Below are positions 1 through 64,000 of a DNA stretch of 64,000 nucleotides, one piece after another (the stretch's first letter is position 1; each line of letters opens with the position of its first letter). A program made the position numbers and the translations under genes. The notes under the pieces were generated by a model, which saw only the letters and a program-made list of their open reading frames with translations, ran no database searches and was not told where the DNA came from. The DNA comes from Tubulanus polymorphus (taxonomy: Eukaryota; Nemertea; Palaeonemertea; Tubulaniformes; Tubulanidae), in assembly GCF_964204645.1 (NCBI RefSeq), contig NC_134026.1, positions 29,096,650 through 29,160,649 on the forward strand. Direction: 5' to 3'.

Positions 1-336
1 AAACACTTGTCACAATATTCGATAACAGACCCCCAACAAATAGCAGTATTTACACGGTTGGAAATGAGTTCTTACTGGAAACGAGAACCTGTTAAAAAGT
101 GGTCAATTTGACCTTTAATGTTTACTTTCCTCACTTCAGTAAAACCACCAACATCCGTACATGGAAAATACCTGCTGAACTTTCTTTGTAAGACGACGAA
201 ATTGTATACCAGTAAAGAGAAGCCTAATTATGAGATGCGTTCTTTATTTTCATTCGAGTTGTGAACTGATAGGTTACTATCAGATATTTTAAGGAATCAT
301 TCATCCTTGAAAAATGCATGTAATTTTTAATCCTAG
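1..336. other. Intron or upstream part of TRIT1; no coding exon seen
   Basis: I see no exon, RNA gene or repeat here. The first recognisable TRIT1 exon begins after the acceptor at 335-336, and the catalytic N-terminal exons must lie before the window, so this stretch is most simply TRIT1 intron. Confidence 0.5.
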
Positions 337-2221
337 AATGGTGAAGATACTGATGGAGGTGATGATGGAAGTGAAGAGGAAAGAATTTGTAACACAGGTA
401 ACATGCTATTAGTGTATAGTATACTCGCTAGATGGCGACACCTGGAAGGTTGATGTCTGTAGTGAATGAAGTTATCTCATCTACATGTATTTAAATTTTC
501 AGAGAATGCTAATTCTTCAACGTATGATGATTTGGATAACGTGACCCTGCATAAAAAACTGATGGAAATTGATATAGAAACCGCCCAGCGTTTGCACCCA
601 AATGATAGACGTAAAGTTTTAAGGTATCAAACAAAAAAAAAATTCACTCAAAATGAGATTATTTTGGCACAAAAATGAATTCATTGCCAACTAAATTCAG
701 AGCTTTGGAAATCTATGAACATCATGATAGACCAATGAGTGAGATATTAAGCGAACAGCGTATTCGTGCTGAAGATAAAAGTGGTCCATTACGTTATGAG
801 TCGCCTTGCATATTTTGGATACAGTGTGAACAAAAAGGTTTGTAAAAAAGCTCACTCAAAGTTTTCAGAATTTCGATTAAAGTCAGAGTAACATTATAGT
901 TTGGAAACTGGTATTTGTTGCAGTTTTGGACGGTCGTTTGGATGATAGAGTTGATGAAATGATAGAAAAAGGTTTATTGAATGAATTGACTGAATTCCAC
1001 CACAAATACAACAGAGATAGACTGCAACATAACCAGTATGTTCTTTCCTCGCAATATTCCTTGATATCAAAATATACTCTCTAAATTGTATATTGAATGA
1101 TTTTTGTATTTCACAGAGATGCAGATTACGAAACTGGCATTTTTCAAAGTATTGGATTCAAGGAATTTCATCCTTACCTGATGTTAGATGATCAGGGCAG
1201 ACAGACATACGACGGGCAACAATTGTTAGAAGATGGTAAGTTTGGGTAAACTAAAAGAAGCTTGTGTGTAACTAAGATTCTCTAGTTTCCCACAAAATTG
1301 GTTATATAGATGAATATTTACCAGTAGGTATTTACAACTCATTTAATAGAACTCAAATCAAATTTGAGTTCTATGCTAATTTGTATTTATTGTAGGCATT
1401 GAGCGATTGAAACTTGTGACGAGACGTTATTCAAAGAAGCAGCAACGCTGGATCAAAAACAGATTCCTTAAAAGTAAAAACTCTTTATAGATAGATTTAC
1501 ATTTTTTACTTCAATTGAATACTTATATAAGCTGTGTGGTGTATTTTAGGGCCTGGACCCGGAGTACCATCAGTGTATGGACTGGATTCTACTGATCCAG
1601 TGAATTGGACTGAACGTGTGAATACACCAGCTTGTAACGTATTACAAGCTATACTGAATGTTAGTTTCAATCACTTAAAACTGATCAATAAATCTAAGTT
1701 TTTAAGTTTGAAACGGTTAACATGTTTATCTATTGTTTATCGTATAGGGTGATGTACCAGCTATATCTCCCCTGTCTTGCGATGAAGATCGAGATGAACC
1801 TGACTATAACATATGTACAGTTTGTGAGGGAAGAGTTTTTGTCACAAAATATCAATGGCAAGGTACTGTTCATATAAACATTCCCTGATTAGGACTTACT
1901 AATTATTACTAATCTTATTACTAATGACTTACTAATCATTTCATGCTAAAGTTGAAAATCAAAAAACGTATTTTCATCAAATAGATTTGAACTTATCGAG
2001 TTAAGGAAGATTTTTTCATGCAAACATTATTTGATTGCAGCTCACATGAAAAGTCGTAGACATCGTCATATGGTTGGACGTTATCATCGGTCAACTAGTG
2101 AATCTTCCCAGGGAGAATCACCTTCAGAGTAAGTGCCTTAGAGCGACATAATTCATCTTCATCTACTGAATCTTACTAATCAAATGTTAATAATCATTTC
2201 AGGATTGAAGACAAGACCTAA
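337..2221 (+). CDS. TRIT1: tRNA dimethylallyltransferase, 3' part (5' end outside window)
   Basis: Adds an isopentenyl group to A37 of certain cytosolic and mitochondrial tRNAs (MiaA/Mod5 family). The exons join in frame: 337-397, 503-623, 701-about 836, then exons near 924, 1116, 1396, 1550, 1749, 2040 and 2203. Family signatures in order are ETAQRLHPNDRRKVLR, ALEIYEHHDRPMSE, VLDGRLDDRV, GIFQSIGFKEFHPYL, RYSKKQQRWIKNRFL, then a C-terminal C2H2 zinc finger (CTVC near 1816, followed by paired His in the next exon), as in animal TRIT1. The stop is TAA at 2219-2221. The N-terminal P-loop and DMAPP-binding exons are missing because the window begins inside the gene. Exon 337-397 encodes an acidic Asp/Glu/Gly stretch at a position that varies in the family. 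The two-nucleotide and one-nucleotide split codons at each junction restore conserved residues, which supports the splice sites. Confidence 0.95.
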
Positions 2222-3040
2222 ATGATTGGTGTCAAGTCAAAGAAGAAAGGTGCTACTCTTATCTGAAGAAAATGTCTAATTTGCTTGATAAGTCTTAAAG
2301 TTGATGATATGATCATTCAAGATATTTTCTTTAAAGATGTATTATTCTACTGTCTGCCGATTGCGCACGACTTGAACTTTGTCCAAATATTTTCTGAATT
2401 TGGGTTCGGTATTAACTACTGTGATTATTGTAAAGGTTTTAAGGAATGTAGAGATTTTTTAGAGGTTCTGTTAGTTTGGATCCTATGTTTATGTGACCTC
2501 GACTGATGTAATAAGGCTTTAGAAATGAGATAAAAAGAGTATTTTTATTCTCGAATGATAGCATTTTTTCAGGAGCTACCCAAACAACAGGAACTTTAAA
2601 GATAAACAATATATCCATCAGCTGTTATAATTATGATTAATTGCAGTTACAAACAACAAAAACACTGGTGAATTCTCAACCAATTATTGAATTACCGGTT
2701 TAAAGAGAAACAACAGTGTATCGCTATTGCTTATTGGAAAATTCACAGGACAGGACAACATAATAACAACCATAGTTAAAATTTCCAATTCTTAACTTTA
2801 ACAACATTTGATAATACTTCTTATTTGATAAATAAGCAGCTATGATATATTTAGTTCATTGTAGTCCTTTGACCAAAGCCTGAAATGTTCTGCATCTAAT
2901 GTCAACTGCCATTGAGATCATAGACTTAATTATAATGTATATACATGTACATATATATAGTAGAGCTATGAAATCCTGTAACATTTACACAATCTAGTTT
3001 CACACTGTCCGATAAACGAATGAATCATAGTGATTTGATT
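2222..3040. other. Convergent TRIT1 / F-box 3' intergenic region
   Basis: This holds the 3' UTRs of TRIT1 (+) and the F-box gene (-). It is AT-rich, and the short ORF at 2285-2506 has no recognisable domain. I see no RNA gene or clear transposon. Confidence 0.6.
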
Positions 3041-6000
3041 TTACTTGAAAAATAATTTTATGAACACATCAGGAGAGATAGGTGTTGAACTCGGACCTTT
3101 GTAATTCTCATCTGGTTGTAATGGGCATGGATGTCCATGTGAGGCCCAAAAAACTATGTTACAATGACAGCATTGATGTAACATAACAGCATAAATCTCT
3201 CTTGAGCCGTACTTCCTGAAATCATTAATACGTATTGAGTATAGATCCATATGTATTTTTCTATTTGTCATATTTGAAAATGCTTTCACGATTATGTTCA
3301 TACTTCGCTAGTTTTTTGTAAGCGTATTTCCAGTTGCAATCGTCCAGGTATTCACCGCGATTTAAACCATGGCAAATTAACTGATTGTCGTCAAAATGGA
3401 AGTAACATAAATTTCTCCACAGTATCTGCTCCTCGGTTAACATGTATAGACTAGTTCGAGTTGATCCAGTGTTCAGAATATCAACGTGGTCGGTTAGACG
3501 GTGTATTATACTACGTACTAGTTCAGTCGGTAGATCAGTTAGCGTTATACCTTCATCTTCTCTCTATTTAAAGACAATTTGTACATTTTTTACCCTACCA
3601 TATCTGGTAGAGGGACAGATATCTTAAAGAGGGCTGATAACACAAACCTCTTTCAGTTTTATCGTGTTGAATCTATGCTCCATTGACTCTGCTAGTTGTT
3701 TATGTTTATCCCACAACATTTGACTACCGATATGATTAGTTTCACTCTGTACTAGGGCAAAGTTTAAATCATTCAATAACTGATGCATCGTGTGGAGATT
3801 ATTCTGTGAATGGATTACTGAAAAACAATTATGCCTCTCAGAATACAGCCTCTTGAACCTCGTTAATATGATTCTGACGAAACCCATTTAATACAATGGT
3901 TTCGAGCATGTCCCGGCTAAGATATTTTATATCAATCGAGCTTTGGATAGTATGAAACCCATTCACTACGTCATTTTCACTTTTGCCCAAAAGATTTTTA
4001 TTAATGAGGTTCCACTGTATTTATGTCATTGATTATAAACGGGTTTTAAGCTTATTTAGAATTTTATGATGATAATTTGTTGCATTTACCGGTGATTGAT
4101 ATGAATCATGTACATACCTTGTTGCAAAACCTCTTCTAATATAGAGAATATTTGCCTTTGACATGTTCCACTTAGGTCACTGTAATGTTTAGTCAAGATG
4201 ATTTCTACCACCTGGCAATAGAATAAGTTCATTTGACATAAATTGCTTCAAGAAGATATTGCTTTAGAATTGATGATTGTAGATGATACAAGTGCTCCTC
4301 AACTTCGTAGCTTAATACTGTACATACTTTACAGGCATATTTGAATCTGCGAATATCTTTGACTGCTGAGTAGAAATCTAGACGACTCAATGCATCGCTT
4401 AAACTTACTAAACATACTCTCTGAATAATAAACAGCCACCGTATATTCTAACATGTATATTGTGGTAATTGTTAAATTGACGTTGCATTTTAAGCGATGT
4501 TCATTAAGATCATCATACTTCACGAGTTGATCCACGGGATATATGGACATGGGGTTGAGGTGATTTCTTCTCCATACAATCATCATATGTTGTGTGAAAT
4601 CGTATTATCCTGAAATTTCAAATGCATTTTTTTTATTCTTTGAGAGTTAATACGACTATGGCGTATCTTTGTCAGTACAAAATATTGCTTAAGCTATGGT
4701 ATGTGATATAAAAAAAGAAAATGAAGGTACAGTCAACTCCCGATATACTGCCCACATCAGTGCAGAACGATCGGGGGTGTTTTACTTTGTAATTGTATTG
4801 AGATGTACATCGAGAAAACCTGGCGGTAAATGGGAGGGCAGTATATCGGGGGTTGACTGTATATTTGTTCTGGATAGAAAATCTTCCAGTTTTACTAATG
4901 ATAGTTGGACCACACATTTTGTATCTAAAGTTTAGTATTTGATGTATTTCTGTAAATAGATAAATTTCACTGTATCAATTTTGTGAACTTTGAAATAAAG
5001 TTTTGATGGCATTGATTACCAACAATTGTGTTTATGAACGATTCTTTCATCTGAGGATTGATTAGAGACAGTTCCCCTGCTAGGCTGAAAACACAATTTC
5101 CTCTAAAGAATTAGTTTAATATACCAGTAAGAATACCACATATGTTGTGTATTAGATCGCCTTGCACCAACGGTTCTCATCCTACCTGTCTTCATTAGGA
5201 ACATCATTTGAACTAGCTTCATTTGGCTCGATATAACATGCTAATTTCCAGGTCCCTGTACGAGATTTAATCCATTTCAGCCCTGGACACCTCCAATCCT
5301 GTCCGATATATGGCATTCTTGCCGGTAACCACACAATTCAGACCAAATTAAATCAGATGGAAAAAGAACCCTCTCTCAGTTTCATAGTAAATCCTCTGAA
5401 GTGTTCACACACGAGGAACGTTTATACCGAAGTGAATATTACTAAAATTTTGGATGATATGACACTGCTGCAAGATAAAGAAATTTGTTTTCGATGCCCT
5501 TATAGGGTATTCATTAACTAGGCACCTCAATCACTGAATGTGAGCATTTATATTCCATATAAGGAAACTTGTCAATAGCGTCTATTTTTAGATTATTATG
5601 GCATATGGGTATAATGTGTTGCAATGATTCGAATGAGCATTGATCTTTATAGTATCCCAAAACGCGATATCAATAAGAGGAGATTCATGTAGAAAATGAA
5701 TTCTATTTTTGATGACAGTCAATATTATGGATGATTGCGCAACAATTCGCAATCTATGGTTGCTATGGATACAGTACTGTACAAATTTCCAGCACAGTAT
5801 CATTATCAGTGGTAAGATGAATTCAGCTTCAACTGCTATATTCAATAGTACGGTAATAGCAGGCCTGCAATGTATTAATCTGAAATCAGCGCATACCAAT
5901 TGAATAACCGATACAGGTGTGATGATGTAAATCTAATTAATTTCTTTCAATTGTCAATGAGTAAACAATATTGTTACTTTTATAGGCTTATTAGATAGAA

Positions 6001-6261
6001 AGGACAAACCTTTATTGCCAATATTAACGAGCTCAAGTTCTAAACACACTTCACCAACATCGATTACTGAGCTTTATGATTTAAAGCTATTACTTTTTGC
6101 GTATGGCCAGCAGAGTTAATTAATAAAGATTACCTCGATATGATATTTTGATTGAAATTTTCAAAAAACTTCAACCTCCAAAGTGCAGCTCTTTCCCATG
6201 TATCATGCGTTTTAATCCAATGATCTCCAGGCGATCGCCAATCTTGTCCTAAAAATGGCAT
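3041..6261 (-). CDS. FBXO25/FBXO32: F-box only protein 25/32 (atrogin-like), two alternative first exons
   Basis: Substrate-recognition subunit of an SCF ubiquitin ligase. Minus-strand exons: first exon A 6134-6261 (starts [12 protein letters not shown]) or first exon B 5186-5316 (starts [12 protein letters not shown]); common exon 4519-4609; exon from about 4430 to 4335 ([19 protein letters not shown]); exon near 4220-4130; exon near 3850-3640 (mid-region helix); F-box exon near 3600-3300 ([17 protein letters not shown], then [19 protein letters not shown]); last exon to TAA at 3041-3043, with the Cys/His cluster [11 protein letters not shown] and HPCPL found at the FBXO25/32 C terminus. Both first exons end with the same two-base phase, so either can splice to the common exon. 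Vertebrates have two paralogues; I cannot say which this corresponds to, and one invertebrate ancestor is likely. A 134-bp MITE sits in the intron before the common exon. Confidence 0.9.
4728..4861. mobile_element. MITE with 26-bp terminal inverted repeats
   Basis: A 26-bp left end beginning TACAGTCAACTCCCGATATA is repeated in inverse orientation at the right end (4836-4861) with one mismatch. Both ends carry the TA expected of Tc1/mariner/pogo-type target duplication. There is no coding capacity; the two short ORFs across it are palindrome artefacts. It lies in an intron of the F-box gene. Confidence 0.85.
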
Positions 6262-6444
6262 TTTTTTCTAAATAAGGATTTTATACTATAGCTGTCAAAT
6301 AGAACGTGCTATTGTTGACGGAAGTAAATAGGAGATTGTTTTGATCGTCGTTGATTGGTTCGTTCGTGTCACGAGGTCTGAATGTAAATAAACAACTGAC
6401 ATCGGCAAGTGAGGAATAATAGATGGAACCGCAGTAGTTGCAAG

Positions 6445-7792
6445 ATGTCTTCGTTTTCAAGACCAAAACAAAATGTTCTTGATAAACCGCTTAATAAAGG
6501 CAAAATAGAGGTATGGATGCTGAAATAGTTGTTTTATGTATTGGATGATAATTGTGTCGGTACAGAAATTACTCATATATCCGATACATCTTATTAAATA
6601 TGAGTCTTTCAGTTTGTAAATTAAATTTTATTGAGGTTATTCAATATTTCTATTTTCCAGATTAATATCGGTACTTTTGCCATGGTGTTTTCTGAAATAG
6701 TACAGTATTGTCAGAATAGAGTTTACACAGTGCCTGAATTACAAAATAGGTTGGTATAATAACTGCCTGCCATGTGGAGTGTCGGGCACGGGCTTGTCAC
6801 ATTTAAACATGAATGAGGTGTTAACCTACAATAATTAGTAACTCCAGTATCCCAGTAAAATGATAGGAATACTAGGGTTAGTCATTGATATTGGTTTTAT
6901 GCATATACCATCGAATGTGATAAGTTCCTCTAACCCATATACAATTCTGATGCCATGGACTTGTTCATAATAGGTTGTCAGATCTCGGACAGCATGTCGG
7001 TGCTAGGATATTGGATGTTGTGTTCTACCGCGAAAAGAATTTCAAACGCGAAGTCAAAGTTGTAAATATGTTAAATTTCATCAAGGGTAATTTATGGAAG
7101 GTGAGAATTTAAAATCAGTGAAATTCACCACAGTGCAATTTGTTTGTTTTAATGAATCAGAATGATCAATTTCAGACACTGTTTGGTAAGGAGGCAGATA
7201 TGTTAGAACAGTCAAATGAAGATGATAGAACTTGTATCCTTTTTGAAACCTATGATCATATACTACAGCGGAAATTTTTTACAACAAACTTCAGAGGATC
7301 GGAAAGTAGTATCCGAGTTGAATGTTATGCATTTCATATAGGGCCCTATAAAAATATCTAAAAAACATCTGGGTTGAATGTTATCCAAGATCCAACTTGG
7401 GTGGAGTCTATTGAATATCACTGTAATTAGAATTAAACCAGTTGAGTTATAAAAAGTATGTTTAATATCTCTTAACTCTATATGCTCAGTTTATATCATA
7501 GAAAAGGAGCCACTTGTGAACAAATTCATATCTGTTCCGAAAGATAAAGGCAATTTGAATTGTTCAGCATTCACAGCTGGTATCATTGAAGCAGTTCTAA
7601 ACAATAGCAATTTTGTAAGTCGATTCACCCGTTTTAACAGAGGTTGTAGGTGAATTAATACTGAATGCTGGGCTTTTCTTTTATATATTTCAGCCATGCA
7701 AAGTAACCGTACATTGGCATAAAGGAACTACGTACATGATTAAATTTGATCCTACTGTCATAGCTCGTGATAAAACAATAGAAGGAAGATAA
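6445..7792 (+). CDS. TRAPPC5: Trafficking protein particle complex subunit 5
   Basis: A Bet3-fold core subunit of the TRAPP complexes, which act as Rab1/Ypt1 exchange factors in ER-Golgi and endosomal traffic. Exons begin at the ATG 6445-6447 (MSSFSRPKQNVLDKPL) and continue near 6661 (INIGTFAMVFSEIVQYC), 6975 (LGQHVGARILDVVFYREKNF), 7174 (TLFGKEADMLEQSNEDDRT), 7498 (SVPKDKGNLNCSAFTAGIIE) and 7695 (CKVTVHWHKGTTYMIKFD). The stop is TAA 7790-7792 after the conserved end ARDKTIEGR. Every exon matches the family in order, and the length of about 190 residues is normal. A polyadenylation signal AATAAA is at 7830-7835, 38 bases after the stop. The start lies about 180 bp from F-box first exon A on the other strand, so the two promoters are probably shared. 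Confidence 0.95.
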
Positions 7793-8909
7793 TTCATTTC
7801 ATGATTATCATTTGTCTAAACATCTTGTAAATAAATATATCTCCTATAATACAATATTCACAATGAAATAGTTGTCATTTGGAATGATGGAAACACAATA
7901 TCAACGCACATGTACAACCACAAGAATTTTTACATTTATTGTATTTTATTTGATATCAGGTAACAGGCTTATCATAGAAATAAATACATGGAAATGGCCA
8001 TCATAAAATATGGACATGAATATATTTTATTAGAAAATTGCAGAACTACAGTGAACTCCTAACTGGAAGTAATTGAAGCTTAAACCGGTGACTTTTGTTC
8101 CGGAGTAAGGTTATAGTTAGACAATGGATGCGATTGTTCATAGAACGTGATCAACTTAAAGACATTCGATTTAAGAGTAGTATACTAGTAATGAGATTAT
8201 TAACACATGATCAACTGATGAAATATAAGATATCCAGTGAGTGAGAGATCTAAATCTTCTTGTCCACAAGAAGAATCGAAAGTATGAATAATTATAACTA
8301 TCATTGAAATGGTGACCATATAATTTTATCTACTCAATGCACCTTCTTACAAAGGCAAGAAGGACCGAAATAAAGAGATTTTAAACCTATTACATACTCA
8401 TACCCGGTACATATCTTTCGTACAATGATAAATCGATCATTATTAAAATTTCTATTCATACAATCTGAACGATCATTCTGATAAAACCAAACTTAAAGTT
8501 TGCTGCATGTGCCAAGAAATTCAACCGAACACGTGGGAGATAGTTCAAGTCTAATATGTTTATACATATAAATCCATTATCACAAAATGCAACATTATAC
8601 ACTAGGTTGAGACCCCTACTAAAAATAACAAACATTTATTAGGAAAAATCAGCAAGTTCTGTTAATTTTTCTTCTGAAGTATTAAAAAATTACATGATAT
8701 CTCACATTAAGCTACCACTAACTTCTCCAATTTCATCTTGCATGATGAAATGAGTAGAAAAATTACAATATTACGTGTAATATGAACAAAAATTGTAATG
8801 TATTTGTATGTGTAGTATTCTATTACTACATTATAAGGCACAAATGGTGTAACAAAACATATATGATATGTTATTGCGTGCTAAATTTGAAGGCATTGAT
8901 TGTTTGTCT
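7793..8909. other. Convergent TRAPPC5 / CDC20 3' intergenic region
   Basis: AT-rich 3' UTR sequence of both genes. The TRAPPC5 poly(A) signal at 7830-7835 lies at the left edge. I recognise no further gene or clear transposon; the ORF at 8782-8982 overlaps the CDC20 last exon on the wrong strand. Confidence 0.6.
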
Positions 8910-11900
8910 TCATAATCTCCTCATAGAGAGCAGTGAACTTGGTTTTTTATCACTAGATGATTTTGTGGTCTTCTTGCTGTGATTGTCTTTACTAAAACAT
9001 TTCCACAGTCGCAGAGTTTCATCAGCCGCAGCTGATAACACCATACTGCCATCGGGTGACATCGCTAGATGTAACACACGCGACGTGTGACCTGAAACAT
9101 ACAGATGATTAAAGCATTAGTGACTAAATGAAATGCACATAAAGCAGTGATATGTCAGTCATTACCGCTTAACTTACCAGTTAATTCTGTGACCTTCTGA
9201 AGGGATGGATATTTCCAGATGATTAGTTGATTATTTGCAAATCCATGACTAGAAACGAGTTCTCGGTGTTCCTTCGACCAAAGAATAGAACAAACCTAGA
9301 AAAACACAAGTATAAAGAAATGAATATGGCATCCATAAATCGGTGTTCTGTCAGATCGGGAAACCAAAATTCCCTGAAAATTCTCAGTGAGTTTCTTTTA
9401 TGCCACTCATCATCCCCAACTTTCTAATTCCCTGACTTTCAAGAAGTCAGAATTCCAGAATTCCCTGATTTGTAAGCTTACTACAGACGCAGTTAATGAT
9501 CGAGCAAACAAACCTGAGATTGTGTATCGACATTCTGTATATTTGTACCAGTATTACAATTCCAGAAACGAATGTGACGATCTGCTGTACCACCTCCACT
9601 CGCTAGTAAACTAGGCTGCCACGGACACCAAGCTAACGCCTGCAAAATATACACATATATATGAATGATTTAAACGAGACTGCCATCATCATATCCACTA
9701 GTATCTAGAGGTATCATAAAGCAATCAGCTGGACTGATGATATCTCTTTGGGATGTCGTCCTCACACAATGTGTAATTGTTTAACAACTAGTAAACTACC
9801 AGTAAAACAATACTGTTGGTACTGTGCTGAAAGCAAGAGACCTCTCGCTACTGACAGCAATACTTGGAATTTGGATGAATTTAAGGAAAAATCTAAGCAT
9901 TTTGATGTAATTTCAGGTTCAGAAAATATTACTCTAATCAAGAGATCAAGAGAAATATAGAAGAAGCATGAACTAATGAAGTACCTTGACTGCAGCGAGG
10001 TGATCTGTAAACACGTGTTGAGGTTGATTTTGTCCCATCGTCCAGATATTGAGTATATTATCGTTACCACCTGACGCGAGGTAACGTCCATCAGGAGACC
10101 ATCTCAAACCACATACTTCCTGAGTATGACTAGACATCGTACTGATGTGATGTTGAGCAACTCTTACGTCGTGATTATGAATATTACCACTCCGGGAACC
10201 GCTTAAAAAAAAAAACTACAATCTTAGTACGTTCAACATTCGAACTATCGGCGATGAATAATCATAAATACACTCGATAACTAACCTACTGAGAATATGA
10301 GCATTCCACGATAAAGAACCAACACGTCCTGCATGTCCCCCCATTGTTCTTAACTTCTTTGTATTGGCGACATCCCAAATCTGTAAAAACAATTCAACTG
10401 CGGTTAAACGAATAGAAGTTTGAAAGAAGTTTCAGACATTTTGCTCAAATTTCAAGTACATTTATAAGCATTTTCCATTTAGGAGTTTTTAAGGAATTGA
10501 GAAGTGGCAAGGACACCATGAAGATTATCTATTAGATTGATGAGACGGCTATCGGCTATGAAACAGCATTCCTCATTTTTACCTGGACATCATTGTTACT
10601 AGTTCCAACTGCTAAGAAATTTCCTTCTCGAATCCAACTAAGCGATGACACGTAATCTTCATTGTTATCCATAGACATGAGTTGAGTTATATCTCCACAT
10701 CCAGCGTTCCATAGGTAAACGCAATTACCTAGAGCGACTGCTAAGTGATTATTTACTGACCAGTCCAACAAATTCAAATCTATTTAAAAGAATCAATAGA
10801 AAATTAAAATCTTATCAAACTTTTTCTGCGAGGCTTTTAAGAAAAATACTGGTATTTTCTGTGTATAAGACTAGAAAAATCATTTACATTAAGGCAATAA
10901 CTTAAAATAACTTACAATAATCATCAAGTATATCAGGAGCATCAAGTATTCGTTCGGGAACCTGTGGTATGTGACGTGTAGATTTTTTAACTGTTGATTG
11001 AGGGGTTTTAGTTTGAGACGTATATAAAACTTTCATATTATTAGAACAACCTGAAAAACAATAATTATACTTCAAAACACGACTGACGATATATAATGAA
11101 AATGATTTCGTCAAAGTCGAATTTAAGCCAAAAATAGCGATGAGGTGTTGTGAAATTTAGATCCAACCATTCTCGATGTATGGAATTTATTGGAGTCAGG
11201 AAAAGCTGAGCAGCCTATTGTCCGTTATTTAATGCTCTGGGGAGGAACTTTCAAAACATTTTCCAATTATCTCTAGCACTTTAGGTTAGTCAGCACTGCT
11301 AAGAGTTTTACAAGCTTTTGAGCGAGCAACCGGCCCCAGATTTCTTACCTTCAGGAGGTTGCGGAGCTTTACTCTTGTACGATAAAATCTTATTGTTCAT
11401 TGAATCGCCGTTGAGATTATTAGACATAATTCGTTGATACATCTGTTTCGATGGACTACTCGCTTCAGGGTCGACGTTCTGTTCATTTTCCTGCTGTACG
11501 AGTTTATAATGAGCGACGTCGTAAAGTGAAGATCTACGACTCGGTATAAATCTGTCGCCGCTGTTTCCCGGAGTTTTATTCGGCGTTTTGTTTCCTTTCG
11601 ACGGTGTTTTTGAGTTTCCTAAACATAAAAACGAAGAAGCATCGATGAGTATTAGAAGCTGGTTATTACCGGTTTCTGATCCAGTTTTAGTTAAGAATTC
11701 TTTCAATGACTTAATCCCGGAGAGCCATATCCAGATATTCCCCGATTCCGGATCTGTAAGAACCCTGTTAAACACTGTCAAGTGTAAATCCAACACTAGC
11801 ACGATTATCTTGCAAACAAACCTTGTTTTCTCGGTGTTTTTGATCCGCCTGGAGTTTTATTCACGCTCATGTTATTCGACTTGACGGGACTTCTCAAGTT

Positions 11901-12056
11901 GTATCCAACGCTCGTATTATTCGCCGACATATTTAACGACGTATTAGTGGAACTTTCGTGTAGTTTTCGTTGCCATCTCATCATCGGACCTCGCGTCAAT
12001 GGAGTGTCCAATTTCAAAAGGCTGCTCATGTCATTTTCGAAGTTAAAATGTGCCAT
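8910..12056 (-). CDS. CDC20: Cell division cycle protein 20 (APC/C co-activator)
   Basis: WD40 co-activator that recruits substrates to the anaphase-promoting complex and is the target of the Mad2 checkpoint. Nine or so exons read from ATG 12054-12056 ([20 protein letters not shown]) to TGA 8910-8912. Visible elements in order: Lys/Arg-rich linker with MRWQRKL; the C-box GDRFIPSR (about 11545); a Mad2-interaction-like KIL motif (about 11395); [13 protein letters not shown]; then seven WD40 blades starting [20 protein letters not shown] and ending [14 protein letters not shown]20 is preferred over FZR1 because of the N-terminal start and the QPPEG / KVLYTSQ segment. Two departures: the site of the human KEN box reads QEN, and the C terminus reads SMRRL instead of the usual final Ile-Arg. 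It is divergent from GPX7/8 with a 0.9 kb spacer. Confidence 0.95.
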
Positions 12057-12989
12057 CTTTAATCTCGCCGATAAGCTTAATTTAGAAGAACGATGGCTTT
12101 GAGTATTGGCTACAGTTTTCCTATGAATGAGAATCAATGTAAAATAATTTTTTCAAATGAGTGATACAAATTTTAGTAAAAACAGAGATTGAAACAACAT
12201 ATACATCTCACACATACATGGTGCTAGCAGAGATTGACACTAATAATATGAATCTAGGCTACTACTGAATTTTACTCTGTGTTGACAGCAATGTTTATAA
12301 GGTGAACAATGATCTGATCAGTCATCACTTCGACTGATTTGTGCTCACAAACAATGTAATTAAAATGACACCGATTAATTTTCTATAGCAACTAATCACA
12401 CAACTAATTTCTGGTGGCGGAGCACACTACTTAACACTTTGTCTATAATAGTATAAGGCCTATCAGGACTTGCTTGATTTAGTCGGACTATCAATAAATT
12501 ACCAATTTAACAATTTTGATTACCATTGCTCTAGACCCCAAATATTGGCCTGGCAACGTAACGAACTTGAACTTGAACAGTTCCATTCTTAAGATATCGG
12601 TTTGTAAGAAATTTGTTTTGAAAGTACAAAGAAAAGGGGCCATTTATATAGGCATCATAGGACTAGGGACATTTCTGCCCTAAATATCATGAATTTAAGT
12701 AATTGCAAGATAATCGATTCATACAGAAGAATAAACAACTATTGTATAAACCATTTTTACCTTTTTGTATAATTTGTGATCTGTGAAATTCAGGATGTAA
12801 GACGATTTTTCCGTCGTCTTAAAACAATCAACAGTTTAAAATTCGCGGATCCGGAAGATTGTCGATTGGGCTCGAGTCCCGAAGCTGTCAGGTTCAAATG
12901 CTATCGGGTTCGAATCCCGCGTAGCGCAGGGATCTGCGACGTGTCAATCGTGTTTCAATCAGTTTCGATTCCCTAAAATCGCATCCAAG
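12057..12989. promoter_or_regulatory. Divergent CDC20 / GPX7-8 promoter region
   Basis: A spacer of 0.93 kb between two start codons on opposite strands, so it must hold both promoters and 5' UTRs. Near the GPX side, 12868-12882 and 12906-12920 are two palindromes resembling tRNA T-arms (the second is CGGGTTCGAATCCCG). No defined promoter element could be assigned by eye. Confidence 0.55.
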
Positions 12990-13994
12990 ATGGCCGCGCC
13001 CATGGAACATATCGGCGCTTCAAAATCTATGATGTACTTCCTTGTTTTTAGCGTTATTTTATCAATATTTGATGTGACAGTTGTTTTTGGAAACGGTGAT
13101 GAACGACTGAGGCCTGACGTCGATCCTACATCGAACCATGTAAATATTTATTCGTTTGAAGTGAGTGATATCGATGGAAATTTCATTTCGTTAGATCGTT
13201 TCAGAGGAAAGGTAAGTTGTTATTTGCTGATTGAAATGATAGATTTAAAGTTTAACTAAGTTGGGCACCGGCCCTAAGGTGAAAATTGTTGATCTAATTT
13301 TTGATAGCTCTTGGTGTATTTTAATTGTATCTGCTAGCTCTCACTTTATTTATTAAAGATTCTGATATCTTCATCATTGTTATGTTATATGTATTCCAGG
13401 TTTTGTTAATGGTTAATGTTGCGAGTGAATGCGGTTTCACTGATGGACATTATAAGGCGTTAGTTGATTTACAAAGAACTCTTGGAAAAACAGGGTCTTT
13501 TTCAGTTTTAGGGTTTCCTTGTAATCAATTTGGCGCTCAAGAACCAGGAGTAAGTACTTAGTCAAAGACATTATGATAGTTTATAATGAAGATAACATTT
13601 TAATTTTCTGTGTTGCTATTTTGTAGACAAATGAACAAATTAAAAAATTCGCTCAAATCAATTATAAGGTTAATTTCCCAATGTTTGCCAAGATTAACGT
13701 CGTAGATGGTATTACTGTAGCACCATTGTGGAAATATCTAGCTGGTTAGTCATCTTTCATCTCTTATTGGTATTCAATTCTTTCATCCACCTTTGTCCTT
13801 ATAAATTTTACTATCATTTTTCAGAAAAATCTGGAAGTGCTCCTCAGTGGAACTTTTGGAAATATCTGGTGAGTTCGGATGGTGAAGTGTTGCAAGCGTG
13901 GGGTCCTTGGAATGATTGGAATACAGAAATCATTCCCGTTATCAAAGCAGAAATTGAAAAAGACCATGTGAAACATAATCCGGATGAACTTTAG
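12990..13994 (+). CDS. GPX7/GPX8: Glutathione peroxidase 7/8-like, Cys-type, ER-targeted
   Basis: Thioredoxin-fold peroxidase of the secretory pathway; in vertebrates GPX7/8 use H2O2 to oxidise PDI. Four coding exons start at 12990, 13400, 13627 and 13826 and give about 219 residues. Residues 14-34 are a hydrophobic signal or anchor segment. The catalytic motif is VASECGF with Cys85 where other GPXs have selenocysteine. FPCNQF (Cys115) and WNFWKY follow, as in GPX7/8. There is no dimerisation loop. The C terminus HNPDEL resembles a KDEL-type ER retrieval signal. ATG 12990 has a good context (AAGATGG). An alternative in-frame Met at residue 14 would leave just the hydrophobic segment. No Sec is needed here, so the SECIS downstream belongs to the opposing SELENOP gene. 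Confidence 0.93.
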
Positions 13995-14085
13995 ATGAAA
14001 AAAAATATTCTCAGGTTTGCTGCTCCATGATATTAGTCTTTCTAGAAGGGAAATTAAATAAGCTACCTGAATGTTCAGCTATGAC

Positions 14086-14322
14086 ACAGGGTCCCTACGA
14101 TTCCTTAAAAACTCCTTCTAAACAGAAATTGCAGAATTAATAGAAAGAATTAAACAGAAAAAAACCACCGAATTAATGGTTTACCCGAGATGAACAATAC
14201 AGAATTTACAGGAGTCTACAGTAATTGGGATATGAAAGTGATGTGGACAATTCCTCAAAATTTGAAACTTTCTCCTTGAAAACTCTTTATATTAGAGAAT
14301 GACTGATCTGTAGGGACCCTGT
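14086..14322. mobile_element. 237-bp MITE with perfect 13-bp inverted ends
   Basis: The left end ACAGGGTCCCTAC (14086-14098) is matched exactly by GTAGGGACCCTGT at 14310-14322. The interior is AT-rich and non-coding. The superfamily is unassigned because no clear target duplication could be read. Confidence 0.75.
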
Positions 14323-14616
14323 ATAAACTTAAGTTGTAAAAGGTGCGTTTGTGGTAAAACTGCTGTCATTTCTTCCACTGCCATGATAAACAAAATAGCA
14401 ATTATACATATTTTTTGTACTGGTAACATATCTTTTATGAGTTCAAAGCTAAGTTATCTACAAATCGATATGTACTTAAATGAATAGTTTGGTAATCAAG
14501 TTCTATGATAAACAACTGTGCAATACAGCTTTCCGTTTAAAAATATATCTCATTTATCATTGATAAGAAAAGAGTTCTTCAAATTCCTTCGATATTCTGA
14601 CTAACACTTTTACGTG

Positions 14617-14675
14617 GCCACAGTTCCAGTGCACCAGTCCTATACGGTTTCCCAGTGCCCTTTCATAATAGTGAC
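14617..14675 (-). promoter_or_regulatory. SECIS element candidate of SELENOP
   Basis: On the minus strand, helix I GTCAC (14675-14671) pairs with GTGGC (14621-14617). The core begins ATGA (14666-14663) and the partner strand supplies a GA in GGAAC. Helix II pairs AGGGCACTGG with CTGGTGCACT: ten positions, seven Watson-Crick pairs, two G-T wobbles and one G-A mismatch. The apical loop is GAAACCGTATAGGA with the expected AA. This fits the SECIS rule of a quartet core, a helix of about 11 bp and an AA-bearing apical loop. It lies about 0.5 kb after the SELENOP stop codon, on the right strand. Vertebrate SELENOP has two SECIS; I found only this one by eye. Confidence 0.65.
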
Positions 14676-15171
14676 ATGGGAGTAGAAGTGTACATCAGAA
14701 AATTCTCGACCATTATAGCAATTGATTTTAATGTTACAAAATAAGAAATTTTTAGAAAAAAGATTTATCAATTATTGAACACCACCTTAAAATACCTCTC
14801 ACAAATGTTCTATGATAGTTTGAATCTGCAAATTATTTAAAGATGTTATATATATTTACAAACTTGGCACAGTAGTGGTGTCCGTTAACGTGGAGAGTTT
14901 ATCTCGTGTGGTGGTAAAGATGTTCGAAAAAAGGATTCACATTAGTTTTCTATCTACAGTAATATTTACAAAAAAATGATCACAAATGTGTTGAATTCTG
15001 TTGAATACAAGGCTAGTTCCTCATTCATGTTAATGGCTTGTTTCATTAATAGCATCCGAAAGACAAAGACCTGAGGTTTTATTCATCTCACTTCATTGAT
15101 TAACAAACAAGCCACAAAATGAAAGTATTTGCTGATCATTCTATGGCATGCCTAGTTGTAAGAGATTGACT

Positions 15172-17765
15172 TTAATCCTCGCCTGGCTTTTTTAAGAGGG
15201 GGAATTGTCAGTATCATCTCTGTAGGGAATTTGACTGTCACTGTCAGCTTTTTAGCGAGCCTCCAGACTGTCACTGTCAGCTTTGTGGGGAACTTCCAGA
15301 CTGTCACTGTCAGCTCTGTAGGGAACCTCCAGACTGTCATTGTCAGCTTTGTGGGGAACCTCCAGACTGTCACTGTCAGCTTTTTAGGGAACCTCCAGAC
15401 TGTCACTGTCAGCTCTGTAGGGAGCCTCCAGACTGTCATTGTCAGCTTTGTGGGGAACCTCCAGACTGTCACTGTCAGCTTTGTAGGGAACCTCCAGACT
15501 GTCACTGTCAGCTTTGTAGGGAACCTCCAGACTGTCATTGTCAGCTTTGTGGGGAACCTCCAGACTGTCACTGTCAGCTCTGTAGGGAACCTCCAGACTG
15601 TCACTGTCAGCTCTGAAGGGAACCACCAGACTGTCATTGTCAGCTTTGTGGGGAACCTCCAGACTGTCACTGTCAGCTCTGAAGGGAACCTCCAGACTGT
15701 CACTGTCAGCTCTGAAGGGAACCACCAGACTGTCATTGTCAGCTTTGTGGGGAACCTCCAGACTGTCACTGTCAGCTCTGAAGGGAACCTCCAGACTGTC
15801 ACTGTCAGCTCTGAAGGGAACCACCAGACTGTCATTGTCAGCTTTGTGGGGAACCTCCAGACTGTCACTGTCAGCTTTGTAGGGAACCTCCAGACTGTCA
15901 CTGTCAGCTCTGTAGGGAACCTCCAGACTGTCACTGTCAGCTCTGAAGGGAACCACCAGACTGTCATTGTCAGCTTTGTGGGGAACCTCCAGACTGTCAC
16001 TGTCAGCTCTGTAGGGAACCTCCAGACTGTCACTGTCAGCTCTGAAGGGAACCACCAGACTGTCATTGTCAGCTTTGTGGGGAACCTCCAGACTGTCACT
16101 GTCAGCTCTGTAGGGAACCTCCAGACTGTCACTGTCAGCTCTGAAGGGAACCACCAGACTGTCATTGTCAGCTTTGTGGGGAACCTCCAGACTGTCACTG
16201 TCAGCTTTGTATGGAACCTCCAGACTGTCACTGTCAGCTCTGTAGGGAGCCTCCAGACTGTCATTGTCAGCTTTGTGGGGAACCTCCAGACTGTCACTGT
16301 CAGCTTTGTAGGGAACCTCCAGACTGTCACTGTCAGCTTTGTAGGGAACCTCCAGACTGTCACTGTCAGCGCTGAAGGGAACCTCCAGACTGTCACTGTC
16401 AGCTCTGTAGGGAACCACCAGACTGTCATTTTCAGCTCTCTTCTGACTGTCATCCACTCTCTATTGAAAGTTGATGTCCATTTTCCAGATGTTTACAATG
16501 TCAGGAATCAGTGATATTGGGTTTGACATTATTACAGACGCAAGAATGGGTCGGTGTACGTGGTACCAAACCTTGACATGTACAAGAGTTTTCTAGCTGA
16601 GAAACTGATAATTTACACTTACAATGCTGTCCAGTATTATTGCGAATGCTATGACAGCTACAGTAATTTGAAGTATATGACAGTTTAGGGCAAAAGCACT
16701 CTCTTACTGAAAGACTGTGTTTATGGTGACACCTACATTTACTGACTAATGATACCATATTAGTAACTGTGTGTGCTAGGTATAAATGTGGACAATGACA
16801 TCGATATGGTTTCCTTAATGGCACGATCGGAGTACATGAACATTTATCTAATATCTCTTGGTTTGGGTTGTGACATCTACATGTTCGTTGTCATTTCTGC
16901 GGTACTACCTGAAGATGATGGCGATGGGCCCTTTTAGATCTTCTGCGTTGACTTGAGCCGCGCTACAAATACATAACAGATTTTTTCTCCTGAAGAACAT
17001 ACCGGATAGAACAAGCAAAATCAAAATCAAATTCTAAAATCTACCTCACTACAACGTATCCCACACAGGTTTCTGTGACGGTATGTGTATCTGATAGCAT
17101 TCCGTACATAGTTTAAATGTAACCAACTCCCTGGATATCGTATGTGATAAGTAAGGCGACCACATCTGAAAACCAAGCACAGATTTTCAATCTCTGATAT
17201 GATTATGAGTTAGTGTTTATTTGTTGTTTTTATGAGTGGCTGTTGTATAGATACTTACCGATCATAAATCAAGAAGTCGTCCTTTTGTCCACCAATTATG
17301 TTCCAAATGTTATTTTCAGGTGTGGCCTGGTATGTAGGCATACGTGTCCTTTTTTGTAACCGTCCAAACTGTTGGCGAGCATGATTTAGTGGGGAATTGA
17401 TGATGATAAATTTGATATCATTGGCTCCTCGAGATACATAGAATCTTCTCAAGTGTTCGAACCTGAATAAAGGAATGCGCGATGTTAGGTCGAAATCAAT
17501 ATCCCTATACAAAATTAGATTAAGTTCACTTTATTAGAGTGAGATAGGAAAGCAATTTTTACCTGGAAGCTTGAGTAAGACAAAACCCTCAACTAGCCTG
17601 CATCAGAGCTAGCACTACGACATGTCCTTTATGCTCTGCCATAGGATTGACATTATCAACTGACCAATTATCAGGTGGATGACAGAGCTGAGAACCAGCA
17701 GCACTTTCCACAGAACCAGCAGCCAGGATCAGACTGATCACCAACAGGTAACCCGCCTTCACCAT
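15172..17765 (-). CDS. SELENOP: Selenoprotein P with about 80 in-frame UGA (Sec) codons
   Basis: Secreted selenium-carrier protein. Exons: 17563-17765, 17259-17462, 17045-17165, 15172-16962, total 2319 nt (772 residues plus TAA at 15172-15174). ATG at 17765-17763 gives signal peptide MVKAGYLLVISLILAAG. The thioredoxin-like domain shows SQLCHPPDNW, VVVLALMQAS, then UGA at 17591-17589 in the context U-G-F-C (redox U-x-x-C, residue 59), and KDDFLIYDRCGRL. After a basic His-bearing linker comes a region with nine C-x-C pairs, then S-U-H-C (16501), then a tail of about 37 eleven-residue modules S-G-G-S-(L/P)-Q-S-U-Q-U-Q. In-frame UGAs: 17589, 16891, 16501, 16450, 74 in the repeats, 15214 and 15208 (low coordinates). 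No TAA or TAG interrupts the frame. Standard gene callers would truncate it at residue 58. Mollusc SELENOPs with very many UGAs are known; the minisatellite basis seen here is direct observation. Confidence 0.93.
15234..16440. repeat. 33-bp coding minisatellite, about 37 units, 99-bp higher order
   Basis: Units of exactly 33 bp run from 15234 to 16422 (36 full units) with a diverged 37th to about 16440. Because 33 is a multiple of three, several frames on both strands stay open, giving spurious ORFs of over 350 codons. Units fall into types distinguished by CATTG/CACTG, TTTG/TCTG, GTGGG/GTAGG/GAAGG and CCTCC/CCACC. Between units 10 and 29 they follow an a-b-c order with a 99-bp period, once extended to four units. 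The array is the Sec-rich tail of SELENOP. Confidence 0.97.
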
Positions 17766-18541
17766 GACTGTGGCAAGGGACAAGCCCTAAAAATACCATA
17801 CAATCCTCATCAAAATACTTCATTTCGATTTCATATTATTGAAAATTCTGTAATAGTCTTAAATATGTCGACATATCCCATATGAAACTTGACAATCATC
17901 ACTTACCTTTTGAGTGGAGGTATTTCAATTAGAACGCCTCAGTTTTACAATTTTTCAATCTACACGTACTGAACTAGTAGATCCTTTTTGAAATGGTTCT
18001 TGTGTTCAAATGATTTTATACAGTGCCTCGACAGTCAACTTTGTTCCTGATCTAGATTGCAAATAGACTTTAGACTAATCACCTGATCTTACAGGATATA
18101 TGCAGTGCTAGTGCAATTGTTTTCAAGTTTCGTGACCCGATGAAATTGCGCAAGAAGTATTCAAGCCTTTAATAGGGTGCAGGCCAAGTCATTATATTAG
18201 TTCATTCCTTTTACTTTGATTTCTAAGAATTAAAGAGTCTTGTGGAATGTTTACCAATCTTGGGTCTCAATCATTGCACCTCGATCCATTTTACATAGTT
18301 TGAGTCATTAAACCATTTCTCCGAGACAAGATTCAAAACGGAATGATTCAAACAAACGAAGGAAATATCACATAAAAATAAATTTATTGGCAAAATTGGC
18401 CGGTAATAATAATATCATCAATATTTTACACGATTTTGTTCTGATGATATTTATCTAACAAGTATTATACAATACGATTACAGTACAATATATCATTTAT
18501 TCATTACATTATCAACAACAGAAATATAGCATTCACAAATA

Positions 18542-18790
18542 TACAGTGAAATCTCGTTACTCACACCATTATCAGATTATAAACCAAACCAAACATTTTG
18601 ACCTCAGTGTGGAATATTGATCAGTTTCAAACTGAAAGAAAAGATTTGGAGCCCTGAGCCCGGGTTTATAGATTGGTATTATCCCCTACCCAGGGGCTAA
18701 CTCAATTTTTGATGAATTGAGTTAGTCCGGGTGTAAATACCAGTCTATAAAACTGGCTCCTGAAGTTTGTTTTAACGAGGTTCCACTGTA
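18542..18790. mobile_element. pogo/Tigger-like MITE carrying a nested foldback element
   Basis: The left end TACAGTGAAATCTCGTTAC and the inverted right end TACAGTGGAACCTCGTTAAA (read on the other strand) match at about 16 of the first 18 bases and are TA-flanked, as in pogo/Tigger families. The interior is mostly occupied by the separate foldback at 18649-18760. Confidence 0.75.
18649..18760. repeat. Foldback (hairpin) repeat nested in a MITE
   Basis: Arms of about 50 bp pair with few mismatches: the left arm contains GGGTTTATAGATTGGTATT and ACTCAATT, the right arm AATTGAGTTAGT and AATACCAGTCTATAAAAC, with a centre of about seven bases. Its outer ends (GGAGCC...GGCTCC) resemble other foldbacks in the window that end in GG(G)YCC. 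Confidence 0.75.
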
Positions 18791-19097
18791 TTACTTGATG
18801 ATCACCAATCTATATAAAGTTGGTTATTATGTGAAGTATAACTCAATTTTGTTATTACATGAATTGATAACTCTGCGGAATCACTGAACAGTATCGGATT
18901 GTTTTAATATTCTTCCAGTTTATAGAAATGTACAGTAAACAGTTTTAAATCTCAGTTGAAACCTTCAACATACCGGGGACCCAGTTCAATCGTTCTCAGG
19001 TAAATATCTTTTAATGTGGACCTCTCTGTGTCCGTGGTATTCAGTGAAATATACCAGTTAATTATGTTGAAATTCGAGTTATTTTTACGTTGAAATT

Positions 19098-19145
19098 CGA
19101 GTTATTTTTATGTCGAAATTTTAGATTCGACATAAAAATAACTCG
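19098..19145. repeat. Perfect 20-bp inverted repeat with 8-nt loop
   Basis: CGAGTTATTTTTATGTCGAA at 19098-19117 is followed, after ATTTTAGA, by its exact reverse complement (19126-19145). A partial copy of the left arm precedes it near 19068. Probably a foldback transposon remnant. Confidence 0.85.
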
Positions 19146-20311
19146 TAATACGACATAAGTTGAAATCTATTTAAAATTTATCTCGTATGTCACCAACGGT
19201 CTTCCATAGTCTGTCACATAACATCGTACATAAATACCAAGCTACCCTGGTTAAAAAGAAAGACAATTTTCATGTATTGAACTCCAAATAAATCATGGAC
19301 AATAACATAAAATGCTGATCAATAACATAAAACACAAAAAGCTTGTACCTAAACTTGATCTACTACTGTGAGTGGAACATACATGGAATAATCATGATAA
19401 TTATTTACTTCATTCAAGTAAGATTATGCTACAAACAAAAACGCATAAAAATACAGAAGATTAAGAAAAAGAGTATTTTCAAGCAAGTCAGTCGAGATTT
19501 TCAAAAAAAAAAGTTGAAAACCTTTTAACTGGCACGAAGAATGCTGCAGTTTGCAGACAAGTGGCCACAACTAAACTAAATTTGGCATTATATCGGGCAG
19601 AATAATATCTTTGTGAAAGGAATGTTTACAGTATAAAAACAAACAATACATATAAAACTTAACAGTTATCTATCACATAAGACCTAAAGTGCTAAAATAT
19701 AAATGCATAAGCCACAAACCACTTTAACCCGTCAAATAACAGGAACCTTCGCCTTGTATCTTAACCACCAAATCTGTTCAAATGTATGTAAGTTAAACTG
19801 TCAGTCCTGATCTACAGATCTACTAGAACATTATCGATAATCCTAATCCACTGCTACATAATACAATATTTCAGATATATAGTATCAATTCTTATTGATT
19901 TTTTACCATTTGAATTTATCCACAACAAACGTACCAGATACACGTACACGTACACCCATGTATAGCAAGATTCAACATCGTATATGAACTACATATTATG
20001 CAATGTATAATCAGATTCTACAGATGTTACATTAGGCAACCATTCGCCGAATACACAGCTTTTTTCATTAACACTATTGAAGATGACGTTAATAATTTGA
20101 TACCAATCAACCCTCAGTTCTTCAAACCTGCTTTAATCGGTTTAAAGAATTTATAGATTTTTAACCAGTATATGAAAATAAGATCCTGCAGTATTTCCTG
20201 ATTACAATGCCTCGATATTCATTCCTTATAGAATTTACAACAGTTCACGCATTAGTAAGTTCGGTTTGAATTTTATGAGTGAGTTTATTCTCAGTCAATT
20301 GCTGGTATTTC

Positions 20312-23300
20312 TCATGAAGGTGTTTTATTTTCAGGCTGATGTGGCACATCCTACAAAATAAATAAAATATTCCGTTAGAGAAATTGCTTTTTCAAGCAGA
20401 AAAGTTTTTTTCTGATTAATCATAGTTTGGTTTCCATTCAGTTGTAAAAATCAGTCATGTGAATCATTTCAAATCTCGATCATTTTAGGGGAAATCGTGT
20501 GAAAAGAATTTTATATACAGAGTAAATGATTTCTCGCATATTGAATATTATTAGGGATGGTTTTTTTGTTGTTACCTGAACCAAGTAACTTAGAAGTTTC
20601 AGATGCATTCTTTTCCTAAATTCATATATACAGGTTTATATATTACATGTATTGAGTGAAAAAACCCCTCAGAAATGTACTCGCACACATCGAAATATCT
20701 TACCTTCATTTCCTTTCCTTGTGTTTCTATGGGTAGTAACATGGCTGCTATTGCAGCTATCAATGCAATAGCTCCATAAGTACTGACAGCTAATGATGGA
20801 GATGAAGTCAACATGACTTGAGCGACAAATGGCGTTACTATTGCTCCAATTCGAGCCATTCCACTACATGTACCGAGTCCTAAAGCTCGCATTGTTGTAG
20901 GATAAACCTGTCATAGAGGATAAATAATCATCGGTCATGATCGCAATTAGATACTGTATGTTAAACCTGAATCTAATGAGTCTACTTACCTCTGGAGTGT
21001 AAACATAAGCAGCTTGGAATGCTCCAGATATAAATGCTCTTGCCACAAATATAAAAAATGTCAGTAGGGGACTGAAAAACAACACGATCCCATCATTACA
21101 TCATATACTGGTGGTATACAAATGGGTATTATACATTTTCGAAATCGACATACCGATTTGTGCAGAGATTTAGTAGAAACACGAAAAAAGAAAACACGAC
21201 AAATTCACCCGCCATTGTTTTCTTACGTCCCAGTTTTTCTATAACAGCTGCAGTAATGAACAAACCTAAAAATAGAAATGGGATTAATAGAAATTCGGTG
21301 ACGCCGTAAAGCAGGATCATGATTCATGAATAACTGGAATAACTTAAAAAGATAAAATACCAGGGAATTCTGCAACAGATGTCCACAATAAATCTGTGTA
21401 ATCCTTAGTAGATAACATTTTACAGTCTAACAGACAAGCGAGTTCTACCTTACCACTATCTCCAGTTCCCCCTGAAAATATAAGTTTGATTAAAAATCTT
21501 AATGAATTATATTAGCAAACTAGAAGGGGAAACATCGAGTTAAGTTTTCAGAACACAGTTTCATAAAAACCATTGATTTAAGATAAACTGAACTTAATGA
21601 GGAAACTAAATCTAGATTTAAGAGGTAAACCTGTTTGTCACACTGGATCCTGATGCCATAAACCAAAATAGCAGTTTAAATTGAAATAAAGGATCGAAAT
21701 TCATTCGAAAGGGGTAAAGATGGTCGTGTTAAAGAAAAGAATCGTAAGATTAAGTACAGAACTCGTTACCCAGATCCTCATTCATGCTTCAAATAAAACA
21801 AATGCCACATTAGTTCTACATCATAAGTCGATCTCAAATGAGGAAAAGGGTTGTTACAAATAACTCGAGATCTCCTTCAATAGAATTTCTATAGTAGGGA
21901 TAAAAGGAACTGAAATATGCAGTTTACTAGAATGATAACCGTTCCTCCATTTCATATAACTTGGGGTGGTGGTTGTTTAATTTACCCTTTTTATTAGATC
22001 CACCTAGAATCGAGCAAAATCAAAGCATCCACAATGAATTGTATGACTGATGATTATTTCAATACAAGATAAAAATGTAACTTCGAGTAAATTGACAAAC
22101 AAAATGAAATTCTTCTTGTATATGGATAGTAACATTTACCGTGACATTTATCCCCGGTTTCAAATAATTCCGTTGTCATTAAAACAATGCCATAGTATGA
22201 AAATGCACACGCCAACCTGGAACATAATAAATGATAATCAATTGAATCTAAATAAGCAGTTAAATATGGCGCACGTATAAATGTCACATACCAGATAACC
22301 CATAGAATAATTGTAGTCTTCCTCAAGTCGATCGAAAATAAATCTTTTAATTGGCCACGTTTTACATTCTATTGAAAAAAAAAGAAAAATTTGTGATTTA
22401 GTAAACAGTAACTAGAAAATATATGAGGGATTTTAGTTGGTATTCTGGGTCCAGTTCCACAGTTCTGAGTTAAGATTTAACTCAGAGTTAACTCTTGAAA
22501 ATGAACTAACTTTAACTCAGAGTTAACTCTAACTCACAACTGTGGAAGTGGGTCCTGTTGATTCCACTGATTTCAACCACAATGACGCCTCATCATTGCT
22601 TGTAAGCAGAGTTCGTAGTCACAGAAACAGCACGCACTGTTTCAGACTAATACTTCAAATTTCCATTATCTTTGTCACCAGTGGAAACACGTTTGATAAT
22701 AATGTTACGCAGCTATCAGTTATCGTACCTCTTCTGTAACTTTAGGAATGTTATAAATTAGACGACCTTGGGGCATTGGTTTTCCATTTTCTTTCGCTAT
22801 TCTTTCTAGGGTTGCTAATGCTTTTTCTGGATGTCCCCGCGCAATATCGAAACGAGCACTTTCCGGAAGCCACTGATAAAAAATAAATCATTCATCAGGA
22901 ATGAAACGGAACAAATTTCATAATTTGAGGGTTAATGCCATCGGGTATATGCTTACCACGCAGAAGGCGGCAAATATAAGTAGAGGTATAGCAGATAATC
23001 CTAGTAGATATCTCCAGCCTAAATGTGGCATAACTAGTAATGCCAATAACGTCTCAAAAACAGCTCCTAATGCCCAAAATATCTATATTGAATATAGAAA
23101 GGTTACGTTGTTATTACAGTTTTTTCATCATATTACAGAAATCGATAATACTCCGGAAATGTTTAGATAATGAAAATGATTTATTGATTATTGGGGGATA
23201 ATTCTGTTGGGTAGACTCTTAATTACCTCGATCATAACAACAGCCTTTGCTCTGATCGCTGTGGGTAGGAATTCTGCATATAGCGTTACCCTGAAAAATA

Positions 23301-26300
23301 TGTTAAAATAAAGATAAAAACCATACGTTGCAATAAATACCAAAGCTGTATTAAAATCAAAATTGTCAAGATCATATTCAGGGCCATCCGGCATAATCTT
23401 ATGATTACTTTTTGATATTGATTATTGTCATATCATATCATATCATATCAATCATATCATATCATATCATATCATATCATATCATATCATATCAATCATA
23501 TCAATCATATCAATCATATCATATCATATCATATCATATCATATCATATCATATCATATCATATCATATCATATCATCATCTTTATTTTCCTTTACAATT
23601 TCAGTTACATATAATGTTAAATCACACGACATGTCAAACAGAAGGCTCACATTTTTAGACCACAGTGTCCGTCCGGCTCCCCTACAATTCCTAGATCCAA
23701 CCCTACTATTGCTGGCAGTTACCCCTTTTTCATGAAATTTAATGACATCAGGATTTTATATTTGAAGTCAAATCGAAATGAGAAAATTGAGTGTTTTATG
23801 ACATAATTTGAAAATCAAATTGCCAAGAGTTCAATGAATATTGTAGAATCAGTGACAGCTGCAAAGATACTTTCATACTTTCATACACGGGCACTGTTCA
23901 TACGGAACACCTATTCAAATACTTACGCCTGTGGAGCACCACCAACTCCAAAGCCGACTAAACCTCGCAGAACTAAAAGCCAAACGAAAGTTGGTGAAAC
24001 GGCGCTGAGTATTCCGAAATAAAATGTGAACAGTGACGATAGAAGCAATGCCTGAAATTGAAAACATCTACTGAAAATATCACATTCATTTTCATCTCTA
24101 TCTAAGCAATTTATCCATATTTCTGTTGGTAGATTTAACAAAGCTCATTTGAAATCAGTCATGCGTTAATTTCAATGGAGTTTACTGTAGCTGAAAGCTA
24201 CTGACATTAATAACTCTTTATGTTCGCTAAACTAGCGACTAAACGATGTCATTCGAGTTTGATCTCAGTATTCAGTAACCAGTAATAATACATACTGCAC
24301 GCCGACCATACTTGTCACATATACTGCCCCAAATACTAGAGCTTAACATCATTCCGCAAAACACAATCTACAAACACGAGCGAAGCAATTAGAGTCGATA
24401 GTTATTAATGATTTAATTGATTTAATAACTTTTGTTAGATATCGACGAGAACGTACAGTAGTCGTAAATGCTTGTTGCCAACTCGGGATACCCCAGTCAC
24501 AGTGTAACGCTGGTGATAGTATACTCAATATCATCATCTCCATTGCATCTGCCATCTAACAAAAACACATCATTTACTAATAACATCACCTAAATCAACA
24601 GGCCAAATATCATAAATGTTTTATGCAACAGATACTAAATGCTGTAGTATGCAGCAGACTAATAGATGAAATACTGTCAAAATTTCATATGAATTTTTGA
24701 TGTCATCCATATTCCACGCTCATGGGCTTCACTAACATATACATGGTCGTAATACCATTTTAAATAAAATATAATTTGGTACACACACTGCCGAAAAGCT
24801 TAGTCTCACGGTTCATACAGTTATACAAATTCAAAATTCTAACAGTTTTTTTTAACAATTTTCCGCAAAAATGTCTAGATACCATCATATTACATGGATT
24901 CTTATCTTAATGGCGACTGGTTGACGGCTGATTATCAAAAAAATGGCTGTTGAAAGTTACCCCTGGCAATTGCTAGGTTAAGAGTAAAATTAACTTCTCC
25001 GACTATTTCCCGCATTAGAGGAGAATATATATCAATTTCCACGGATATATCAGTTCAGAATTCCCAAGTTTTTCCAGATTTCACATGAGAACATCATGTT
25101 AGTCTGCATAGGAGTCACAGAGGCATAAAATACGGCGAAAAGTGAGTATAGATTTTGAAAGCTGGACGTTGTCCTGATGAGGACATGTGAACAGACAGAT
25201 CTCAAAGACATCTCACTAGTATCCTACTAAACTAGTTATGTATATATATATATATATATATATATAGCGATGATCCTGTTGATCGTGACGATCACCATGG
25301 TTACGGTTCATTAATACTGCGAACGTTTGCAAAGTTGACATTTTGACCAAAATTGAAATATTCATCGATCTTCACTGCAGGCGTAAGATTTACAGTCCAG
25401 TAAATTGTCAAATTGACCATCAGTGCAAATCTATTCATTAATGAATGTCCTATTGTCAGTTTCAACCATTAATCGATATGCCGATATACACTAACACCGC
25501 TACTAGTAGTACCACATCACGGCCAGGGCTACGGGCAGAATAGTCTATGGTTTCATATATATTATCAGAGTCTGATACAGTGGAACCTCATTACAACAAA
25601 CTTCAGCAGACCAGTGTTCGTGATATCCAGTATAAAATGTATCAAAATCGTTCTATTCGGGATGAAATTCTTCATTTTTAAAAGCCGATAAATCGTTACA
25701 TTCAAGGTAATAATAACAAGGTTCCGCCGTATGAATTTATTATCAGGTTAGATAAGACTGAAATAAAATATTCAATGTCAAGGATTGCCCTGATTTCCCA
25801 CTGATAACTTTAAAAGAAATAGATGTCTACAGATTTTAAGGAAATTTACACCTATCAATTTCTACCCATTTCTGATAAAACAAATTACTTGGATATGAAA
25901 GGCCAATGAAACACTCTGTGTTGACAGAATTAACTTCCATCAAACTTGTTAGGAAATTTTAGAAATATTTGTTAAATCAAAAAGAAATTCGGTGTTTTGA
26001 CAAATCATGACAGTTCCATTTTCCCGTGATCGAAGTCAACGCCAATCTTATTATTAGGGCATAAATGACGTCGTCAAATGCTTAAACAATAAATAGTTTT
26101 ATGTTTTTAATGCTGGGGAACGTTTCACATTCTTTCTACCCATCATTCAATCAGCAACCATACTGGTCGTCATGGCAACTGAATCACGACAAAGATGACT
26201 GAAGTAAAGGTTGTTGTAGGCATCTCGAAAATATTCAATCTCCTTTAAGCGTCGTACACCACAATCAAATTCATACGACTAATTAAAATGATGCTCTGTA

Positions 26301-27570
26301 GTTCAAAAAAAGTGTAACGCAAGCTTGCAATATTAACTTCAGGCCACTACTTTGAAGGGTCTAAATAAAATTTTGGTTTAACATTTTTATAAACATTGGA
26401 ATGATCTGGTACGTTTTATTGATAAAAATTCACATTTTTAATACATATGAGAGATTTATATTTAAGCTTACCCATGCTAATCCTGTTAAGAATGATAGTT
26501 TAACTTGGAACATTCCAAATCCCAATTGATCAACACATTGTTCCACTGTAAATTGTCCTGAAATAACAAAATATACGTATTAAAATATCAGGCTGCTCAA
26601 GATGGTACCAGTACCTTCAAAGTAATTAAATACAATTAGTATGTTATTACAACTTTTATATCAATTTAACAGTAGGCATTTCATAGGCCCACTATTAAAC
26701 AAATATTGTTTAGGTAAACCCCAAGCAGCAATTTCTATCTATTATGGATCTGTAGAAGGAATTTTCTTAAGGAATGTATGAATGCTTTTGGGGATAGGCC
26801 TACCCGTTAATCCTATCTGGTCCTATGCATGAATAACCTAAAAGAACTGCATGTTGTTTAGACAAACCTAAAGTTAATCACTGAGCCGCACATTTCATTA
26901 CAACCACTACTGTTTAATGTCCAAGTTGCAAAAGGATATAGTTTGAGTTTACGTTACACTTCAGTTTTTAGAATCATAACTGTTTGTAACAGTTTGCAGA
27001 ACTGTAACAGTGTATCATGTTTATACAATTGCAACAGTATGGTAACATGTTGTGACTCAGACTCAGCCAATTAGTCTGAATACCAGACGATGGTACCACA
27101 GTTGGTTCCCCTACAATGTAATGGCTATATTTGCTTAACTACAGCCAAGATGATAGAAGAAATATCCAAAAATCAGCAGCATCAACCTATTTAACTACCA
27201 TCATTGGGTCCTATTTCACGTACATGCCCATTTTAAGTATACACAGGTAGGTCTCTAGAAGGTCTGGGGAATCAAAAATCAACAACTTATTTAACCTTTT
27301 TCTAAAAAATGTTGATTCTACCTTCTTCGGCCCTAAACTAAACTATGCAGTTTAATCACATCAATTGAGAGCATGAAAAGTTATAAGCTTTCACACAACA
27401 AGTATCATGCCTAAAATGACACATTCTATTTATTCACCTTCAGCTCCGTTATTTCCATCAGTTGGAGATGGAGATATCTCAACTTGCGATACCGATTTAT
27501 CACGAGATTGTCCATCCAGATCCTCATAATTATCACCTCCACGTCGAAATTTAACCAGTCTAGAAAACAT
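20312..27570 (-). CDS. SVOP: Synaptic vesicle 2-related protein, MFS transporter
   Basis: A 12-transmembrane major facilitator of the SV2/SVOP group; in vertebrates it is on synaptic vesicles, substrate not established. About fifteen exons run from ATG 27568-27570 ([12 protein letters not shown], acidic linker) to TGA 20312-20314. Landmarks on the minus strand: [20 protein letters not shown] (near 26550), [20 protein letters not shown] (24555), DKYGRRA loop motif (near 24300), [16 protein letters not shown] (near 23930), [16 protein letters not shown] (near 23290), [10 protein letters not shown] (near 22870), [18 protein letters not shown] (near 22210), [18 protein letters not shown] (near 21260), [17 protein letters not shown] (near 21040), [20 protein letters not shown] (20892) and [12 protein letters not shown] short last exon (20351-20312) adds [12 protein letters not shown]. 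All blocks occur in SVOP order. Introns hold an ATATC microsatellite, a foldback and a Tigger-like MITE. Confidence 0.93.
22447..22555. repeat. Foldback repeat, GGGTCCAGTTCCACAG family
   Basis: The left arm starts GGGTCCAGTTCCACAGTT and the right arm ends AACTGTGGAAGTGGGTCC, its near-perfect inverse, with internal TTAACTCAGAGTTAACTC blocks and a central GAAAATGAAC. A second copy of the same family is at 36983-37080. It lies in an SVOP intron. Confidence 0.8.
23429..23580. repeat. ATATC pentanucleotide microsatellite
   Basis: About 150 bp of (ATATC)n with occasional ATCA interruptions, in an SVOP intron. It produces Tyr/His/Ile/Ser-rich ORFs that are not genes. Confidence 0.97.
25241..25266. 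repeat. TA dinucleotide microsatellite
   Basis: Thirteen TA repeats in the long SVOP intron between the second and third coding exons. Confidence 0.95.
25576..25731. mobile_element. pogo/Tigger-like MITE, 156 bp
   Basis: The left end TACAGTGGAACCTCATTA and the inverted right end TACGGCGGAACCTTGTTA share 13 or more of 18 bases. The interior is non-coding. Same terminal motif as the elements at 18542 and 41764. Confidence 0.7.
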
Positions 27571-28317
27571 AATTCATATATCTGCTACCTCTTCTAGAAT
27601 AGCGGTCCTCTCTATACTGGGACGAGAGGCAATAAATTATTATGATTGAGAAAGACTGCTGTGCCTGCTGCCATCGACACAGTACTGTTTGACAGTACGT
27701 GATACATGCACGCCATCTATCGAGTAAAATGTAAAAAGGTTGCATGCCAGAGTAAGAATGGGAACCGATTACGGTTATGGGATATTATGATACCACGGTA
27801 TATTGGGAACCCTACTTACGGTAAACTTATAACTTGCTCCTTAACTCTAGCAAATCTCTTTTCCAAGCTGTGCATAGTTCTGTTGAACAGTGAAGCTGAA
27901 AGAATAAGTAAAGGGGATCAATCTACCGCCGATGCACCACCGGCCAGGGTGCGGGTGCGCCCGCGTGCTGGGCGCCCCGCGGCCGGGCATTCGCGGCCAT
28001 AGGCTTCACGATGCAGAGAGAAATACAGTACCTGAAACAGTCTGTTCTGTAGAATACGCCATAAATGTATCGAATATATATCCTTCCCGAGACCGTGCTG
28101 CGCAATAGCTGTCAGGAACTTGCGTTCACTCAACCGTCACGGTTGAATGAGAGAGCCCTTAAATTCACCCCAGCCGGTTTTTACGACACAGTGGCATTGC
28201 TCACTGATTTTCACCAGTGTATCAAATACTCACTGTTTATTCATTTCATTTATTGATATCATGCGATCATTGAGGATCGTTATTGTGGGATATGGGAATA
28301 AAAGTGATTATATCTAT

Positions 28318-28829
28318 TGCAGTGAACCTTATGTAAGTCGGATCATCGGCGAAAGTCGAATAATCGATTATTGAATATCAATGGTCCCAAATTTTCCTTC
28401 TCTTTTTCAAAAAAATATATGTTCCAAAGTTGGATTTTAAAGTCGGAAACTCGCCTATCTCGTAGTACTTTTCTTGGTCCCAAAATAAAACATCAGTTAA
28501 AATCACTCAACGAAAGTCGGTGGCCAATTTTCTGCCGTAGTTTGATTTATTCCCTGTTCTACGACCCCTGTTCCTGACTTGAAATTGACGATACATATCA
28601 ACAGTCGTTATTTTAGTTGTGGTTAGTGTATTAGAATGGAAAAATATACCAGAAATATTCCAGTGTTTTTAAATCATTTCTTGTAGATCTTGCGTTAATT
28701 TTTCCGTTTACGGAAATTCTCAAGTAGTAGTTTTCGGAAAAAGGTTGGAAATCCGACTTAAATATATATGTTCAAAGTCGGAGAAATGTTGCGGTCCCAA
28801 AAGATCCGACTTACGCAAGGTTTACTGTA
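28318..28829. mobile_element. 512-bp non-autonomous element with inverted ends
   Basis: The left end TGCAGTGAACCTTATGTAAG and the inverted right end TACAGTAAACCTTGCGTAAG agree at 16 of 20 bases, and the match continues through TCGGATC. There is no intact ORF. The ends resemble the pogo/Tigger-like group. Confidence 0.75.
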
Positions 28830-29366
28830 AATTGCAAATGAGAATTGTGAGGAATGGTAAAGAGTAGTCTATGGGCCAGTTTTATAGTTCCGAGTTAATA
28901 AATCTGTACTGTAATTCGAGTAAAACCTATTACTGTAAGCTCACAGTGTAATGTAAACAGAAATTCAATTTGTCGACCTCAACTACGTAAGAATGTGAAG
29001 GGAAGTGTAAGAAGGATTCGCCATCCTCGCAACAGAAGGAGCGCACTGGAATCTCTGTCACACCACGGCTAATCTGACTTCGAACTCCACCCTGAAACCT
29101 GTCAATTTCAATTACCTGTCGTCCAAGTGGCCGCGCCTGCTAGCTAGTACGCCGTATTTACGTTGAGGTGTAGATCCACTTCTGCTAAATATGATTCACA
29201 CAGCATCATCCAGTATCAGATTTGATGGAATTGATCAGTCGTATTTGTAGCATACTGGTGATACACTGTGTGGTTGTTGTGCTTTATTGATCACCGGGAA
29301 ACTGCTCTCTATATTTAGTAGTCTCGAATATCGGGTTTTACTGCTGATAACCCCCGCGAGCGGGAT

Positions 29367-29394
29367 GACTCCCAGCCGATAAGACGGCTGGGAG
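29367..29394. repeat. 11-bp perfect hairpin (ACTCCCAGCCG)
   Basis: ACTCCCAGCCG, six-base loop ATAAGA, then CGGCTGGGAGT. It is GC-rich within AT-rich DNA. It may be a transposon terminus or a structured transcript segment; there is no T-run to suggest a terminator. Confidence 0.6.
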
Positions 29395-30600
29395 TAGGTA
29401 TTCAAGTTATTAAGATTTAAAAAAAGAAAAGTTTTTCAGGGGCTGGTAAGGGGGGTACTGACGTGCGCCGGGCCGGGGGTTCGTTACAGACACATTAGTC
29501 ACCGTGCGTAGCCTTGGTCCCCGCAAAATTTTGGCTGGGTCGCTCCTCAATTTTTCAATTTGAATTAATTTGTTGAGAAGGCATGAAATCAATCAATTAG
29601 CACATGGCGGGTTTAAAAAATCATTGGCAAGAAAAAATAAGCACATTTTATTAATTACCCAAATTTCGCGGCTAAACTCACTGAAAGCACCCGTAAAAAA
29701 GATGAGTCGGAGAGCGAGAGAATAGTAAAAAGACAAAGAAAATAAAAAGAAAAGAAACCGGTCTGAAGATAATTAAGTTCTTCGGGTATGGTAGTCTGAA
29801 TACCTAACTACCACGTCTACGGGTTGGCCTCGTTGAACCTGGGACGTCCGCGTGGGATCTTGGTCGGGGGTATCCTGATTCCACTCAGCGGATAGTCAGC
29901 ACAGTACAAAATACTTTGTGATAATCTTTCAAGGAATTTGCGGTGGGCGATCGGTTCTGCCGGATCTTACGCGACGCGTGCAATGACAGACAGACCTACG
30001 CCACAGAGCGTGAACATGGAGCTACCCTTAACTAGAATGTGGAGCCGTCCTTTTTAAATGAATGTGGAGCTAACGTGGTTCGTGTTTCCGGAAGTCTCAA
30101 GCTCGTAGCAGTGACGTCATCGAGCATGGCCAGCGTGTTTCTCGTTTTTCCAAATTATCAAAATAAGAACTGATAACTTATAAATAAACTAGAATGGTTA
30201 GTAATATCACTTTTTAATCCCATGTTAGAGTTTATCATGTATTGCAGTATGTTCGTGTAAAGTTACTTAAAGATGTTGTCGTCGGATAAATAAGAAATTT
30301 GCATTTAAAATGTTGACAAATTTTGTTGAGGACTGAAATGTTGACACACACCACATGTGGGCCTACTCAAAACACGTGGGCGTTAAGTCTACTATCGAAT
30401 AATCTTAATTCGTAGCGTTTGTCTTAAAAGTCTCCTGCACACCCACATGCAAGCACAGATTATAGAGGTTACAGTAAATAAGTGCAGGGTAGGGATGGTA
30501 AATACCAGTTCTATTCCTTTTTTCGATCATAATAAAGATTGAATGTGGTTTTATTTCGGCTGTGTTTTCCTTCTGTATGTGATTTGACTTTTTATTTGCA

Positions 30601-33600
30601 GGAAGAACTCACTGAACATCTACCTTTAGGAACTGATGTTTCTCATTGGATGACCGATGATCTAAGAAAGGTACTTACCCTCGATACCAGAGTATCCAAA
30701 ATGTTCCCTCTATATGTGCTGCTTTTGACTACACTAATATAGTTGTGTTTTCATATTAGCCACGCTGTAGATACAGTTATATACGTAGCTTATTGTTGTA
30801 TGTGTGTTAGTGTTTTAGCATTACATCTACTGTTGTGAGCTCATATTGATATTTTAATGATATAAATGAGGAACCTTGAATTTAAATTCTAACTTCAATT
30901 TTCCAGCTCTAACGCTATAGTATTCATAGATATATTCAACAGTTTTGACTTATCATACCCGGTTTGATTCACTGCACGATGTTCCTTAATTAATTAATTA
31001 ATAAGTTAATCATTAATTACTAGTTCTAAATGTTTATTTTATTTGCTTTGTTGAATAACTCCATACAGATTCCTGATTTTGAAATGATGCTTCAAGACCT
31101 TTTAGCTCAGGTAGATAGAGACAAATTTATGTTTTATTTCTGAACCAATGACTAACATTTGACTAACATAATTTCAAACCAATTTAAATAAATTAACACG
31201 TTTTATGTTCACAGGCTAATTATGGGAGGCCTATTATTGCACAGCAATGATTTAAAAGTTATTTGATGTATTTTTGAGTTGAAAGTGTTCTCTGGTATTT
31301 CATCTAAAGGCGATCATGCTGAATTTATTGTGATTCACTCAGTTATTATGTGTCCTCAAATGTATCCTCTGTTTGTGTTTTGTGTTTGTTTTTGTTTCCT
31401 ATATTTATGTATTTTAATTGGTTTGTGACTTCGATCAATGCATTGTTAGTGGAATATGTATGAGCCTATAATGTGTGGATTCTAGCGTAGCTCATAGCTC
31501 TTTGACCGTGTGCAATTACAGTACATTTATCTGGGGCAGATCTAGACGGTCTGGATGACCCCTACCTCCCCCATTGATATTGCCCTTTATTTTCAGCGAC
31601 GTTACCAGCTCTGTTTTGGTTGGACCCATGCATTAATCAGGCATTCACCCATGTTACTTTTTCATGAATAACTGCATAGATTTAGCCGTATAGATTAGTA
31701 TTATAGTTTTGTCTGATAAATTTAATTCGACCCTCGTATATCCTAGTCCAGCTGTTCACTCCGGGTAACTATGGTTACTTATGAAAGCATCTGTTGTCAC
31801 TACATACAGCTGAGTTCCTTAAATCCTGAATATTTTTGTGAAAACTTAAATTATTTCATTATATTTATATATAATTATACATACATAGGCTATATATATA
31901 TCTTTACAGCCATTGGATGATAGTAAAGTTTTACCAGTGCTCCAGTGGGACAATGTTTTTGAGCATTCCCCTTCCTTCAGTGTATGTATTGTCGAATAAT
32001 TGATATCGATGCCATTTACTGGAATTGACTTCAGATATATGCATTGTAGTTTCTACTATTACCGTGTACTATCAGACTGTATGTTCTCATTTCAGACACT
32101 TCAAGCCGAAACGATCGTTGTACAAAAAGATACAATTGGGAATTTAGGAGATGAGTTTCTTGTCGATCCACGAGATGAATCGGCGATGAATTTTCTCTTA
32201 AATAATTTTGATAATCTGGAAAATGATCTTGAAAATTTATCCGATAATGTGATTATTGATCCTTGCGAATTCCTCATCGAAACATCGGATAATGGATTCA
32301 TTAGTGATGCAAATCTGATATCGTCAGCGGAATCGGTACAAAGTTCGGAAAGTTCGATCAGCAGTAACTGTGATAAAACGGATAATATAGTGATTAAAAA
32401 GGAGAATTATTCGGGTGTGAAAGAGATAAACAGAAGTTCTAAGTTAGTTTCGCTGTTAACCGAACCTACGAAACATGGCAACATTACCAAAAACAATATC
32501 AAAGTTTACAAAAAACAATCAAATGATAAGATTGAAGGTGTGAAGACCGAATTTATTAAGCAGGAGATAGTGAAAGACAAATCAACTAAAAAGATTGAAA
32601 CTTCTCGTAACGTTGGTTCGGCTACAAGAGTTAAAAAAGAGAAAGTCTCTAGTAACGTAGATGATAACTGCAGTAATAAGTCTAAGAAAGTTGCTAAATC
32701 TAGTCATTCCATTACAAAAAGCCCACCGGCAAGGGATATGAAAGTAAAAAGTCGATCTGCTAGTCCAACTGTTATGACTCAAGCTAAACCCGGGCCATCT
32801 ATCACAGAAAGTCCTCTCCTTATGGAAGCCATGATAAAACAAGCTAGTCTCCCGGTGCGAAAAGTTTCAAAGCCGAAAAGACCATCTGTTCAAGCCAAAA
32901 TAACGAGCAAACCTGAAGTTATTTCGCCACCTATAAGAAAATCTGAGACACTAATTCCTAAAGTTGATGAATGCAAAAGCATGACCAAATCAGCACCTAA
33001 AATGGAGAAACATCCATTTACCTCTATTCAAGTGGTATCAAAGCCATTAACTACATCAGAGCTACCTGAAAAACCTCAAAATGTTGTCAAACGTGAAACT
33101 GGTATTGTGGTTACTACGAAACCACTGAATGTGGCTTCATCAAGTAGTGAATGGTTGAATAATCAACAGCAAACGGTGAAACCCAACACAATAGCCGTAC
33201 ATCATATCGATCAAGAAGATAAACCAACTGAAGATTTGGTAAAGCCAGATTTTGATGAAGTTCCGACTGACAACAAAATTTCAGAAACTGTTAGTCCAGT
33301 TTGTTCTCGCAACCAAGAGATGCCATCATCTACTGTACCAACTTCGGTATCAACTACGAGTCCACAAACGGCTATTAGTCCAGCGAAATCATTCGACGCT
33401 CCTGTATCTACAGTATCATTCAACGTATCAACAGTCACTTCTCTCATACAGTCCTCTACTTCATCAGTTAATTCCTATCCAAATTTTTCATCTACAACTT
33501 CATCGGTTCAACTCAGCGATGATGATAGTAATTGTAGTTTGGGAGGTAAGATATTCGATGTTGTTTCATCGGTGCTGCGAAATATTTCGAGAACGGAAAA

Positions 33601-36600
33601 GGTTTGATGATGCTAATCGTTGTTGAAAACTTTTTTCTGTGTCGTAGGCAATATGGGTATTGCTGCTATGGATGTCGGGAGTTTGTTGGAGCAATTTGAA
33701 GAAGGTAATGGTAATCGGGTTACGTAGTTATTGAGTCAATACAGACATTTCTAGGTGGTATCTTAAAACCAGGTTTTCTCTATTTCTACAACAGTATCGG
33801 CAGCATTAGTTGAGCAATCCAAACGTAGTGACTTCCAGACCCCTCTTTTACAAAGGTAAAATTTTGTGTTATACCAGTATTGTCAGTTACCTGGTAGTCT
33901 AAACATGTTATCAGGTTAACCACTTGAATAAATAGGCCATGTCAAAGTCTTGTCTGGGACATTACAAGTGTTTCCATATAGGTCAATATATTCATTCTAA
34001 TTCATTGATTATTTCTATGGTACACAGTTATGAACCGGCAGAATGTCCTTCACCGTTGAATGGTCGCAAACTTATCATACCTAAGAAATCTCTGCATCAG
34101 AAGGTTTTACTCGCAAAACATGTCAACAGTCCTATCTTGAGTCCAGGTCTGTACACAATCTAGATATACAATGACTGCTTCGAACAAAGGTTTTTTAAAC
34201 CATAACAAAAATCAATTTGGAAGAATTATGACGATATAATGAACTTTGTGCTAAGATTAATTTCAATTACTGATAATAAGTATAAAATTTTGTTCATCCA
34301 ATCTTTCTAGCTATAACTCCATCCAACAGTCGACCTGTAAGCCCTCCTTGTGCGATTATTGAAAAGATAAAAAATGCTGCCAAAAGAAAATCTGCTATTA
34401 TGTTACCGATGAGTATGCCTGCAAAACGTGATAGAGGGCCTCCGAAATCGGTCGCTGTCGCGTCATCCCCTCGAGTTCAAAGGGTCATTCAAAATTCTGA
34501 TCCGTTGACAGCGGCGGAAAGTGCTGATAGAGAACAAGTTAGCCTAGATCATGATTATTGTTTCAATACTTCAAATGCTCAACCACAGAAGTGTGTTCAG
34601 ACGTGTGACACCAATATTAACCAATCTACATCACATCCGAGCAGTGCTTTAACTAGCTGTTCATCTAGTCCACTACCACGTATTGTGACGAGCGATCCTG
34701 AGGATATAGAAGTAGATATTGTCGGAGTGACTGAAGTTCCAGTAAATCCACCTCTACCTGAAGAGGAGTGTGAAACCTCAGTAGTGGACACTTCGGTTCC
34801 TTTACCACCTCTACCTGTGAAGGATGATAGTGTTGTAGCGCAGCAGAAAACAGAAAGCAGTGTTCTAAAGACACTTCTGCAGAATTTACATGAAGAATGC
34901 TTGAAAAGTGCTGAGAGCAGTCGAGAGATTAAACCGCAACCATCAACGGATATTCGTGAATCTTCGAATGTTAATGATCCAAAAGTTCGCTTGGATCATA
35001 TTTTAGAGGAATTCGTTGATGAAGAAGATCAGAAAAATCGATTCAATCGTTTAACTGCCGAACGACCGGATTATAAAGAAAATAACAATTCAACGAAAAT
35101 GGGTCGTCGAAACGCGGCAAATAATGTGATAAATGACGAGGGTAGTTACTTCGATAAATTACCGAACTATTGCACAGCTCTCGCTCACTCGACAAAACCA
35201 ACTAAGAAAGATATATTGTCAGAAGCTCTAGATGAGAACAATGATCATAATCATGACCGAGACCCGTCTCCGGTGAGAGATGACGGACCAACAGTATTCA
35301 ATAAACTACCAGCTTATTATAGTTGTTTTACGAACAGTACAAAATACGATCAGAAAGATTGCAGCGGAAATAATTCATTGGGTGATGAAAGTGATTCTAG
35401 TCAGTGTTCTCCCGATCAGAAGAAGTGGTCGAGATCTCGTTCGTCGAGGAGGTATGTTATAGAATTTGTGCACTCTGATTATTGTCTCTCTACGTTTGAT
35501 GTTAAATGAATCTCGTCCATTTTTAGAAGCAGTCGAGATTCGAAAAGAGGACGTTCTTATCGCTCCAGATCACGATCATCGAGGTATTATTTTATCTGAT
35601 ATCAATACATGGGACTGTTAGCCTAAAGCTACAGATTTAGCTCAATTCATCTTTATGCAATACCTTTCTGGGTTTTTGTCAAGTTTTGTCCACTAATTCG
35701 TTTTTGGTTTTCAGCAGTTCTTCGTCTGGTTCTCGATCGCCATCTTCATCGAGAACACAATATCAACGAGACAGACAAGCACGGCCAAAATACAGAAGGT
35801 AGGGATAAGGTGACCAATGACGAAATGGGGCCAATTGCTCAAAGGTCGGTTAAAGATAACCGGCAAATGAATACCATAATAACAATGAACTTTTAACTGT
35901 CTGTTAGTCGACAATCCACTGGTTAACTCTACCCAATTTTTCAGCTTCCGGCCCCAGGATTTCTTATGTAATTTAATTGATATCTGTTAAAAGTATTGTA
36001 ATGCAATTATTCCAGGTCAAATTCGTATGAGAGGAAACAACTGGAAAAACGAAGATTAGCAGAAGAAAAAAACCGAAAGATAGTACGTCTGTTTACAATT
36101 GAAACCATCGCGTGAAAACTTGCATGAATTATTTAGATCGAGACGAATGGCATTGATTCTATTTTTAGGATGAAAGAAGAGTCGTATACGTAGGAAATAT
36201 ACCTTCAAATTACACGAGTAAAGCTTTGAGACAGAGATTTAGCTATTTCGGTGAAATAGAGGAGGCAAATGTACACTTCAGAGAGCATGGGTAAGCAACG
36301 TCTCTTACATGCTGCTAATTAACCTCACACCAGTTTCTCTTCTTGTAGATATGATTTGAAACGTGTTAATCTGATTTCAGCGATAATTATGGTTTTGTCA
36401 CATTCACCTATGCCTGCGATGCTTTTGCCGCAATAGAAAGTAAGTCTCATTGTTTCCGATGTTTTGATGTTCAATTGTTCGGTGAGATTCTAATTTGAGA
36501 ATATTTCTGTTTAGAAGGCAATGATATTCCTGGAGTGCTCAGATTCGACTTGTGTTTTGGTGGAAGGCGACAGTTTTGTAAATCTGATTATGCCGATTTA

Positions 36601-36816
36601 GGTAATACAGTTTTCCATTTCATTCACCTTAAGTGTGTGAACCAACAATATTTTTCTCACCTTTTCACTGCACGCTTCTAAATTTCAGATGGAAATAATG
36701 AACTTGAAGAAGAATTGACTACTTCATATAAACGCCCTGTTGCAAGCAATGTTGGAGGCGGCAGCTTCGATGATTTATTAAAACAAGCATTAGCTAGGAC
36801 GAAAAAAAGTAGCTGA
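30601..36816 (+). CDS. PPARGC1/PPRC1-like: PGC-1 family transcriptional coactivator (5' end unresolved)
   Basis: Coactivator of nuclear receptors and NRF-type factors controlling mitochondrial and metabolic genes. First safe exon 30601-30670; later exons include 31071-31110 with LxxLL motif LQDLL, a long exon near 32097-33546 (acidic, then Lys/Ser/Pro-rich), exons near 33648, 33797 and 34026, exon near 34312-35451 with a second LxxLL (LKTLL) and the HCF-1-binding motif DHDY, then an Arg/Ser stretch over three short exons near 35527-35800, and the C-terminal RRM: RVVYVGNIPSNYTSK (RNP2, near 36185) and DNYGFVTF (RNP1, near 36383). The end is LLKQALARTKKSS, TGA 36814-36816. Layout LxxLL, DHDY, RS, RRM and the RRM residues DERR and YADLD are diagnostic of the family; Drosophila spargel is the known invertebrate member. 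Poly(A) signal at 38008-38013. The start codon exon lies upstream of 30601 and was not identified. Confidence 0.9.
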
Positions 36817-38236
36817 AATATGTGGACCTTAGATTTTTTTTTCATATTCAATTTTCTATTCTGTGATTTTCCTCAAGATTTTCAGTTGTTATTATTACAT
36901 GTTAATTTAGATATTCATACTTTATTTAATTTTTCCACCTGTGATTCAGTAGACTTTCAATTAGAGTTGGTATGACATTCAGGATCCAGTTCCAAAGTGC
37001 TGAGTTAAATTTGACTGGAGTTAAAACATTGAAAATGAACTGATTTAACTCTGTAACTCACAACTGTGGAACGAGGCCCAGTTGATGAAAATGTGGTTAG
37101 AGTTAACTGGTGGATAAACATCGTGGTTACGATGACATTTCAATAATCATCAATATGGCATTTATCCATCGACAAACCAACTTCTGAGCAACTGGTCCTA
37201 GAATGGGTGCATCTGAAATTACTGTCTTTTTTTGTAGCACCCCATAAACCAAATGAAGAGAAGTTCATGCTTTGCTATGCATCAGCATCTGTGCTATTAT
37301 TATACATACATACTTGTATACATAATTCTATGTAGGTGCTTTGAACAAATTTTCTTATTTTATTACAATGTCATACATAGATAGATATCATAGTTCAAAT
37401 TGTACTTAAGATTGTATGAATGCCTTTTCTTGATTTTATTTTTGTAAAGACTAACTGGTATTTAAGGAAGTGCCATATATTAACCAGGAGTGCCGCTTAT
37501 TTTCTAGCTGCAGATTTTGTTTATTGGATTTGGCTTATGTTGTAAATGAACGAATAATGTTGACTCGGTATACTATGGAAGTAGAATTGATACTGGTATT
37601 GTAATCAGAATGAAATTGTAATCAGAATGAATTACAATGGAAAATTGTAGAACTATCATCATTTAATCAGAAATTGTGTTGTTAGCCTAAGAAAATTGTA
37701 TAATAATAGTACGATGTATAATGAGGATGAGTTTAATATTTTGGTTTGTAAATATGATTTGTCACTGGTATTATGTATATATGGTGTCATAATGATGAGT
37801 ATTGGGGAATCGATTAATGTAGTCACTTCTTGAATGTATGAATTTGATAAGAATATTTTATTTTTGTTTATTGTTTTAAATATTTGTAAATTCAGTGAAT
37901 TTCTGGGGACATGGTTTTTTAGGCAATGCTACGGTTTGTTGTCATTGGTTAATGAGAATGTATTGTACAAATACTTGATGGCTTGAATGACGTCATTTGT
38001 GCTCAATAATAAAACCATTTTGTAAATGAATAACTATTTTTTGCTTTTTTTTACTGAATAACAAGTGTATGTTGGAGTTTAACTTGAGGATGGACCCTGG
38101 AACGCGAGGCTAAGACGACATTGTCCTGTAGACGGCGCTTTCAGCGAACGTCGACGTTACTGAAAAATTCATTTTCTGTATTAAACTTTTTTCTTCGCCC
38201 CTTTTACCGATAATGCGGTCATAAAACATAATCAAA
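36817..38236. other. PGC-1 3' UTR and TEX261 upstream region
   Basis: A long AT-rich 3' UTR to the poly(A) signal at 38008-38013, interrupted by the foldback at 36983-37080. About 220 bp separate that signal from the TEX261 start. No other gene is visible. Confidence 0.7.
36983..37080. repeat. Foldback repeat, second copy of the family at 22447
   Basis: The left arm GGATCCAGTTCCAAAGTGCT and the right arm ending AACTGTGGAACGAGGCCC are imperfect inverses. The centre has GAAAATGAACTGATTTAACT as in the 22447 copy. It lies in the PGC-1 3' UTR, so it would be transcribed. Confidence 0.75.
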
Positions 38237-40275
<2,039 letters not shown>

Positions 40276-41378
40276 ATGGTAGAAAGCTTTGGCCAATCAT
40301 ATCTCAAATGCGTAATATCATAATACAATACAATGTAGCGTTATATATCCATATTAAAACTGATATAATTCTGGGTACGCAGGTAGAATCATTCACTGTT
40401 TATATAATTAATAGCAATGCTTAAATCTTGTAGTTATGTTTATTAATGGCTGCATTAATGGATGAATACATCTCACTACACAGATCAACTTTATTTTGTT
40501 TAATAATGTACTACCCGGTATAGATACAATGGTGTAATTATTCGTTTAGAATGAATGGCTCTGTGATGCAATCCTCTTTCAAATGCCACGCTAGTTTTAT
40601 GTTGCTACCGGTACTGATTTGATAGAAATCAAGAATCGGTTTTGTAAGTTTTTATCCAGCTATTATTGTCGGTGTCGACCTATTTGATTTTTCAATAAAA
40701 AATTTATCAACATGATTCGGGTATTTACTCTATATATTATATATATTTCCTGGACTCTTGGCAAGATCTTCATGTCTTAAGGGTCCTCATATTTCAGGGC
40801 CGGATGCACCCCATCCTAATAATGTCAAGTTGCCCCAAAATTTTATGGGAAAATGAGAAATATTAAGTTGATACCTAAGTATAAATTCATAAACTTCTCT
40901 GTATTTCCAAAAAATGTTTTTTGATGAGCTTTACTTCGAGGTGCCCTTTTAATATTTATTACATGCCTCATTTTATGTGTACCTACCCTTTGGCTCTAGA
41001 TCTGCCTCTGGATTTAAATATTCCCAAGCCACTTAACCAAGAATAGAATAAAGAGCAGGAATTAAATTTACCAAAAACCAATGTTTATATTTTTAAAGAA
41101 GAGCAATATACACAAAATTACATCAATAAGTGTCAAAAGTTTCGATGCGTAAAACAGTGATATAACATTCATATAAAATGACATCAATCTAGGCAAGACA
41201 TATTATATGCGAAATTGCTTGTGACTGGTTATAAAGAGCTTCAGAATAATTTCATTGTTACTGGAGTTAAATGTTTTATATCATGAAGATTCGATTATAT
41301 AGGGCCTAAGTGAAATCTCTTGTTACAGTAGTTAGACATGCCTATAAACATAAACTAAACAATAAATAAAGTGAGTAC

Positions 41379-41506
41379 TGGGTCTGGTTTCATGAAAAAG
41401 TTAAAGTTATAATCAGTTCAGTTTGAATTGTCCTCATTGAAAACACGAAGGAAGCAAAAGCAATTAAACCGAAGATTTGAGTTCTACTTTTTCGTGAAAC
41501 TGGGCC
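41379..41506. repeat. Foldback repeat with GGGTCTGGTTTCATGAAAAA ends
   Basis: The left arm starts GGGTCTGGTTTCATGAAAAA and the right arm ends TTTTTCGTGAAACTGGGCCC, its inverse with few mismatches. The end motif GGGYCYRGTTYCA links it loosely to the foldbacks at 22447 and 36983. Confidence 0.7.
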
Positions 41507-41763
41507 CTGGTGCAACCACAAAATAAATATTAATCTATCTCAAGTTTCTACAAGTTACACACCAACAAAAAAATAAAGAGTAACATAAATGTCATGTTAA
41601 AACATCTATCGCATTCTATTTATCTAAACTGTCATGAAGAATTTAATAAAGTTTTGGTAAAAGAAAAGTATCAGGGTTAACGGATAGATGACTAGATTCA
41701 TTCTTTCTTCCATATATACATGCCAGAAAACTGGGAAAGAAACTGGCAGTCAAATCCTCAAAC

Positions 41764-41936
41764 TACATTGGAACCTCGTTACAACGAATATCAGAGGACC
41801 AGAAAATACGTTCATTATAACCCATTGTTTGTTATACCTTATGAAAATACCAAAATTGTCCTATTTGGAACGAAATTCTATGTTTGTAAACTCATGGATT
41901 GTTATTTACGAGGTGTTTTAATGAAATTCCACTGTA
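41764..41936. mobile_element. pogo/Tigger-like MITE, 173 bp
   Basis: The left end TACATTGGAACCTCGTTACA and the inverted right end TACAGTGGAATTTCATTAAA match at 14 or more of 20 bases, TA-flanked. Non-coding. Confidence 0.7.
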
Positions 41937-42041
41937 TAATTTCTCGATCTTATCTCGCATACTGCTCAATCATGTTCATCAGCAGCAAAGTGTATCAATC
42001 AAAAACTCTACACTGGTCAATATTCACTATTGATATCCACA

Positions 42042-43829
42042 TTATAGTTCATCATCGGGTTTCTTCTTTTTATCACCATCAGCTGCATAGATTTTAATAG
42101 CTGCTTTCATTGTGGTGCCGACTGGAAAGTAGAAGAGTTAATCAGATAGAGATATATCAAATTATCATTTACATGTATCTATCAATGAATGGACCATATG
42201 TTGTTACGGGAGACCATCTGCTCACATGAAACAGGTGTCACGACACTTATACATCCATTATAGTTAATATATATATATACTTTAAAGTATGATAGATCAG
42301 GAGGTATATAAAACCTTCAGACATCTGTGCATTTTGAATAATCAACTTCGGTTCAAAATGTCAATTTTTTTATTAAATGAACTTTCGATCTCGGTGAAAA
42401 CTTACTGTCTTCTGGATCATAATAGTAAAACTTATATTCAGCATTTCCAGCTTGATTGTATAGATTCTTATTGACATTTCCTTCAGAATCTGAAAATAGA
42501 TATAACGTAATTAGATTAAGTACCGCTAAGTCTGTAGAGAACTGGTGACGCAATGAAATTTATGATCTAGACTTTTGCCTGATTACAAACCTTGGAATAA
42601 AATACGTGGGATATATCCACCATCAGGACTGTACTTTGAATCATCAGGTTCAGCATCATCCTAAACAATAATATCATTATTATTTTATGCTACACAATAT
42701 CAGTAAATAAAGCATCAATACACTTGACAATCAATTCAAAATACCACTGTGACTTACCAACGTATTGACCATTACGAAATTTTTACTCAATTTTTCTATT
42801 TCTTTTGACTGCGCAAATAGTGGTTTCAAGCCTGTAAATTAACGAGGATAACTGTGTGACTATGAATTCAAATTATTCAGAATAATCATGAGAAGTGACC
42901 TCAACGCTGACTTACTTTTACAGGCTCCGCACCAAGATTTATGTATGACAAGCATCAATGGTTTTCCGCTGAAATGAAATATTCACATCATATTTTACGC
43001 CGTTTCAGTGAATAGACCTACCTGTTCTCAATTCAAATTGATATTTAATTACCTTTCTTTAGATAGTTTAACTCCATCATCGAACTTAACCCAATCAATA
43101 TTGTCACCCCAGCCTACAAAAAATCAAATCAATGTATTGAGTTTACTATCGGTCAAAGAGTTTTTTTTCATTAAAAACTTTATGCAGTTTTTTGGCTTGA
43201 TGGGAAATAAGTAAGAATTTTAGTGAAACGGATGATGCTTAATTTTTTTGTGTCATGGCTTCCATGCATCAGCTGTGATAAGCTACGTAGCATAACTTTT
43301 CTATAGTTATTGATTTCAATGTAACATATTGTTTTGTCTTGGAAATGCTTTTAACTTAGGCCTATAGGGCCTAAATAAATTAGGTCCAAGGGCCATGCCT
43401 GGCCTAGGCTAACCTGACTGACAGTCTTTCACAATTTGAGGTTTTCCATTTCTAATTAATAAAAAAAAATAGATACCGAGATATTAATTAGAAGCTACTG
43501 ATATTACACAAATAACTTCTGGATCTAGGCTAACGATATTTATAGATTAGTTGATTGAATTTGAACCCTCAAAAGCTAAATCAGTCAAAGAAATGTTTGA
43601 TTTTCATTAAAATACTGTACACTTTGACAGTTATTGACACATTCAGTTTTGCGATGATAAGATCCTACATAAGATAAAAATGATCTGAAACGTGAAAGAT
43701 GACTATGGACTGAATAATGAACCTACCATTGCTCAAACTATTTCCTAATGCTGTGTGGCAGAGAATAGCAAAGAATCCAAGTAGAATCATAATTTCTGTA
43801 GTAAATTTGGATATGACTGAGGCTGCCAT
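42042..43829 (-). CDS. TXNDC12: Thioredoxin domain-containing protein 12 (ERp18/AGR1 type)
   Basis: A small ER thiol-disulphide oxidoreductase. Minus-strand exons start at ATG 43827-43829 with hydrophobic signal peptide EIMILLGFFAILCHTALG, then WGDNIDWVKFDDG (near 43110), KPLMLVIHKSWCGACK carrying the active-site WCGAC (near 42960), LKPLFAQSKEIEKLSKNF (near 42830), SPDGGYIPRILFQ (near 42620), YNQAGNAEYKFYYYD (near 42440), and a last exon ending KKKKPDDEL with TAA at 42042-42044. The C-terminal DDEL is a KDEL-like retrieval signal. The W-C-G-A-C active site and SPDGGYIPRILF are specific to TXNDC12/AGR proteins. The two active-site cysteines are present, so it is redox-competent, unlike AGR2/3. 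Confidence 0.95.
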
Positions 43830-44171
43830 TGTTCAACTTGTAGAATGTTAATTACAGTCGCTCCTATGCTGGACTGAGTCTGAGTAATTACTGTACAGTT
43901 GTAGTACAGAAACTGATGGACTGTCGCTTATTGGTTTATTGATAAACTGTCGTACATGTGTACATGTACACTAGCCGGTGTGTTTATATATTTATCCGCT
44001 AGGTGTCACTAGCGCTTGGACTATACTCGCATGCCACATAAAAGAGAAGGCCACTGACATTTTCAATCCCCGTGTCCCACGGCCCGATCCTACTGAAACG
44101 TGAAGTTGAATTGTTGTTTTGATATAGGCCCTAGTTAAACGGACCCAGATTACCTGCACAAAGCTGTATTG
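43830..44171. promoter_or_regulatory. Compact divergent TXNDC12 / paxillin promoter
   Basis: Only 342 bp separate the two start codons, so promoters and 5' UTRs of both genes are here. TATA-like runs occur near 43984-43993 (GTTTATATATTTATC). No specific factor site is claimed. Confidence 0.6.
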
Positions 44172-47100
44172 ATGGATGACCTGGGTAAGTGTTGTTTATT
44201 TAAAGGATTCACCTACCTACAAAAAATTGAAGTCAAATTCAAAATCAATCAATGCACCAAAAAGATTTCATGTCCAGTTGTCAGTCAATTCTTTTACTTA
44301 TTGTTTTTGGGGTTTGTGAGTAATGGTTCATGATGATAACAAAATCAGTCCATTCTCCTCTCTCTCCCTCCTCTATATAAATGATGTATAGCTCATTCAC
44401 AAGGCAGGAAATTCCTGGCCCACTTCAAAATGAAATCCGAGATCCTGTCTGTGCTTCATATTGACCTATAAATCTTCTATTACTAATACTCGGGCCACCG
44501 GTAAAATGATGCATCTTCTGACATCAGCCAGATCATTACTTACTGACGGGTGTGTTAGTGGTGGGTGCTAGGATTCGCTAAAAATTGACGTATAAAACAT
44601 ACTAGAACCATCCCTTATAGCTCTGTGATTAGTCAGTTATATTTAGATCTATCTGTTACGTGTGTATGTTATACGTACCACCTTGCTATGGACTACATCT
44701 GTTAGTTGGTAAGTTGAGAAAATTACATTTCGAGTTTTTTCGCCTGTTTGTGTGGTGGTGGTGTTCTGTATTTTGTTAGTGTTTAACGGAACACTACCAT
44801 CATTAATATGCCGGACCAAGGAAATCAGGTTTATTTAGGTATAGTATGTAGATTAGTGGTATTATTATATACAGTCCTAATATTGCTAGGTCTTGTGTAC
44901 TCAGTGCTGGGTCTTAGTCGTGGTTTAATATGTGTCCATTGTAGGAAAGTCCCACAGAATGATAGCCTATGTGATAGAATTTTGGAGATTGACTAAAACA
45001 AAACCGCAATGTTTCTGCTGTTGACTAACAGCCACCAACAGCCATTGTGGGTTTTTTTTCAACCAAATCTTCAAAATTCTATCACACTGAATTCTATCGT
45101 GGGACTTTTTCACGGGTCTATTTTCTGTTCCTTTTGAGGTTTGTCAAAAACCCACCAAACTGTGGTGTAGTTAAATGATCAGGACCGATCCATTGATTAT
45201 AACGGATATCGTGATCTACTACTGATTCATCATTGATTAATGTGATCTATGATCTATTGTAGACTTCTAAAACTTCCATTTCTTTAATGATAGGCTCTCG
45301 TTATTCAGGAAACAAACTCAGGATTTTGAAAATGTTTTATTCACTTGTTGATTATAATAGACTGTGCACATTCAGTGATATCATGTTGTAATTATGCTGG
45401 TTAATTATTAGAACTAATTATTGAACCCCAATTCTTGTGAGTGCTGTGTGTCTGTCAACATCATTATACATCCCCATAGTTATATGAAATAGTACAGGAT
45501 GTGCACTGAATTTTTCTGGGAAAAAAATAAATGTGTCCGGATATAAAATTCAGTGTCAATAAACTGTATAGGCCCTATAAAAACAATGATTTATTTCAGA
45601 ACGTTTTGTGTTCATGGTCAATCCTTGAAATCTTTGATCGGTTTTATCAGGGAAGTGTGATGAGATCTCATCACACTTCCCTGGTTTTATGCAGGTTCCT
45701 ATAGGTTGGGATTCACTGGTGTTGATTCATTCTAAATCCCTGACTAGAGATAATACATATATATTTAGACTGAGTGGTTTACTGCTTAATGAAAGTTAAT
45801 ATGTTTATTCTATAAATACCTCCATATTGAACGGCTTTATAAAATAAAGGTAGGCAACATTCCTCAGCTGAAGCAGCAGTATAATACTGAATACAAGTGC
45901 ATGGTGAATACACTCGATAAAAATCCATCAATAAATATCACTCAATTGCATCATAGTCTGACAATTTCAAGTATTTAATCAGTAAATCGATTGTTTTTAT
46001 TGATCGGTTTAACTGTATCAGAGGAATAGGTCTACGGTTAAAACAATTAGTGGGTTCTTCAATTAGCGGCTCGTATAAAAAAACGTATATCAACATATGC
46101 CACGTTGATGTCTCTGAACTGCCAACATTAATTGAACACGAGTGGCAAGCTTTCAGTCCTTTTTTACTCCAATTCTTTCAGAAACAATAATAGGAATTCA
46201 CATTGAGTTTTCTCTACTCAAAGTCCCAGTATTCGTAATTAAAAAGAAATTGAAAATGAACCTATGTTCATTTAAAGCTCAGTACTGGATCCATGGTATT
46301 TGCAGATAACCTTCTATAATCGTTTTTCCACGCGTTATTTGTTGATTTTGTGAGGAAATTCTGATTTATTCGCCTCTGATTAATTATTTAATGCACTCGT
46401 ATCAGAAGCATCGGCGCAATAAATGCATCTCTATTTTATCGTAGCGCTCTTCATACTACTGTCATTATACACCGTACATGAATCATATGTTTTACAGATG
46501 CATTGCTGGCTGATTTGCAGTCCACTACTGAACAGTATCAGCATCAGCAATTATACAGCCAAGTAAATGTCCCCCAACAGCAAACGTCGATAGAAGGATT
46601 ACATCAAACCTTCACTGAAAGTCTTAGTTATCATCAGAATTGTCAGGTAATTGTCATGCTTGTGATATAAAGAAAACTATTCATTTTGTATAATACTGAA
46701 ATTGACTGTAGGGTGTCCGGGAATGACACATATTTCTAACCATGGTGTGACTAAACAACCATGGTGTGACTAAACAGAAATGTTAGAATATAGAGTCACA
46801 CTGACCCTTCTTACTTCAAACTAGGATATTTGTTCAACTTGACTGATCTTTAGAATCTTGGTGTCAATTCATCTATGAAGATGGTATTTTTCAATAAACC
46901 TAACCAGGACTAATCATTTTCCTCAGTGGCTAGAAATGGTTAGCTTATTGCATTTTTTTCCTGGACACCCTGTGTTTATTGTCTATAAATTGTAAAGAAT
47001 TGGAATTGATATTTTGACTGAATTTTATTTTAGCCGCTGTATGAACCAACAAATACGCGTACAGCCACTACAAATATAGTGGTAACAGTCAAAAATCAAC

Positions 47101-50100
47101 CTCCCCCTCAATTTAAACCTGATCCTCAGCCGATATACGCCAACCAGCCTTCGGACACCGGCCAACAGAAACCTAACAATATGTCATCCTTGAACAAGAA
47201 CCTGTCGCAGTTAGACAGTCTACTGGAGGATTTAAATTCAGCTCAATTCATGGCTGAAGTTGATAGAAGAAGTGGAGGTAAGAAATTGAAACTAATTCTC
47301 TAAAAAACAAGTCATAAACGTATAGAGAAATAATCATGTTTGTTTGTATTAGTTCATCGCATGTAAAACAAAGTGAATATGTGATATATTTTGATAATAT
47401 ATAAATGGCATAAACAACCGTAGATATTTTTCACTGACATGTTTTGTCTGGAGCACCGGTATATATTTGGGGTAATGGCTATATCAATATCAATGTTGCG
47501 AATGAATTTTGATAAAACTGCAAGATAAACGTGATCATTTTGATAATCAGGCAGTGATGAAAAAGATGAGAAAGTTTTTCAAAACGTGTTCAACTTCGAC
47601 CAATCTAAAATGTAGTATAGTGGAGAAAACCTGCTTCTGAAGATTTAACTTTGAGGCTTGTAAATATTATTTCTAAGTAGACATGTAAGATGCAGCGCTA
47701 ATGTTTATTTTCAAGGGTACTCAAGCATAAAACCAAACAGCCCTGGTAGTCGACAACCTCCTCCTGTTGCAACAAAGCCACCAATGAACTCTTCTGTAGA
47801 TAACTTACTAGCTGAACTACAAGACTCCGTTCCTTATGCGAACAGGTATATTACACTCTCTAATGTTTTAACTCAAGTCTTTCATTAAATAAACAGTTGA
47901 AATGCTTTTGAAATTAGGCTAACTTGAGTTGAAAAAAATTACATCGAAAAGACTTGGAAGATATTATTATAACATGACTGAAAGGTTGTTGTATTATTTT
48001 AGTGGGTCACAAACTCAGCCACATCAAACTCAAAACGTCATTACAAATCAACGCACGTATAAAGTAAGCAAAGAACCGATGGCATCCAGTGCAACTCGGG
48101 ATCTCGATGACCTGATGGCTTCCTTATCAGAATTTAAGGTAACATTAAATGAGAACCCTTTAATGCTTATTGCGTAGGACGCCGATGACAAGTGCGAATA
48201 TACTAGATCCATGTGTATTTCAGATGAATACTTCCAATGTGTCTGGTACAGAATCACAAGTAACAGTAACTGCTACGCTGAATACAGCTTCGTCAACTCC
48301 CGCGTCATCGGAGTTCATCGGTTCACCCGCCCCGGAACACAATTATTCATCGGCGACAGCTACGCAACGGACATCTTCACCGGTTTCATCGTCGTCGACT
48401 GGGCAGCCCGCGCGTAGCTCCCCGACTCCTCCACCGACACCACCGTTCCCGAGGCAGTTCATTAACGGAACGGAATCAGTCGTCGACCAACAACAACAAC
48501 AACAACAGAGTAAAAATGTTGAACCACCGTACGCGAAACCGAATAAACTGATCGGTCGAGAGCAATCAACAGAGCAACAACAATATCACAACGATCAACA
48601 ACAACAACAGCACCATACTGAACAACAGTATCATCACAATCAACAGCACACTGAAATACAACAGATGCAACAAACTTCACATTCGTGTCCGTTGGATACA
48701 ATGCTCGGTAATCTACAAACGGACATGAATAAACAAGGCGTTTCCACAGTTCCGAAAGGTCATTGTGCCGCATGTAATAAACCGATAGTAGGACAAGTAA
48801 GTAATATCAGTCGCTTCGATATGATTCTTAATCATCCTGTATCTATCTTTTATCTGTATGCGCATCCGTTTTAGGTAATCACGGCTTTAGGGAAGATTTG
48901 GCATCCGGAGCATTTCACGTGTTATCAGTGTCAAAATGAATTGGGAACTCGTAACTTCTTTGAGCGAGATGGTCTTCCGTTCTGTGAGACCGATTACCAC
49001 ACTCTGTTTTCACCGAAATGCGCTTATTGTAATAGGCCTATTCTTGATGTAAGTATAGGAACCTTTTTCTTTCTATAAGATAAAAAATCCCATCATACCA
49101 GTAAGTCGGTGGCACCAGTCGTTCTAAAAACTAAGGCTACTGACAATACTGCTGCATTGAATAGTAATCAGTATTCTGTATTTATCATACATAGGGAATA
49201 CAGGTTAGTAATGTAGCAAAATTTCATTAATTCGTTTAGTCTTTATCAATACGGTATATACATATATATATACCGGTATATATATATATGTACTAATGGA
49301 TTACAGGTGGATTCATTAGAATCTGAATGATTTATTGTTGTTTTTTGTCCACCAAATTGTTAAATCGAATCAGAATCTTATAAGTAAAGATGTGTGGATG
49401 ATCATAGAATGAACAGAGGGCCTAGTTGTCCCTGTGTATTGTAGGATGTGAGATGTTGTGCAATCTTTCCCTGATGAATGAATCCTACTACTTCCACTGT
49501 GTATCCTGATTTATTATACTTAAATGTAGTCTTTAGATTATCTTAATCATAATCAGATTTCGTTTCCTTAGATATTCATATTTTATGTAGATTAGTTGCA
49601 TGCATTCGTGTATTGATCTTTCAGAAATGTGTATCTGCATTGGACGCTACGTGGCACCCGGAACACTTTGTCTGCGCTCAGTGCGGACGACCTTTTGAAG
49701 ATGGTGACTTCCATGAAAAGAACGGCAAACCGTATTGCAGGTAAATTTTGCCAAGCTTTTGAAATACGGGAATAATCAATCATTGTGTTTTACCAGTTGG
49801 AATTGTTGTGATTTTATTTGTTATACATAAATTTCAGGGATGATTACTTTGAAATGTTTGCTCCAAAATGTGGTGGATGTATTCAACCAATAATGGACAA
49901 TTATATATCCGCATTGAATAAACAATGGCATCCGGAATGTTTCATTTGTCAGGTAAATTTAACGCAAACTCTTATGGAAAATAGGGTTTGTTCAGTCCAT
50001 ATTCAGAATTTTTATACAATACTGTTTTCATTTGTAGGATTGTCATATGCCGTTCAGTGGAGGAAGCTTCTTCGAATACGAAGGTCTTCCATTCTGTGAG

Positions 50101-50304
50101 ACTCACTACCACGCTAAGAAAGGATCGCTATGCGCTGGATGTAACAAACCAATAACGGGACGTTGTATCACGGCGATGTATCGGAAATTCCACCCAGAAC
50201 ATTTCGTTTGCGCATTCTGCTTGCGTCAGTTGAATAAAGGCACGTTTAAAGAACAGAATGATAAACCGTATTGTCATGCTTGTTTCGTAAAATTGTTTGG
50301 TTAA
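44172..50304 (+). CDS. PXN: Paxillin, focal-adhesion LIM scaffold
   Basis: Adaptor linking integrins, FAK, vinculin and the actin cytoskeleton. Exon 1 is only 44172-44184 (ATG GAT GAC CTG G) and splices to 46498, recreating LD1 [12 protein letters not shown]. Later exons: 47033-47278 with LD2-like [15 protein letters not shown], about 47717-47847 with LD4-like [12 protein letters not shown], 48002-48138 with LD5-like [14 protein letters not shown], a large exon near 48222-48796 (Ser/Pro and long Gln/His runs, then first LIM residues HCAACNKPI), then four LIM domains from 48760 to 50301, each with the Cys/His zinc pattern, ending [13 protein letters not shown] and TAA 50302-50304. LD motifs followed by exactly four LIM domains define paxillin; leupaxin and Hic-5 are vertebrate paralogues. 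Poly(A) signal AATAAA at 51617-51622, giving a 1.3 kb 3' UTR. The Gln/His-rich insert near 48480-48670 is unlike vertebrate paxillin. Confidence 0.95.
44947..45107. repeat. Foldback/MITE in paxillin intron 1
   Basis: An arm from 44949 (GTCCCACAGAATGATAG then TGTGATAGAATTTTGGAGAT) pairs with the arm ending 45105 (ATCTTCAAAATTCTATCACA then ATCGTGGGAC). About 80% of 40 bp match. The ORF at 44808-44996 runs into it and is not a gene. Confidence 0.65.
46707..46974. mobile_element. MITE with GGGTGTCC inverted ends in a paxillin intron
   Basis: The left end TAGGGTGTCCGGGAA and right end TTCCTGGACACCCTGTG are near-perfect inverses over about 15 bp. The interior carries an 18-bp tandem duplication (ACCATGGTGTGACTAAAC). 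Non-coding. Confidence 0.65.
49254..49290. repeat. TA-rich microsatellite in paxillin intron
   Basis: Two TA runs around TACCGGTA between the LIM1 and LIM2 exons. Confidence 0.85.
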
Positions 50305-50577
50305 ATTGTTCACAAAGAAATTCTGTATTTTCTGGTTATGATGAATAATTATCGATATCTGAAACAAATTTTCTACCATTTGAAAAATATGATTTAAGTA
50401 TAATAACTGAAAAGTGTCGTATTATTCTAGCTTATTCAGGAATATCTGTCATACTCATTATTGTTTCCTATAAACTTTCTGTTTATAGTAACTTAGAATT
50501 AACTTCAGAAACGAATATTTTCTGCTGCTTATACATATTATGATGTTCTTTGTACGAAGTCTAATATCGTTACTGAT

Positions 50578-50709
50578 GTTCTGCTGGAGTCAGTGCCACG
50601 TTCTGCTGGAGTCAGTTCCATGTTCTGCTGGAGTCAGTTCCGCGTTCTGCTGGAGTCAGTTCCGCGTTCTGCTGGAGTCAGTTCCGCGTTCTGCTGGAGT
50701 CAGTTCCAT
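50578..50709. repeat. 22-bp minisatellite, six units
   Basis: Six copies of GTTCTGCTGGAGTCAGTTCC plus two variable bases (GC/AT/AC), 132 bp in total, in the paxillin 3' UTR. It is open in one frame by chance, yielding a 60-codon ORF. Confidence 0.95.
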
Positions 50710-50908
50710 GGTTCTGGGTTAATTTGGAAGAGCTATTTCAACCCTAGGGTCAAATATTGACTCTCAACCGTGGAAACGGTTGTGCTGTTTTATCTTATTG
50801 AGTTCTGTTTGTAAGTGTATAGGTAATTTAGGTAGTATTATCAAATTGACGCTGCAAGATGCTGCTGATGTGTAGAACATTCTTTACCCTGTACAGGGTA
50901 CGGTTTGC

Positions 50909-50911
<3 letters not shown>

Positions 50912-50953
<42 letters not shown>
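50912..50953. repeat. TA dinucleotide microsatellite
   Basis: About 21 TA repeats in the paxillin 3' UTR. Confidence 0.95.
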
Positions 50954-50955
<2 letters not shown>

Positions 50956-53900
50956 ATGTGTAGAGTTGAAAATTATAAAAGTGCTTTTCCAGATAATAAG
51001 AAATGATGAACATTTTACAAATTACTTGTGGATTATTTTATTGACAGTAGCTGATGTGGTCTAGTATGACTAATGATTGTTATTTGTTATTCAAATGTTT
51101 TGTCAAAGTAAAACCAGAAAGTGATCAAATTGATTATAGTCTTATACATACAATGTACATAGTAAAGTGTAACTCTGATAATATTCTTTGCTCACAATTG
51201 TATAGCAGGGATAGCAATGATTTGATAGATTTTTTCGTGCTGATAACTTTCTTAAATGAGGACAATTACTTTGATAATGAAGGAATTAGGACTAATATGT
51301 AAACGTCATGTAAACTGTATTTAAGCTCCCTTGTTTATTATCTATATCTGTGATTGATTCCATAAGTTCGCATGTGTCCAGTGTGAAGATACAGTCCAAG
51401 AAATTGATCACTTTGTGATTCAGCTTTAATCTATCGTTTATACCTACAAATATCATTTCGACAAAGCCATTTATTCAGTACCTGCTCATATTCTTTTACT
51501 ATCTATAGTTATATGATTACTTAAAGTGCGTTATTGGGGGTTATGATTATGTAAAAGGTTTGGGAAGTCAGTTTTATACTGTCGGATATGTTGAATTATG
51601 TCAATTTCGGTGCTATAATAAAAGAAATCTTCATTTTCATTGAAAAATTGTTCTTATGAATCATTTCTATTTCACCGCATTGTTTCGAGAGGATCAAGTC
51701 ATTATCAAAATCACGGTTACAATCATTAATCATTATTTATATAAAGAATGAATTATTTATTACATTTTTCGAATGATCATTCATCCAAGTGAAAACGTTG
51801 ACAGAACTACCATTTTTCCTTTCGTGATATATTTTTTGCAGGAAAATAATTAATACCCGTCGCCCTCTCTTCCAAGTAAAATACAAATACCCAGTACCCC
51901 GATACAAATTTACAATTAAATTTAAATTTAAAACTAATTCTTTATAGAAAATTTGTCATTTGTGTAATCTCGGAATCTGGCCCGCAAATCGGTAAAAAGT
52001 TTGGCGTTCAAAGACTTTGGCAAGCGAGTATAATGTTAGTTCACATTTTCTCCGCTTTCGTTATACCTAGGGGCAGCACTAGAGAGTTAGTTTTAATATT
52101 TCAGCTATTCTTACTGAGGCGGGCGTTTCAAATGCCAATTCCGCCAACGCTTATACTTAATTAAAATCTATCGAAATAAATTATTCTTGAAATAAAGACT
52201 TTGAAACCAATTTTGAAAGTAATTATTCCAATTTATTTTATCCGATTTTTGTATTCACAACAGTAAAATTAGGGTCAGTCTAGTGTCCATGATCGGAGTT
52301 ACAAATTTGAGCGTGTCACTACTGAGCTGTGTCACTACTTTTTTCGCACTAAATTAAAAGTGTTGAAAAGTGCTTAGAAAAGTGCTCACTTTGCTTAAGC
52401 TTACTACCACAAACCAACCATGTACTAAATACGTATAAGCTTCATTAAAGTTCTTCCAGGCCCCTTGGATAGGGACATTGGAATCGGAGATTAAGTTTCA
52501 CGGTTTCAGAAATGACGTTTATTTATATTTTTCTATTTCAAACATGATTCAGAGGGGACTATGATGAGTTTTATTAATTAGGGATTTCAGAAGAGCAGCG
52601 ATGAGTCATGAAGTCAGATATTGGATGTTTTGGATCAATACCGAATAAATCTTCGACAAAATGTTGGTTTCTTCATATTAATTCTTGGATCCCTACGCGG
52701 CGTTCCTCTATTTCTACGTATTTTCTACAATGGTCATTAAGGCAACAGGTGAAACGGTCTTTTAGATATAGTTACTTATCCACGGATGAGGAAAGGAATT
52801 ATTTATAGGAATGTCTAATAATAAACGGTAATGTAGTGCGATGCAAGTGCTGCTTTCCTCCACCTCTAGTGTTGATACGGTACAGTGTGGTGCAAAACGT
52901 TCTGCCACACCTCTCCTCATCTCTCTATCCTGGGTAGTAAACCAGAGTTAACAAGCAGGATTCTGACGAAAAGGACACCAAGGAAACAGATGTAATGACA
53001 TTCCAGTAGAACTGCTCGACAATGCCCTTCCTCTCTTGAGAACATAACGTAATGTCAGTCAACGAGTCGCTTTACAGAAACAAGAATTTATTGAGGTTGC
53101 ACACACTCACATTAAATCATAGAAATGATGAGAGGGCGACAGACATGACTGCTCAATGAGTTGAGCCAAAATACATACATACTTTAGGTTGAGCATATCT
53201 ATCATGTACTATGTCCCTTTCTCACTGACAAATCTAACACAATTCTTTGTAAACTAAACACACTGATATTGGGATACACATTATGTATGGTAACTACGTA
53301 AAATGCAAGATTTTTTTTAATTCTCCAAGTTTTAATCGCTTATTTCAAAAACAATGATCTTTCACCAAACTGACTTTTTGATAACAGTATTTTGCTGCCA
53401 TTGTTGAGGGGAAATGGATTAGAAATTCACTCACACTGTCGTAAATAAATTAAAAGACTGCATCAAAAACAGATTTACGCGATAATAAATAACAAACAAA
53501 CGACATCATTAAAACAACAGATGTTTTACAGTGGTGGGTTAATCAATAACAGTTGAAGCAAGAAAAAAACCCGAGTGGGAGAAAGCAATATTATAGCAGA
53601 GAGATCTATTTAAAAATGATGACAGTTTCAGCTGAAACTCTCGATTCCTAGAATGTATCAGGATACATACAGAAATATTAAGAATATTAGTGTATGTTTT
53701 ATGTATTTAACGAGCATCTGATGTGCATGGTAGAAATATACATGAATATATACAAATTACACACTGTTCAGACAGGAAAACTGAAATACTAGAAAGAAAT
53801 CAGATCTTTGAAGAAAAAAACATGCATGACTAGAAATCTAAATGTTTTCTTTTTGTCGATTATTTACTGATATCTCTTATTGACTGATATGATTCTACAT

Positions 53901-54594
53901 GTGATACAAGCTGACTTCAAGGTACGATTTGATCCAAAATACAATACCCTATTGTTGACAAAAATGCCATTCATTAGTTCCGAGACTTCCAGCTCTTCAC
54001 ATCATGACTGAATTGATTACAAAACAAGATCTTGACATAAATCAATACACAATATACGACATATATGACCAGTTTTACAAATACAATACATTACACAAAA
54101 ATCCGTATAAAAAACACTTTCAGATTTAGATTAGCAATCAGAGAATTTGTAAGAAACTCTCAAATTGTAATGAAATCTGACTTAGACTTGGTAAAATTGA
54201 GCCAATGATTGAGAGAAGATTCTTCTCATGGGATTCATTTACCAAGTCTCTTCTAATTCTCTCTACAGTAGAGATATGTTCAGTTTCGGATGAAATGTAC
54301 GCGAATAAGAGCACACATAACTCAAAACTGATCTCATAGATTATTAGATCCACTTCAATGAGGACTCTGCAGCTCACTGTGACAAACCTGGATCCACCAG
54401 ATGGCAATAGCGTGTTCTAGGATAGCAAATGACTAACAACTTTATCCAGAATCTTCCCAAATTCTATTAATGATTTAGAGAAATGTGATTTGCCTAATTT
54501 TTTTATGTGGGACGATTTGATACGAGAAATTATCCTATTGTTAAACACGCCATCTGGTGAAATACTCGGTGCAGCACAGGGTCGTCCTCATTCG

Positions 54595-57500
54595 TTAATC
54601 ATTTTTCTTTTCTTCCTTCCTCTTCACGTCATTCTTCGTGGTCGCGTTTTGTTCGGGTTCCGGTTTGTTGCGTTGTACCGCTCGTTTCAGCGCGTCCCAC
54701 ATTCCGCCCATGAATATCGCGCAGAACAGATTTTCGAACGGCACGAACGGGTCGTGGATGCCGAGCAGTAACGACGATAATCGGAAATAGATGAGGAACA
54801 TCGCGATTCCGAAGTAAATCAACACGTGCGGAGCCGTCAGAAACTTCTCTCGTTCGCAGATGAACACAATCGAACTCAACAGACTCGCTTTCGTCACACT
54901 GAAAAATTAAATCAAACACCGATTGAAATTCATTCCTTTCAAATTGCTACCGATCATTTCAGTTTTCTAACAAATTTGCTTAAATCGGATTTTGGATTTA
55001 AGTTTGATTATGAATATTCTTTAATAGCAATTTTTCAACAAAATTATTTACCCGGTATAGGTTAACTGATTGTATAGAAGAGTATAATATAGCGTACTAG
55101 CGGTATGTCAGATTTGGAATGCTGTAAACAGCAGTTTCACAGCTCTTAGAGATACATGCCTACCTCCGGTACATCATTATACGCGTTACATTAAAATCAG
55201 AAGTGCAGTTTTATTAATGCAGGAGAAATAAAAGTAGTATTTGTCTAGACTAGCTAACATTGGTAACAACGGATTGCTGCACTTGAGATTATCATTCAAG
55301 CACTACTCTATGCACTACAAAATTACTAGGAATGAACAACTAAAACATGAAGTTGAAATTAGTATGTGCGCACACCTAAAAGCTTATCGGACAAAAATAA
55401 CAGCAAAGCGATTGAAAATGAAACATCAACATGACACTCAACAAGAGGCTTTCGATCATTCGGGTGATTTTAGACCCGGGTAAAGAAAAACTAACAGTTC
55501 TAACAAATAAATTCAACAGAACACACCGCTAAACATGAAACTGAAATGAAAAGTTTGTTCGATACAAACATGCGGTGGTTTTCAATTACTTACAAAGATG
55601 GTTGTAAGAACTCATTCGAGCTAGGAATCCACAAACCTCGAATGATACGTTCTACAATTCTCATTTCAGTATATCCAGAGCCTAAAACAACCGAATTATT
55701 ACAAATCTCATTACAATTTAAACTACTTACTTTCATAAACCCTACTGTCACCTTGTCACACCACTCTCTCTGTTGTTATGATAGCCAATTTTTATATTTA
55801 TAAAACATGCATAGTTCAATAGCAGTTGTATGTTCACAATGCATACAACTCTATTCACTAGGAAATCCAGAACGGGCATGTTTTACTAATGGGTTTTTCA
55901 ATGTAGATTTGTTATTGTTTACTAGGAATTCATAAACGGGCAAGTTTTGGCTTTGCGGTCATTTAATGTTGTTTGCCTTTGTTACTAGTTCAGTTTATGT
56001 CTCGGATTAATAAGAAATATTTTGGAGTTAGTTTTCAAGACAATAGAAAAATCCTAAGGGATTAGTCAAGTGTCAACGTCTACGTGTTTGGAAACCGAGA
56101 CAACTCCGGGCTTGTTTCTTAACCAGGTTGCTAAGAACATTAATTCTTGGGGGCCTGGTGGGCGAATCAGGTCCCGAGGTTAGTCGTCGGCCCTCCCCAA
56201 ATGCGGTGGCGTTGGTCACGAGAATAGTCCCTTGGAAACCAAATTTTGGATAGTATAAAAATAAGAGACATAGCTGAACTAGTCGGAGAGCACCTGGGAA
56301 ACCAAGAGGGGAAGGAACTAGAACCCGAAATTGTAAAAGGTGTCGATAAATAGGAAAGACGAAAGTAACATAATAAATAGTTGTGAGTATTTATATTCGA
56401 AGTATTTGCATCTTAGTCGTTTATTCATTTTTGGTCTCGGGTCAAATTCAATTTGTGTCGTTGTGCGGAGCTGAGGAAGGATACGCTCTCCCACGATATT
56501 TCGGTTCCTTCTTCGGGCCGCATAACAGATTTGGTGCCGAAACCCGGGACCTTTAGTTATTTTTTTATTCAGTCAGATAGTTAGATAAGATTATTTACTT
56601 AAAGTTTACAGAAGGGTTAATTGTTTATTAGAGAATGAGTATTTTGATTAATTAGTGATTATGGTATAGCGATTTATTATTTTAATTGATGATTTAATTA
56701 GGAATTGAATTCTAATTACTACTGGTTTGATATAAATTATTTTTTAGTTTATTTTTTATTGATATGGGTAGCTATATGCACCGCAATAGAAAGTTTTTAA
56801 AAATACATTTAGTTACCTATTGTGGTGATATTTTGATATATGTCACCGAGGTTGTCGCTCGGTACTGAGTATTTTATTAATTAAAGGTTTAGGTAGTACG
56901 AAGAGTTGAACAGTCAAGATAATGTTCCGATGCTGATGGAAAATTCCAGTATTTTGGAATAATTAAATAGTTAACGATAGATTCCAATGTTGATGTGATA
57001 TTCCAATATTGATGGTGATATTCCAGTATTGACGGGAAATTCCGATACTGAGGAGAAGGGATATGGTTTAAATGAAATCCAATATCGATGATTTTGTTTC
57101 CGATATTGAGGGTATAGTGTTGATAACTGATATCAGTACTGAGTTATAGATTAAGATATAGTATTTTCGGTAGTAAAGCTACGCGAAATAATTTACGATA
57201 GTGTAGATATCGATCCCATATTGGGGATAATAGGTTTATAGAAAGGTTTATAAGAATCTGTGTCGAAACTGTAATTGCATAGATTTTGAATTGCAGCCAC
57301 TATTAGCGTTGCGGTCATTTTTAGGAACGCTCTGTTTTAATATTCTGTTTTACTCTGTTTTTTTATACTTTCTTTTCTCCGAGTTAATTAATAGTTCAAT
57401 ATGCCGCCACCGAGTACTAGGAGTCAGACGGCTCATGAGGATATTGACGACCCGCAGAGCCCGACAGCGGGGGCTGGTTCGTCGACGGGGACGAGCATGT

Positions 57501-60500
57501 CAGAACGAGATATACTCCTCCTGATCGCCGAACGACTAGGTAGTTCGACAAACCTTGGGGATGTGGTTTCCATCCCGAAATTTTCAGGTAGACCAAACGG
57601 GAGTGACTTTTCGCAATGGTTGCGAACGTATGACAATGTAGCTAAAGCGAGAGGTTGGACGGACGACCAATGTAAAAATTTCATGTTCCAATATTTAGAG
57701 GGTCCGGCTAGACGGTTCTATGACGATTTAGTCATAGATCGATCTACAAAATTTGCTAGTATTGTTAATTCTTTTAGGGACCACTTTGAGTCGGACAGTC
57801 TGCGACTCCGAGAGGAGACTGACTTCTCCGGACTTCGGCAGAAGAAAGGGGAGTCAGTCGATGATTATTCGGAGCGAGTGGACCGACTGGCTCACAAATT
57901 ACAAAAATCGGACCGAGACAAATTGGTCGTCTTTCTCAACGGGCTGGACAATGCGATCAGGAAGGACGTGATGATGATGAGGCCCGACACGTTTTCAATG
58001 GCAGTCGAGCACGCGAGGACTGCCGAGCAGTGGACTGATCGAGATCTGACGAAACCGACAGTGAACCAGACCTCCCCAACTGATGCGTCACTCCTCAAGA
58101 CCATGGAGGAGATAAAAGGAATGTTCTCTCAGTTCTTACGGCTGAGAGAGCCTAGTGACAGGGGTGAGAGGCAAGCACAGAGGCCTATGAGAGGTGATCG
58201 ACGGGGGGACACGTTCATTCGACAATCCCCAGGTCGAAATCGCAGCGCCCCTCGATGGCAAGATGCGAGACCTCGTTACGACCAAAACCCACGCTTTGAG
58301 CCCCGACGTTCTTACCCGGCTAGGAGAGAAAGAAATCTCGCGGGGCACAATAATTGTTTCAGGTGTGGTCAACCGGGTCATTTTGGGAAGTTCTGTCCAT
58401 ATACGCCAGATACGGGTCGACAGTACGGATACAGAGAGCCACAAGAGGGGAGGATATATCCGCGGTCGCCACAACACCCGCCGCCACAACACCCGCTGCC
58501 ACCCATGCAGGGTCAAAGGGGAGATCAACAGCAGCCGGGAAATGGTTTCGGTCGTCACCAGCAGGATGGCGCGATGACGGCCTCAATGTACCCAGTTATC
58601 CCCGGCCATCCAATGTATCCCTACGAGACCAACGAGCTCTATTAAGAACACCTCATGACAGGCCACTCACACACCCAGTCACCATCGAACGACAATTCAC
58701 CCAGCCTTTGCCTGAGGAGAGAGTGAGGGACCCTCAAGGGTCACTGAGAGGACGTACTCCGACAGACAAGGAGATAGACCGTCCGTTGCCGACTAGAGGT
58801 TTCGACAAACAAAGGACGTCTGGCGACAAGCATTACACGCCACCTATTCTTGCATCCGTGGCTAACCGTGTAACGGGTACCCATGCGGGAAATACATTGT
58901 CCGTTTTGGTCGATACCGGTGCTGAAATAAGCGTCCTGAATGAGGCCTGGTATCGCCAAAACCCATCAATAGCCGTGGGTCCCGTGATGCAGGGTCAGTT
59001 CATGGAGGCAAGAGCGGTGGATGGTAAGACATTTGAGTTGAAAGGCGTTGTGCCCACAAATTTTAAAATTGGTGAGTATGACGTTCGTCACGCTATGTAC
59101 TTGGTCCCAGGAATCGATACTCATATTATTTTAGGTTCCGACTTTTTGCGCTCTAACAACGCAAGTATTAATTACGGATCGAATTTTCTCAAGCTACCGG
59201 GAGCAAGTCCAATTCATTTTACTAACAAGATAGATTTAAATAAAACAACTTCGGTTCAAAGCACGACCAATCCAATTATTCCACCTATTTCTGAAAAGAT
59301 TGTCGATGCACATTGTTCACAGGCCCTAGTCGAAAAAATTAACAGCAAAAAGGCTGTATATGAATTTTCACACCAGTTACGTGAAAGGAAAGTCGTGGGT
59401 GCCACGGCTGCAATATCAATTTCATCGATTAATATTCACGCAAGTTCTACTAATCTCACACCACGGTTCGTTAATATTCACGAAAGGTCATATTTAGGGC
59501 CACATAGATTAGATCATGCGAATCCGGAATCGCCACTGTTCCGGGAATGGAGGCTGTATCATCGGGTACGCCCTCCCGAAAATCGTTGTGGAAGAATAAT
59601 CGGTAAAAGGCTCGACAGGTTAGAGTTACTGAAAGTTGAGGAAGAAAACTCTGCCTGACAAAAGATGACGACTATTTTTAAGTGACGAGCGACGAGACAT
59701 TTCTTAATGGATAAATTTTGATTCGAAATAATTGAATGATTATTTTGAAGCTTATGATTGATTGAGATCGTTTCATTTTTTTCGCGGTCACATTTTTAAT
59801 TTAGCAATGAACTAACGTAAACACAGGTCGCTTGGATGTAACCATTTCTTTATTTCGCCTACTGATGACAATAACAATAACAGATAATTCAACATTCCGC
59901 TGCCAATTCTATCGCTGATATGAGAATGGATTTTTTTAATGGCTAACACACACTATGGCTTGAATTGTTTCCTTAACCCATGACAATTGAGTATTAAACG
60001 CGTTCTTAACAGGTATTTTAATGAAATCACTTACTGGAAATGTGGATACCCGGTGTTGGTAAATGATACGATTGTTGGAAAGGCCGATGCAGCCGACGTA
60101 GATTCGTTGAGCTGGAAATGCATGAAAATAAGATGTTATTGCATACAAGTTGATAATATTTTGAGGTTAAATTGATTGAATTAATTGTGGAAAACTATGC
60201 TATTATTATGTTAAAAAAAATTAAAAAAAAAAAACTCTCTTGCTAGGGAAATGGAATGATATTCAAACGAACTATGTTAGGAGAAAATATGTTGTTCAAA
60301 AAGAATGTGTTACACAATAATATGTTGGTTGAGCGAATGATGGGAAAATTTATCTTCATTATCCGTAAGATAAACATAAGATGTTCTTCGTGATTCATGA
60401 ATTGAGTGGTTGAAATACGTGCTATATTTTCGGTATATCTATATCTATATATATATAAGAAAAATTCCTAAATATTATAATGAGGGATATTTTGAATGAT

Positions 60501-63500
60501 TTGATGATTTTTATATCAGGTAGTTGAATGAAAAACAAATTATTTGCTGTGATTACTTGTGCTATGTTTTGAGTTGTAGGTTTAGTATCTGATATAGGTA
60601 ATAAAGGGCTTTTGGCTTACCGTTCTCAACAGTTCCTCCGTTCCACGTGTTGGTGGACATATTTCCTCCGTGATGGATGTTGGTGGAAAAATAACGATGC
60701 GCTCTTATATCCGTTCTCCGACGAAATGTTCAAACTTGTTTCGCGACGTTCTTTTAAATTCGCGCCGGATGGACTCGCTATTGTTCGGAAATAGTATGCG
60801 ACACTGTTTCTAGGGACGTACGCGGGTCAACTCATGTTTATTGCTCACTTCTTCGCACGTTTAAACTCAAAATTTCCGCAAATACAATGTACGTATAGAC
60901 TCTTTCGTTACCAATCCATTAACTCCGCTCTTTTATGAAGGTTCTCAGTCCACATGCTGGTCAAGAAGACGATGACTGATGTAAATTCCCGACGCCTGAC
61001 AGTTTAATGGCTGGTGCGCCCGCCTGACCGAAAATTGCGCATATTGATCGCCGAGTCAGGTTGATGGTGGAAGTGCAATGCGGTGATGGACATTCACAAT
61101 GTATTATTCGTGATGAACTGTTGTTTTGCAGAAAAATATGGAAGCGATTCGTATTCAACAAAAGAAGTATTTGGTAGTGCCGATGCGGTGGTAACTCGTA
61201 CGAACTCTTTTTCGTAATTTTGCGGACTGTGATGTTTAACGTTGCGTTGTTGTGGTCAATGCGTGTCGTTGATAGCGTTTCGAATTATTCGCGGATACGT
61301 TTGCGTTTCTGACTCTAATGGTTTATCGGTTTTCGCTGATTGCGCGCTTGTGACTCTATTTGTTTATCAAAACGATGATTATTTGCTACATTCTTATTGT
61401 TTGCGATTTGTTTCATTTATCTACGATTTAATTGTGTCTATGTATGAATATGTTGCTTGTTGCTGTGTTCATTGTGATTATTTTATTGTCATGTACGTTA
61501 TCGTCGACACCTTGGTTTATTATTACTGTATTGAGTCACGCGTCAAATTTGAAATCATAACATTGTTACTCCATGCTTGCTGAACTTTTGTGACAAAGTG
61601 GGACACTTTGAATTTGGGTTGGAGGTACTGTTATGATAGCCAATTTTTATATTTATAAAACATGCATAGTTCAATAGCAGTTGTATGTTCACAATGCATA
61701 CAACTCTATTCACTAGGAAATCCAGAACGGGCATGTTTTACTAATGGGTTTTTCAATGTAGATTTGTTATTGTTTACTAGGAATTCATAAACGGGCAAGT
61801 TTTGGCTTTGCGGTCATTTAATGTTGTTTGCCTTTGTTACTAGTTCAGTTTATGTCTCGGATTAATAAGAAATATTTTGGAGTTAGTTTTCAAGACAATA
61901 GAAAAATCCTAAGGGATTAGTCAAGTGTCAACGTCTACGTGTTTGGAAACCGAGACAACTCCGGGCTTGTTTCTTAACCAGGTTGCTAAGAACATTAATT
62001 CTTGGGGGCCTGGTGGGCGAATCAGGTCCCGAGGTTAGTCGTCGGCCCTCCCCAAATGCGGTGGCGTTGGTCACGAGAATAGTCCCTTGGAAACCAAATT
62101 TTGGATAGTATAAAAATAAGAGACATAGCTGAACTAGTCGGAGAGCACCTGGGAAACCAAGAGGGGAAGGAACTAGAACCCGAAATTGTAAAAGGTGTCG
62201 ATAAATAGGAAAGACGAAAGTAACATAATAAATAGTTGTGAGTATTTATATTCGAAGTATTTGCATCTTAGTCGTTTATTCATTTTTGGTCTCGGGTCAA
62301 ATTCAATTTGTGTCGTTGTGCGGAGCTGAGGAAGGATACGCTCTCCCACGATATTTCGGTTCCTTCTTCGGGCCGCATAACACTGTATCTAACTCACCCC
62401 TGTACTCAGTTCATCCATTCTTACTGATTATTGAAATTGAGCTATAATTTAAGATAATCATATTCGGATTGTGATAAGTTTTATTATTTCTATCATACTA
62501 GATTTCCAATCAAAACATTACAACATGTGTTTAGATTCATCGTAAGCTGAGTGCAGGATAGTTAGATACATCCGGCAAAACCTCCACCAGTTCTAAGCAC
62601 AAATACCAGAGTCTAGTTACCCGTGTAAGGCCCAGCGATTTGGATATTTAGATATCTTTTACGGATAGATTTTACAGATAGATTACAATCAGTTACCAGA
62701 GTTGAGTGTTAATGTTTAAGAAGAGAAGAAGATATGCATAGGATAGAGCTATTGAGGAACATATAGCATAAAATGAGTCGATATATCATCATATCAAAAT
62801 AAACTGATCAAAATTTACTAATCAGAACAAGGTACTTTGTATTTGTATTTACCTAATTGGGAAGGATAATATTTCCAAAAAGTTTTAATACAAAAGTAAA
62901 TATACAATATCAAACTCAGTTTTATGTCTGTTCACCCCAACAACAAGCCAAGGTTGCACACGAACTAAAAGCTTCCCACAAACATGAGAAATATTTATAG
63001 AATCTTATAGCAGGTATTGTATAAGCAGCATATCGCTAAGGAGCAGTACAAGAAACTAGCTTCATGGTATATATTATAACGCTATCTGTGCTTAGAGACA
63101 GTAAAAACCTGACCCAGAACAAACTCTGTGTCTCATTACTTACAATGAGGGCCGTAAAAATTCGTTATGCTCCTTTATCCATACACCCCGTATTATTCTT
63201 TGGAGCAGCAGTAATTGTCCCGCCCCGGCACCTATTTGTATAGAAAGCATGCAAAAAAGAAGAGCCAGCCATAATAAAAATTAGGTAAGGCACTGAAATC
63301 GCTATTAATATTGTGATTTGAAGATCAGATTTGCGTTGAAAATCACATATAACAGCAAAGAAGATTTTCATACGATTCCAATGAATGAAAAGTAGGATGA
63401 GGCTGGAAGCAGGATAGATTAAAATCAACTTTCAAAACATCTAACGTTACAAAATAATTATTCAGTTTTCTAAAGGAAGGAAACAAGTGACAGAAACCAA

Positions 63501-64000
63501 AGATACAAAAATCTATTGTATAACTAACTAAACAATAAGAACTTATAAAGCTTAGATACGTTTGATACAATTATGAAATCTGTTTACATGAAAACAAGAC
63601 ACCATCAGGTATAAATTCCAAGCACCAGTTGAAAGATAGACCCAACCTTAGAATGAATACCGTACTAGCAGTGCAGTTTTCAAAGTCAGATAACTATCCT
63701 CTGGTTAACTAAGTTTAACCAACCTTAGGTAGTACTAAGTGTAACTGACCCCAGATTAAGAAACTATAGGCAGAATACAAAATCTCATAATAATTCAATT
63801 TGCTTTCGATTTTGAATCACATGTGAACCACAATTAATTCTTAAATGACTTATGAAATTTCATCTCGTGATACGGAAGACAATAAAAACGATTTAATTGC
63901 TTACCTTTGACAACACCGATTATTGCGATAATTATGTAAGATCCAGGATAGAGCTTCGAAGCGATGATGATTCCTTCGTAGATTTTCCTCGTTCTTTGAA
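54595..64000 (-). CDS. TMEM38: TRIC-type trimeric intracellular cation channel (5' end outside window)
   Basis: An ER/SR monovalent-cation channel that supplies counter-ion for Ca2+ release. Three exons are in the window: 63905-64000 (RTRKIYEGIIIASKLYPGSY), 63144-63231 (IIRGVWIKEHNEFLRPS) and 54595-54898 (VTKASLLSSIVFICEREKFL, then DPFVPFENLFCAIFMGG and a Lys/Glu-rich tail), with TAA at 54595-54597. Joining them restores VVKG-AGAGQ and PSF-VTKAS in frame, and the order matches TRIC-A/B: R-K-I, RGVW, TKASL, P-F, terminal basic tail. Vertebrates have A and B; the invertebrate gene is normally single. The 8.2 kb intron between the last two exons holds a complete LTR element in the opposite orientation. 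Confidence 0.9.
55774..56527 (+). repeat. 5' LTR
   Basis: 754 bp, TG...CA ends. It contains a TATA-like TATAAAA at 56254-56260 and AATAAA at 56372-56377, consistent with U3-R-U5 organisation. Confidence 0.93.
56528..57400 (+). other. Retrotransposon leader with PBS and degenerate TATTGATG repeats
   Basis: The PBS is at 56532-56549. From about 56925 to 57150 a degenerate unit resembling GATATTCCARTATTGATGG recurs about eight times. The rest is AT-rich leader; the gag start follows at 57401. Confidence 0.7.
57401..58645 (+). CDS. Retrotransposon Gag polyprotein
   Basis: 414 residues forming the particle-structural protein of the LTR element. A Ser/Thr-rich N terminus leads to a retrotrans_gag-type capsid region (about residues 50-200: IPKFSGRPNGSDFSQWLRTY, FMFQYLEGPARRFYDDL, with W, L and the RLREETDFSGLRQKKGES helix), then an Arg-rich linker and one CCHC zinc knuckle CFRCGQPGHFGKFC (about residue 323), then a Pro/Gln-rich tail. 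The frame is intact. It differs in base composition from the surroundings (GC-richer), as expected for a foreign mobile ORF. Confidence 0.92.
   Translation: MPPPSTRSQTAHEDIDDPQSPTAGAGSSTGTSMSERDILLLIAERLGSSTNLGDVVSIPKFSGRPNGSDFSQWLRTYDNVAKARGWTDDQCKNFMFQYLEGPARRFYDDLVIDRSTKFASIVNSFRDHFESDSLRLREETDFSGLRQKKGESVDDYSERVDRLAHKLQKSDRDKLVVFLNGLDNAIRKDVMMMRPDTFSMAVEHARTAEQWTDRDLTKPTVNQTSPTDASLLKTMEEIKGMFSQFLRLREPSDRGERQAQRPMRGDRRGDTFIRQSPGRNRSAPRWQDARPRYDQNPRFEPRRSYPARRERNLAGHNNCFRCGQPGHFGKFCPYTPDTGRQYGYREPQEGRIYPRSPQHPPPQHPLPPMQGQRGDQQQPGNGFGRHQQDGAMTASMYPVIPGHPMYPYETNELY
58354..59658 (+). CDS. Retrotransposon protease (pol start), -1 frame to gag
   Basis: An open frame of 434 codons that overlaps the gag end by 292 nt in the -1 frame and becomes meaningful after about 58650. 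It shows the retropepsin active site LVDTGAEISVLN (near 58912) and the second conserved block IILGSDFL (near 59127). A tail of about 170 residues after it has no recognised domain and ends at TGA 59656-59658. Expression would need -1 frameshifting or reinitiation; I found no classic slippery heptamer by eye. Reverse transcriptase, RNase H and integrase, which should follow, are absent. Confidence 0.85.
   Translation: MFQVWSTGSFWEVLSIYARYGSTVRIQRATRGEDISAVATTPAATTPAATHAGSKGRSTAAGKWFRSSPAGWRDDGLNVPSYPRPSNVSLRDQRALLRTPHDRPLTHPVTIERQFTQPLPEERVRDPQGSLRGRTPTDKEIDRPLPTRGFDKQRTSGDKHYTPPILASVANRVTGTHAGNTLSVLVDTGAEISVLNEAWYRQNPSIAVGPVMQGQFMEARAVDGKTFELKGVVPTNFKIGEYDVRHAMYLVPGIDTHIILGSDFLRSNNASINYGSNFLKLPGASPIHFTNKIDLNKTTSVQSTTNPIIPPISEKIVDAHCSQALVEKINSKKAVYEFSHQLRERKVVGATAAISISSINIHASSTNLTPRFVNIHERSYLGPHRLDHANPESPLFREWRLYHRVRPPENRCGRIIGKRLDRLELLKVEEENSA
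59659..61628 (+). other. Non-coding internal segment replacing RT/RNaseH/integrase
   Basis: About 2 kb of AT-rich sequence. The longest plus-strand frame (61242-61583, 113 codons, hydrophobic) shows no known motif. A G-rich stretch just before the 3' LTR (61616-61628, GGGTTGGAGGTAC) may serve as the polypurine tract. Confidence 0.7.
61629..62382 (+). repeat. 3' LTR
   Basis: 754 bp, apparently identical to the 5' LTR, followed by the target duplicate CTGT. Confidence 0.93.

Follow-up and report, generated by a model that had tools for sequence, protein, structure and literature searches.

In vertebrates, selenium is transported in the blood by selenoprotein P (SELENOP). The human and mouse genes contain 10 UGA codons each (PMC5133445). 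According to a review (PMC8744743, citing Baclaocos et al., 2019), SELENOP is particularly rich in selenocysteine (Sec) in lineages that include annelids, ribbon worms (Nemertea), and molluscs, and the protein of the bivalve Elliptio complanata contains 133 Sec residues. In another paper (PMC8230778) the oyster protein is given 46 Sec residues, after Baclaocos et al. (2019), and that of one bivalve 132, after a different reference. The title of the 2019 study (J Mol Biol 431:4381), as it stands in the reference lists of PMC12822975 and PMC10875847, puts the number of UGAs in mollusc SELENOP at up to 132.

The gene described here was found in a 64-kb window, which is the whole stretch of DNA that was analysed, from the ribbon worm Tubulanus polymorphus. 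It occupies positions 15172-17765 on the minus strand and consists of four coding exons (Table 1). Joined, these exons form a frame of 772 codons that contains exactly 80 TGA, has no internal TAA or TAG, and is closed by a TAA at 15174-15172. The initial annotation had proposed four minus-strand exons, a single 772-residue frame free of TAA and TAG before 15172, and 80 in-frame UGA codons; re-joining the exons and recounting reproduced each of these figures exactly, and the 80-UGA frame is thus confirmed as an observation. The introns between the coding exons are 100, 93, and 82 bp long, and all three have GT-AG borders. The splice sites were set by GT-AG together with the reading frame, the gene model being built from the genomic sequence alone. 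The predicted composition is dominated by Ser (142 residues), Gln (127), Gly (89), and Sec (80).

Table 1. Positions of the SELENOP features and of the neighbouring glutathione peroxidase gene in the 64-kb window.
Feature	Position	Strand	Description and basis
GPX7-like glutathione peroxidase	about 12990-13994	+	Pfam GSHPx, 8.3e-37; beyond the SELENOP 3' end, convergent
SECIS 2 candidate	14617..14675	-	AUGA ... AAA apical ... GGAA; 3' UTR
SECIS 1 candidate	15045..15104	-	AUGA ... AAA apical ... GGAU; 3' UTR, 67 nt after the stop codon
Coding exon 4	15172..16962	-	Basic/His stretch, nine C-x-C motifs, UGA-rich tail, TAA; 79 of 80 TGA
Coding minisatellite	15233..16437	-	33-bp period, 36.5 copies, 91% matches; Tandem Repeats Finder
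Coding exon 3	17045..17165	-	121 nt; CGRL... to ...CGIRCSE; exon join, alignment
Coding exon 2	17259..17462	-	204 nt; terminal residues DDFLIYDR; exon join
UGA1	17591-17589	-	CDS nt 175-177, residue 59, in coding exon 1
Coding exon 1	17563..17765	-	203 nt; signal-peptide-like start (by eye), redox motif U59-x-x-C; exon join, vertebrate SELENOP alignment
Predicted 5' UTR intron	17787..17906	-	GTAAGT...TTTTTAG; by eye, inferred

An intron is also predicted in the 5' UTR. Seven ATGs are found between position 18100 and the start codon, and since all of them, as judged by eye, lie inside this intron, no leader ORF is predicted in the mature mRNA. The oyster gene reportedly has an upstream leader ORF; a similar element was considered for the mature leader of the T. 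polymorphus gene and rejected. A TATAAAA sequence is seen by eye at 18020-18014, upstream of the start codon.

The gene very probably encodes the SELENOP of T. polymorphus, with a multi-UGA tail that would be read as Sec. When residues 1-355 were scanned against Pfam, residues 24-194 matched SelP_N (PF04592) with E=1.4e-46 and 159 bits, the cut-off being 23.2, and this match takes in exons 1-3 from residue 24 onward. Of 620 candidates in a database search limited to proteins of about 195-621 amino acids, 27 matched at E<=1e-3. Every one of the 27 carries SelP_N, and none is longer than 381 residues; 24 are from vertebrates. The best is a Xenopus SELENOP-Pb (E=3.3e-39), with 45% identity in an alignment that covers 46% of the query. 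A search for full-length homologues, in which residues 1-345 were scored against 978 candidates of 425-1351 amino acids, gave no match at E<=1e-3, and neither length range yielded a match from a named invertebrate. The identity suggested by the initial annotation is thereby borne out, and the U-x-x-C redox landmark that it had pointed to is present as U59-G-F-C62 at the conserved place.

The first 176 residues were aligned with seven of the 27 relatives. Forty columns are invariant in these eight sequences, including KDDFLIYDRCGRL, and so is C62 of the redox motif. The UGA1 column holds Cys in five of the relatives and Trp in two, as the database writes them. The two SELENOP-like proteins with Trp at this site, P0019 and P0022 (ASWQFC and ASWYLC), may be cases where UGA has been mis-called as Trp. 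Of the 80 TGA codons 79 are found in the last exon, which places multiple in-frame UGAs in the C-terminal part, as expected of a SELENOP. The start of the protein is hydrophobic and signal-peptide-like when judged by eye. No match to Pfam SelP_C (PF04593) was obtained at E<=0.01 in residues 1-355, i.e. the region before the repeat array; this domain is absent also from 26 of the 27 database relatives, and a SelP_C match is not defining for SELENOP. Among solved structures the single match, a weak one (E=0.013), was with a putative thiol-disulfide oxidoreductase.

UGA1 occupies CDS nt 175-177 and exon 1 extends to nt 203, so that the first coding intron starts 26 nt after UGA1. In vertebrate SELENOP genes a conserved exon-intron junction is located 26 nt 3' of UGA1, the spacing is highly conserved, and the intron has been called ancestral to the vertebrate SELENOP duplication (PMC5133445). 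The first Sec of mouse SELENOP is residue 59 of the precursor (PMC5133445), which is also where the first UGA stands in T. polymorphus. An intron at the same 26-nt position in a nemertean points to a far more ancient origin. If it is inherited and not coincidental, it would be older than the protostome-deuterostome split, and such an age would bear on the idea that this intron aids decoding of UGA1 (PMC5133445). RNA structure around UGA1 was looked for in eight windows, none of which was significant (z from -0.17 to 0.69); the 48 nt after UGA1 ranked 42 of 350 for structure. RNA structure around UGA1 has reportedly been found in the oyster SELENOP.

Decoding of UGA as selenocysteine requires a SECIS, and the two SECIS-like elements found after the stop codon, on which the initial annotation was silent, are candidates for this signal. 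Both are on the coding strand, no more than 560 nt beyond the stop. They share the same layout: AUGA, a single unpaired base, a helix of 10 steps (nine of them paired), and an apical part of 14 nt in which AAA follows after one base. The 3' side has GGAU in SECIS 1 and GGAA in SECIS 2. The Rfam model SECIS_1 aligned to both over all 64 positions. SECIS 1 scored 24.6 bits, with E=0.17 in a 4.8-kb scan and E=0.0049 in a 141-nt scan, and SECIS 2 scored 17.4 bits (E=0.45 in 141 nt), the gathering score being 35. Neither was listed in Rfam scans of the whole window, and SECIS 2 was missing from the 4.8-kb scan too.

A scan by pairing rules, devised after both candidates were known so that its ranking is not blind, gave SECIS 2 a score of 19, the highest in the window on either strand. 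SECIS 1 scored 15, a value equalled or exceeded at six other sites in the window. The rest of the window, 125,600 nt-strands, held these six matches of at least 15 and none of at least 19. When the 572-nt stretch concerned was shuffled 1000 times, 30 shuffles had any score of at least 15, one had two or more such scores, and four had a score of at least 19. An initial scan by free folding had found neither candidate and one weak unrelated site, and folding with flanks did not return the structure of the SECIS model as the minimum. We regard SECIS 1 as a probable and SECIS 2 as a likely SECIS element. An AATAAA is present at 15083 on the minus strand, within SECIS 1, and would cut the element if used as poly(A) signal. 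The next AATAAA on this strand is at 13354, with one-base variants between, for instance at 14558 and 14439.

Exon 4 contains nine C-x-C motifs, at residues 204-319, spaced by 12-14 residues apart from one spacing of 21. These are followed by one U-x-C (residue 330) and then by 38 U-x-U motifs. This order along the exon suggests that a C-x-C module was turned into U-x-U by a third-base change (TGT or TGC to TGA) and then amplified. Most of the UGAs lie in a coding minisatellite, in which 36 in-register units encode QSGGS[L/P/I]QSUQU; changes to R, K, or S occur in a few units. The units hold 72 TGA codons, all of which are unchanged. The base following UGA is C in 77 of the 80 cases, and G after UGA1. 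A following C is known to weaken termination. RNA structure was also looked for in 12 three-unit pieces of the array, and no consistent signal appeared (z from -3.2 to +1.1, three pieces below -2.2).

The array is homogenised, with 12 distinct units among the 36. Since units three apart, i.e. 99 bp, are the most alike (mean 1.3 differences, 15 of 33 pairs identical; adjacent units, mean 2.94 differences, 2 of 35 pairs identical), the array seems to have been amplified in 99-bp steps at least in part. In the favoured reading the tail grew through tandem duplications of 33 and 99 bp. The 2019 study by Baclaocos and colleagues is said to have described growth of the mollusc SELENOP tail by modular expansion. 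The sequence comes from one window of one assembly, and near-identical units of 33 bp are error-prone, so that the array might in part be an artefact of assembly or of alleles; the gene would still be a Sec-rich SELENOP, with a true number of units that differs from 36. This is unlikely, as the units fall into 12 types, their similarity is ordered by distance, and the frame stays intact throughout, an outcome that mis-assembly at random would not favour.

The window contains 462 frames of at least 60 codons free of TAA and TAG. The exon 4 frame has 79 TGA, and the next best has 13. A simple repeat at 23289-23755 on the minus strand has short TGA-rich frames that hold 13 and 10 TGA. Density of TGA alone is thus not proof, because repeats can yield TGA-rich frames without coding. 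Openness and TGA count are also weak evidence within the array, because its 33-bp period keeps any stop-free frame open; other minus-strand frames across it are open as well, for 446 and 358 amino acids. The same period has as a by-product a stop-free antisense frame of 450 amino acids at 15162-16514 on the plus strand, which a gene caller could mistake for a gene. In the 178 codons of exon 4 that precede the array, TAA and TAG are absent from the UGA frame and occur 8 and 16 times in the other two, and an open stretch of this length has P=1.8e-4 by composition.

Substitutions within the array point the same way. Departures from the unit consensus over the 36 units comprise 47 synonymous and 16 non-synonymous changes in the UGA frame, a crude N/S ratio of 0.085. 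The ratio in the other five frames ranges from 0.154, in a plus-strand frame that is the next best, to 6.2, the two other minus-strand frames having 6.2 and 1.6. Distinct changes were also counted, because array units copy one another. Six of 11 change types are synonymous in the UGA frame, which gives P=0.012 (best of six frames, uncorrected) and makes it the only one of the six with P < 0.05. None of the distinct changes falls at a TGA site (P=0.067). With homogenisation allowed for, the substitution test gives modest support; it is supportive, not overwhelming.

If the locus is transcribed and its UGAs are decoded, the product would be a secreted SELENOP in three parts: an N-terminal thioredoxin-like domain with the U-x-x-C of UGA1, regularly spaced C-x-C motifs in the middle, and 36 QSGGSxQSUQU modules as the tail. 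By analogy with vertebrates, UGA1 would act as a slow checkpoint; once past it, ribosomes would decode the other 79 UGAs at almost full efficiency as far as the TAA. As many as 80 selenium atoms would be present in such a product and account for about 7.5% of its mass; without signal peptide the full protein is calculated to about 83.5 kDa with a selenium content of about 7.6%. The most likely function would be that of a selenium carrier or store, or a transporter, and a role of the tail in oxidant protection or in metal binding by U-x-U is possible. For 50% of the ribosomes past UGA1 to complete the protein, each of the 79 UGAs must be read with a calculated efficiency of 99.1%, while completion by 10% needs 97.1%.

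A tentative reading, to which we give somewhat less than an even chance, is that the minisatellite sets the selenium load of the protein: changes of 33 or 99 bp would shift the number of Sec residues by two or six, alleles and individual worms would differ accordingly, and up to 79 successive UGAs would be read at about 97-99% each. If true, the variable number of tandem repeats would be a direct genetic dial for the transport of a trace element and a natural test of the limits of UGA redefinition. The near-identical units place 72 UGAs in two nearly constant contexts within one mRNA, which makes the array useful for measuring processivity.

A short SELENOP could instead be the main product, with most ribosomes stopping at UGA1 or UGA2 and the array being mostly an untranslated by-product of repeat growth whose distal UGAs are little used. 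If each UGA were read at 90%, just 0.02% of the ribosomes past UGA1 would finish, and at 95%, 1.7%; homogenisation to 12 distinct units means that the open frame has perhaps not been long under selection, and mouse plasma holds shorter as well as longer forms of SELENOP (PMC5133445). However, changes in the UGA frame are mostly synonymous with all 72 array TGAs intact, and the frame runs past the array to a TAA that is followed by the SECIS-like elements. Baclaocos and colleagues reportedly showed in 2019 full-length translation of the oyster SELENOP with its 46 UGAs. Taken together, this makes a short main product very improbable.

There is hardly any chance that the minisatellite is non-coding and its TGA-rich frame arose accidentally beside other open frames, as might be argued from the 33-bp period, the TGA-rich repeat near 23.3-23.75 kb, and the low N/S ratio of one plus-strand frame (0.154). 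The array belongs in frame to the last exon of a SELENOP gene, which is where known SELENOPs have their Sec tail. In this exon C-x-C motifs at intervals of 12-14 residues are succeeded by the U-x-U motifs of the array at intervals of 11. No other frame of the six has an N/S ratio as low as that of the UGA frame, and in none of the others is the distinct-change P below 0.05.

The multi-UGA gene thus preferred has probably been lost by automatic annotation. SELENOP of T. polymorphus was absent from the 27 database matches at about 195-621 amino acids, and the search at 425-1351 amino acids gave none, which is consistent with the earlier view that annotation missed the gene. The neighbouring GPX7-like protein, its coding sequence joined by hand, matches the database record 'glutathione peroxidase 7-like [Tubulanus polymorphus]' at 100% identity along the whole query. 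This match identifies the species, a palaeonemertean, and a mollusc origin of the DNA was rejected on its account. The protein's next match is from the freshwater mussel Sinanodonta woodiana (63%), and the other 119 matches listed, of 7974, have at most 63% identity. Its presumed active site contains Cys and not Sec (ASEC, by eye). Elsewhere in the window, minus-strand frames at 11308-12152 resemble by eye the N-terminal part of CDC20/Fizzy and have no Pfam match, and exons upstream of SELENOP at 20.3-24.5 kb on the minus strand look by eye like those of an MFS/SV2-type transporter. Gag and protease of a Ty3-type retrotransposon are found at 57395-59658 on the plus strand (Pfam Retrotrans_gag and gag-asp_proteas).

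Neither the number of UGAs nor a Sec-rich SELENOP in Nemertea is new, since the extreme has already been described in print for molluscs and ribbon worms (PMC8744743). No publication on the SELENOP of T. polymorphus was among those listed in literature searches, and the 2019 survey may include the species. The closest described systems resemble the gene in different respects. Mollusc SELENOPs share the very long Sec-rich tail, but belong to another phylum and have up to 132 UGAs (133 Sec residues in the review) compared to 80 here. The ribbon-worm and annelid proteins share the high Sec content, the former also the phylum, and the passage that mentions them names no nemertean species, count, or sequence (PMC8744743). 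Vertebrate SELENOP and SELENOP-Pb have in common with the T. polymorphus gene the SelP_N domain, the place of the redox site, and the intron 26 nt after UGA1, and their two SECIS elements would correspond to the two candidates found here. They differ in that the human and mouse genes have 10 UGAs and not 80, and in that the ribbon-worm protein gave no SelP_C match in residues 1-355 and has as its tail an array of an 11-residue module. What the locus adds is a named species, a gene model with two SECIS candidates, the 26-nt intron position, and the strikingly regular coding minisatellite, which gives a palaeonemertean an extreme and very regular multi-UGA tail.
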